Of a stretch of 42,114 bases of DNA, positions 1 through 42,114 are shown in pieces (the stretch's first letter is position 1; every line of letters starts with the position of its first letter). The position numbers were made by a program, and so were the translations under genes. Origin of the DNA: Oligoflexia bacterium. Its GTDB lineage: Bacteria; Bdellovibrionota; UBA1018. The DNA is taken from positions 1-42,114 of the forward strand of contig JACMQW010000051.1 in NCBI GenBank assembly GCA_014376785.1, read 5' to 3'. The notes under the pieces are model-generated. The model ran no database searches. It was not told where the DNA came from and was given only the letters and a program-made list of their open reading frames with translations.

Positions 1-90
1 ATCTACTGGGTCACTCGCAAAGGGCGGGAAATCAATCCGATCTCCAGCGACTTCAAACAACGCGTTGAGAAAGCGCTGAAGTCTGGATGA
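1..90 (+). CDS. 3' end of an unidentified protein (partial)
   Basis: The first 90 bases read as one open frame ending in TGA at 88-90 and give 29 residues (starting IYWVTRKGRE). The start lies outside the window. The fragment would fit the C-terminal end of a LysR-type regulator effector domain, but 29 residues cannot prove this. A 117-residue reading on the opposite strand (3-356) covers the same bases and also the next gene's signal-peptide region, so I treat that one as a shadow. Confidence 0.5.
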   Translation: MYWVTRKGREINPISSDFKQRVEKALKSG

Positions 91-234
91 AGCACTTCCC
101 TGTCAAAAATCTGACGGAAAAAATCCGTGCGGGCAGAAACATGAGGATCTTCCTCACAGACCCTAACGAATTCTTCAAAAAACTGACGCTCGCTCTTCCT
201 AAGCCTTTCTCTTAGACTCTTAAGTGGGGTGTTC

Positions 235-1332
235 ATGCGTATCAATCGTGCCTTTGTCGAAACCGCTTTCGTTGGATTGTTCCTCCTTTCCGCATTCCCT
301 GCTTTGGCAGCTCCTGACGTGGTCTGCTCGAAAACCAAAGGATCCGGCGTTTTCAATACGGGCTGCGAGAACCTGAAAGAAGAAATCGATGGATCGGATG
401 GGCTCGGTTACGAAGTAACAGACTCAGACTTGGTCAAAAGAGAGCAGAACATCCATCGGCAACGGCTCCAGCCCCCTCGACTCGCCTCCAATGGAAAAAT
501 GAAAATCATCTCGATGAACGTAGGAGGCGCGGACTTCCATCTGACGAATCAATTCACGATCGAATCGAACTGCCCGGCTTACAAACTCTGCCATCCGGAA
601 GTAGAAGCACAAATTCTAGCATTTTTAACGATCCAACAACCGGACGTGGTTTTCCTTCAGGAGATCATGAATGAAGACCAACTCAGAAGTGCCGTTTTAC
701 CAGACGGCTATGACTTCCGCTGTGGCTGGGGCGGAGGCGACCACACCATCAAAGAGATCTGCCTCGCGTGGAAGAAAAATTCATTTCAGTCGATTGAGCC
801 CTGCCGCAACATCTTCACGGGCCACGGCGGCGCCTTGGGATGCGTGCTTGATCACAATAATGAAAAAATTCAATTCATCAGCGTTCATCCTTCCGCTTGG
901 AACTCTTCCGAGCGTCGTGCTACCCAACTGGGAATCTGGGACCAGATCGCGGAGCGGCACTTACCGGTCATCGTGGCCGGAGATTTCAACAGCGAAAAAG
1001 GCACCGCCGGAATCAAATCGATGTACCCCGCGCCGGCAGAATTCGGAACACTCTTCGGAACTTTTGCGAAAGGGTTCGGACGAATCCCATCACCATCATT
1101 CTTTTATGGGCTCGCACGCATCCGAAAAGCGGGCATTTTCGATTTTATCAAAAAGCACTCCACCGTTTTTGGGGAAAAGATCGATCACGCCTTCTCAAAC
1201 TTCGGACGAGTAGAATCTGTCTGCATCGGAGGGGACCCCGGATGCCACTGGAAAGCCGGAAGCCTCATTCGGGGTAATGATTTCAACTTCAAGATCGACC
1301 ACTTTCCGATTGTCATCACCTTGGCTTGGTAA
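235..1332 (+). CDS. Exported endonuclease/exonuclease/phosphatase (EEP)-fold protein
   Basis: About 365 residues. An N-terminal signal peptide ends near ALA-A (about residue 24). The EEP (DNase I-like) signatures appear in order: a metal-site region IISMNVGG, DVVFLQEI with the catalytic Glu, VIVAGDFNSEKG with the GDFN motif, and a C-terminal KIDHFPIV with the general-base Asp-His. The family cuts phosphodiesters in nucleic acids, phosphoinositides or sphingomyelin; the substrate cannot be told here. Several Cys pairs suit a periplasmic or secreted enzyme. The ATG at 235 is preferred; an in-frame GTG at 229 adds two residues. The next gene starts 25 bases downstream on the same strand, so the pair is probably co-transcribed. 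Fold assignment is solid; substrate (DNA, RNA or lipid head group) is unknown. Confidence 0.85.
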   Translation: MRINRAFVETAFVGLFLLSAFPALAAPDVVCSKTKGSGVFNTGCENLKEEIDGSDGLGYEVTDSDLVKREQNIHRQRLQPPRLASNGKMKIISMNVGGADFHLTNQFTIESNCPAYKLCHPEVEAQILAFLTIQQPDVVFLQEIMNEDQLRSAVLPDGYDFRCGWGGGDHTIKEICLAWKKNSFQSIEPCRNIFTGHGGALGCVLDHNNEKIQFISVHPSAWNSSERRATQLGIWDQIAERHLPVIVAGDFNSEKGTAGIKSMYPAPAEFGTLFGTFAKGFGRIPSPSFFYGLARIRKAGIFDFIKKHSTVFGEKIDHAFSNFGRVESVCIGGDPGCHWKAGSLIRGNDFNFKIDHFPIVITLAW

Positions 1333-1357
1333 TCCGAAAGCGTTAAAAAGGCTTCAA

Positions 1358-2818
1358 ATGAGAATCTATTTGAACGTTATTTCGATTTTTTTCATGCTCG
1401 TTGCTTCGTCACAGGCTGAGATTTATCCGTCACGAGGAAATACCGAAGTTATTTATCTTGGTGATATGAACGTCGATTTCGAAGTCCGAATGATGCTTTT
1501 TCGCCAGGCGAGAAAATCAATCGACATTCTTTCCATGTCACAAACGGCGGACGAAATCGGCTTGCCGATTTTGAAATCAATCCGGAGTGCGCAAATAAAT
1601 CACGGAGTGAAAGTTCGAATTGCTTACGATCAGATGATTTCCATGATGGAGGGAGACCTCACCAACACTTCGGCGCGCATCATCTCTGATCCTTCCCTGC
1701 CCTGCCCTGGCGAGGTCATCTGCACCGGCACCATTGAGAAATGGTTAAGCGGACTCGACTATAATGACCTTCAACACCAAAAGGTGACCGTCATTGATGC
1801 CGGCACGCCGAGCGAGGTCATCATCGTCGGCGGGCGTGGATACACCGACTTTAATAAAGACGCCGCAGATTCTGCACTTCTCATTCGAAGAATCAAACCA
1901 GGAATTCCTTACATTGGCGACGATATCATCGACAATTTGGAACGCACTTGGGACTTTCTAAACTCCATTTCTAAACCCATGCATTTCGAAAAACCTTACA
2001 AAGACAACTCCAGGGTTTTAAAAACCCGAGGGAAACGACTAGCAGAAAAAAGCAAAGATCGCGTGGACGTTCTTGAAATAATGAGCGTACTCAGGCGGCC
2101 AGCGGCAGAAATGGCAGGAAAATCACTCAAAGGATTTCAGTTCCACCCGGAAGAGTCACAATTTCTGACCAATAATCTTCTCGAGAATTTGAACCAATCA
2201 AAAAAGGATCATAGCTTTAAAAATCGAGCAGAATTACCTAATGATAACCACTCCCGAATCATCTCAGACATCGAACAATTTAATGGAAAAGTAGAGCTCA
2301 GCGCTTACGCACTCGGCATGACCGAAGACCTGAGAACCGCTCTAGTGAACTTCGTGAACCGAGGTAACACTCTCGAATTCTACACGAATGGGCAGGAGTC
2401 ACATAAACTGCTTATGATGAATGGTCTTCCAGTCTTTTACACCGTCGAAGAACTTAAAAAAATTTACGACCTCACGCGCGGTGGAAGAGGGAAAGTGATC
2501 ACTTACTTGTTGGACGCAGGTAAAGCGAAAAAATTAGGAGAGAACCCGTTTCTGCATAGAAAACAGGTGCTCCTGAAAAACCAATCGACTCACATTGCTT
2601 ACACCGGAAGCGATAACTTCACTTGGTCTGCAGCAAAGAAAAATGACGAAAGCCTAGCCCGATTTGACGATCGTCGAATGGTGAAAGCATTCTCGCAAGT
2701 GACTGCTTCTGAGATCGGCGCTTATACAAAAATCTCTGAAGCTGAAGTAAACGAAATGTACCATAACCGTCCGCTTCTCTACCGCTGCGCGCGCTCACTA
2801 ATTCGTGCGAGTTACTAA
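1358..2818 (+). CDS. Exported phospholipase D-like protein, paralog A
   Basis: 486 residues from the ATG at 1358, which begins a clean signal peptide ending SSQA about residue 20. A longer frame back to 1277 would overlap the upstream gene and bury the signal. The first HKD motif is intact (H140, K142, D147). The second site keeps H400 and K402 and the downstream GSDNFTWS..NDES block, but Lys407 replaces the usual Asp. The superfamily includes phospholipases, nucleases and phosphotransferases. A paralog lies at 3749-5275 on the other strand; both share SDPSLPC and NRP..Y blocks. It ends in RCARSLIRASY, a tail resembling those of two neighbours. The last 21 bases overlap the convergent gene at 2798. 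Activity is likely but unproven, because HKD enzymes normally use two His. Confidence 0.85.
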   Translation: MRIYLNVISIFFMLVASSQAEIYPSRGNTEVIYLGDMNVDFEVRMMLFRQARKSIDILSMSQTADEIGLPILKSIRSAQINHGVKVRIAYDQMISMMEGDLTNTSARIISDPSLPCPGEVICTGTIEKWLSGLDYNDLQHQKVTVIDAGTPSEVIIVGGRGYTDFNKDAADSALLIRRIKPGIPYIGDDIIDNLERTWDFLNSISKPMHFEKPYKDNSRVLKTRGKRLAEKSKDRVDVLEIMSVLRRPAAEMAGKSLKGFQFHPEESQFLTNNLLENLNQSKKDHSFKNRAELPNDNHSRIISDIEQFNGKVELSAYALGMTEDLRTALVNFVNRGNTLEFYTNGQESHKLLMMNGLPVFYTVEELKKIYDLTRGGRGKVITYLLDAGKAKKLGENPFLHRKQVLLKNQSTHIAYTGSDNFTWSAAKKNDESLARFDDRRMVKAFSQVTASEIGAYTKISEAEVNEMYHNRPLLYRCARSLIRASY

Positions 2819-3712
2819 TGGAGGCATCCATTCGGATGGAATTCCGTATTCCTCTTTCAGCGATTTCGTTCTCGAACCACTGTGAATGAGCTGGCGATTC
2901 TGGAGCGCGCGAATACCCGCTAGCGGAATCATTGTCTCCAAGGGATCTATTACCCCGCCAGAGTAACCCAAGAATTTATCGAACCCATGAAAGATCATGT
3001 TCGAACAATTTCGAAAGAGCGTGTGATAGGTCATCGACACATTTGGGTCGAGATAATAGTTTAAAGCAAACTCCCAGTAATCCTGCACACTCTTCGACTT
3101 CGGGAACGCGATCAGGTACTGATCGACATCATTCTCGGTACGCGAGAGGTCGGCCAGGGTTTGCTCGGTTGAGAGTAACGTCCGCTTTAATCCGAAGTAA
3201 TCTTGGGTAGCATTCCACAAATTATATTCGGGTCCTCCGCGCATGGAAAATGCCCCGTTCGAAAGCGTAACCGATTGCACGATGATCGGTTTCGCATTCG
3301 GATCGGTCTGGGAAAACAGAATCATCCCCTTCCCCGGTTTAAAAACGACGCGAAGCTCGACGTGAGCGGCCAACCAACGCGGCGGAACTCGCTCCACCTC
3401 ATAGACCAAACGGTCTACGGAGTCCTGGCGAGGAACGACTGCTATCCAAAACCGGTCGTCGTGCTTGAAGTTCGCAATAAAGTGAAAAAGTGCTGGGTTA
3501 AAGCCGTTTAGGGATGGATTCTGGTTTATTTCAGCCGGAGTTAAAATTCGATAGCTCCGGTCATGAACCGTATCCAGGCAGGCCCCTTTAAATTTGCCGC
3601 TCGGCATGACGCTGTTCGGCTCAAAGGGATCTTTTGGATCGACCAGGCAATTAACCGCAGCAGAGGCATTTAAAACGAAAACCGAAACCAGAAAGGCGAG
3701 TTTCATTCCCAT
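2798..3712 (-). CDS. Exported Cys/His protein, DUF4105/Lnb-like (paralog 1 of 3)
   Basis: 304 residues with a short signal peptide (cleavage near NASA). Three proteins in this window share its plan: an N-terminal DPFEP motif (in two of them), IANFKHDDRFWIAV, a histidine in WLAAHVELRVVF (H117), a GPEYNLWNATQD block, and a cysteine in FRNCSNMIFHG (C236). A conserved His followed by an N-C motif is what I would expect of the DUF4105/Lnb papain-like periplasmic domain, known from the Bacteroides lipoprotein N-acyltransferase. The match is by eye and moderate, so transacylase function is inference. It is the last gene of a minus-strand operon, 36 bases after the PLD-like paralog B, and overlaps the convergent PLD-like A by 21 bases. 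An alternative ATG lies at 3706. Confidence 0.7.
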   Translation of the reverse strand: MGMKLAFLVSVFVLNASAAVNCLVDPKDPFEPNSVMPSGKFKGACLDTVHDRSYRILTPAEINQNPSLNGFNPALFHFIANFKHDDRFWIAVVPRQDSVDRLVYEVERVPPRWLAAHVELRVVFKPGKGMILFSQTDPNAKPIIVQSVTLSNGAFSMRGGPEYNLWNATQDYFGLKRTLLSTEQTLADLSRTENDVDQYLIAFPKSKSVQDYWEFALNYYLDPNVSMTYHTLFRNCSNMIFHGFDKFLGYSGGVIDPLETMIPLAGIRALQNRQLIHSGSRTKSLKEEYGIPSEWMPPLVTRTN

Positions 3713-3748
3713 TTGGAAATGAGAACACTCCCTTGTCGAGTGATCAAC

Positions 3749-5275
3749 TTAAAAGAATTTGCGAACCAACGAGCGAAGGCAAAGGTACTTCCATGGACGG
3801 TTGGCGTCGAAGTGAAGGGTTTCCTCATGAGTGAGCAAGTCGAAATGCGAAAGCTCACTCGAGGTGACATCCATCATGTATTTTCCGAAACGCACATCTT
3901 CGATGAGGAAAAGGTTCTCATCATTTTTATGGGCTGCGGACCACGTCAGTGGATCAGACCCTGCATAGACGAATTTAGTTTTTTCGTTCGAAAAGACCAC
4001 CATCCGGCGATGGATGTAAGGAGCTTCCAACATTTCGGGGTTACGCTGCGGGTTTAAAACGTAGAGGTTCACTTTCCCTCCACTCTCAGGCTTTATCTCT
4101 TTGATTAGCCTTCCAACCGACTCGTAAGTGTAAGGCATGGCAAACTCTGAATCCATCGCCACCTTAAAAGCGACCGGACCATTCAAATAGAGATTTAGGG
4201 TGTTTCCACGGTTCACGAAGTCTACTAAAGCTTGGTGGGTGCCATCCGTCGGTCCGTAACTGTAACTCGTCCAATCGATCGTTCCATTGAATTCACGAAT
4301 CTCAGCATTCATGATTCTTTGGTTATCGTTCACGTAAGTATCGCGATTCTTACCGCGGTGATCGACCAACTGCTGGAAAAGATCATTGCTCATCGCCTTC
4401 ACCCCTTTCGGCTGGAACTGGAAGGGTTTCAACTCGCTCGCCGGGGTTAAGATCGCTGGCGTCCGAAGTAGAGCCAAAAGCTCTGCTGTATGCTGCTTTT
4501 CGATCGAAGTGATTGAAAATGTTTTAGGACTGCTTTCGGGTAAGAGCGTCGACCCCCGTTTCACCTGCCTAGGAATCCGAATCCAACTTTGATCAGCGAG
4601 TTTTCCGAGCGCTTTGTACACGGAATCAAACATCGCTTGGATATCGTCACCCACATAAGGGAGGTTCGGGTTAATCCGACGGAACGCCACGCTCGAATCG
4701 ATCCATCCCGCGCTGTTTGCCGTCTTCCCGCGACCAAATCCCATCAACACCACTTCATCCGGTTTACCGAGATTCAGAATGGTAATTTTATGGTGAACGT
4801 AGTCCAGAAAACCGATTCCTGAACTTAGCTTTTCGATCGGATGCGCACAGAGTGCTTCGCCGCGACAAGGGAGCGACGGATCTGAAATAATGGCTTTTAC
4901 CTGGTTGAATAAGTCATTCTTATCCATCGACAAACTTCGGTCGTAGACAAATCGTACTTTTGCTCCATTATTTTTCTGTGCGGCATGCACGGCTTGCATG
5001 AATGGTTCGCCGTACAGATCGATCGTTTGGGAGTAGCCGACAAAGTCGATCGATGTGGCTGCGCGAATGAGACTGAACTGAACGTCGAGGTCGACATTTT
5101 TCGATCCGAGATAGACCATTTCAGTGTTTCCCCGCGTTTCGTATTCGGCTGAAAAAGCGGGAATCACATAAAACGCCAAGAGAAAACCCAAGCGGAAGGG
5201 GTTCCGCCCCTTGGAATTAAAGAGGGTGGTAGCATAAAAGATAATGTACGCGAGCACCGATCGGGAATAGGTCAT
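3749..5275 (-). CDS. Exported phospholipase D-like protein, paralog B (degenerate catalytic motifs)
   Basis: 508 residues, homologous along its length to PLD-like A (shared RGNTE, SDPSLPC, GSD..TWSAA.KNDE). The start at 5275 has an AGAGGA ribosome site at 5281-5286 that overlaps the stop of the upstream gene, so translation is probably coupled. Two hydrophobic stretches follow (about residues 7-20 and 27-43); the second ends FSA-E like a signal peptide. Both HKD motifs have decayed: H161 and K163 are kept but Asp is Asn168, and the second reads HRRMVVFS, with Arg for Lys and Ser for Asp. It may therefore bind rather than cut, or use one site supplied by a partner. The tail LCLRSLVRKFF resembles those of PLD-like A and the preceding glycosyltransferase. 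Confidence 0.82.
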   Translation of the reverse strand: MTYSRSVLAYIIFYATTLFNSKGRNPFRLGFLLAFYVIPAFSAEYETRGNTEMVYLGSKNVDLDVQFSLIRAATSIDFVGYSQTIDLYGEPFMQAVHAAQKNNGAKVRFVYDRSLSMDKNDLFNQVKAIISDPSLPCRGEALCAHPIEKLSSGIGFLDYVHHKITILNLGKPDEVVLMGFGRGKTANSAGWIDSSVAFRRINPNLPYVGDDIQAMFDSVYKALGKLADQSWIRIPRQVKRGSTLLPESSPKTFSITSIEKQHTAELLALLRTPAILTPASELKPFQFQPKGVKAMSNDLFQQLVDHRGKNRDTYVNDNQRIMNAEIREFNGTIDWTSYSYGPTDGTHQALVDFVNRGNTLNLYLNGPVAFKVAMDSEFAMPYTYESVGRLIKEIKPESGGKVNLYVLNPQRNPEMLEAPYIHRRMVVFSNEKTKFVYAGSDPLTWSAAHKNDENLFLIEDVRFGKYMMDVTSSELSHFDLLTHEETLHFDANRPWKYLCLRSLVRKFF

Positions 5276-5284
5276 TTCATTCCT

Positions 5285-6622
5285 CTAAAGCGCAAATTTT
5301 CTCAGAGCCCGAACGCACTTCCAAAAAATTCCGCCCGGCTGCTGGTAGTCAGGGGACATATCGAGTGTTTTTCCGTCTAACGCTTTTAGCGCGTGGGGTT
5401 TAGACATAATCCAGTCCGCAATTCGAGTCGGACACTGTTCACCGCAGAACTGCAATTGGCGATCGACTAATTTGGAAGCGTTCTCCTTGTTAGCGAGCAG
5501 TGAGTGCAGTTCCGCCCCTACTTTGGATTGGTCCGTTAAGACTCGAGCTAGTCCCACTTTTGAAAAGAAGTCCGCATTGTATTTTTCTTGTCCGCCGTTG
5601 ATGTCCAATAAAACGAGGGGCTTCTTACGGTAAAAGAGCTCCATGGGAGTCAGCCCACCGGTCTTCGAAATGATCGCGTCTGAAACGCGCATGTAATTAA
5701 ACAACTCATCTTGCTTTACCAGAGGCTCGATGAAGATGGTTTGATTCGCGGGCAACTTTTTAGCGAGCTCTCCCAAGTTTTTAATGTGGCCGACATTTCG
5801 ACCACAAATCGCGACGACCTGAACTTTTTCATTTGGAAAGGCGTTAAAGATCGCTTTCACCATGAGAGGAAAATTCCCTACTCCATTTGATCCTCCCGAA
5901 AGCAAAATGGTTTTCGCAGTCGGATCCAAATTTTTAGCGAGTTTGAAATTTTCTAAATCTGCATCAGAAACAGTGTTGAATACTTTTGGATTCAGGGGCA
6001 TTCCGGTGGCCATCACTCGGTCTGCCGGCACTCCGCGTTTAATCCAACTATCCCGAATCTCTGGTGTCGCCACAAACGCCATATCGACTTGCATCGGCAT
6101 TCGAGCGAAGTAGGTTTCATCGACCAGATCGGTGTGCACCCATCCGATCGGGATATTTCGGAAGTAGCCTTCGTCTCTCAGATGGATGAGAACTTCGGTT
6201 GCTCCCGGGAAGGTCGAGACGATCAGCTGCGGATGAATTTCCTGCAAACGTTTCAAAACCAGTTTTGGCCGAAACTGGGACATGGTCGGCATGTCTCCGA
6301 TCGACTCTACCTCTCGTCCCACACTCATGTAGTCGCGAAAAATTTCGTCGTAAAAGTTTGGAAATTTTTGGGTCACGAAGTCGTAGGCCAAATTGGACGG
6401 TCCTTTCGTAATCGGATTCATGAACTCCCGGAGATCGATTTCGATGACTTCCACGCCAGGATAGCGTGCTTTTAAATCGTCTCTAATTCCATTCGCCGCC
6501 GCCGTATGTCCCATGCCCACTGACCCGTGAATGAGAACGATCGGAGACTCTGCCCAGGCGGCAGACAGAAGGCTCAGTGCGAGAACGAAGAGAAAGAAAA
6601 TTTTTCGAATGAGAGTGGTCAC
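5285..6622 (-). CDS. MGDG synthase/UgtP-like glycosyltransferase with a signal peptide
   Basis: 445 residues from a GTG at 6622, directly behind AAGGGGAAG. An ATG at 6673 would add 17 residues but sits inside a short direct repeat and precedes no ribosome site. The N-terminal MGDG-synthase domain is clear (HGSVGMGHTAAANGI, then FPNFYDEIF), and the C-terminal GT-B nucleotide-sugar half has LLSGGSNGVG, SDAIISKTGGLTPMEL and LLDINGGQEKYNADFF. The family (plant MGD1, Bacillus UgtP) adds sugars to diacylglycerol at the cytoplasmic membrane face. Here a hydrophobic segment ending SAAWAES precedes the domain and looks like a cleavable signal, which is odd for a UDP-sugar enzyme. It could instead be an uncleaved anchor. 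Ten bases separate it from PLD-like B. The C-terminus is KCVRALRKFAL. Confidence 0.85.
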   Translation of the reverse strand: MTTLIRKIFFLFVLALSLLSAAWAESPIVLIHGSVGMGHTAAANGIRDDLKARYPGVEVIEIDLREFMNPITKGPSNLAYDFVTQKFPNFYDEIFRDYMSVGREVESIGDMPTMSQFRPKLVLKRLQEIHPQLIVSTFPGATEVLIHLRDEGYFRNIPIGWVHTDLVDETYFARMPMQVDMAFVATPEIRDSWIKRGVPADRVMATGMPLNPKVFNTVSDADLENFKLAKNLDPTAKTILLSGGSNGVGNFPLMVKAIFNAFPNEKVQVVAICGRNVGHIKNLGELAKKLPANQTIFIEPLVKQDELFNYMRVSDAIISKTGGLTPMELFYRKKPLVLLDINGGQEKYNADFFSKVGLARVLTDQSKVGAELHSLLANKENASKLVDRQLQFCGEQCPTRIADWIMSKPHALKALDGKTLDMSPDYQQPGGIFWKCVRALRKFAL

Positions 6623-6656
6623 CTTCCCCTTTCGTCTGAGAAAGATCAGAGCTTGA

Positions 6657-6692
6657 GCGGTTTCAGGTGTCATGTTGCGGCTTCAGGTGTCA
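6657..6692. repeat. Two-copy 16-base direct repeat
   Basis: GCGGTTTCAGGTGTCA (6657-6672) recurs with one change, GCGGCTTCAGGTGTCA (6677-6692), four bases later, giving a 20-base period. It lies in the short gap between the phosphatase-like gene and the glycosyltransferase gene and overlaps the alternative ATG at 6673. It could be an operator read on two helix faces one turn-pair apart, or a recent slip duplication. Confidence 0.6.
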
Positions 6693-6710
6693 AAATACCA
6701 TCGAGTGAAT

Positions 6711-7751
6711 CTATTGGGATTTAAGCAGACTCGTTCCCGCGTTTCCGGAAGCGGGCATTTCTCCGAGTAAGTTTTCTAAAGTAGGCCGCAAATCGACCTG
6801 GCGGTAAAAGTCTGCGCGGAGTTTTCCAACTCCTCGGCCGCTCAGGATGGGCGAAAGGATAACCGCAGCCCATATCCGAGCAGACGTTGGTTCCCACCAA
6901 CCATGCCACCGGAAAACCACATCCCCGCGACCATGGTCGGTCGTAATCACAAAAGACGTATTCTCTCCTTCTTTACCTGAGCGGATCTCATGGATCAGCT
7001 TCATGATTTCGACTTCATAAAAATGCAGAGACTTTCGGTAATTTTCAACATCGCCTGAGTGGGCGTACTCGTCGGAGTCGACAAGCGAAACATAGAGAAA
7101 CTTGGGCCTGCGAAATCGGTAATAGGTATTCGCGAGAGAGAGCGTGTAACGGTCCCAGCGAGAATTTTTCCACGGGGGCATGTCCTGCGATGAGCCCAAC
7201 TCGATCTTTGCCAGAGCTAATTTCTGATCCGAAGTGAGGGTCGACAATTGGGTGACGGAATTGAAAGCAACGCTGCGAACGGACCTAGGATTCGACTCCA
7301 CCGCCCGATCGATCCGCTCCCAAGAAGCAAACGTGGCGACGTCCTCAGGTAGGGTTCCTCGGTCAATGAGCGAATCGACCAGTGTCTTCTCACTGCTCCG
7401 AGGACAATCGTTCGTCCAGCAGGTCCTCTGGTAGTGGCCTGTAAAGATCGCCTGGTAACCTGCAAGACTCCTCAGAGAGGAGTTCGAAACCCACATCGAC
7501 TCATGGTCAGAACGGAGACCGTAGTAGAACCCTTGACTTCGAATCTCTGCGCTTAAACGAGGCCAATGCTCGGGAAGGTCTGCTTCTTTCACGCCGTCGA
7601 CCGTGATGAAAACGATACGACCCTTTGGGAAGGGCGAAGCCAGAGAGAATTTTTTAACCGCTGGAAAAGGTGCCGGCCCAATCAGCGTCCGCAGAATCGC
7701 TAAGCCCAAAGCAATTCCTGTGACTAAAAAAACCGATTTTCCGAAGGCCAT
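6711..7751 (-). CDS. Membrane-anchored alkaline-phosphatase-superfamily phosphoesterase
   Basis: 346 residues. One hydrophobic segment (about residues 5-24) acts as a signal or anchor. The alkaline phosphatase/sulfatase/phosphodiesterase metal site is visible: VFITVDGV (first Asp), a Ser/Thr-rich nucleophile region around SNSSLRSLAGYQAIFTG, a DSDEYAHSGD metal block, ITTDHGRGD with Asp-His, and a later His in RWHGWW. Members include nucleotide pyrophosphatases, phosphoglycerol and phosphoethanolamine transferases and sulfatases; this short form is most like a type I phosphodiesterase. It is the first gene of the minus-strand operon (this gene, glycosyltransferase, PLD-like B, DUF4105-like 1), so its promoter should lie in 7752-7914 facing the divergent paralog 3. 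Superfamily is confident, substrate open. Confidence 0.82.
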   Translation of the reverse strand: MAFGKSVFLVTGIALGLAILRTLIGPAPFPAVKKFSLASPFPKGRIVFITVDGVKEADLPEHWPRLSAEIRSQGFYYGLRSDHESMWVSNSSLRSLAGYQAIFTGHYQRTCWTNDCPRSSEKTLVDSLIDRGTLPEDVATFASWERIDRAVESNPRSVRSVAFNSVTQLSTLTSDQKLALAKIELGSSQDMPPWKNSRWDRYTLSLANTYYRFRRPKFLYVSLVDSDEYAHSGDVENYRKSLHFYEVEIMKLIHEIRSGKEGENTSFVITTDHGRGDVVFRWHGWWEPTSARIWAAVILSPILSGRGVGKLRADFYRQVDLRPTLENLLGEMPASGNAGTSLLKSQ

Positions 7752-7914
7752 GACTTAATCTATCCGGAGAGCTTCCGACCACGCAATCCTACAAAGACCC
7801 GTCAAGCTCCTGTCGTAAATGGACTCAGGCTACCCTAGCTATCCGCTACATCTCCGCGGCGGAATTCCGATAGGTTTATTGGAAACTTTCGCTCGAAAAC
7901 TCGGAACCGGATCG

Positions 7915-8847
7915 ATGAGGAAAAGAACCCTAATCCTACTCAGCATGATTCTCTGGGGGACCTACCCGGGGACGGGTGTCCATATTGCGAAAGCAGAAAC
8001 TCCGGAAGACCCCTATGCTCCTCACGGAATTTTAGACCGCGGGGCTAAAAAAGGAAAACGGCTGAATATCGCTAAACGCCGCAGCTTCCGAATAGTAAGC
8101 GCAGAAGATGCTGAACTCCGAATTCCCCGAGAGGAGATCAAAAAATTTCCTGGCGCGCTTTTCATCGCAAATATTCGGCATGATGATGAATATTGGATCG
8201 GTATTTTTCCGGGAGAAAATCCCATTGAAGAAGTTCGCTACCTCATGGAGCCCTTCGCTCCGAAAATCATTATGGCCCACGGGATGATCCGCGCGAGATT
8301 TAAGGCGGGGTTTGAACCGGTGCTATATCATCAAACCGACCGAAACCGCGCAGCCATCGTTTTGCATGACCTCATCATCACGGCCGGACCGCTTAAAACG
8401 GTGAGAGCCCCCGCCATTAATGTTCCCGCGATGCTGCGTGATGAATATGCACTGGTGCACCAAATGGCGACACTCGACCAGGAAATCACGAACTCCCTGA
8501 TTCGGCTTCATCACAAAGTTTTACAGTATCCCCTCAATTTCTCAGACCGAGGTCGCAACAATTTTTGGCGCCTCATTTTGAAGAATTACCACGACCCTGA
8601 AATCACTCAGACTTACAATATGGTCACTCGAAGCTGCCTCACGCCGATTTTCGAAACTTTGTACGAAGCCATGGGAATGAAGATGGGCTGGCAGGATAAG
8701 GTCGTGAATTGCTATCCCTACTTCACTCCGGATACCCTGACGTTTTTAGGCCTTCGAGAGCCCAATGAGACGCTCCCAAGTCTGAATGAGGAACGGAAGC
8801 TAGCTCTCAAGGCAAAGCGCTGCGCAGACCTTTTAAAGAGCGATTAA
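7915..8847 (+). CDS. Exported Cys/His protein, DUF4105/Lnb-like (paralog 3 of 3, most diverged)
   Basis: 310 residues from the ATG at 7915, which begins a signal peptide ending HIAKA-E. The open frame extends to 7819, but that extension has no signal character. It aligns by eye with the two paralogs: IANIRHDDEYWIGIFP, IMAHGMIRARFKAG (candidate His) and MVTRSCLTPIFETL (candidate Cys). The GPEYNL block and the FLGY motif are lost and a Lys/Arg-rich N-terminal region is gained, so it has diverged most. Its TAA stop shares the palindrome TTAA (8844-8847) with the stop of convergent paralog 2. The resemblance to DUF4105 is moderate and function is inferred from paralogs only. Confidence 0.65.
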   Translation: MRKRTLILLSMILWGTYPGTGVHIAKAETPEDPYAPHGILDRGAKKGKRLNIAKRRSFRIVSAEDAELRIPREEIKKFPGALFIANIRHDDEYWIGIFPGENPIEEVRYLMEPFAPKIIMAHGMIRARFKAGFEPVLYHQTDRNRAAIVLHDLIITAGPLKTVRAPAINVPAMLRDEYALVHQMATLDQEITNSLIRLHHKVLQYPLNFSDRGRNNFWRLILKNYHDPEITQTYNMVTRSCLTPIFETLYEAMGMKMGWQDKVVNCYPYFTPDTLTFLGLREPNETLPSLNEERKLALKAKRCADLLKSD

Positions 8848-9761
8848 CGAACGGGAAACTCCGCGTTCAAAGACGAAATAATCGACGCCTCGGTAACGAG
8901 TTTTCGGTCTTCGAGTGCTTTCAGTGTGAGCACAGGGATGAGCGTTCGGAGCGGTTTCAGGCGCGAAGGTCGGTATCCCAAATACTGATCGAGCCCGTGG
9001 AATAGGGTCGTCACACAATTTCGATAAACCGTGTGGTAAGTATCCGAAACAACCGGGTCATGATTAAAAACCAACGCCGAATCGAAATAGCCTTGAGCTG
9101 ACTTTCCAGCCGGCAAGAAAAGTTCGATTTGATCGACTTGATGATTGAAACCATTCGCTCGGACCATTACCTGTTCTGGAGACAGAAGCGTACGAGCGAG
9201 GCCGAAGTTATCCTGAGTTGCGTTCAGCAGATTATACTCCGGACCGTCGAGCATCGGCATCGCCGTCACGGAAATCAAAACCGAACTCATTTTTATCGGC
9301 AACGCCCTGAAATCAGTTTGTGAAAAAAGGAGCGCTTCTTTTCCAGCTTTAAAAGTGAAGCGCACCATCGTGTGCGCAGCCAGCCACTTCGGAGGAACGC
9401 GCTCTAATTCATAAATCACACGATCAACTGCATCCACCTTCGGAATCACCGCGACCCAAAACTGATTCGCGTGCTTCAAGTTCGCAACGAAAGTGAACTC
9501 TTTTGCATGATACCGAGCCAAGGCAGGAATGGCAGAAAGCTCAAAAGCATTCAAAATGCGGTAATTACGTTCTTCCTGATTTCGCATGCATGCGCCTCGG
9601 TGAGACCCAAACGGCATGTGGCTATCGGGCTCAAAAGGATCGCGCGAATCAAAACGACAGTCACGAGCTTCAGACGAGTAACCATCCACAGCACTGATGA
9701 GCGTAAGGCAGACGAATAAGGCGATCGAAGCGAGCGGTCGAGCTTTCATGAAAATCATCAC
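8844..9761 (-). CDS. Exported Cys/His protein, DUF4105/Lnb-like (paralog 2 of 3)
   Basis: 305 residues from a GTG at 9761, or 301 from an ATG at 9749 that gives a neater signal peptide (MKARPLASIALFVCL). It is closely related to paralog 1 along its length: FDSRDPFEPDSHMP, VANLKHANQFWVAV, PPKWLAAHTMVRFTF (candidate His), GPEYNLLNATQDNFGL and VYRNCVTTLFHGLDQYLGY (candidate Cys). The GTG overlaps the stop of speA in the four bases GTGA, so it may be translated by coupling from speA even though the two have no obvious functional link. Function is inferred only from the family resemblance to the DUF4105/Lnb periplasmic domain. Confidence 0.7.
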   Translation of the reverse strand: MMIFMKARPLASIALFVCLTLISAVDGYSSEARDCRFDSRDPFEPDSHMPFGSHRGACMRNQEERNYRILNAFELSAIPALARYHAKEFTFVANLKHANQFWVAVIPKVDAVDRVIYELERVPPKWLAAHTMVRFTFKAGKEALLFSQTDFRALPIKMSSVLISVTAMPMLDGPEYNLLNATQDNFGLARTLLSPEQVMVRANGFNHQVDQIELFLPAGKSAQGYFDSALVFNHDPVVSDTYHTVYRNCVTTLFHGLDQYLGYRPSRLKPLRTLIPVLTLKALEDRKLVTEASIISSLNAEFPVR

Positions 9762-11800
9762 GGAGAAAGCAACGGATTCACTCCGTTCGTTTCAGATCCG
9801 AGAATTCCATTCGATTTTAACCCGTGTTCATTATTTCCCTTGAACCCGTCTTTCGAATCGGTCTGACGACTGGCGTGCATCGTCGGCTGGCTCTCCGAAC
9901 TATCAATGTAAGTGTAGCCATGAAGAACTTTTTCGTAAAAGTTCTGGAGATCAACTCCTTCTTTTGGCTTGATCGCGCCTTCGCGCACCTTCTGGTCGAT
10001 TTGTTCTTTTACCCGCTTCTCAAGATCAGTCGCAGAGTACTGAATCCACGAAAGGACGCTGGCGATGTTGTTTCCTTGGATGACTTCCTCGATGTAATAA
10101 CCACCCGGCTCCGTCTCATCGAGGAAAACGTGCACTTCGTTCACGCGTCCGAAGAGGTTGTGCAGATCCCCCATGATGTCTTGATAGGCACCCATGAGGA
10201 ACATTCCGAGGTAGTAATGCTCGGTGGACTTCAAGTTATGAAGAGGCAGCGTGTCCTTAATGTCCCGAAGGTCGATGAACTTATTCACCTTCCCGTCCGA
10301 ATCGCAGGTGATGTCTACCAGGGTTGCCTGACGTGTGGGTTCTTCATCAAGCCGATGGATCGGACAAATCGGAAAGAGGTGTTGAATTGCCCAGTGGTCC
10401 GGCATCGATTGGAAAACGGAGAAATTGCAAAGGTACTGGTCGGCAAGCTGCTTATTGAGTGCTTCCACTTCTTCTGGAACGTACTTTAGTCCGGCCGAGT
10501 TCTTGTAGATAACCTTACAGATCTGCCAGAAGAGGTGCTCCACTTTCGCTTTGTCTTCGAGCGACAGAAACCCGAGTTTGAACATCGAGAGGGCTTCTTC
10601 TTTTCTCGCCACGGCATCGTGAAAATGCTCGAGCAAGTTCTTCGCCGAGAGATTTTGCATCAGGAAGCGCATTTCCTTCACAACGTCATCTTCATCGGGT
10701 GATTCTTCGAGCGACATCGGCGTCGCGCCGACTTCGATGTTTCCGAAAACGTTCACGATCAGTACCGAGTGGTGAGCCACAATCGCACGTCCGGATTCAG
10801 AAACGATGTTCGGTTCAGCAACTTCCTCGGACTGACAAATTTCCTGAATCGAGTAAACGACATCGGAAACGTATTCATTCAGCGAATAGTTGATCGAAGA
10901 TTCAAAGCTGGTGCGGGAACCGTCGTAATCGACGCCGAGTCCCCCTCCCACATCCAAGTATTCTAATTTCAAGCCCATCTTCATGAGCTTTGCGTAAATC
11001 CGAGTGGCTTCTTTCGTCGCGTCCTTCACGGTGCGAATGTTCGTGATCTGGGAACCAATGTGGAAGTGGAGAAGTTTGAAACAATCTTCCATCCCTTGCG
11101 CGCGCAGGACTTGGACGGCGTGCAGAAGTTCGGGAGTCGTGAGTCCGAATTTCGCGGATTCTCCGCCGCTAGACTCCCACTTTCCGGAACCTTTCGAGTA
11201 GAGCTTCACTCGAATTCCGATGTAGGGTTGAACGCCCATTTCTTTTGAAAGCTGGATCACCTGAAAAAGCTCGGTTAACTTTTCGACAACGATGATGACG
11301 TTTTTTCCGAGTTTGCGCCCCATGAGCGCCATTTTGATAAAACCATGATCTTTATAGCCGTTACAGATGATCAAGGAATCGGGCGAAAGGTTCGCTGCCG
11401 ACACGATCACGAGTTCTGCTTTCGATCCCGCTTCTAGCCCGTAGTCGTAATCACGGCCGGCATCGACGATTTCTTCGACGACCTCACGCATTTGATTCAC
11501 TTTAACCGGATAGACGCCCTTGTAACGGCCCTTGTAACCGAATTCTACGATGGATTTTCTGAACGCTTCGTTCAGCGAGATCACGCGGTGTCGAATGATG
11601 TCTTGGAAACGAATAAGGACGGGAAGGTTCACGCCTTGCTCCTTCACTTCCTCGATCACGCTCATCAAATCGATGCCCGGGCCTTCGCCTCGGCGTGGGT
11701 GCACAGTCATGTGACCGCTCGGATTAATTGAGAAGTACTGATCTCCCCAGTTTTCGATGTTGTAGATCTTCAATGAATCGGAAGCGCCCCATGTTCTCAT
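9758..11800 (-). CDS. speA: Biosynthetic arginine decarboxylase
   Basis: 680 residues; the E. coli enzyme has about 658. It converts arginine to agmatine for putrescine and spermidine synthesis, using PLP. The alanine-racemase-like barrel is plain: VYPVKVNQ with the PLP lysine, GLEAGSKAEL, IICNGYKD, HFHIGSQ, DVGGGLGVDYDGS and SESGRAIVAHHSV. The C-terminal half has the MPDHWAIQ and MGAYQDIMGDLHNLFG blocks of SpeA. After about residue 630 there is a Ser/Asn/Gly-rich tail of roughly 45 residues that the E. coli protein lacks. Neither agmatinase nor spermidine synthase genes are in this window, so the rest of the pathway must be elsewhere. Identification is secure. Confidence 0.97.
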   Translation of the reverse strand: MRTWGASDSLKIYNIENWGDQYFSINPSGHMTVHPRRGEGPGIDLMSVIEEVKEQGVNLPVLIRFQDIIRHRVISLNEAFRKSIVEFGYKGRYKGVYPVKVNQMREVVEEIVDAGRDYDYGLEAGSKAELVIVSAANLSPDSLIICNGYKDHGFIKMALMGRKLGKNVIIVVEKLTELFQVIQLSKEMGVQPYIGIRVKLYSKGSGKWESSGGESAKFGLTTPELLHAVQVLRAQGMEDCFKLLHFHIGSQITNIRTVKDATKEATRIYAKLMKMGLKLEYLDVGGGLGVDYDGSRTSFESSINYSLNEYVSDVVYSIQEICQSEEVAEPNIVSESGRAIVAHHSVLIVNVFGNIEVGATPMSLEESPDEDDVVKEMRFLMQNLSAKNLLEHFHDAVARKEEALSMFKLGFLSLEDKAKVEHLFWQICKVIYKNSAGLKYVPEEVEALNKQLADQYLCNFSVFQSMPDHWAIQHLFPICPIHRLDEEPTRQATLVDITCDSDGKVNKFIDLRDIKDTLPLHNLKSTEHYYLGMFLMGAYQDIMGDLHNLFGRVNEVHVFLDETEPGGYYIEEVIQGNNIASVLSWIQYSATDLEKRVKEQIDQKVREGAIKPKEGVDLQNFYEKVLHGYTYIDSSESQPTMHASRQTDSKDGFKGNNEHGLKSNGILGSETNGVNPLLSP

Positions 11801-11899
11801 GCGACGGAGTTATCAAGGAATAACCCCTGCTAAAAGAGAAAACCTCCGTCTGAGGCTCTCGCGACCAGAAAAGTTTCAGGAGAGGAATTCTGCCACTGA

Positions 11900-13258
11900 T
11901 CAGCGCTGTTTTTTTTCGACAATCTGACAGGAGACACGGCAGGCCTCCTGCGCGAAATTAGCGCTATTTTCGCAGTGAAAACGGCTGTTATAGAGAGAGT
12001 TATTTGCTTGTACGGCAAACCGTTTCTCCCATTCTTCAGTTTCGGTTCGGAACAAATGATCCAGGTCGACAAACCTTTCCATCCCGTGCTCCTTCCAAGC
12101 CTGATCAAAAGACTTTTGGTCTAGTGGCCCGAGACTCTCCCGAAGAGCGACGAACGACGGTAAGAGCGGTCGAAGAGCGACTTGAGCCCGTTCATCTCCC
12201 GAATCTCGGGTTCCGCGGACATAACCACAATCGAACACGACAGACGTCTCACTCCGATCTCTCACGGCTTTTAAAAAGGAAGAAACCAGCGGTCGGCCAG
12301 TGAGTTTTTTCAGACGAAAGAAGAAGGACACTAGCGGGTGGGCAAACTGATGGAAATCGCAATTTTCTAAAGTCGTCACACCACCCAGATAACCTTTCCG
12401 ACATTGGGTCGGTGAAAATGAAGTCTGGAGGTTCGCGTCCGTATAGGCACTCGCCTGAAAAGTCTTTTCTGCTTCCGCTGACCGACGCGCCCTATTCGCT
12501 TCCGATCGGTCATCTTTTGTCTCTCGACAAACTTTCGCCGCCAAATCTCCGAAATCAGAAGGCCTTAATTTCGCGCAACAATTCAGCACCGAATCGCTGC
12601 CCGCAAACGCGTAGTAATTTTGGAAAGGTGCTTTTAAACTTTTGATCGGACTTTCGTCGCGTTGGATTCGGAGGCAAGTCGGTAATTCGCGCTCGCCGAC
12701 TTTCATTTGGGGGGAATCGAAAATGGCCGTGGAAATGAGATCCGGAAGAGCTTCAAAAAAGAAGGGATGATGATCCAGACCACGAATCGTTCGCGAAAAA
12801 GAGCCTGGGTTTAAGCTGAGGTAATGCATGATTTCATGCGCGTAGACCATCGATGCAAAATCAGACAGTTGCCAACTTGGTAACACGGTGAGGTGAATTC
12901 CCTCATCCGAAGCGTAGGAGGCCATCGAACCGGAGCTGTAGGCTTCTATCCGAATCTCCACTGGACGAACAAATGTCTGCTCGAGAGTGGAACCCAGGAG
13001 GCTTGCGATTTTCAGATGGATTCCTTCCACCTTTTTCAACAACCCAAGCACATTCATCGGTAGATTCTTTGAAGGCTCTGCGCAGTAGTTTTTACCTGAA
13101 TCAAATCCACTGACCCCATCCGCCTGGATTCGCGACACTGAAGCTTTTTTGCAAAGTTCATTTTCGACGTGAGGGGGCGGTCGGCGTGGTTCTAACGCGC
13201 TCGCCTGAGAAAGGCTAAGCCCCGTAATGATCAAAAATGCCGCAATCTGATTCTTCAC
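11900..13258 (-). CDS. Exported putative zinc metalloprotein with HEIMH motif
   Basis: 452 residues with a signal peptide ending SQASA. The central motif HEIMH (H141, E142, H145) is followed 24 residues later by a Glu (E169, in FFFEALPDL), the spacing of a gluzincin-type zinc site. The motif follows a Met-Val-Tyr-Ala helix, as in true peptidases. There are many Cys, including a CC pair near residue 230, as expected outside the cytoplasm. No family recognised; probable secreted peptidase, substrate unknown. The gene stands alone between speA and the divergent small secreted gene. Confidence 0.75.
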   Translation of the reverse strand: MKNQIAAFLIITGLSLSQASALEPRRPPPHVENELCKKASVSRIQADGVSGFDSGKNYCAEPSKNLPMNVLGLLKKVEGIHLKIASLLGSTLEQTFVRPVEIRIEAYSSGSMASYASDEGIHLTVLPSWQLSDFASMVYAHEIMHYLSLNPGSFSRTIRGLDHHPFFFEALPDLISTAIFDSPQMKVGERELPTCLRIQRDESPIKSLKAPFQNYYAFAGSDSVLNCCAKLRPSDFGDLAAKVCRETKDDRSEANRARRSAEAEKTFQASAYTDANLQTSFSPTQCRKGYLGGVTTLENCDFHQFAHPLVSFFFRLKKLTGRPLVSSFLKAVRDRSETSVVFDCGYVRGTRDSGDERAQVALRPLLPSFVALRESLGPLDQKSFDQAWKEHGMERFVDLDHLFRTETEEWEKRFAVQANNSLYNSRFHCENSANFAQEACRVSCQIVEKKQR

Positions 13259-13423
13259 ACCCGTGTTTTAGCCCTAAAGACGCGATGAGTCAATTCTAAT
13301 TAACGGCATCGATCACTCCACTCCATTGAAATTTAAAGGTTTTTTCAAATCAATTTATATATGCGCGCTGCATATAGCCCATGCTAGAAGGCAACTCATT
13401 AACCCACTTTATGAGGAGTCCCC

Positions 13424-13837
13424 ATGAAAACGTTTAAGATCATCCCGCTGCTCGCGGTCGCCTCCCTTTCATCCGCCCTTTTTTCTGCAAATGCTGCTGA
13501 ATCAAGCAACGCCACCTGCCTGGGCTACCCAGCAAGCGGCTCGACCTTCATCTTCACAGACTTTATCCAACCCAATGACCACCGAACGAATGCCCGGCCT
13601 GCAACTGATTCCGCAGGAAATGCAATGACTTGCATGGCAACCCTTCAAGAGATTCTCGGTGCAGGTGGGTTTTTCGGACAGAAAGTGATCGTCGAGATGA
13701 TCGTCGAGAAGGCTGACGTGTCTGCTACCATTTCCGAGGTACGCGCGTTCCCAAATCCAAATTCTCTGAAAACAGAATTCGGAACGGGACTCGATTCTAG
13801 CGGAAACCCGGTTCTTTTCGTCACTTTGACTCGTTAA
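13424..13837 (+). CDS. Small secreted protein of unknown function
   Basis: 137 residues: a signal peptide ending SANA-A, then a 115-residue mature part with two Cys (in ATCLGYP and MTCMAT) that could form a disulfide. GAGGAG at 13411-13416 precedes the ATG at good distance. The mature part is rich in beta-prone stretches and ends PVLFVTLTR. I do not recognise it. A strong terminator follows at once, so it is a single-gene transcript. Confidence 0.75.
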   Translation: MKTFKIIPLLAVASLSSALFSANAAESSNATCLGYPASGSTFIFTDFIQPNDHRTNARPATDSAGNAMTCMATLQEILGAGGFFGQKVIVEMIVEKADVSATISEVRAFPNPNSLKTEFGTGLDSSGNPVLFVTLTR

Positions 13838-13840
13838 TTT

Positions 13841-13884
13841 AAAAAAAAGGGCCGCACTTCCACGGGGAGTCCGGCCCTTTTTTT
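13841..13884. terminator. Rho-independent terminator after the small secreted gene
   Basis: An A-run, then GGGCCG and its complement CGGCCC, with an inner TCC/GGA pairing, then a run of seven T. The A and T flanks let it work in both directions, though no minus-strand gene ends here. Confidence 0.88.
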
Positions 13885-13980
13885 GTCCCTGTTAGGGGAT
13901 TTACCTGAAGGATGCTAGCTTCCGGCAGCACCTGATCCTAGCGCAGTCGCGCGACCATTCATTTCCAAGGAGAATGCATT

Positions 13981-14883
13981 TTGAAATCACTTTTTATCAC
14001 GTCATTGGTTTTGCTTTCACTCGGCGCTCACGCGAATGAGTCCGCGATCGAATTTCCCACCCAGAGCGAAAATTACAATTTCGAAGGCATCGTCGCGCTT
14101 GATAATTGTTCGGGCGCTATTTTTCGGACCAGCGCTAGCCGCGCTACTGATCCCGCTCTCGTGATGACAAATGGCCACTGCCTTGAATTCGGGATGCCGA
14201 ATCCAGGTGTCGTTGTCACCGATAAACCGTCCACCCGTCGTTTCGGAGTAGAAGATCCCAAGACCTCTGAAATCTTAGGTTCGGTACACGCAAGAAAAGT
14301 GATGTACTCCACCATGACGACCACTGACCTCACGGTCTATGTATTGGAAGAATCCTACGCGGACATCTTTGCGAAGTTTAAAGTTCGCCCCTTCATGCTT
14401 GCGAACCGCTACCCAAAAATCGGCGAACCCATCAATATCATCTCTGGCTACCATCATAATGGTTACACCTGTAAAGTGGATGCCATCATCCCTACTTTGC
14501 TCGAAGCAGAGTGGACGATGCACGAGTCGATTCGTTTCACTCCTGAATGCAAACCCATCCACGGGACTTCCGGATCACCGATTATTTCTCGCGAAACCGG
14601 GGAAATCATCGGCATCAACAACACCGGAAACGACGATGGCGAAATGTGCACGATGGATAATCCATGCGAAGTCAGTGCGGACGGCAAGAAGACCGTGCAC
14701 CAAGGTATCGGATACGGCGAACAAACCAACTGGTTATTCCCATGCATGGCCACCGCAACCGACGTCGACCTGAACCGAAAAGACTGCCGACTCCCAAGGG
14801 ATTCGAAATCCGTTCGCAATTACTCGGGTCGGACTTTCTCGTCCAAGCATAAAAATGCCGACGTTCCCCGCTACCGCTTCTAA
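13981..14883 (+). CDS. Secreted trypsin/V8-like serine protease
   Basis: 300 residues from a TTG at 13981. The ribosome site AAGGAGA at 13967-13973 sits seven bases upstream; the ATG at 13974 is out of frame, so TTG is the real start. The signal peptide ends AHANE. The chymotrypsin-fold triad is visible: H66 in MTNGHC, D116 in TTTDLTVYVL and S197 in IHGTSGSPI. Paired Cys around the His loop suit export. The downstream NTGNDDGEMC to VHQGIGYG segment matches the substrate-pocket region of S1/S46-like bacterial proteases. A terminator follows. Possible roles are nutrition, predation or envelope processing. Confidence 0.9.
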   Translation: MKSLFITSLVLLSLGAHANESAIEFPTQSENYNFEGIVALDNCSGAIFRTSASRATDPALVMTNGHCLEFGMPNPGVVVTDKPSTRRFGVEDPKTSEILGSVHARKVMYSTMTTTDLTVYVLEESYADIFAKFKVRPFMLANRYPKIGEPINIISGYHHNGYTCKVDAIIPTLLEAEWTMHESIRFTPECKPIHGTSGSPIISRETGEIIGINNTGNDDGEMCTMDNPCEVSADGKKTVHQGIGYGEQTNWLFPCMATATDVDLNRKDCRLPRDSKSVRNYSGRTFSSKHKNADVPRYRF

Positions 14884-14903
14884 AATCTCAGTCTAGAATG
14901 AGT

Positions 14904-14941
14904 TAAAAAGGCAGCTTCGGGTTTTCCGAAGCTGCCTTTTT
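14904..14941. terminator. Bidirectional terminator shared by the protease gene and rnpB
   Basis: GGCAGCTTCGG and CCGAAGCTGCC form an 11-base-pair perfect stem with loop GTTTT, flanked by AAAAA and TTTTT. It follows the plus-strand protease by about 20 bases and lies about 16 bases past the 3' end of minus-strand rnpB, so it can end both transcripts. Confidence 0.92.
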
Positions 14942-14956
14942 CATTTCGCAATTCAA

Positions 14957-15437
14957 TATTTCGCAGGACTGTAAGCCGGGTTTTGTCTTCGGAGTTCCGC
15001 TTGCGCGAAGTTTCCGGAGGCGACCATTCCTCTAGACGAACGATTACTCGTTCATTCAAGCGATCTTACCCGGAGACGGTGTGGTCAGCGACCTCGTCTC
15101 CCTATTTGATCTTGCTCCAGGTAGGGTTTGCCATGCCTTTTTCATCGCTGAAAAAGCGGTGAGCTCTTACCTCACCGTTTCGCCCTTACCTTTTTTTCCG
15201 AATCCCTTGCAGGCTTTAGAATTAAAGGCGGTCTATTTTCTGTTGCACTGTCCGTAACGAAAAAGTCACCCGTTTCGTTCCTGGCCGTTAGCCAGTACCT
15301 TTGCTTGTGGAGCCCGGACTTTCCTCCCGAAGCGTCGTCACCAGACCCCTGTTCGAACCAGAGTTTTCTTTCGAATTCCCCCATCCGCTTCCTGATCTGG
15401 GCGTTTCACTCCCAGCGATCGCCCGTCCTGCGAAATA
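14957..15437 (-). ncRNA. rnpB: RNase P RNA (catalytic subunit of tRNA 5' processing)
   Basis: On the minus strand the bacterial RNase P hallmarks occur in order: GAGGAAAGTCCGGGCTCCAC (about 15308-15327, 5' side of P4), AACGGCCAGGAA, a CAGTGCAACAGAAA block, AAACCCTACCTGGAGCAAG (about 15114-15132), AGAGGAATGGTCGCC (about 15020-15035, 3' side of P4) and ACCCGGCTTACAG near the end. The ends are set by helix P1: ATTTCGCAGGAC at 15425-15436 pairs with GTCCTGCGAAAT at 14958-14969. The length of about 481 bases is above the E. coli 377, with extra helices in the middle. The 5' end lies about two bases after the stop of the upstream Nif3-family gene. I see no convincing separate promoter, so it may be co-transcribed and trimmed. 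Ends are uncertain by a few bases. Confidence 0.95.
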
Positions 15438-15438
15438 C

Positions 15439-16599
15439 TCAACTGCGAAAACGTTGGACCGGCGTGTTCAACCCTTTAAAACGGATTCCCCACTCCCGGC
15501 ACCAGACTTCGATCGTCTTTAAAAAGAAAAGCTCGCTCTCGCGATGTCCTAATTCTAAAACGCCTAGTCCCGCATTTGCTGCTTCGCGGGCATCGTGATA
15601 ACCCGCTTCGCCGGTAATGAAAAGGTCGCATCCGGCGCTCCTCGCACTCTCAATAAAAGAAGTGCCTTTCCCTGCAACGAAAGCGACGCGTTTCAGTTTT
15701 TTAGGCGCGGGATCGGTCATTAAAAAGCCATCGATCCCGAAAACCTCTTTTATGCGCTTTGCGAATCGTTCAAACGGAACGGGGGTGGCAAAGTCACCGT
15801 AGACGCCGTAGCCGAGCCCAGAAACCAATCCCACTTGGGAGGGAGACTGCTCAACGGAGAAGAGGTCATAAGCGATTTCTTCATAGGGATGCGCGGCTCT
15901 CATCGCTTTCAGCACTTGTTTCCGAAGTCCTCGAGGAAAAACCGTCTCGATTCTCACTTCCGCCACACGTTCGAGCACTCCTCGGCTCCCCAAGAAAGGC
16001 TCTGCGCCTTCCCTTGGCCGGAAAGTCCCTTCGCCGGTCACCGTAAAAGTGCAGCTGTCGTAACTTCCGATCTTTCCGGCTCCCGCTTCGGTCAAAGCAT
16101 CGCGAAGCGCTTGCGCATGCGTTTCAGGAACAGTCACCGCAAACTTCGTCAGGGCGAGTTCGCCTTTCGCGTAAAGGCGGCCCAGAGCTTTAAATCCGAG
16201 CGCTTCAGACACTTTCATCGGCACTTCTAAGGCGCACTGATCGAAGTTCGTGTGCACAGAAATCACAGAGATTCCCGCGGCTGCGGCGGAGTAAATCAAA
16301 TCGGTTTCGCCTCCTTCACAAACTCGGGAGACACCGTGCCCCTTAGGAAAAATGCAGGGATGATGATTCAAAATAAGGTTAAACTTCAGACGTTTTGCCA
16401 ATTCGATCGATTCCCGAGTCAGATCAATCGAGATGACCGCTCCCGACACAGACTCATCCTTCTTACCGATGATGAGGCCGACATTATCCCATTTTTCTGC
16501 GGTCGCTTCCGGAGCCCTCTTCTCTAAATCGCTTAGAATGGAGCTCAGGGAGATGGGAGCCTTTTGGCGTTTCGAAGTCAGCGGAGTCTTAGGGTTCAT
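15439..16599 (-). CDS. Nif3/YbgI/DUF34-family metal-binding protein
   Basis: 386 residues. The family's dinuclear metal motifs are present: LNHHPCIFPKG near residue 100, a following ISVHTNFDQC (usually HTNLD), and the C-terminal TGEAGYHDAREAANAG and ELGHRESE blocks. Between the two halves sits the roughly 120-residue PII-like inserted domain of the longer family members (VTVPETHAQALRDAL to MRAAHPYEEIAYDLF). Family function is debated; it is often annotated as a GTP cyclohydrolase I type 2 homolog, a label I would not rely on. The first 20 residues are a Lys/Ser-rich extension. The TGA stop at 15439-15441 abuts the 5' end of rnpB. Confidence 0.92.
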   Translation of the reverse strand: MNPKTPLTSKRQKAPISLSSILSDLEKRAPEATAEKWDNVGLIIGKKDESVSGAVISIDLTRESIELAKRLKFNLILNHHPCIFPKGHGVSRVCEGGETDLIYSAAAAGISVISVHTNFDQCALEVPMKVSEALGFKALGRLYAKGELALTKFAVTVPETHAQALRDALTEAGAGKIGSYDSCTFTVTGEGTFRPREGAEPFLGSRGVLERVAEVRIETVFPRGLRKQVLKAMRAAHPYEEIAYDLFSVEQSPSQVGLVSGLGYGVYGDFATPVPFERFAKRIKEVFGIDGFLMTDPAPKKLKRVAFVAGKGTSFIESARSAGCDLFITGEAGYHDAREAANAGLGVLELGHRESELFFLKTIEVWCREWGIRFKGLNTPVQRFRS

Positions 16600-16743
16600 T
16601 TCCAGAGTGTAGACTGCGTCTAGTGCGCCGCAAATGACGATTTTCTGAAGTTAACTCTCTGATTTCATTGTGTTAAATAAAAATACGGTGCGTTAGATGG
16701 GAAAGTTTTATGGAATGTCCAAGCTCCATGGTGAACTGTTCCC

Positions 16744-16806
16744 AGAGACAAATTTTACTTCGTTGTCTCTCGCTCCCGGAGGAGGGTGTCGCTACCCCCT
16801 CCGGGA
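16744..16806. other. Two adjacent hairpins in the leader of a small exported gene
   Basis: AGAGACAA/TTGTCTCT (16744-16751 and 16763-16770) is followed three bases later by TCCCGGAGG/CCTCCGGGA (16774-16782 and 16798-16806), extended inward by GGGT/ACCC with one bulged A. No T-run follows the second stem, so it is not a standard terminator. The gap 16600-16869 otherwise holds only a weak promoter-like pair, TTAACT and TAAATA, 17 bases apart near 16650. Confidence 0.5.
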
Positions 16807-16869
16807 CCTCCGAAAACCCCTTCGCTCTCCCCGCTCATTCCGGGTACAATCTAAAGAGGGGGGTCTAAA

Positions 16870-17112
16870 ATGAAGACCATCAAGATCTTGTCTTTCGCGC
16901 TTTTATTTTTATCCGTGAGTTTTGCCGGCAGCGTGAAGGCAGCTCTGTTCGATACAATGGAGAGCGTCGACACTCTGGGGAAAGTCGCTGCGACCAAATC
17001 GACCGAAGTAGACCGCATGCCTGCGAGTAAAACCCCGGCAAAACCAGCAATGGACGAAAAACCAGGTTCTACGGACAAGGCTCCTGCAGCGGAACATTCA
17101 CGGCCAGAGTAA
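16870..17112 (+). CDS. Small exported Ala/Pro/Lys-rich protein, unknown function
   Basis: 80 residues: a signal peptide ending SVKA-A, then about 55 residues without Cys, rich in Lys, Ala, Pro, Glu and Thr and probably disordered. A GAGGGGGG ribosome site lies seven bases before the ATG. Its last 15 bases overlap the 3' end of the convergent metallopeptidase gene. It is too short to classify, but start, ribosome site and signal all agree, so it is likely real. Confidence 0.65.
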   Translation: MKTIKILSFALLFLSVSFAGSVKAALFDTMESVDTLGKVAATKSTEVDRMPASKTPAKPAMDEKPGSTDKAPAAEHSRPE

Positions 17113-18576
17113 TTCTCGGAGCTCTTTTTTCGTCAACCGAGGATGAAAGCGGCTTTGTTTGGTCGGTGCGGACTCAGGTGAAAGTGCGAGTTTCTTTTTG
17201 ATCCAAACGGAGCTCGGTTCACTCTTGCCACTCTCGCGATCATTTCCTGAGCCATTTCCTGAACTATTTCTTAAACCATAGATGAGTTTTCTGAAATCTT
17301 GCGACAGGTCCATGCCAGTGAACTTTTCTAACGAATGCTCGAAATCAGCCGTGGTCACTGTCGTGTAAAAATGATTCGTAAAATATTCGCGAAGAAAGAC
17401 CTTCAGGGAAAGGCCGCGCGCGCACATTCGTGTGGAAATCCAAGCTAGGAAAGCTTCGCCTTCCGTGTAGGCGTCCGTATCGGTTTTACGCGTCCATTTC
17501 GAATGACCCGCCATCCGCGTTGCATCGCTCGGCGTTGCTCTCGATGCATACCCCTCATCCCGCCAGCTCGACATCGCTTCATCGATCCATCCCGCATTCC
17601 CCTGAGCCGGCATGACCGCGCGTGCATTATAGGAGTGAAAGAGTTCGTGTCCGAGCGCGCTCACGCTCGTAACCGTTGCGCCAGAGTATTCCATGCCGCC
17701 AGAACCCGATCCATACACGATCACTTTCGCGTGGGGGAAGGGACCGTAATCCTTTTCAAGCTCCGTCAATGTTTTCCGCGTCTCTGCGGCAAATGCGCTC
17801 AAAGACCGCCCCGCATACACCTCGACCGGAATCATCCGTCCGTCCACAGACGGGTAATCAAATTTCAAAGACTCCACGGCATCTCGGGGCATGAGGTGCA
17901 GGAAAAGAGACGATGCCGTGTAAAATACAGGAAATTCGACCTCGAATCGATTCGGGCCTAATTCAGTCACCGCCCCGTTCGCACGCACCGTGTGCATGAT
18001 GCCGCCTGCCCCGAGAATTTCGATCTTCATTTTCATCGGTACTTGGTCGAACTCTAAATTCGCTGGCAAGTAATTCTCGAGATACTCACGGTCATCGAGA
18101 TCGGACATCCAGAAAGCCGAAGCCACACCCCTGGAGGTAAAGCTCACTCCTTCTTCCATCCGGTGCTTCACAGAGAGGCGGTGGTGACCGCGAGTCACCA
18201 CCGCATTCACCACTCGGTAGCGGGAAGCAGAATCAGGATCGGATACCACGGTGGTCGTCACTGCTTTTCCATCGAGAGAGACTTCATCCGGATCAACCAC
18301 CAAATCAAAAATCGGAAACCCGTCAGCCAGCGCTTCAAAAGTGATTTCGGATTCGACTCGTGCGACCTTCCGAGGAAAATCGTAAACAATCGAATAGTCC
18401 GCGGATTCAAAGTCGACGAAAACGGCGATGCCGGGCTGGGGGGCTCCCGGCATCGTGTAAGGGAAGGAGGGTGGGGCTTGGAGTATCCCTGCTTGAACGC
18501 TTTTCGCTGCACCGATCGAAAGTCCGATCAACCCTGCAAATAAAATTCCTAGAACCGGTGACGATGAAATTTTCAT
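17098..18576 (-). CDS. Exported M1/M61-like zinc aminopeptidase
   Basis: 492 residues. A signal peptide (about residues 1-29) is followed by a beta-rich N-terminal domain. The catalytic domain then carries GSGSGGMEYSGAT (the exopeptidase GxMEN-like loop, about residues 289-301), HELFH (H310, E311, H314) and the third ligand Glu333 in WIDEAMSSW, 18 residues after the second His, the gluzincin spacing of M1 and M61. The last 60 residues are Ser/Lys/Arg-rich. It starts 32 bases after the outer-membrane protein gene on the same strand, so the two may share a transcript. Likely trims peptides in the periplasm or outside. The family is firm; M1 against M61 is not settled. Confidence 0.85.
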   Translation of the reverse strand: MKISSSPVLGILFAGLIGLSIGAAKSVQAGILQAPPSFPYTMPGAPQPGIAVFVDFESADYSIVYDFPRKVARVESEITFEALADGFPIFDLVVDPDEVSLDGKAVTTTVVSDPDSASRYRVVNAVVTRGHHRLSVKHRMEEGVSFTSRGVASAFWMSDLDDREYLENYLPANLEFDQVPMKMKIEILGAGGIMHTVRANGAVTELGPNRFEVEFPVFYTASSLFLHLMPRDAVESLKFDYPSVDGRMIPVEVYAGRSLSAFAAETRKTLTELEKDYGPFPHAKVIVYGSGSGGMEYSGATVTSVSALGHELFHSYNARAVMPAQGNAGWIDEAMSSWRDEGYASRATPSDATRMAGHSKWTRKTDTDAYTEGEAFLAWISTRMCARGLSLKVFLREYFTNHFYTTVTTADFEHSLEKFTGMDLSQDFRKLIYGLRNSSGNGSGNDRESGKSEPSSVWIKKKLALSPESAPTKQSRFHPRLTKKELRELLWP

Positions 18577-18608
18577 GATGCTGAAAAGACATCACGAATC
18601 TAGCAAAA

Positions 18609-19433
18609 CTAAAATCCGAAACTGAGGGCGGCGTAGTACTTCGACAAATCTCCGCCATGGTTGTACTCGAAATCAATTTCGGAGTTCATCCCAACACGGA
18701 AATAGGCTGCTGCCGAAACATTTTTAGCAAACTGTTCGGTCGCACCCGTCCCGTAACTCACCGATAGACCTGCGTCCGCATTGGAAAACTTTATCCCTGG
18801 CTTGAACTCGGGGTTTTTAAAATGAGTATCAAAAACCGAGTCGCCCACCAGATCCACACCGGGCGCGAGGTTTAATCCGACTCCTAAACCGTAGGAATCG
18901 ACGTTTCCTTTCAATCCAAAAGCCGTCGCTCCGATCGTGAAATATTGCATCGGCGCAAAAAGAAGTCCGGCGTTGAAATCTGTGCCCTTGGAGCCCTTGA
19001 TTCCGGAACGTCCCGAAACTCCCAGGGCTAAGTCCAATGCGGAAACATCCACCGCTAATCCGTAAACAGCGTCACCTTGAGACGGGCCATTATCGGGCAC
19101 GTAATAGTCAACCCCTCCCGATGCGCCGAACATTCCATTTCCAACCAGCGCAAGCGCGCGATAATTCGGATTGTCCATCGGATGAGTCGATCCGGCTTGA
19201 GCGGAGAGTCGTTCCGAGTGATTTCCGACTAAACCTGCGGGGTTTGTAAAAGTTGCGGTTGTGGATCCGGGCATCGCGATGCCGCCACTGACGGGAACAT
19301 TCGTTCCAAATCCACTCGGTCCCGACGAATCACGGTAACGTCCCGCTGCTTTCGCCGGATGCGCGAAGAAGGCGGAAATTCCCAAACTAAAAGCCATCGC
19401 CGCTGCGACTGATACGATTCTCTGAAAATTCAT
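18609..19433 (-). CDS. Outer-membrane beta-barrel protein
   Basis: 274 residues. A signal peptide ending PAKA-A precedes a TATFTNPAGLVG block like the N-terminal hatch motif of FadL/OmpP1-type barrels. Alternating hydrophobic strands follow, and the C-terminal strand ends in Phe (YAALSFGF), the usual barrel-insertion signal. Gly/Asp-rich turns fit a 10-14 strand barrel. The gene is divergent from the TolC-like gene across a 180-base gap, and the metallopeptidase gene follows 32 bases downstream. Cargo or role unknown. Confidence 0.75.
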   Translation of the reverse strand: MNFQRIVSVAAAMAFSLGISAFFAHPAKAAGRYRDSSGPSGFGTNVPVSGGIAMPGSTTATFTNPAGLVGNHSERLSAQAGSTHPMDNPNYRALALVGNGMFGASGGVDYYVPDNGPSQGDAVYGLAVDVSALDLALGVSGRSGIKGSKGTDFNAGLLFAPMQYFTIGATAFGLKGNVDSYGLGVGLNLAPGVDLVGDSVFDTHFKNPEFKPGIKFSNADAGLSVSYGTGATEQFAKNVSAAAYFRVGMNSEIDFEYNHGGDLSKYYAALSFGF

Positions 19434-19613
19434 TTCGATCTCTCCGTTCTTTCAAGCGTGCACCCAATTTGATGGTTTGGGTAGATGACTTTCGGTGTCA
19501 TCGCCATGACAGACCTCTTTTCCACAGTCTTTACACGGGTCATAATCGTAATTAATGTTTCTTCATGTTTCGTTTCGTTGAAGGAGGTCCCCTGCTCCGG
19601 TAAGATCCGTCGG

Positions 19614-20951
19614 ATGAACCGCTCGTCTCCTGCTTCCCTCCTCGCCGTTTTTGCACTGACTTTTGCACTGATCGGAAGCGCATCGGTTTTCGCAGATGTG
19701 CCTCCCACCCGATTAGGGCTTTCTGACCTTTACGCCACCACCGTAGAAGGCAGTGATCGGGTCAGAACGCGTTCCGCAGAAAAGCTCCAGGTAGAAGAAG
19801 TAAAATCTCAAGGGAACAGCGCCTTTTTGCCGCAAATTTCCGGAGTGGCCACCTACCTGAAATCCGACCAACCGGGACTGACGCTGGGAAGCGGAGGAGG
19901 AACCGGGGGAACCGGAGGTAGCAATAGCGCCGCTTCTTTTTCGGATACCCAAAAAACTTTAAAACTCACCGGGAAAGAATACCTCTTCAACGGCGGCCGC
20001 GAATACGCTTACCTCTCCCGCACAAACCGCCTACTGGAAGCAAAGGACGCGCAACTCGCCGGGAGTCGTCAGCAGTATTACCTCGATCTCGCGAATGCTT
20101 ATTACGACACGCTTCTCAAACAAGCCGAAGTCGTGCACGCGACGACCGAACTCAGGCTCTACGATGAGCAAATCACCGAACTCCGTTCCCGAGTGAGTAT
20201 CGGTCGCTCTCGATCATCAGATCTCCTCACTGCCGAAGCTTCGCGTGCTGGATCTGCAGGAACCCTTCGAGCAGCGGAAAGCGCCCTATCCACATCACGA
20301 CTGAATCTTGCGAATGTAGCACGTATTGCGCCTAATTTTGAGCTCAGGGAAGAGTCTCCCTCGGAGACTCCGCTCGCCACACTCGAAGAGTACATCCAAC
20401 TCGGAGGGCAACGCCCCGACCTCATTGCGGCTCGAAAAAACCGGGATGCCGCAAGCGAGGACATCGCCTACCAACGCGGAGGACATTTCCCTACGGTCGA
20501 TCTGACTGGAAATTACTATGTCCACCGCGAAGGAGTCGCCAATCCTTCAAAATGGGACGCAACGGTTACCTTAGCCGTGCCGATTTTTTCGGGGGGACTC
20601 ACTCAGTCCGCGGTTCGCCAATCGGCTGCAGTCCTTCTTGCGACCGAAGTGGAGACCGGGCGACTGGAGAGAACCAACCAAAGTGATATTCGCGCGCTCT
20701 ATCAGAATCTGCTGAATTCAGAGATTGAGTTGAAAGCCTTTCGAGAAGCGGTCGAACTCGCCCAAAAATCTTACGACCAGACCCGTAAAGACTACCGCTA
20801 TGGGCTGACGACGAACCTGGACTTACTGAATTCTCTAAAAACACTCACCGAAGCAAAGCGTAACTACGACCAAGCAAAATACCGCCATTTTCTAGAACGC
20901 ATTCAAATCGAAGTCGCCGCGGGCCGAATCCCGCCGACTCGCGCCACTTAA
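19614..20951 (+). CDS. TolC-family outer-membrane efflux channel
   Basis: 445 residues from the ATG at 19614, which begins a signal peptide ending VFA-D. Two TolC-type repeats of long helices are visible: QLAGSRQQYYLDLANAYYDTLLKQAEV with VSIGRSRSSDLLTAEASRAG, and the second AVELAQKSYDQTRKDYRYG followed by LTTNLDLLNS, the conserved GxxTxLDLL signature. A Gly-rich loop (GSGGGTGGTGG) interrupts the first repeat. A perfect AAGGAGG lies 26 bases before the ATG, too far to be its ribosome site, and directly after a possible nine-codon upstream frame at 19555-19581. The RND gene starts 17 bases downstream. The pair forms the exit duct and the pump. Confidence 0.9.
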   Translation: MNRSSPASLLAVFALTFALIGSASVFADVPPTRLGLSDLYATTVEGSDRVRTRSAEKLQVEEVKSQGNSAFLPQISGVATYLKSDQPGLTLGSGGGTGGTGGSNSAASFSDTQKTLKLTGKEYLFNGGREYAYLSRTNRLLEAKDAQLAGSRQQYYLDLANAYYDTLLKQAEVVHATTELRLYDEQITELRSRVSIGRSRSSDLLTAEASRAGSAGTLRAAESALSTSRLNLANVARIAPNFELREESPSETPLATLEEYIQLGGQRPDLIAARKNRDAASEDIAYQRGGHFPTVDLTGNYYVHREGVANPSKWDATVTLAVPIFSGGLTQSAVRQSAAVLLATEVETGRLERTNQSDIRALYQNLLNSEIELKAFREAVELAQKSYDQTRKDYRYGLTTNLDLLNSLKTLTEAKRNYDQAKYRHFLERIQIEVAAGRIPPTRAT

Positions 20952-20968
20952 TCACGGAGATAACGCCT

Positions 20969-23900
20969 GTGTGGAACTCACTCCCTTCGATCTCGATTCG
21001 CAACCCCGTCTTCGCCTGGATGCTCATGTCTTCGCTCATTATTTTCGGAGCGATCGGATTTTCGCGCATGGGAATCAGCCAACTTCCGGATGTCGACTTT
21101 CCCATCGTGAACGTATCCGTGACGTTAGAGGGAGCGGCTCCCGAGGTCATGGAAAGTAGCGTGGTGGACGTACTCGAAGGACAACTCACTTCTGTTGAAG
21201 GAGTGAAATCGATTACCTCCACTTCCCGCACCGGCAATGCAAACATTACGCTTGAATTCGATATCAGTCGTAACTTGGATCTGGCCCTTCAAGACGTTCA
21301 AGCGAAGGTGGCGGCCGCCCAACGAAAACTCCCGAAAGACGTCGATCCTCCATCGGTCTCGAAAACCAATCCAGAAGATCAGCCGATCCTCTGGCTCGGT
21401 ATCACGTCGACAAACATGTCCATGCGCGACTTTATGATCTACGTCCGGGATAACGTGAAAGATCAGTTCTCCACCATTCCTGGAGTCGGCGAAGTCTTCA
21501 TGGGTGGATACGTCGAACCCGCCATGCGTGTTTGGATCGAACCGAAAAAGCTCGATCGCTATAACCTCAGCGTCACTGACATTTTAAGCACCATTGCGGC
21601 GGAACACTCTGAGCCACCTTCGGGTTACGTCGACACCGGACCACGCGAACTGAACGTGCGTACGATGGGCGAAGCGGTGACCACCGACCAATTTAAAAAT
21701 CTCCGCGTGAACACTCGAGGCGGAACGCCGAATTACCTGCCGATAAAATTAAACGATGTGGTCCGCATTGAGCCGGGCCTCAACGACATCCGGAGGATTT
21801 CGCGGGTCGAAGGGAAAACCGCAATTGGGCTCGGTATCCGGAAGCAACGAGGCGCTAACGCCGTGGCGGCCGCAAATGGCGCGTTAAAGAAAATGGAAGC
21901 AGTCCGAAAATTTCTTCCCGAAGGTATGGCCATTAAACCCGTCTTCGATTCGACCGTCTTCATTCGTGAAGCGGTAAGCGAGCTAAATTTTACCCTCGTG
22001 ATCTCCGCTATCCTCACCTCTCTCGTCATCATGGTCTTTCTTGGCTCTCTCGCGAATACCTTGAACGTTTTGCTCGCCATTCCGACTTCGATCGTGGGGA
22101 CTTTCATCATCTTGCACTTCGCGGGATTCACTCTGAACACTTTCACGTTGCTTGCGCTGTCGCTCGCGATCGGGATCGTGGTCGATGACGCGATTATGGT
22201 GCTTGAAAACATCACGCGCCATAAAGAGATGGGAAAGCCCACGAAGCAAGCGGCCTTAGATGGATCAAACGAAATTCTCTTTGCCGCGATGGCGGCGACC
22301 ATTTCGATTTGCGCGATCTTCCTTCCGGTCGCTTTCATGACCGGTATCATCGGGAAATTTTTCTTCCAATTCGGGGTCACCATGACCGCCGCCGTTTTAC
22401 TTTCACTCGTCGAAGCCATCACCCTCACACCGATGCGTGCTGCGACTTTCGCATCGAAGCCCCACACCGCGACTCGTATGGGTCGCGCGATGGACGCGAT
22501 GATGAACGGAATGCTTTCGGCTTATCGTCGAGGTCTGGCTTATTCTCTCAGCCACCGATGGAAAGTGGTCATCGGATCCATTCTCTTTTTTGTTGCTTCG
22601 CTATTCATCACCACGAAACTGAATAAAGAATTCCTGCCTGCGGAAGATCAGTCCCGCTTTATGGTTCGCTTCCTCGCCCCCGTCGGATCATCCCTCGGCT
22701 ACACGGACGATAAGGTGAAAGCTGCGGAGGTCATCCTAAAAAAGAATCCAGACATCGAAACCTTCTTTGCCGCGGTAGGCGGAATGGGCGGCGGTCAAAT
22801 TAATACGGGAATGGCCTTCGTCACCTTGAAAGAAAAGAAACACCGCAAACGAAATCAGTTCGAGATCATGGATGGCCTTCGAAAAGACCTAAGCGCGATT
22901 CCTGGCATTAAATCATTCGTACAGGATCTTTCCACTCAGGGGTTTTCGACCGGTAAGGGGTATCCCATCGAATTCGCGATTCAAGGCGGAGACTGGGGAA
23001 AGCTTTCTGGTGCAGCCGTTAAAATTCAAGAAAAAATGGCCAAGACTGGCATGATGATCGACATCGACACCGACTACCAAGTCGGGATGCCGGAAGTGCG
23101 CATCACACCGGATCGAACGAAAGCCGCGAATCGCGGTGTAGCCGTACAACAAATCGGGCAAACGATTAATGCGGCGATCGGAGGCGTCCTCGCGGGTTAC
23201 TACACGGAAAACGGTCGACGAAACGAGATTCAAGTGAAGCTAGATGAAAACGATCACCGAAGTTATCTAGATAAAATCAACACGCTTTTTTTGAGAAACA
23301 ACCGAGGAGAACTGGTTGCACTGAAAGACGTAGTGGATGTGAAGGAAAGCGCCAGCCTCCAACAGATCACGAGACGTGATCGGCAGCGGGCCGTGACGAT
23401 TTACGCCAACGTGAAAACTGGCGCTAGCCAGGCGGACGCGCTTGCCGCCGTGGAGCGCATCGCAAATGAAACGTTGCCCGAAGGTTACCGGTTCGTCACG
23501 AGCGGCTCTTCACAGACATTTAAAGAATCATTCGTGAGCTTGATCGTTGCTCTGGGACTCGGGATCGCGGTGGCGTACATGGTGCTGGGTTCTCAGTTTA
23601 ACAGCTTCATCGATCCCATCACGGTCTTACTCGCGCTACCCTTCTCCTTATCCGGAGCGTTCATCACGCTTTGGATTGCGGGAAAATCCCTGAACCTCTA
23701 TTCGATGATCGGGCTTCTGCTCCTCATGGGAATCGTGAAGAAGAATTCGATCTTGCTCGTCGAATTTACCAACCATGTTCGGGATGCCGGAGAAAAGGAC
23801 GTCAACAAAGCGCTCATGGAAGCCTGCCCGAATCGACTGCGGCCGATCGTCATGACTTCCCTTGCGACAGTGGTGGGCGCGATCCCGGCGGCGATTGCCT

Positions 23901-24091
23901 TCGGGCCAGGCGCAGAATCTCGTGCGCCCATGGCGTTAGCCGTGATCGGTGGTGTGACCCTTTCTACGGTGTTGACGTTATTCGTGGTTCCTTGTTTCTA
24001 CAGTTTGTTTGCGTCTAAGCGGAGAGAGGTCGAACATCGTCCGAATGAAATATCGGACACGGCGCTGACTCCACCGGTGGGCCAGCATTAG
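20969..24091 (+). CDS. RND-family (HAE1, AcrB/MdtB-like) proton-driven efflux pump
   Basis: 1040 residues, normal family length, from a GTG at 20969 behind CGGAGAT. Architecture: TM1 near residues 12-30, a large periplasmic loop with QLPDVDFPIVNV and GNANITLEF, TM2-6 including GIVVDDAIMVLENITRH with the paired Asp of the proton relay, a cytoplasmic break, the second periplasmic loop, and TM8-12 with GIVKKNSILLVEF containing the TM10 lysine. These charged residues indicate an active proton-coupled pump. No membrane-fusion (adaptor) gene occurs on either side. Substrate cannot be read from sequence; the family exports drugs, bile salts, lipids and metabolites. Confidence 0.95.
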   Translation: MWNSLPSISIRNPVFAWMLMSSLIIFGAIGFSRMGISQLPDVDFPIVNVSVTLEGAAPEVMESSVVDVLEGQLTSVEGVKSITSTSRTGNANITLEFDISRNLDLALQDVQAKVAAAQRKLPKDVDPPSVSKTNPEDQPILWLGITSTNMSMRDFMIYVRDNVKDQFSTIPGVGEVFMGGYVEPAMRVWIEPKKLDRYNLSVTDILSTIAAEHSEPPSGYVDTGPRELNVRTMGEAVTTDQFKNLRVNTRGGTPNYLPIKLNDVVRIEPGLNDIRRISRVEGKTAIGLGIRKQRGANAVAAANGALKKMEAVRKFLPEGMAIKPVFDSTVFIREAVSELNFTLVISAILTSLVIMVFLGSLANTLNVLLAIPTSIVGTFIILHFAGFTLNTFTLLALSLAIGIVVDDAIMVLENITRHKEMGKPTKQAALDGSNEILFAAMAATISICAIFLPVAFMTGIIGKFFFQFGVTMTAAVLLSLVEAITLTPMRAATFASKPHTATRMGRAMDAMMNGMLSAYRRGLAYSLSHRWKVVIGSILFFVASLFITTKLNKEFLPAEDQSRFMVRFLAPVGSSLGYTDDKVKAAEVILKKNPDIETFFAAVGGMGGGQINTGMAFVTLKEKKHRKRNQFEIMDGLRKDLSAIPGIKSFVQDLSTQGFSTGKGYPIEFAIQGGDWGKLSGAAVKIQEKMAKTGMMIDIDTDYQVGMPEVRITPDRTKAANRGVAVQQIGQTINAAIGGVLAGYYTENGRRNEIQVKLDENDHRSYLDKINTLFLRNNRGELVALKDVVDVKESASLQQITRRDRQRAVTIYANVKTGASQADALAAVERIANETLPEGYRFVTSGSSQTFKESFVSLIVALGLGIAVAYMVLGSQFNSFIDPITVLLALPFSLSGAFITLWIAGKSLNLYSMIGLLLLMGIVKKNSILLVEFTNHVRDAGEKDVNKALMEACPNRLRPIVMTSLATVVGAIPAAIAFGPGAESRAPMALAVIGGVTLSTVLTLFVVPCFYSLFASKRREVEHRPNEISDTALTPPVGQH

Positions 24092-24134
24092 ATGGTAGTA
24101 TTATAATAGAGAGCCGGGTTCTCGACTTGCGACT

Positions 24135-24863
24135 TTACGGCTGAGGATGGTTTTCGACTGTTTCCGGCGTGAGGTAATAAGCAGCGATACCGAGGGATGT
24201 GAGCACGATGACAGTCGGAAGGAGTGCGGTATCATCTGCATGGATCTGATTCCGAATTTTTTTAAGACTCACGTTTCCTAGCTGAAACACATCGACCGGG
24301 ATTTTGTGTGAGGCCGGTCCGATAAAGCCTTCATTCATCATGCGCTCGAAAAGAGTGGCTGCGAAAAATGCGCGAGAACCGTCCCCACCTAAATTGATTC
24401 CGACTTTTTTTAATCGGCTGCAGGCACCGTGGTAACAAGACATCGACCAACGATCTAAGCCGGAGAGTTCGCTTAAATTCTTTCGCAAATGAGCAACGAC
24501 GTCAGGAGAGAGGCCATTTAGACTCATCACCCATCCGCTGGGTAGTGCATTGGTCGCATGAGGCTTCCGGATGATCCACTTGTAGATGCTTCCGCCGTCG
24601 TAACGAATTCCATCCGCCACTAGGTAGACGTGGCCATCTTCCTGAATTCCGACCAGTAGTCCGTATCCTTCCGGAAAGAGGGACGAAATCGGAACAAATC
24701 GCCCCCCAACTTTTTCCAATTCGGCTCGCGTGAATTCGATTTGCTTGCCCCGGAAACTTTCGCTGAGGAGAGATGGACAATCCGTAAAGTCAGACGAGCG
24801 CGCGCTGAAACTGACCCCGATGCTCGCTGCGAGAAAAATGATCACCCGCAGCCGGTTCGACAT
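24135..24863 (-). CDS. Exported or membrane-anchored protein of unknown function
   Basis: 242 residues with a signal peptide ending SFSA-R and a second hydrophobic stretch near the C-terminus (TVIVLTSLGIAAYYL), so it may be held in the inner membrane by its tail. The middle has a Cys-rich motif, MSCYHGACSRLKKVG, and a Gly/Tyr-rich beta region (GYGLLVGIQEDGHVYLV). Family not recognised; the Cys/His motif could be catalytic or disulfide-forming. Its ATG shares the last base of the upstream TPR gene's stop (TAATG), so the two are translationally coupled and probably work together. Confidence 0.7.
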   Translation of the reverse strand: MSNRLRVIIFLAASIGVSFSARSSDFTDCPSLLSESFRGKQIEFTRAELEKVGGRFVPISSLFPEGYGLLVGIQEDGHVYLVADGIRYDGGSIYKWIIRKPHATNALPSGWVMSLNGLSPDVVAHLRKNLSELSGLDRWSMSCYHGACSRLKKVGINLGGDGSRAFFAATLFERMMNEGFIGPASHKIPVDVFQLGNVSLKKIRNQIHADDTALLPTVIVLTSLGIAAYYLTPETVENHPQP

Positions 24864-25402
24864 TAGACTTTTGCGCGGAGCTCTTTCACCGCAGCCAAGC
24901 AGGATTCTTCTCCCGGTTCGAACTGCAATGCTTTTTGGAACTCATGAATCGCCCGCAGGTACATGCCCTTCGCTTGATACACTCGTCCGAGATTCATGTA
25001 AGGGAAATAGCGCGAATCGTAGCGCGTCGCTTGCTTCGCTTTTTCAAACCACTCAATCGACGATTCGAGTTTTCCTTGGCTAACCAGGTAAGAGCCGATG
25101 TCGTTGTAAGAATTCCCGTATTCGGGATCAACCGCGATTGCTTTTTCGCATTCGCGAATCGCCAAGTCATAACGGTGATGAGCACTATAAGCCCAGCCGA
25201 GAGAAGCGTGCGCTTCCGCGGTCGGCATGAGGCGAATCGACTTCGAATAAATCGGAATTGCTTTAGCAGTGAGACCTTTTGTGTGAAGTCCCAGCGCCTG
25301 ATTGCAAATTTCCAATGCCCGACGACGTAAAAACCCACACTCTGAATGCTCAGTAGCCGCGGGCTGCGAAATCCTTTTCGATACGAGAAAACCCTGTTCC
25401 AT
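24863..25402 (-). CDS. TPR-repeat protein
   Basis: 179 residues with about four tetratricopeptide repeats from residue 35 onward. The TPR consensus is seen in ASLGWAYSAHHRYDLAI, YNDIGSYLVSQGKLESSI and YMNLGRVYQAKGMYLRAI, each followed by a Pro at the repeat end. There is no signal peptide, so it is likely a cytoplasmic scaffold. GGGGGAG lies six bases before the ATG. It is coupled to the exported protein downstream. The gap 25403-25645 upstream is shared with a divergent gene. Confidence 0.88.
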   Translation of the reverse strand: MEQGFLVSKRISQPAATEHSECGFLRRRALEICNQALGLHTKGLTAKAIPIYSKSIRLMPTAEAHASLGWAYSAHHRYDLAIRECEKAIAVDPEYGNSYNDIGSYLVSQGKLESSIEWFEKAKQATRYDSRYFPYMNLGRVYQAKGMYLRAIHEFQKALQFEPGEESCLAAVKELRAKV

Positions 25403-25515
25403 GGATTCTCCCCCTTCCCAGATAGAATCGAACCACAGAGCTTTCCACTCTTACAAGCCCCCCCTCTCATTTTTCTTCCAACTCGAACTGAGAAGAGGGC
25501 GTCCACCTATTTCAC

Positions 25516-25536
25516 TCATTCCTAACAGGCGAATGA
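25516..25536. promoter_or_regulatory. Inverted repeat upstream of a sigma-54-like promoter
   Basis: TCATTC and GAATGA are separated by nine bases, about 50 bases before the -24 element at 25584. The place and form suit an activator binding site, but a six-base arm can occur by chance. Confidence 0.35.
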
Positions 25537-25583
25537 TCTTTGGTCAGCGGAGGTGCGCGTGCTCGGTTAAAAGTCGGTCTCGC

Positions 25584-25600
25584 CTGGCACAGAGAGTGCT
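25584..25600 (+). promoter_or_regulatory. Sigma-54-type (-24/-12) promoter candidate
   Basis: CTGGCACAGAGAGTGCT carries GG and GC exactly twelve bases apart and matches TGGCAC-N5-TGC of the RpoN consensus, missing only the G after CAC and one T. The start of transcription would fall near 25611, 35 bases before the ATG at 25646. Confidence 0.55.
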
Positions 25601-25645
25601 CATAGGCAGTCGCCCATTCGTTTTGAAAACCACTGAGATCCCCCA

Positions 25646-26077
25646 ATGAAAATTCTAAATTCTGTTTCGCTCGTGTTCCTTTTGCTTGCCACTCAGTCGG
25701 TAAGCGCTCACGCAAGTGTTGTTCTCGACTTAAGGAACGGCCCCGCATCAGCTTTCAGTGATTTTCTCGACGAGAGTAATCAGACCTCGCTTTATTCCGC
25801 GCGCGCACGCGTGACTCCAGATGGAAAGATCCGCCTCTCTCTGCGAGACATCCGACTCTTCTCGCTCGTGAGGTTGCCAGATCAGACTAAAAGGCCTTTC
25901 ACCCAAATCGGGCAGACCGGTTTTATCGACCTCACCCTCGATAAACTTCCGGGAGGCGAGACCATCCTTCTCATGGAGGCAAACTCCCGTGACCGCCGGT
26001 TTGAAGTAGGGGAACCCATTTACATCCGCTACCTGGTGGATCAGGCAACCCTTCCAGAAGCGACGAACGTTCGTTAA
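25646..26077 (+). CDS. Secreted protein of unknown function
   Basis: 143 residues: a signal peptide ending VSAHA-S, then about 120 residues without Cys, with alternating beta-type segments (KIRLSLRDIRLFSLVRL, TILLMEANS, IYIRYLVDQ) suggesting a small beta-sandwich. No family recognised. A sigma-54-like element stands at the right distance upstream, a property shared with the next plus-strand gene and with the gene at 35055. The ribosome site is weak. Confidence 0.72.
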   Translation: MKILNSVSLVFLLLATQSVSAHASVVLDLRNGPASAFSDFLDESNQTSLYSARARVTPDGKIRLSLRDIRLFSLVRLPDQTKRPFTQIGQTGFIDLTLDKLPGGETILLMEANSRDRRFEVGEPIYIRYLVDQATLPEATNVR

Positions 26078-26144
26078 ACACCTACCGTTTAATGCATTTT
26101 CCCTCGCGGACTTTCCCCATCTCAGCCCGCTCGAACCTAACAGG

Positions 26145-26161
26145 TGTCTAAACTTCAGACA
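26145..26161. promoter_or_regulatory. TGTCT-N7-AGACA dyad, candidate enhancer-binding site
   Basis: A perfect five-base-arm palindrome, also readable as TGT-N11-ACA, the form used by several sigma-54 activators. It lies about 90 bases before the -24 element at 26234, a usual distance for such sites. Confidence 0.4.
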
Positions 26162-26233
26162 GTTCGGAGGAGCCGCCTTTCCTGCAACCCCTAGTTTTTA
26201 AAGACTTATTTCCGATCGCCGAACGATTACGGC

Positions 26234-26250
26234 TTGGCACCTCACTTGCT
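26234..26250 (+). promoter_or_regulatory. Sigma-54-type (-24/-12) promoter, strong match
   Basis: TTGGCACCTCACTTGCT matches the RpoN consensus TTGGCACG-N4-TTGCT at every conserved base except the G after CAC. GG and GC are at the required spacing. Transcription would begin near 26261, 30 bases before the GAGGAG ribosome site of the gene at 26304. Confidence 0.75.
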
Positions 26251-26303
26251 TTACTTAGTCCTGAGAGAACCAGATTCCGGAGTGAATCTAAGAGGAGTAA
26301 GTC

Positions 26304-27584
26304 ATGAAAGTTCAATCCAAGTTTTTCCTACTGTCTGTGTCCGCAATGCTCGCAATCACGTCCCAAGCCATGGCCGTTCACGTCGAAGGACTAAAACCGA
26401 CGAACCGCTTGGCGGGAACCATCGATCGTAAAGTTCGGAAGTGGGAAAAAACGAGCGCTCAACTCGATGCCATGGAAGCATCCGGAAAAGACGATTCAAA
26501 ACGGTACGACCGCAAACTTCGGAAGCTCGAGAAAACCGAAGCCCAGATCACTCACTTGGACGAAAATCTGGATCGCAACGTCGAAAATTACAATTTACCC
26601 CAATATGAAAATCACGGGATCGATTTTGATTACGTACAGGAATCTGATCACGGTCATTCTGCTTACCATTACGAAAAAACGGAATACGTTCAAGTCAGCG
26701 GAACTTCATCCACCCGTTCAAATTCGAACCTGAACTCGAACTCGAATTCCTACTCCAATAACTCGGACGCCTATGTTGTGAACGGAGTCGAATACGAAAT
26801 TGCTCCCGCTGGTTACGTCGCTTCCGATTACGGCTACGCCGGAAATCCAGGCCAAGGCGATCCAGGAAAAGGGAATCCGGGTCAGGGAAATCCGGGTCAA
26901 GGAAATGGAAAACTCGTGCTGACTTCCCCGGTCGTCGCTGCAGAACTTCCATCCTCGCCCGAAACTTCGGTAACTCCGGCTCCAGCAGTCGCACTCGAAG
27001 TTCACCCAAGCGAAAACCCATCCGATCACTCCGGTCGCCGAAGAGTCACCCGCACTGTGCGCGCTCGTCGCCAAGTCGTGGTGAACGTTCAGCGCGGCCA
27101 TTCCGAAATTCCTTCGGATTCGAGCGATTCCCGCCGCAGCCGCCGTTCCCGACGAAGAAATACGGTTTCGGCATCGGTCAGACGGGACGATTCTTCCGTA
27201 AATCTTCCGGGCAGCCCCGTGAATTACACTACTGGCGGCGTCGGCGAAATTTCGGACTCGAGCGAAGACCTTCAGATCTCTCACACCCCGATGGGTTCGG
27301 AGCCGCTCGACCGAATCGGACACATGGAAATCGTGCAGACCGCATCGGACAAGCCTTTCCTCGGAATCGGCCGCAGAAAATCCTACAAGACCACGGTCGT
27401 AATCGATGACTCCCAGCTCAGCCTGAACCGAGCGGCGAATCTGGTGGCCACCGTAAACCAAGGTCCTTCGATGTTCCAAAAAGTGAACGGACAGACCGTC
27501 AAAGGAACCCTCGGATCTGACCCGACAGGCGCAGACGTCTCGGTCACTCAGATTCGTAAGTCGAACGCGAGCTCGGCAAACTAA
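26304..27584 (+). CDS. Secreted low-complexity protein with Asn/Ser tract, GNPGQ repeats and Arg-rich blocks
   Basis: 426 residues with a signal peptide ending SQAMA-V and a strong GAGGAG ribosome site. Order of parts: a charged helical region (about residues 30-95) with two copies of RK(V/L)RK(W/L)EKT; an Asn/Ser tract near 138-155; four five-residue repeats G(N/D)PG(Q/K) near 180-200; a Pro/Ser linker; two Arg-rich blocks (RRRVTRTVRARR, then a second near 275); and a globular C-terminal part from about 330. The makeup suggests a surface, matrix or nucleic-acid/polyanion-binding protein. Family not recognised. A long antisense frame (26718-27650) is a codon-bias shadow. Confidence 0.8.
   Translation: MKVQSKFFLLSVSAMLAITSQAMAVHVEGLKPTNRLAGTIDRKVRKWEKTSAQLDAMEASGKDDSKRYDRKLRKLEKTEAQITHLDENLDRNVENYNLPQYENHGIDFDYVQESDHGHSAYHYEKTEYVQVSGTSSTRSNSNLNSNSNSYSNNSDAYVVNGVEYEIAPAGYVASDYGYAGNPGQGDPGKGNPGQGNPGQGNGKLVLTSPVVAAELPSSPETSVTPAPAVALEVHPSENPSDHSGRRRVTRTVRARRQVVVNVQRGHSEIPSDSSDSRRSRRSRRRNTVSASVRRDDSSVNLPGSPVNYTTGGVGEISDSSEDLQISHTPMGSEPLDRIGHMEIVQTASDKPFLGIGRRKSYKTTVVIDDSQLSLNRAANLVATVNQGPSMFQKVNGQTVKGTLGSDPTGADVSVTQIRKSNASSAN
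26841..26900 (+). repeat. Four 15-base repeats coding G(N/D)PG(Q/K)
   Basis: Four in-frame 15-base units, imperfect at DNA level, inside the secreted protein at 26304. The Gly spacing (3,2,3,2) rules out a collagen triple helix. Confidence 0.85.
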
Positions 27585-27834
27585 TCCAGACTTCTGAAAA
27601 TGAAATCTAAAGAGGTAAACCCTCGATTCTGATGATGATTCGTAGCCCAAACTAAAGCGACGCCCAGAAAAGAAACGTTGCGTTAGTCCGACTGCCCTCC
27701 CTTTCTGCAGGATGCAGAATTCCTCCTCCTCTCACTCTCTCTCTAAAAATCCCTCGGTCTTAGGACCGGGGGGTTTCCATTTGGAGTTTCTTCGGGCCTT
27801 TCCCGTCCCAGGCTGCTATAACCGAGGTTCGCCT

Positions 27835-30420
27835 ATGCTCTTCCTGAACCAAATTAAGAAAGACTTCCAACCCGCCACCTGGAAGAAAGGACAAACGTCT
27901 TTTCGGGACGGTCACGTCGCTCAGGTGAAACTGAAAAATCACCTCGTTACTGCCGAAATCCAGGAAGAAGATCCTTCGGGCAAGATCGAAAAATTTAAGA
28001 CCACGCTCCTCATGGACCGTGGAACGATTCGCTCGTCGAGCTGTACTTGCTCTGCCCACGGCATCTACGAGAAGCATTGCCGCCACATCGCTGCCCTCTC
28101 CAATTGGATCCTGGCGAAGGGCTCCCTCCTCCGCGCGGGAATCGTCGACGGGGACGAAGGCTCCGCCGCTCATGACGAAACGGAAGCTCGCGCAAAAAAG
28201 CCTGCGATTCCGAAAATGGTTCCCGCCGAGCCCGTCGCGTTCGTCCGCGGCATCTTTGAAGATAAAGTTCTCACAGGAATCACCGTCGAAGCAGCGCTTC
28301 GCTATAAAGATCCGGTAAAGGGAGATTCGGTTTCCACCCTTCACCAGTTGATTCGGAAAGACACCGACACCTTCCGCACCACCGACGACCTCCATCTGAA
28401 ACTTCTGCATGAATTCATTCCGGTTCTGCATAACGTTCATGCGCCAAAGATCCCTTACCAAGGCGCAACGATGCTGGAAAACTTAGCGAAGCTTCTTTCG
28501 CACGAGCATAAAAGCCAGATTGTTTACCACGAGAACCTCCAGGTAAAATTCGACACGACTCCGCTGAAGCTTGAGTCTTTAAACGTCGGGTCGAAGAGCA
28601 ACCTCGGGCGTCGGCTGACTTTCGAATTTAAGAACGATCGGTTCCAGATCAACTCAGCCGAGCTTGAAAAACTTTCCCAACTCGGGCGCCTTTCCTCTTC
28701 CTACTGTTTGGCGGGAGATACCCTTTACCGCTTTGAAAAGTCCCTAAATCTGATCGCTCAGTTCGCGAATCGGTCGGGGATGGCAAATGAATCAAATAAG
28801 AAAGGCCCCGTCGCTCCGACTGGCTATTCTTATTTGGATGATGATGAAGATTACCCCCTCCACCCCCTGTCCGTTTATCGGCTTTCGCTCGAACTCGGTG
28901 TGGATGACTTTACGGTCGATAAAGATTGGAAAGATTTTTTCGAGTGGAAACGAACCTTCGAATCTGACGATTTACCGGATCTACCGGATGTCGATTACGG
29001 ATTTGAGCTTCGCGATTACCAGAAGAACGGCGTGAGCTGGGTGTGGTCGCTCTACCACCGCGGACTCGCAGCCCTCCTCGCCGATGACATGGGACTGGGT
29101 AAAACCCACCAAGTCCTCGCGATCCTGACCAGCTTTTACAAATCAAAGACGAAGCCAGCGCTACCGACCCTTGTGATTGCGCCGACATCCGTGGTGTCCG
29201 CCTGGGTGCAGAAGCTTGAAAAATATCCAACCAGTCTGAACTGGACCGTGTTTCACGGAAAAGGTCGGGTCATGCCTGACAAAGACGTGAACCTCGTCCT
29301 CACCACCTACGGAATTTTACAGCGAGAAGCGTCTCTTCGCGAACGCGAATGGCATTGCGTGATTCTGGACGAAGCGCAGGCGATTAAAAATGCGATCACC
29401 ATTTCTTCGCGTGCCTCGCGTGTACTGCGGTCGAAATTCAGAATTGCGATGACCGGGACGCCGATCGAAAACCACGCAACCGACCTTTGGTCGATCATGG
29501 AATTTCTGCTTCCAGGTTACCTCGGCTCTCTTCCGCGGTTTAAGCGACTTTATGGCGGCGGATCGAAGGAACATCCAGACGATGGTCAGACCGGTGCCTT
29601 GAAGCGCCTGATTTCCCCTTTCTTACTCCGCCGAACGAAAGACCAAGTTCTAAAGGAACTTCCCGAAAAGACAGAAGAAGTCATTCTCTGTGAAATGACG
29701 GTCATTCAGAAAAAAGCCTATAAGAAATACCTGGAAAGTGCGGAAGCGGCGAAGGCACGCGAAGACCTTCAAGCCGGAAAGAAGATCAATTACGCAAACA
29801 TCCTCTCCGTGCTCACTCGCCTAAAACAAGTTTGCGATCACCCTCGCCTGCCCGAAGTGACCGGCGGCAAGGTGAAAAAACTCACGGCCATGGATCCTTG
29901 GGAAACCGGGAAATGGGTCGCGTTCGACGAGCTGTTGAACGAGGCGCTCGGGTCGAATTTGAAAATCGTCGTCTTCACCCAGTACCTCGGCATGATGGAC
30001 CTCATCGGTCTGTGGCTGAAAGAAAAGAATGTCGGATACGTGGAACTACGCGGAGACACTCCAGACCGCGCGGTCCGCATTCAGCGCTACGCGGACGACC
30101 CGGAAACGAAAGTTTTCCTCTGTTCGCTCCTGGCGGGATCTCTCGGTATCGATTTGACTGCGGGTTCGGTTTGCATTCACTTCGACCGTTGGTGGAACCC
30201 GGCTCGCGAAAACCAAGCAACCGATCGACTCCACCGCCTCGGCCAAACCCGCGGTGTGCAGGTATTTAAACTCCAAATTCCGGGCACGATCGAAGACCGG
30301 ATCGCGAGCATCATCCAATCGAAGACCGAGCTGTCAGATGCGCTGATCGAACAGTCCGCTCTCGGGTTGAAAGCATTCTCTCGCCAAGAGCTGCTTGAGC
30401 TTCTGAGCGTGCCGATTTGA
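27835..30420 (+). CDS. SWIM-domain SNF2-family DNA-dependent ATPase
   Basis: 861 residues from the ATG at 27835, seven bases after GAGG. The frame is open back to 27712, but that part is low-complexity and lacks a ribosome site. An N-terminal SWIM zinc finger is seen as CTCSAHGIYEKHCRHIAAL (about residues 65-85). The Swi2/Snf2 motor follows: DDMGLGKTHQVLAIL (Walker A), VLTTYGIL, ILDEAQAIKN (DEAQ box), MTGTPIEN, FTQYLGMMDLIG and GSLGIDLTAGSVCIHFDRWW with the Q-x-x-x-R motif of ATDRLHRLGQTR. Such proteins remodel protein-DNA complexes, often at transcription or repair. The GNAT gene overlaps its stop by four bases. Confidence 0.95.
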   Translation: MLFLNQIKKDFQPATWKKGQTSFRDGHVAQVKLKNHLVTAEIQEEDPSGKIEKFKTTLLMDRGTIRSSSCTCSAHGIYEKHCRHIAALSNWILAKGSLLRAGIVDGDEGSAAHDETEARAKKPAIPKMVPAEPVAFVRGIFEDKVLTGITVEAALRYKDPVKGDSVSTLHQLIRKDTDTFRTTDDLHLKLLHEFIPVLHNVHAPKIPYQGATMLENLAKLLSHEHKSQIVYHENLQVKFDTTPLKLESLNVGSKSNLGRRLTFEFKNDRFQINSAELEKLSQLGRLSSSYCLAGDTLYRFEKSLNLIAQFANRSGMANESNKKGPVAPTGYSYLDDDEDYPLHPLSVYRLSLELGVDDFTVDKDWKDFFEWKRTFESDDLPDLPDVDYGFELRDYQKNGVSWVWSLYHRGLAALLADDMGLGKTHQVLAILTSFYKSKTKPALPTLVIAPTSVVSAWVQKLEKYPTSLNWTVFHGKGRVMPDKDVNLVLTTYGILQREASLREREWHCVILDEAQAIKNAITISSRASRVLRSKFRIAMTGTPIENHATDLWSIMEFLLPGYLGSLPRFKRLYGGGSKEHPDDGQTGALKRLISPFLLRRTKDQVLKELPEKTEEVILCEMTVIQKKAYKKYLESAEAAKAREDLQAGKKINYANILSVLTRLKQVCDHPRLPEVTGGKVKKLTAMDPWETGKWVAFDELLNEALGSNLKIVVFTQYLGMMDLIGLWLKEKNVGYVELRGDTPDRAVRIQRYADDPETKVFLCSLLAGSLGIDLTAGSVCIHFDRWWNPARENQATDRLHRLGQTRGVQVFKLQIPGTIEDRIASIIQSKTELSDALIEQSALGLKAFSRQELLELLSVPI

Positions 30421-30938
30421 AATTCGATGCCCAGCCGATTTTAGAAGGGACACACCTCCGGCTCAGGCCGCTCACGCCAGATGATTTCGATGCGCTTTAC
30501 GCCTTCGCTTCCGACCGGAAACTTTGGGAACAACACCCAAACTCCGATCGCTGGAAAAAAGAAATCTTCGAACTCTTTTTTCAAAAAGCGCTCAAATCGG
30601 AAAGTGCGTTGGTCGCGGAATTGATCGATCAGCAATCGTTGGTGGCATGCTCTCGTTTTTATGACATCGACCAAGGTTCGTCGAAAGTGGCGATTGGATT
30701 TACCTTCATCGACAGGAAATACTGGGGCGGGGATGTCAACCGAGAGATGAAAAAGCTGATGTTGGCCCATGCTTTTAAATCTTTCGAGAATGTCGTTTTC
30801 CACGTGGGAGAAACCAATCTCCGCTCAAGACGCGCGCTTGAAAAAATCGGTGCTCGCATGGTTGGCATTGTTTCAGCTCCCGAAGTGATGGCCGCTCAAG
30901 AAAATCGCGTTCTTTACCACCTCGCACGCCCCCATTAA
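30417..30938 (+). CDS. GNAT-family N-acetyltransferase (RimJ/RimL type)
   Basis: 173 residues starting with TTG at 30417, which overlaps the helicase stop in TTGA, so translation is coupled. The N-terminus GTHLRLRPLTPDDFDALYAF is typical of the RimJ/RimL branch. The acetyl-CoA region (IGFTFIDRKYWGGDVNREM) and the HVGETNLRSRRALEKIGARMVG end follow, although the usual Q/R-x-x-G-x-G/A loop is degenerate. It would acetylate an amine on a protein N-terminus or small molecule; substrate unknown. Confidence 0.88.
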   Translation: MKFDAQPILEGTHLRLRPLTPDDFDALYAFASDRKLWEQHPNSDRWKKEIFELFFQKALKSESALVAELIDQQSLVACSRFYDIDQGSSKVAIGFTFIDRKYWGGDVNREMKKLMLAHAFKSFENVVFHVGETNLRSRRALEKIGARMVGIVSAPEVMAAQENRVLYHLARPH

Positions 30939-30960
30939 ATTTAGCCCGAGCCACAGAATT

Positions 30961-31010
30961 CCGCCTCTCTTTACAGCACTTTCAATCACCTCTAGACTGG
31001 AAAGAGGCGG
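30961..31010 (+). promoter_or_regulatory. Inverted repeat that can mask a ribosome site
   Basis: CCGCCTCT (30961-30968) is complementary to AGAGGCGG (31003-31010), with three more T-A pairs inside after one bulge. The right arm contains the AAGAGG ribosome site of the gene at 31019, so folding of the mRNA would hide it, if transcription starts upstream of 30961. Confidence 0.4.
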
Positions 31011-31018
31011 GCAATGGA

Positions 31019-32389
31019 ATGCGTTTCCTCATTCTGACTGTATTCTTTATTTCGACCCTCGCTCAGGCGAAGATGTCGGCTAATTTCGAATCGATCGAGG
31101 CCTACCTCCGGGAAAGTCCGGGCTCTTCAGTCGAAGAATTTATTCGCGCGCTCCCAGAAGAGATGCGATCTCGTTATCTCCTCATTTACGAATCTCGCAG
31201 TCCTCACAGCGGATCACTCGCCGCACCTCGGATCCTCATGATGAATGCGGACGCAAGCCTCATCCTGGGCATTGCCGGAGAGGCTTCAGGAAATCGCGGA
31301 AACACGATTGAAGTGATCCACACGGAACCGGGGTCGAGTCGTCTTCGTTTCCAGGAGATCGCGTTCGACGGAAAGAAGGCGACTTCTGAAGTGGAACCGA
31401 AACTCTGCGCCTCCTGCCACGGGGGATTTGCTTCAGAAAGCTGGGCGATGACGATGCGCCCGATTTGGGACCGATATCCGAATTGGACTGGAGTCTATGG
31501 AAGTGCGCACAATGATGTTTTTTTAGGAAAAGGTTGGTTCGGAAACAGCTTTCGGCCCGATTACGAATTCGAAGAGAAGGGATTAACGGAGCTCAAACGG
31601 AATGTCAGGCCGAATTCCCGATACGGCGCGCTGATTGGATTAGAAAAGCTAGAACTCCGCCACCTTTCTGCCCTCGCTAGTGAATTCACGGAAGCCCTCG
31701 ACCTCCGCCAAGCGGCGAACATCGCCCAACGGGTAAGTGACCACCTCGCACGCCTTGCCATCGACTCCCCTGCGAGGTTGGAAGAAAGCATCGAGCTCCT
31801 TCGACGGGCTCACTCCGCCCAGCGTCCAGGCCAAGCGAAAGATTCGTTCACGCCCCTTTCAGAAGTCAGCGGAAGCAAGGACGCCTCCAAAATTTCGCAG
31901 GAACTCTGGGAAAATGAACGCAAAGAAGTCCTTCGTTACTCAGAAGGAGTGGTGCTCTCCATCCAAAAACACGGAACGGAAAACGACCGGAAGCTCATTC
32001 CACGTTACACAGACATGATCGCGAGGGTGAAGACCCGAGCACCGGAATCGGAAGCCGTGCTCGGCCCCCGTGGTGTTTTTCTCGCAAAACTCGGAATTGA
32101 TCCTTGGTCGCTTTCGACTTCTCGGCGCTCGGGTGGCGGTCAGCTTCAAGGTATCGGAATCAACTCGATCTCCGATACTTTTTGGAACCACTTGTTGCCT
32201 TGGCTGGAAGAAAGCCCAGGATCAGTGATCGCGCGAGGATCCCGTGCAGCCTGCGTCGCTTCGATCACTCCGACTTACAGCGAAAGCGTGGATCGCTCGA
32301 TGATCGACTGGATTCGCAGTATGGGAAAAGACGGTTATGCCGACGAGATTCTCGAACTTAAAAGAGGCGCCCCTTCGGACTACCGCTGA
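31019..32389 (+). CDS. Exported protein with a single c-type heme motif (CxxCH)
   Basis: 456 residues with a signal peptide ending TLAQA-K. The motif C130-A-S-C133-H134 followed by GG is a standard covalent heme site, so the protein is probably a periplasmic monoheme cytochrome-like protein. Around it lie PIWDRYPNWTGVYGSAHND and FRPDYEFEEKG, which I do not recognise. The other 300 residues are helical and unlike small cytochromes c; a further Cys occurs near the end (RAACVASI). No electron-transfer partner is adjacent except the ferredoxin gene on the opposite strand, which is probably cytoplasmic. It could be a redox sensor or a heme-containing enzyme. Confidence 0.8.
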   Translation: MRFLILTVFFISTLAQAKMSANFESIEAYLRESPGSSVEEFIRALPEEMRSRYLLIYESRSPHSGSLAAPRILMMNADASLILGIAGEASGNRGNTIEVIHTEPGSSRLRFQEIAFDGKKATSEVEPKLCASCHGGFASESWAMTMRPIWDRYPNWTGVYGSAHNDVFLGKGWFGNSFRPDYEFEEKGLTELKRNVRPNSRYGALIGLEKLELRHLSALASEFTEALDLRQAANIAQRVSDHLARLAIDSPARLEESIELLRRAHSAQRPGQAKDSFTPLSEVSGSKDASKISQELWENERKEVLRYSEGVVLSIQKHGTENDRKLIPRYTDMIARVKTRAPESEAVLGPRGVFLAKLGIDPWSLSTSRRSGGGQLQGIGINSISDTFWNHLLPWLEESPGSVIARGSRAACVASITPTYSESVDRSMIDWIRSMGKDGYADEILELKRGAPSDYR

Positions 32390-32395
32390 TCCTTC

Positions 32396-32641
32396 CTAAA
32401 GCGCTGCTTTTGGATGGATCACATCGACCGGACAAACGTGCACACAGATCGCGCACCCCTCACAACTGTCTTGGTCGATCGCAAAGATCGCACCCGTGAA
32501 GAAAATGCTTTTGGTCGGACAGACGGCGACGCACGCTTCGCAGGCCGTACAGCCGGGTCCGATGTCGTATTTCGGAGGTGGAGCCGCGGCTTCTGATTTC
32601 CTATCTGTTTCGCTCGATTTCGGTGGATGCGCGTGACTCAT
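32396..32641 (-). CDS. Ferredoxin with two [4Fe-4S] motifs
   Basis: 81 residues. After a polar N-terminal 28 residues come [12 protein letters not shown] and, 18 residues on, [12 protein letters not shown]: two classic C-x2-C-x2-C-x3-C-P cluster sites. It is a small cytoplasmic electron carrier. Its ATG overlaps the stop of the HDOD-like gene in ATGA, and it ends 6 bases from the convergent CxxCH gene. Redox partner unknown; fusion or pairing with an HDOD-type gene is unusual. Confidence 0.92.
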
Positions 32642-33699
32642 GATTTCTTTCCCTGCGCCGCAACCGCACTCAGAGCCTGCGCGATAATCGCGGGATTAAT
32701 TTTCAGAGATACCAGCCCATCGGAATCCGTTTTTCGAAGAGGCCTTCCGATGGCCGATGATTCGGCAATACCGAGTAAAAGTGCGAGCGGGTAAAGCGTC
32801 GGTTGGGAATGTTTTAGATAGTACGACTCCCGCGCGAAGCGGATTGCCGGCTCGATGGGTTTAAAAAATCCGTAGTTCTGGGCGGCGAGCGCTGACATTT
32901 CAAACAGATGCAGGGGAAACCGCTTATGCTCTTCAAGAGAAGCGTACTGCCATTTCATCACGGTCTTTTTTTCGATTTCCGCGAGAAAAGCGGCGTACGA
33001 CGGTGCGGAGCCTTCTTTTGGATAAATCGCGTGAGCAAGCACCTTTCCTACTCCGAGGGTCATGGCGGCGGGAAACGCGTATTCAATGAATGGAAATGCT
33101 CCCATTCGCGAAGCAATCTCGTAAGCAATGTGAGCGGTCTTCAGGCTCTCAGGAAAGTGAAGGCTAAAGGATTCCAGCGTGCTTCGCGACACTTTCAGTT
33201 TTTGAAAATTCGTTAGCAAGAGATCGTATTGGAGACCAGCTAAGAATGCGAGCTCGGAAGAAGCGTAATTTTTTTCTTCGCAGAACTCTTCGCAGATGAG
33301 TGCATGTTTCAGCTGCTCTTTCGGATTCACGCTGAAGCGATCGTTTTTTTTCCGAGGGAGTTGGTTTCCTAAACGGGAGAGTCGAATCGCCGCGACTAAG
33401 TTTCGCGAAGCCTGCTTCCCCAGCAGGATAAAAATCCGCTCCAGGATGATCCGGTAGTTCACCTGACCCTCCGGCATCTCCGACAGCCACTCTTTAATCC
33501 GCGGCTGCAAGAAATCGATTTTCAGGACGAACTGCGTGTATGCCGAATTCGTCATCACCACGGGGGCAATGTCGGCCGCATAGAGTTCACGATTCAGTGT
33601 CACCTTAATGACGCGTTTAAGCGTGCGCCCCGGAAGATCCGGGATCAGATATTTCGAGAGGCACGATGTGAGAGCGCCGTACACGGCGTCGTCTGCCAT
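32638..33699 (-). CDS. HDOD-domain-like protein
   Basis: 353 residues if started at the ATG at 33699 (MADDAVYG). The frame is open to 33957 but that part is antisense to the CBS gene, and an ATG at 33741 leaves only 25 bases between two divergent genes. Residues about 100-190 resemble an HDOD domain ([26 protein letters not shown], then [15 protein letters not shown]), though the HD metal residues are absent, as is normal for HDOD. The C-terminal part is alpha-helical and rich in Ala and Leu. HDOD proteins often sit in signal-response pathways. It is coupled to the ferredoxin. Family assignment is moderate. Confidence 0.7.
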
Positions 33700-33766
33700 A
33701 CTCTCATTAGAGTGAGTCGAATCACGGACGTTGTCAAACATTCGACCGGAGGAATAGAATAAGGAC

Positions 33767-34174
33767 ATGAGCGAAACGACCGCGAAAGAAATCATGACCC
33801 GCGATCTTGTCCGAGCCACGGACGGGATGACCATCGAAGAAGCACTGAAAGTGCTCATCAACCACCGAGTAACCGGCCTCCCAGTTGTTGATGAAAATGG
33901 CAAAATGACGGGCGTGATCTCCGAGTACGACATCCTCTCGCAGATTTCGAAATCCAAAAAAAATCGGGGTGAGGTTTTTCAAGACCTGATCGTCTATTCT
34001 CGAAAAGTCGACGCCATTTCCGAAGACACGCCGCTGTCGAAGATCGTGAATGAATTTTTGGATACTAAGTTTAGGCGCCTTCCTGTCGTGGATAAGGACG
34101 GAAGCCTCGTCGGGATCATCACTCGCCGGGATTTGATGAAAGTTTATTACTACCGCTCGAGGCTTGCGGACTAA
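33767..34174 (+). CDS. CBS-pair domain protein
   Basis: 135 residues made of two CBS motifs and little else: KEIMTRDLVRATDGMTIEEAL to GLPVVDENGKMTGVISEYDI, then SRKVDAISEDTPLSKIV to RRLPVVDKDGSLVGIITRRDL. Such stand-alone pairs bind adenine nucleotides (AMP, ATP, SAM) and report energy state to a partner. GGAGGA and AAGGA precede the ATG. The next gene's ATG follows the TAA stop with no gap, so they are surely co-translated; that STAS-like protein is the likely partner. Confidence 0.93.
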   Translation: MSETTAKEIMTRDLVRATDGMTIEEALKVLINHRVTGLPVVDENGKMTGVISEYDILSQISKSKKNRGEVFQDLIVYSRKVDAISEDTPLSKIVNEFLDTKFRRLPVVDKDGSLVGIITRRDLMKVYYYRSRLAD

Positions 34175-34837
34175 ATGAAGCTTAAACTCGAAAACGCTCG
34201 AGACATTAATATCCTGATCGCGGCTGGGCCGATCACGGCAGAAAATTTCACGGTTTTAAAAGCAGGAATCAAAAAGCTTTTCAAAGACGGGAAAAATAAA
34301 ATCATTCTCGAGCTGCCAGACTCTGGTGGGATCTTAGTCGATGTCCTCAGAGAACTCGCGGTTCTAAACCTACTCGCCTCCGAGCTCGCAGGACAGATCG
34401 TGCTTGCGGATATCGCTCCTCTCACCCGCTCGAAGATTGATTCTTTCTCCGTTCCTCCCGCGGTCCGCTGCTTTCCGAATCGCGCCGCTGCCGTCGATTT
34501 TTTCCATCCGAAGTCAGCCGAAGAAATCCCACATGCTACCCCAGCATCCCCAACTGCATCACCCGCTGCGGCTCAGACCCCGGCTCCGTCGATCGCTCCT
34601 GCGGCCAGCACCAAAGAAGAAGTGCGCGCACGGGAAATCGGAGACCTCGGTGAACTTCGTAAACGTCTCGCGGAATTGGAGACCGAAAATAAAGAGATGG
34701 GAAGACGGCTCACTGAAATCGTCATTAAGCGTCGCGATCCCCCCGATTTACAAGCCTGGCAGGAAAAGGTTTCGAAATTGGAACGTGATTTAGGTGAGGC
34801 CATTCTCGCTGCCCAAGCGAATGCGCCCAAAAAGTAG
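34175..34837 (+). CDS. STAS-like N-terminal domain, Pro/Ala linker, coiled coil
   Basis: 220 residues. Residues 1-105 have the alternating strand/helix order of STAS/anti-sigma-antagonist domains (NILIAAGPITAENFTVLKAG, then KIILELPDSGG). The phosphorylatable Ser position seems to be held by DSGG, but alignment is uncertain. A linker of Pro, Ala and Thr (about 117-145) leads to a heptad-rich coiled coil (GELRKRLAELETENKEMGRRL and LQAWQEKVSKLERDL). It is immediately downstream of the CBS gene. Function is probably regulatory; the STAS call is tentative. Confidence 0.6.
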   Translation: MKLKLENARDINILIAAGPITAENFTVLKAGIKKLFKDGKNKIILELPDSGGILVDVLRELAVLNLLASELAGQIVLADIAPLTRSKIDSFSVPPAVRCFPNRAAAVDFFHPKSAEEIPHATPASPTASPAAAQTPAPSIAPAASTKEEVRAREIGDLGELRKRLAELETENKEMGRRLTEIVIKRRDPPDLQAWQEKVSKLERDLGEAILAAQANAPKK

Positions 34838-34864
34838 AGCCGTTTCCTTAAAAAGTCGAACACC

Positions 34865-34913
34865 CGTCAAATCTTTAGACATCATTTCCAGCTAGGAAAG
34901 CCTATATTTGACG
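34865..34913. promoter_or_regulatory. Eight-base inverted repeat with a nested five-base one
   Basis: CGTCAAAT (34865-34872) and ATTTGACG (34906-34913) enclose TTTCC/GGAAA. It lies just before the sigma-54-like element at 34920. It could be an activator site or an end-of-transcript hairpin for the preceding operon; no T-run follows. Confidence 0.4.
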
Positions 34914-34919
34914 TCATCT

Positions 34920-34936
34920 TCGGCACGCCTCCTGCT
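34920..34936 (+). promoter_or_regulatory. Sigma-54-type (-24/-12) promoter candidate
   Basis: TCGGCACGCCTCCTGCT has the GGCACG-N4-xTGCT form with GG and GC twelve bases apart. Only the T before GG and one T in TTGCT differ from the RpoN consensus. The start would fall near 34947, giving a leader of about 108 bases before the ATG at 35055. Confidence 0.6.
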
Positions 34937-34967
34937 AATACCCCTTCCGAATCAAGACAATCCATAA

Positions 34968-35018
34968 GGTGCGCTTTCCGTAGGTACGGTAGCGCGAAAG
35001 CGCAATTTCTCGCGCGCC
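34968..35018 (+). other. Structured RNA leader, class not recognised
   Basis: GCGCT-TT-CCGT-AGGT-ACGG-T-AGCGC (34971-34995) folds as a hairpin. Its right arm can instead pair as GCGC-GAAA-GCGC (34992-35003), and the outer GGTGCGC (34968-34974) can pair with GCGCGCC (35012-35018). The folds are mutually exclusive, as in a switch. No known riboswitch consensus fits by eye. Confidence 0.45.
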
Positions 35019-35054
35019 AAGGAAGTCTTTTGAAAAAACGGAAAGTCGTGTCTC

Positions 35055-36062
35055 ATGCTTAAAAAATCCCTCCTTTCACTCCTCGCTGTCACCACCCTTA
35101 CGTCCTTGTCTGCATTTGCGGGCAGCAAAGCCGACCTCGAAACATTCGCCTACTGCAAAACGAACCCGCGCGCGGACGGAAATAAGACAATCTACGATGT
35201 CTTCCTCGGTTACGAAAACTCAACCACTACCACGTTCAACGTCCCTGCCGGAAACCCGAACAACTTTCTCACTCCATCCGGCTTGAATGCTTCCCCACTC
35301 ACCACCCAATTTCTGGGTGGATCTGTAGTAAATGGCTGTTTTAAGTCGTTTGAGAATGATTACGCTGTGAAAGTCTGTGGAGTGGCAGGAAATACGAACA
35401 TCACTTGGCATGTTAAAGTTCCAACTGCTGCAACCTCAAACAGCGACGTAGCCAGAGTCGATAGACTCGATGACTGCAAGGGGACCCTCCCTAATCTTTC
35501 TTGCGGCGGCCCCCTCCCAGTAGAGCTCTCTTCCTTCGACGTAGCGGTTTCGAAAGCAAAACCAGATCAAGCCGAAGTGAAATGGACCACAGCTTCCGAG
35601 AAAAACAGCAGCCATTTTGATGTGGAAGATTCGATTGACGGTTCTAATTTCACCAAGATCATATCGCAAGCAGGTCAAGGCAACTCTTCGACTGCTCGTT
35701 CTTATTCCATCCTTACCCCAGTGCTTTCTCCTGGAATGCACTACATTCGGTTGAAACAAGTCGATCTCGATGGAACTGAAACTTTCATGCAGCCTAAGAC
35801 CGCGATCATCGGAAGTGCTTCTAGAGCCTCGATGATTTTCTATCCGATCCCCGCTCTGTCCGGTACTCCATTGAATCTTGAAGTTCGCGGCGCATCGAAC
35901 GGTGCCATTGTTCGGATTCTCGATGTCAACGGAAGAACGGTTCGCGAAATTTCTGCGAGTGCTAAAAACGTCTCTACCGACGGCATGCGATCGGGTGTTT
36001 ACACCGTTCTCTTGATCGACGGTTCGATCACTGCTCAAAAGAAATTAGTGATCAGCGAGTAA
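35055..36062 (+). CDS. Secreted protein with type IX secretion cargo-like architecture
   Basis: 335 residues: a signal peptide ending SAFA-G, a beta-rich domain (about 25-150) with FGYENS-like YENSTTTTFNVPAG and NITWHVKV, then a PLPVELSSFDV start at about 153. The next domain has KWTTASEKNSSHFDVEDS, GQGNSS and YIRLKQVDLDGTETF. The last 75 residues have YPIP in place of YPNP, VRILDVNGRTV, MRSGVYTVLLIDG and end QKKLVISE. This series is the hallmark of Bacteroidota proteins exported by the Por/type IX system with a type A C-terminal sorting domain. No type IX secretion gene is in this window. It stands alone, behind a sigma-54-like promoter and structured leader, before a strong terminator. Confidence 0.88.
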   Translation: MLKKSLLSLLAVTTLTSLSAFAGSKADLETFAYCKTNPRADGNKTIYDVFLGYENSTTTTFNVPAGNPNNFLTPSGLNASPLTTQFLGGSVVNGCFKSFENDYAVKVCGVAGNTNITWHVKVPTAATSNSDVARVDRLDDCKGTLPNLSCGGPLPVELSSFDVAVSKAKPDQAEVKWTTASEKNSSHFDVEDSIDGSNFTKIISQAGQGNSSTARSYSILTPVLSPGMHYIRLKQVDLDGTETFMQPKTAIIGSASRASMIFYPIPALSGTPLNLEVRGASNGAIVRILDVNGRTVREISASAKNVSTDGMRSGVYTVLLIDGSITAQKKLVISE

Positions 36063-36090
36063 TCGTCTCTTCGATTAGAATTTCGAATTT

Positions 36091-36145
36091 AAAAAAGAGA
36101 AGAGGGAAGAAACATCATTGGTGTTTCTTCCCTCTTCTCTTTTTT
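36091..36145. terminator. Long bidirectional terminator
   Basis: A perfect 24-base inverted repeat (36091-36114 with 36122-36145) and a seven-base loop, running from AAAAAA through GAGAAGAGGGAAGAAACA to its complement and TTTTTT. It serves the gene at 35055 and probably the convergent lyase gene ending at 36188. Confidence 0.93.
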
Positions 36146-36187
36146 CTAATGCGTCAAAGGTCCTTCAAAGAAGTTTCGAGCCCCGGA

Positions 36188-37531
36188 CTACGGCGACCGT
36201 TCACTCGTCGAATACCGCTCATCCATATATTGATAGAGAAAAGGATTCACCATGGACGCATCCGGCACCTTTGCCATCATGCCGTACATGGCCGCCATTC
36301 CTTCGGTCGATAGCTCCGGATGGGTGCGTACCCGCTCGGTCGCTTCTTTCAGATCCTGTAAAAAAACATCTATTTGCTGAGTGTGCGCCGGAGTGACCAT
36401 TAAATGGAGGCAAGTCGGCTTCTGTTGGCGATCGATGTACCAACCCTTTAACTGCATTTGATCGGCAACTGCATAAACGTCCAGGGACTCCGCCTGAAAA
36501 CCAAAGATCGACATCTCCGGCTGACCCACAATCGAGTAACCAAGAGCTTTTACGCCTTCTTGAAGCCTTTTTGTGTTCTCCATACAGGTTTTCGCGATCT
36601 CTAAGTATCCGTCTTCACCGAATGCCTGGAGCGTCGCCCAGGCTGCCGCAATCGCACCCGCCGGACGAGTGCCCGGCATCGATGGAGACGCGAAAGCCCC
36701 GCCCGCCCATTCAGAAAGAACGAAAAACTGATGGCGACGCAGTTCTTTATCTTTGTAAAGAACGATGGATGCTCCTTTGGAAGCAAAACCGTATTTATGA
36801 AGATCAGCGGACATCGACGTTACTCCATCGACAGATAAATCGAAGGGAGGAATCGGGTAGCCAAGCATTTTCAGAAACGGAAGGATGAACCCACCCACAC
36901 ACGCATCGACGTGCATTCCGATTCCGCGGCTTTTTGCCATCCCCGCGAGTTCGGGAATGGGATCGATTACGCCATGCGGATACTGCGGAGCAGATCCCAC
37001 CAAAAGAATCGTGTTCGCAGTGATGAGTTTTTCTACCGCACTCAGATCGACCCTAAAATCTTTCCGAAGCGGAGCTTTGATCAGCTTCACATCGAAATAG
37101 TGCGCGGCCTTGTCGAACGCCGGGTGGATCGACGACGGCACGATCATCTCGGGCTTCATGATCTCTGGTTTCACCACCCGAGCCCAATCACGGTAAGTTT
37201 TAATCGCCATCAGAATCGATTCCGTCCCGCCGGATGTCATCGTTCCTGCCGCAGATTCACCTCCACCCAGCAGATTCGCAGAAATGGAAACGACTTCAGC
37301 CTCGAATCGTTTTAGACTCGGAAAGGCGGACGGGTTGAGTCCGTTTTGGTGGAAGTAGATGGAGTACGCCTTCTTTAAAAACTCCGTGTGCTCATCACTC
37401 GCGTGGTAAACCAGACTGAACGTCCGGCCATCATGCCAATTCGTGTCTGAGTCATGCGAAGTTTGCAAACCCTCTAAGATCGTGGTCCGAGAAGTGCCTT
37501 TTTTCGGCAGGTGTACTTTATTGTCGTTCAT
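36188..37531 (-). CDS. Sphingosine-1-phosphate lyase homolog (PLP-dependent)
   Basis: 447 residues, shorter than human SGPL1 (568) because the N-terminal membrane segment is absent. PLP-fold motifs match the lyase family strongly: AGTMTSGGTESILMA (95-109), IHPAFDKAAHYF, HVDACVGGFILPFL (D209 binds the PLP ring nitrogen) and SMSADLHKYGFASKG with the Schiff-base K246. The HVDAC-GGF and SADxHKYG-A-KG strings are near-diagnostic of S1P lyases over glutamate decarboxylases. The known reaction splits sphingosine-1-phosphate into hexadecenal and phosphoethanolamine. It lies 51 bases after the ceramidase homolog in one operon. No sphingosine kinase is in the window. It may act on the cell's own sphingolipids or on host/prey lipids. 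Confidence 0.92.
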   Translation of the reverse strand: MNDNKVHLPKKGTSRTTILEGLQTSHDSDTNWHDGRTFSLVYHASDEHTEFLKKAYSIYFHQNGLNPSAFPSLKRFEAEVVSISANLLGGGESAAGTMTSGGTESILMAIKTYRDWARVVKPEIMKPEMIVPSSIHPAFDKAAHYFDVKLIKAPLRKDFRVDLSAVEKLITANTILLVGSAPQYPHGVIDPIPELAGMAKSRGIGMHVDACVGGFILPFLKMLGYPIPPFDLSVDGVTSMSADLHKYGFASKGASIVLYKDKELRRHQFFVLSEWAGGAFASPSMPGTRPAGAIAAAWATLQAFGEDGYLEIAKTCMENTKRLQEGVKALGYSIVGQPEMSIFGFQAESLDVYAVADQMQLKGWYIDRQQKPTCLHLMVTPAHTQQIDVFLQDLKEATERVRTHPELSTEGMAAMYGMMAKVPDASMVNPFLYQYMDERYSTSERSP

Positions 37532-37582
37532 CTTAAAAGATTACCGATCCCTTCTCAGAGCCGCAAGAGCGATCAGCGCACG

Positions 37583-38323
37583 TCACCCTTCTGAAAGTTG
37601 ACGAGCGCCAGAATAAAAACGACTGAGTGTGATGAAGCATCCCGCGTTCAAGAGGTGCCAGAAAGCATGTCCTGACCACGTGTGGCGATCCGGATTACAA
37701 ACCAAACCGGTATAATCGACCCACCAGCACGCGTAAGACGCTGCAAACAACGCACAACTTTCTAGGAGGGAACGATAGTTCGGAAGCCGCCTTAAGCGCC
37801 TCGCTCGCACGAAAATCACGGTCTCGAGAAAGAACGCAATCGTGACCAATCCGGTAAAAATGTAGAGTCGCTCGCCCCCTTCGGTGCCTAAAAGGGTGAT
37901 AAAAGCGCCGGTGAATAAAATTCCCGCGAACGCGACGGGAGAGTTTCCGCGCATCCATCCGAGCCGACTCAGGTTTTGGAGGATCATCTCGATGCCGAGG
38001 AAAAACATCGCAGTCAGATCGAAAGTTTCAAAAATAAACGTCTGCGAGGAATGGTAGAGCGTCGAGCAAACCGCCGTAATCAACGCATAAATTCCGAATC
38101 GAAACGGAATGGTTCGAAGCGCCCCCTGATTATCCCGGCGAATTTTCCATCCCCGGTAGAGCAAATAGAAAGCGACGAGAAAATATCCGATATTCGACCA
38201 GGTCTCTGCCGGAGTGACGATCCAGGAGCAGACATGGGATTCACAAAAGCGCAGCGTTCCTGGGCGCCATTTCGACCAAGGACAGTCCTGAAGATTACCA
38301 ATCAATTCAAAAAGTTCGTTCAT
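37583..38323 (-). CDS. Alkaline ceramidase homolog (seven-helix membrane hydrolase)
   Basis: 246 residues with about seven hydrophobic helices. The ATG at 38323 has AGAGGA at ideal distance. The ceramidase-family residues are all in place with the spacing of human ACER3: CE-x-x-V-x-SWIVTPAETWSN (28-44) near the N-terminus, S87 and H91 in CSTLYHSS, D102 in ETFDLTAM, W201-D203 in CWWVDYTG, and H219/H223 in SGHAFWHLL. In ACER3 the Ser, Asp and three His hold the zinc site that hydrolyses the ceramide amide. The product sphingosine is, after phosphorylation, a substrate of the lyase encoded next. Only 36 bases separate its start from the divergent permease gene. Identification is strong; substrate chain preference is unknown. 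Confidence 0.9.
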   Translation of the reverse strand: MNELFELIGNLQDCPWSKWRPGTLRFCESHVCSWIVTPAETWSNIGYFLVAFYLLYRGWKIRRDNQGALRTIPFRFGIYALITAVCSTLYHSSQTFIFETFDLTAMFFLGIEMILQNLSRLGWMRGNSPVAFAGILFTGAFITLLGTEGGERLYIFTGLVTIAFFLETVIFVRARRLRRLPNYRSLLESCALFAASYACWWVDYTGLVCNPDRHTWSGHAFWHLLNAGCFITLSRFYSGARQLSEG

Positions 38324-38359
38324 GTTTCCTCTGGTTTCGAATACCCTGGACTAGAATTG

Positions 38360-39124
38360 ATGCAAACGCTTTTTCCACTTCTGATCATCGTCTTTCTTTC
38401 AAACATAGTCGAAGCTTGCGCCGGCTTCGGGGCAACGTTGCTCGCAATTATTTTTGGTGCTCAGTTTTTCAGTATTGAAGAGCTCGTTCCGATTCTCGTT
38501 CCTCTGAATCTCGTTTTGAATACTGTCATTGTCATTCGGCATCCTGCCGAAATCAATCGCCCGCAGCTGCTGAACCGCATTCTTCCCCTTGCCGCACTCG
38601 GGATGCCCATCGGGATTTTCCTTTTCGAAAGCGCGCCTTCTCGCCTCTTGAAAGTCGGGTTTGGATGCATCGTTGTCGTCCTCGGCTTGGTGGAAATCTG
38701 CCGAAGCACCGTCTTGAAGAAGAATGACGTAGCCTCTACCCAGCCGAGTGCGGAAAAGCCGCTGAGCGCGGGAGCAAGCGCTTTCTTTCTCATCGCCGGC
38801 GGAATCATGCAGGGGCTCTATGCTTCGGGCGGTCCTTTCGTAGTCTATTACGCTTCCCGAATGATTCCGAACAAAGGACAGTTCCGCACTACCCTCGCCT
38901 TACTCTGGGGGGTACTGAATATGATCCTCATCTTCACGCTCACTATCGGTGGGAAATTAAATTTCTCGACACTTCGAACCTCTTTCTACTTGCTCCCCTG
39001 CGTGCTGCTGGGCACTTTCATAGGGATTAAAGTTCATAACCTCGTGAGCGAAAAACACTTTCGTCGAATTGTCTACGCACTCTTAGTGGTTGCAGGCTCA
39101 AGCCTCGCGATCCGATCTTTCTAG
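38360..39124 (+). CDS. TauE/SafE-family anion permease
   Basis: 254 residues from the ATG at 38360; the longer frame to 37976 is antisense to the ceramidase gene. Eight or so hydrophobic helices include the family repeat region VEACAGFGATLLAIIFGA and its counterpart GGIMQGLYASGGPFVVYYAS, each with Gly-rich turns. The family carries sulfite, sulfoacetate and other organo-sulfur anions across the inner membrane. The pirin gene follows 11 bases later and the OsmC-like gene after that, so this may be a small sulfur/redox operon. Direction and substrate unknown. Confidence 0.9.
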   Translation: MQTLFPLLIIVFLSNIVEACAGFGATLLAIIFGAQFFSIEELVPILVPLNLVLNTVIVIRHPAEINRPQLLNRILPLAALGMPIGIFLFESAPSRLLKVGFGCIVVVLGLVEICRSTVLKKNDVASTQPSAEKPLSAGASAFFLIAGGIMQGLYASGGPFVVYYASRMIPNKGQFRTTLALLWGVLNMILIFTLTIGGKLNFSTLRTSFYLLPCVLLGTFIGIKVHNLVSEKHFRRIVYALLVVAGSSLAIRSF

Positions 39125-39135
39125 AGAGAAAAAAA

Positions 39136-39837
39136 ATGATCCAAGTTCGTCCATCAAAAGAACGCGGCCATGCAAACCTCGACTGGCTCGAATCCCATCA
39201 TAGCTTTTCATTCGGGAACTACTATGACCCCGACCACATGGGATTTCGCGCCCTCCGCGTGATCAACGAAGACGTGGTGAAAGCTGACGAAGGATTCGGA
39301 ACCCATCCCCATAAGGATATGGAAATCATCACTTACGTGCTCGGCGGCAAACTCGAGCACAAAGACTCCATGGGAACCGGCGCAACCATCCTTCCGGGAG
39401 AAGTCCAGTACATGAGTGCCGGCAAAGGCGTCCTTCACAGCGAGTTTAATCCCGCGAAAGACGGTCCCGTTCACCTGCTCCAAATCTGGATTCTACCGAA
39501 TCTGAAAGGCGCCGAACCTCGGTACGACCAAAAGAATTTTCCAGATTCCGAAAAGCGAGGAAAACTCAGGTTAGTCGTTTCTCCGGACGGAGCTGAGGAA
39601 TCGATCGAAATCCGTCAGGATGCGAAAATTTATGCGTCCCTCTTAAAAGCAGGAGAAAGTGTTGCACTCGCTCTCAATCCGGGACGCCACGCTTGGATCC
39701 AGGTAGCGAAGGGCAGCCTCGAAGTAAACGGAACACTGCTGGCGACGGGCGACGGCGCAGCGATCAGCCAAGTTGCCGAATTAAAAATGAAAGGCACGAA
39801 GGATGATACCGAATTTCTCGTGTTCGACCTGTCATGA
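39136..39837 (+). CDS. Pirin-family cupin (YhaK-type)
   Basis: 233 residues with two cupin halves. The N-terminal metal site is plain: GTHPHKDMEI, GKLEHKDSMG and a later VLHSEFNP, giving the His-His-His-Glu set of pirins. YhaK-type enzymes can show quercetin dioxygenase activity or act as redox-sensitive regulators. GAGAG precedes the ATG. Its stop overlaps the OsmC-like start in ATGA. Likely responds to oxidative or electrophile stress together with its neighbours. Confidence 0.93.
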   Translation: MIQVRPSKERGHANLDWLESHHSFSFGNYYDPDHMGFRALRVINEDVVKADEGFGTHPHKDMEIITYVLGGKLEHKDSMGTGATILPGEVQYMSAGKGVLHSEFNPAKDGPVHLLQIWILPNLKGAEPRYDQKNFPDSEKRGKLRLVVSPDGAEESIEIRQDAKIYASLLKAGESVALALNPGRHAWIQVAKGSLEVNGTLLATGDGAAISQVAELKMKGTKDDTEFLVFDLS

Positions 39838-40316
39838 AAACATCGCTCGTCTGGAAATCTGGACTGACGTTCGAGGCTAAAAGCCGCCAACACACCTACC
39901 TACTCAGCTCACCCGAATTTGGTGGCGCGGATGAAGGAGCATGTCCGAAAGAACACCTGCTGGCAGCGATTTCGGGATGCACGGGAATAGATGTGCTGAT
40001 TGCACTGAAAAAGCGGTCGATCGATGTGAAAAGTTTTTCACTCAAGAGTCAGGCTGAATCCGGAGTGGTGTATCCGAAAACTTTTCAGCAAATTGAGCTC
40101 ATTTACGAATTTGAAATCGAAAAAGGCAACCTTTCGAATACCGAACAACCCCGAGTCATCGAGACCGTCGTGGAGACCGTCGTCGATTGCGTTCACCAGT
40201 CGATGTCAAAAACCTGTGCAGTGGCGGCGATCGTGGCCCCCGCAGTGAAGATTTTCTATTCGGTCGTCATTAACCGCGAGATCGAATTTCGGGATGAGGC
40301 CCATTTTTCCCAGTAA
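39834..40316 (+). CDS. OsmC/Ohr-family peroxide-detoxifying protein (OsmC-like)
   Basis: 160 residues. The two active cysteines are in ISGCTGIDVL and SMSKTCAVAA, and the fold's central sheet (QQIELIYEFEIE) is clear. Family members reduce organic peroxides with the Cys pair or bind fatty acids. The C-terminal cysteine motif SKTC is the YhfA-like branch rather than Ohr proper. It overlaps the pirin gene by four bases and precedes an envelope-protein gene by 40 bases. Confidence 0.92.
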   Translation: MKTSLVWKSGLTFEAKSRQHTYLLSSPEFGGADEGACPKEHLLAAISGCTGIDVLIALKKRSIDVKSFSLKSQAESGVVYPKTFQQIELIYEFEIEKGNLSNTEQPRVIETVVETVVDCVHQSMSKTCAVAAIVAPAVKIFYSVVINREIEFRDEAHFSQ

Positions 40317-40356
40317 CTGCTTTCTCAAATTTTTTCACGGGAGTAAGATAGAGATT

Positions 40357-41046
40357 ATGAGATCCTCTTTTTTCCGGTTTCCATTCGCGGCCATCAGTTT
40401 ACTGACCCTGCTAACTTGTCAGGGCTGCGCGACCCAATACCTGCTGAAAGCCACCTCGGAAAATCCGGAGAAATTAAACGGGATCGAAATTGAAACTCTC
40501 GTGACCAACGGGTGCGTTTTTCAAGCCGGCTCTCAGAATTCAAATTCGGATGAAATGTTAGTACGGGCCCGAATCACAAACAAGTCAGAGAAAGCTTTCG
40601 AAGTCGAGCCGACTGCCTATGCAATGATCGGCGACGCAGATACTTTGAAAAACTCTCCCCTCCTCTCTCAGGATCCTGAAATCTATGTTCGCGATCTCAC
40701 GTCTTCGGCTGAACTTTACGAATCTCGCACGAAGATGGAGACGTATCAGGGGCTCGCGGAGCTAGAGTCCTTAAAGGGTGAAGCGGCCGACAAGACGCTC
40801 GACGCCGCGAAAACCGATCTGAAATCAAAAGAAAAAGAGGCTGCCCAATCGCGTGAAATTGCCGAGAACATTCGTAACCGTCTGAAACCGCTTACGGGTG
40901 CTTTGAAGCGGAGTTCCCTAAAACCTGGCGAAACTGTCGAAGGGCTGCTCATCTTCAAAGCAAGCTTTCTCGCAAAGGGCGACATCACTCTCGAGTCGAG
41001 AAAAGCTCCTTGCGAAGGAAAATTATTCTTTCATTTGAAAAAGTAA
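40357..41046 (+). CDS. Probable envelope protein or lipoprotein with coiled coil
   Basis: 229 residues from the ATG at 40357 (ACGGGAG lies upstream); the frame is open to 40294. The signal segment ends LLTCQGCATQY. C24 could be lipidated, but Gln and Cys at -2 and -3 do not fit the usual lipobox, so cleavage is uncertain. Then follow a beta-type domain (LVTNGCVF to TAYAMIGD) and a coiled coil of Lys, Glu and Ala (about 130-185), closed by KPGETVEGLLIFKASF, which resembles DUF4352-type or P-pilus-like 'can be lost' strands only weakly. Function unknown. It ends 6 bases from convergent argH. Confidence 0.7.
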   Translation: MRSSFFRFPFAAISLLTLLTCQGCATQYLLKATSENPEKLNGIEIETLVTNGCVFQAGSQNSNSDEMLVRARITNKSEKAFEVEPTAYAMIGDADTLKNSPLLSQDPEIYVRDLTSSAELYESRTKMETYQGLAELESLKGEAADKTLDAAKTDLKSKEKEAAQSREIAENIRNRLKPLTGALKRSSLKPGETVEGLLIFKASFLAKGDITLESRKAPCEGKLFFHLKK

Positions 41047-41052
41047 TTTCTA

Positions 41053-42114
41053 TCAAGAACGAAGGGCGATTTCGGCTTGAACGATTTGTGCTTCGACAGC
41101 CGTGACCCCGGTTCCGCCTTCGCTCTTTCGAGCGCGCATCGCCGCCCGATGAGAAAGCAACGGTAAGACATCGTCGGAGAATCCTTTGTCGATCGAACGA
41201 AGGTCCTCCAGCGTCAGTGCCTCGATCGATTTCCGATGCTCCAGGCAGTATTTCACAGTACGGCCAGATACTTCGTGAGCATCTCGAAAAGGCATCCCTT
41301 TAGACGCTAAGTAATCCGCAATTTCAGTCGCGTTCGAGAAATCACCCGCAAGCGATTTCTCCATTCGTTCCCTCGAAAACTTCGCGGTCGAAAGCATCAG
41401 CCGCATCAAACGAACACTGGAAAGCGCTGTATCCACCCCTTCGAAGAGAAAGGCCTTATCTTCCTGCAGGTCCCGATTGTAAGCGAGAGGCAAGGCTTTC
41501 AGCATCGTGAGAGCGCCCATGAGAGCGCCATAGAGCCGTCCCGTTTTACCGCGAATGAGTTCGGCCACATCCGGATTCTTTTTTTGCGGCATGATGCTCG
41601 AGCCGGTGGTTACGGAATCGTCTAAGCGCACAAATCCGAATTCGGGAGTGGACCAGATGATCAGTTCTTCCGAAAATCGAGACAAATGCATCATGACGAG
41701 CGATGCGGCGCTGAGAAATTCGACCACGTAGTCTCGGTCCGAAACGGCGTCGAGGGAATTCTCCATCGGTGAATCAAACCCTAGAAGAGACGAAGTCAGC
41801 TGACGGTCGATCGGAAACGGCGTTCCGGCGAGAGCGGCCGACCCTAGAGGCATGCGGTTCACCCGTTTCACAAGGTCAGACAGCCGCTCGCGGTCTCGCT
41901 GAAACATCCAAAAATAAGCCAGAAGGTGGTGGGCGAGCGACACCGGTTGCGCATGCTGAAGATGGGTCATCCCCGGCATCACGGTATCCGTCTCACCCCG
42001 TGCCGACTCTAGAAGCCAAGACTGAGTCGCCGCTAATTCATGATTTAATTCGACGATTTTACCGCGGAGGTAAAGTCGCGTATCGGTCGCGACTTGGTCG
42101 TTCCGAGAACGCGC
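41053..42114 (-). CDS. argH: Argininosuccinate lyase, C-terminal part (partial)
   Basis: The frame runs off the window's right end; about 353 residues are present of some 460. It reads RNDQVATDTRLYLR at the 5' side, MPGMTHLQHAQPVSLAHH (the catalytic His region) and TGSSIMPQKKNPD, the fumarase/lyase superfamily signature. The C-terminal lid has MPFRDAHEVSGRTVKYCLE. The enzyme splits argininosuccinate to arginine and fumarate, the last step in arginine synthesis, which feeds SpeA elsewhere in the window. The ORF's first internal ATG at 41982 is not the start. Confidence 0.97.
   Translation of the reverse strand, partial: ARSRNDQVATDTRLYLRGKIVELNHELAATQSWLLESARGETDTVMPGMTHLQHAQPVSLAHHLLAYFWMFQRDRERLSDLVKRVNRMPLGSAALAGTPFPIDRQLTSSLLGFDSPMENSLDAVSDRDYVVEFLSAASLVMMHLSRFSEELIIWSTPEFGFVRLDDSVTTGSSIMPQKKNPDVAELIRGKTGRLYGALMGALTMLKALPLAYNRDLQEDKAFLFEGVDTALSSVRLMRLMLSTAKFSRERMEKSLAGDFSNATEIADYLASKGMPFRDAHEVSGRTVKYCLEHRKSIEALTLEDLRSIDKGFSDDVLPLLSHRAAMRARKSEGGTGVTAVEAQIVQAEIALRS

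What the first reader, a model, noticed from the sequence alone, without database searches (positions are those of the whole stretch)
235..9761. Island of exported phosphodiester- and lipid-type enzymes around a four-gene operon
Seen: EEP-fold enzyme, two PLD-like paralogs, MGDG-synthase-like protein, alkaline-phosphatase-superfamily protein and three DUF4105-like proteins, all with signal peptides or anchors and packed on both strands. Known: these folds act on phospholipids, glycolipids, lipoproteins or nucleic acids. Inference: a module remodelling or attacking envelope lipids (own or prey), and possibly a previously undescribed system. The alternative is a prey-DNA degrading set, since EEP and PLD folds also include nucleases.
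Basis: partly seen in the sequence, partly recalled or inferred. Interest (0 to 1): 0.74.

Follow-up and report, generated by a model that had tools for sequence, protein, structure and literature searches.

The report
Exported lipid-enzyme toolkit around glycolipid synthase
A predator-phylum bacterium carries a cluster of exported enzymes that cut or build membrane lipids, centred on a sugar-adding enzyme normally kept inside the cell, and relatives weld the same enzyme to other lipid enzymes, which suggests these bacteria rework the membranes of other cells.

Summary
In detail: eight genes at 229-9761, all with N-terminal export signals or anchors. The lipid reading is partly supported and can be sharpened. 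The hub is E (5285-6673), an exported relative of MGDG/diglucosyl-DAG synthases that keeps the UDP-sugar-binding motifs. E occurs in 24 of 369 genomes of the phylum. All 26 E sequences read with an intact N-terminus start with a hydrophobic export signal or anchor; two more distant relatives used as controls start at the catalytic domain. In other families E lies beside, or is fused to, lipid enzymes: PLD (three fusions, three neighbours), sphingomyelinase-like EEP (five loci), AP-superfamily (one), permuted-NlpC/P60 plus PlsC-type acyltransferase fusions (~1,200 aa), ceramidase, GH1 glycosidase and exported UDP-glucose pyrophosphorylase. One E is fused to two U-boxes. The three DUF4105/Lnb-like genes C, G and H do not follow E across the phylum; they are a local expansion. 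A DNA-degrading set is disfavoured: the EEP profile matches sphingomyelinase C best, and E is a glycolipid synthase type. Best explanation: a mosaic, exported glycolipid and phospholipid remodelling toolkit, probably acting on or in a prey or host cell. Localisation, substrates and co-expression are untested.

The parts
229..1332 (+). A: exported EEP-fold phosphodiesterase, sphingomyelinase-C-like; signal peptide; N97, E145, H220, D252/N254, D319 and H358 kept
   Evidence: Pfam PF03372 7.5e-9; alignment A4; profile to PDB: sphingomyelinase C/beta-hemolysin 8e-14; motif positions
1277..2818 (+). B: exported PLD-superfamily protein with two HxK motifs (H167xK, H427xK) and GSDN; a likelier start at Met29 (nt 1361) lies 28 nt after A
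   Evidence: PF13091 1.2e-11; alignment A3
2798..3712 (-). C: exported DUF4105/Lnb_N-like (permuted NlpC/P60) protein, Cys236 in R-N-C and conserved His84/His117; last gene of F-E-D-C
   Evidence: paralog of H and G; transitive link to Lnb_N via contig C16; not conserved with E elsewhere
3749..5275 (-). D: exported PLD-like paralog of B with a decayed second motif (HxR, GSDP), perhaps a weak or non-catalytic partner
   Evidence: PF13091 1.1e-5; alignment A3
5285..6673 (-). E: exported MGDG/diglucosyl-DAG-synthase-type GT-B glycosyltransferase, hub of the conserved set; G53-x-G-H56, K337-x-GG and GGQE363-xx-N366 motifs kept
   Evidence: PF06925 9.6e-15; PDB profile 9wde 2.7e-43, 4wyi 2.5e-38; alignment A1; export signal in all E with an N-terminus
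6711..7751 (-). F: membrane-anchored or exported alkaline-phosphatase-superfamily phosphodiesterase; metal-ligand pattern D52, D225/H231, D272/H273, H283 and candidate nucleophile S95 kept
   Evidence: weak Pfam hits; 31% identical copy linked to E in G037
7819..8847 (+). G: exported Lnb_N-like paralog (Cys273 in R-S-C); probably a local expansion, not part of the conserved core
   Evidence: Lnb_N 0.0018
8844..9761 (-). H: exported Lnb_N-like paralog, closest to C; overlaps speA by 4 nt; probably a local expansion
   Evidence: 47% identity to C

Best explanation
The core A, B/D, E, F is one instance of a mosaic family of exported lipid-remodelling sets in the predatory phylum Bdellovibrionota, built around an exported glycolipid synthase (E). 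Shown: E is an MGDG/DGDG-synthase-type glycosyltransferase with intact donor motifs and an export signal, and it is repeatedly linked or fused to phospholipid, sphingolipid and acyl-transfer enzymes. Inferred: A cleaves head groups (sphingomyelinase-like) and B, with or without D, cleaves or transfers phosphodiesters of phospholipids, giving ceramide, diacylglycerol or phosphatidic acid; F removes or transfers phosphate or phospho-head-groups; E glycosylates the diacylglycerol or ceramide. Because E needs a nucleotide sugar, which the periplasm lacks, the most likely work-place is the cytosol-facing membranes of a prey or host cell (or its spilled contents). C, G and H are Lnb-like thiol acyltransferases or phospholipases recruited locally.
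For: E domain. Export: all 26 E proteins read with an intact N-terminus have an export-type hydrophobic N-terminus, one of them a lipobox. Two bacterial relatives (22-24% identical) start directly at the GT domain. Linkage: G037 EEP-PLD-E-PLD-AP and G024 EEP-PLD-x-E; fusions E-PLD in G047, G055, G337; about 1,200-aa fusions of E with a permuted-NlpC/P60-like domain (conserved His, Asn-Cys in most) and a PlsC-type acyltransferase (PF01553, best 5e-7, two of eight members). GH1 within 10 kb of E in 10 of 19 genomes against 0.19 expected, ceramidase 6 of 13 against 0.08, across several families. PLD linked or fused in 6 of 24 against 1.1 expected, EEP within 5 kb in 5 against 0.7. EEP is closest to sphingomyelinase C. 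For a target-cell cytosol: E fused to two U-boxes in G165 (PF04564 3.6e-29) beside an ankyrin-repeat protein; UDP-glucose pyrophosphorylase-like proteins with signal-like N-termini next to E in G055 and G313 and elsewhere in six more E genomes; a cultured bacterial predator, Bdellovibrio sp. NC01 (genome size 3,975,853, PMC7137782), carries an E fusion.
Against: No substrate, localisation or expression data. Only 24 of 369 genomes have E, so it is dispensable. Sets differ strongly between genomes; the A-B/D-E-F set is seen only here and in G037. C/G/H do not follow E. Export is predicted by a crude heuristic, and no secretion system that would carry these proteins into another cell was identified; a Sec signal leads only to the periplasm or, with a further step, beyond. 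The Polaromonas plasmid relative (GT plus NlpC/P60-like) looks anchored with the enzyme on the cytosolic side, i.e. an ordinary lipid-synthesis enzyme. The EEP profile was built from E-linked copies, so its specificity is partly circular, and its one strong new hit (G022) is not near E. Linkage tests treat related genomes as independent.
Confidence: 0.55

Rival explanations
1. Own-envelope remodelling: the enzymes work in the bacterium's own periplasm or outer membrane, converting its phospholipids to glycolipids, with E using a lipid-linked or scavenged sugar donor instead of UDP-sugar.
For: Sec-type signals or anchors, and a lipobox on the G001 copy; MGDG-synthase-type enzymes usually serve self lipids (general knowledge); the Polaromonas copy sits beside patatin and polyprenyl synthetase genes.
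Against: UDP-sugar-binding motifs conserved although no UDP-sugar is expected in a periplasm; patchy distribution and shuffling partners; fusion to U-boxes in G165; sphingomyelinase- and ceramidase-type partners.
Confidence: 0.25
2. Lipid scavenging: secreted hydrolases (EEP, PLD, AP, ceramidase, GH1, Lnb-like) break prey lipids down for phosphate and carbon.
For: Most members are hydrolase folds and exported; predators reuse prey material (general knowledge).
Against: The hub is a synthase, not a hydrolase, and is fused to an acyltransferase (PlsC type) and linked to UDP-glucose pyrophosphorylase: these build lipids.
Confidence: 0.12
3. Prey nucleic-acid degrading set: EEP and PLD are nucleases.
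For: PLD profile finds endonuclease Nuc first (6.7e-11); both folds include nucleases.
Against: EEP profile finds sphingomyelinase C first (8e-14), DNA-acting enzymes at 1e-7 or weaker; E, its fusions and the ceramidase/GH1/acyltransferase partners have no nucleic-acid role.
Confidence: 0.05
4. Chance neighbourhood of unrelated exported genes in a secretion-rich genome.
For: Many other genes of the window are exported; C/G/H not conserved with E.
Against: E-PLD-EEP(-AP) recurs in other families, with gene fusions; linkage far above expectation for GH1 and ceramidase.
Confidence: 0.03

Closest known systems
MGDG synthase / processive diacylglycerol glucosyltransferase (GT28; MGD1, UgtP/YpfP)
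   Same: E matches over the whole GT-B domain (9wde 2.7e-43, 4wyi 2.5e-38), with the acceptor-side G-x-G-H and donor-side K-x-GG..GGQE motifs.
   Different: Known ones are cytosol- or stroma-facing without a Sec signal; E is exported in all copies with a readable N-terminus and often fused to PLD, NlpC/P60-like, PlsC-like or U-box domains.
Bacterial neutral sphingomyelinase C / beta-hemolysin (EEP superfamily)
   Same: Best solved relatives of the A profile (8e-14), exported, catalytic pattern kept.
   Different: Distant; A itself hits nothing in the PDB alone; substrate untested.
DUF4105/Lnb and the permuted NlpC/P60 lipid enzymes (Tox-Act1, YiiX, LRAT; PMC12994826)
   Same: C/G/H keep Cys and His motifs and are Lnb_N-like; the E-fused domain has a conserved Gly-His and an Asn-Cys pair in most copies; the family includes acyltransferases and secreted phospholipase effectors.
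   Different: C/G/H score below the Lnb_N cut-off and are linked only transitively; profile-profile comparison with the E-fused domain is not significant.
Secreted lipid-directed Lipocone systems of Bdellovibrionota (CapCone-2 with hydrolase, patatin or acyltransferase; PMC12419801)
   Same: Same phylum; small secreted lipid-enzyme gene sets proposed to act on prey membranes.
   Different: No Lipocone domain was found here by the Pfam scan; the hub here is a glycolipid synthase, and the paper mentions neither MGDG nor glycolipids.
Tandem U-box E3-ligase effectors of intracellular bacteria (LubX type)
   Same: The G165 copy of E carries two U-boxes.
   Different: One genome only; not present in the window's E.

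Membership tests
MGDG/DGDG synthase (GT28) type glycosyltransferase: E | MGDG_synth N-domain plus GT28 C-domain | tested here: met
   PF06925 and PF04101 over cut-off
MGDG/DGDG synthase (GT28) type glycosyltransferase: E | Donor-site motif K-x-GG..E and GGQE..N, acceptor-side G-x-G-H | tested here: met
   Conserved in alignment A1, positions; one paralog (G047a) lacks the His
MGDG/DGDG synthase (GT28) type glycosyltransferase: E | Cytosol-facing location | tested here: not met
   Signal peptide or anchor in all E with an N-terminus, heuristic only; E is therefore not filed as an ordinary MGDG synthase
MGDG/DGDG synthase (GT28) type glycosyltransferase: E | Transfers Gal or Glc to DAG | not testable with these tools
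   needs enzyme assay
Neutral sphingomyelinase C: A | EEP fold with catalytic Asn/Glu/Asp/His set | tested here: met
Neutral sphingomyelinase C: A | Closest to SMase C among solved EEP proteins | tested here: met
   (8e-14; TDP2 1e-7 and exonuclease III 9e-6 behind)
Neutral sphingomyelinase C: A | Hydrolyses sphingomyelin | not testable with these tools
   needs assay
PLD superfamily: B | Two HxK(x)4D / GSxN motifs | tested here: met
   H167xK, H427xK, GSDN in B; the Asp after the second HxK is not kept
PLD superfamily: D | Two HxK motifs | tested here: not met
   second motif is HxR with GSDP; homologous to B but possibly inactive
Alkaline phosphatase superfamily: F | Two-metal ligand set and Ser/Thr nucleophile | tested here: inconclusive
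   pattern present and shared with the G037 copy but no Pfam model over cut-off
Lnb (DUF4105) lipoprotein N-acyltransferase: C, G, H | Lnb_N domain over curated cut-off | tested here: not met
   0.0018 and 0.0094, C none; only transitive link through contig C16
Lnb (DUF4105) lipoprotein N-acyltransferase: C, G, H | Catalytic His and Cys | tested here: inconclusive
   conserved His and Cys in A6; predicted fold too poor to judge

The most novel reading that the evidence does not exclude
E-type proteins are a new class of secreted effector: glycolipid synthases that work inside another cell, together with co-secreted lipases, acyltransferases and even a UDP-glucose-making enzyme, so that a bacterium builds foreign glycolipids in the membranes of its prey or eukaryotic host.
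Probability: 0.3. Interest if true: 0.87.

Novelty: new variant of a known kind. Interest (0 to 1): 0.66.

Why it matters
A glycosyltransferase that needs a nucleotide sugar should not be useful outside the cell, yet a whole family is exported and welded to lipid enzymes. If it works in prey or host cells, it would be a new way for predators or symbionts to rework foreign membranes, and it gives concrete, assayable candidates for the open question of how Bdellovibrio-like bacteria handle prey lipids.

Tried and rejected
Eight-gene module as read: rejected for C, G, H. Defence system: only weak PADLOC hits to PLD-type domains and none informative. Phage-borne set: no E in viral contigs. Structure route: AlphaFold of C (pLDDT 49) and D (pLDDT 34) too poor; PDB fold search of C gave nothing. 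Profile-profile comparison of C/G/H with the E-fused NlpC/P60-like domain and with Lnb-like neighbours of E elsewhere: not significant. PDB search for F: nothing; for the fusion tail: only coiled-coil noise. A broad alignment of E was too divergent for the genome-contig scan; a narrower one found three named relatives. Gene tree of E is poorly resolved in depth, so the number of independent fusion events is not claimed. Papers: no hit for MGDG synthase with Bdellovibrio.
Full report
What is there. Call them A (EEP), B and D (PLD paralogs, 38% identical), E (MGDG-synthase-like), F (alkaline-phosphatase superfamily), and C, G, H (Lnb_N/DUF4105-like paralogs). F-E-D-C run on one strand with gaps of 37, 9 and 36 nt. 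All eight have export-type N-termini by a simple heuristic, but so do many other genes of the window.

The organism. Named relatives of the locus are MAG contigs filed as Bdellovibrionales (SZAS-1), Bacteriovoracaceae (UBA2428) and, probably by misassignment, Lysobacteraceae (WA131c); their contig lengths equal those of G047, G084 and G037, members of the same order or phylum as the window's genome. One further genome, G245, has exactly the published size of Bdellovibrio sp. NC01 (3,975,853 bp). The window is therefore from an uncultured member of the predatory phylum Bdellovibrionota; whether this species is a predator is unknown.

E is the hub. Profile search puts E with processive diacylglycerol glucosyltransferase (2.7e-43) and plant MGDG synthase (2.5e-38), with donor and acceptor motifs kept. 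E is found in 24 of 369 genomes of the phylum, patchily: 5 genomes in the window's own family. All 26 E sequences read with an intact N-terminus begin with an export-type hydrophobic stretch, one with a lipobox. Two relatives from Anoxybacillus and Monoglobus plasmid records start directly at the GT domain, and the Polaromonas plasmid relative has a membrane anchor followed by arginines, which by the positive-inside rule would keep the enzyme in the cytosol. Export is thus a feature of this phylum's branch, as far as sampled.

Conserved company, type I. In G037, another family of the order, the order is EEP, PLD, E, PLD, AP-superfamily; in G024 it is EEP, PLD, one unknown gene, E. In G047, G055 and G337 E is fused to a PLD, and G047 and G055 have an exported EEP next door. 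EEPs close to A (E below 1e-60) occur in 6 of 369 genomes, five of them linked to E and one (G022) not; since the profile was built from the five, this is not an independent test. With generic counts, PLD is linked or fused in 6 of 24 E genomes against 1.1 expected, and EEP lies within 5 kb in 5 against 0.7 (assuming ten EEP per genome).

Conserved company, type II. In several other families E heads a ~1,200-residue exported protein whose middle part carries a permuted-NlpC/P60-like pattern (Gly-His and Asn-Cys, invariant in the nine aligned copies; one further paralog has Ser for Cys) and whose end is a PlsC-type acyltransferase (PF01553 in two of eight members, best 5e-7; YPEGS motif throughout). 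Beside it lie exported GH1 glycosidases (10 of 19 GH1-bearing E genomes linked, 0.19 expected), neutral ceramidases (6 of 13, 0.08 expected), and Lnb-like proteins. UDP-glucose pyrophosphorylase-like proteins with signal-like N-termini occur in eight E genomes (a ninth, G165, has copies whose export was not shown) and lie next to E in two; in the phylum at large the family is in about a tenth of genomes. These tests treat related genomes as independent; six of the genomes are one genus. In G165, E is fused to two U-boxes and neighbours an ankyrin-repeat protein, and a second E is fused to TPRs: domains typical of eukaryote-directed effectors, although TPR and ankyrin repeats also occur in free-living bacteria.

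What C, G, H are. They belong with the Lnb_N superfamily only transitively: the genome's tandem protein on contig C16 is over the Lnb_N cut-off and matches the C/G/H profile at 1.5e-101. Lnb and relatives are lipoprotein acyltransferases or secreted phospholipases (PMC12994826). C/G/H-type proteins occur in 38 of 369 genomes, mostly without E, so I treat them as a local expansion placed among the core genes rather than as a conserved part.

How it probably works. Shown: fold families, motifs, predicted export signals, linkage and fusion. Inferred: A removes phospho-head-groups from sphingo- or phospholipids (nearest solved relatives are sphingomyelinases C), B hydrolyses or transfers phosphodiesters (its paralog D has a decayed second motif), F acts on phosphate or phospho-head-groups, and E glycosylates the resulting diacylglycerol or ceramide. 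The need of E for a nucleotide sugar, the UDP-glucose-making neighbours, and the U-box fusion point to a cytosol that is not the producer's own: prey or host. This last step is the weakest; a Sec signal by itself reaches only the periplasm, and no delivery route was identified.

Against a nuclease set: the A profile prefers sphingomyelinases to DNA-acting enzymes by several orders of magnitude, and E with its partners has no nucleic-acid role; B/D alone remain ambiguous.

Novelty. Every fold is known; the exported glycolipid-synthase hub and its fusions I found described nowhere in the held literature, which is incomplete. The nearest published idea is secreted Lipocone lipid-enzyme pairs in Bdellovibrionota (PMC12419801). 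I rate it a new variant of a known kind, with a categorically newer reading (glycolipid-synthase effectors) not excluded.

Noticed in passing
L064:8458-10668 (G165): Exported MGDG-synthase-like protein fused to two U-box domains, next to an ankyrin-repeat protein (L064:5820-7511).
   Followed up: partly
L066:8371-10968 (G165): Second E copy fused to TPR repeats and possibly an FHA-like end.
   Followed up: no
L084:2830-5457 and L087:1315-3975: Polaromonas conjugative plasmids carry a GT plus NlpC/P60-like fusion, apparently anchored with the enzyme in the cytosol, in a row with AarF/UbiB and patatin genes and, in JS666, polyprenyl synthetase.
   Followed up: partly
L017:12846-14756, L055:7004-8965, L070-L075: UDP-glucose pyrophosphorylase-like proteins with signal-like N-termini, two of them next to E.
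   Followed up: partly
L079:3374-5263 (own genome, C16): 629-residue protein with two Lnb_N domains in tandem, related to C/G/H; another relative at L080:2679-3788.
   Followed up: partly
L067:8730-9587 (G022): EEP close to A, without E; an AP-superfamily protein (L067:4084-5775) lies about 3 kb away.
   Followed up: no
window 9758-11800: speA (arginine decarboxylase) overlaps H by 4 nt, so H may be co-transcribed with it rather than with the lipid genes.
   Followed up: no
L023 (JAGTJX010000003.1): Record titled Lysobacteraceae bacterium WA131c is grouped with the window's order, probably a misassigned title.
   Followed up: no
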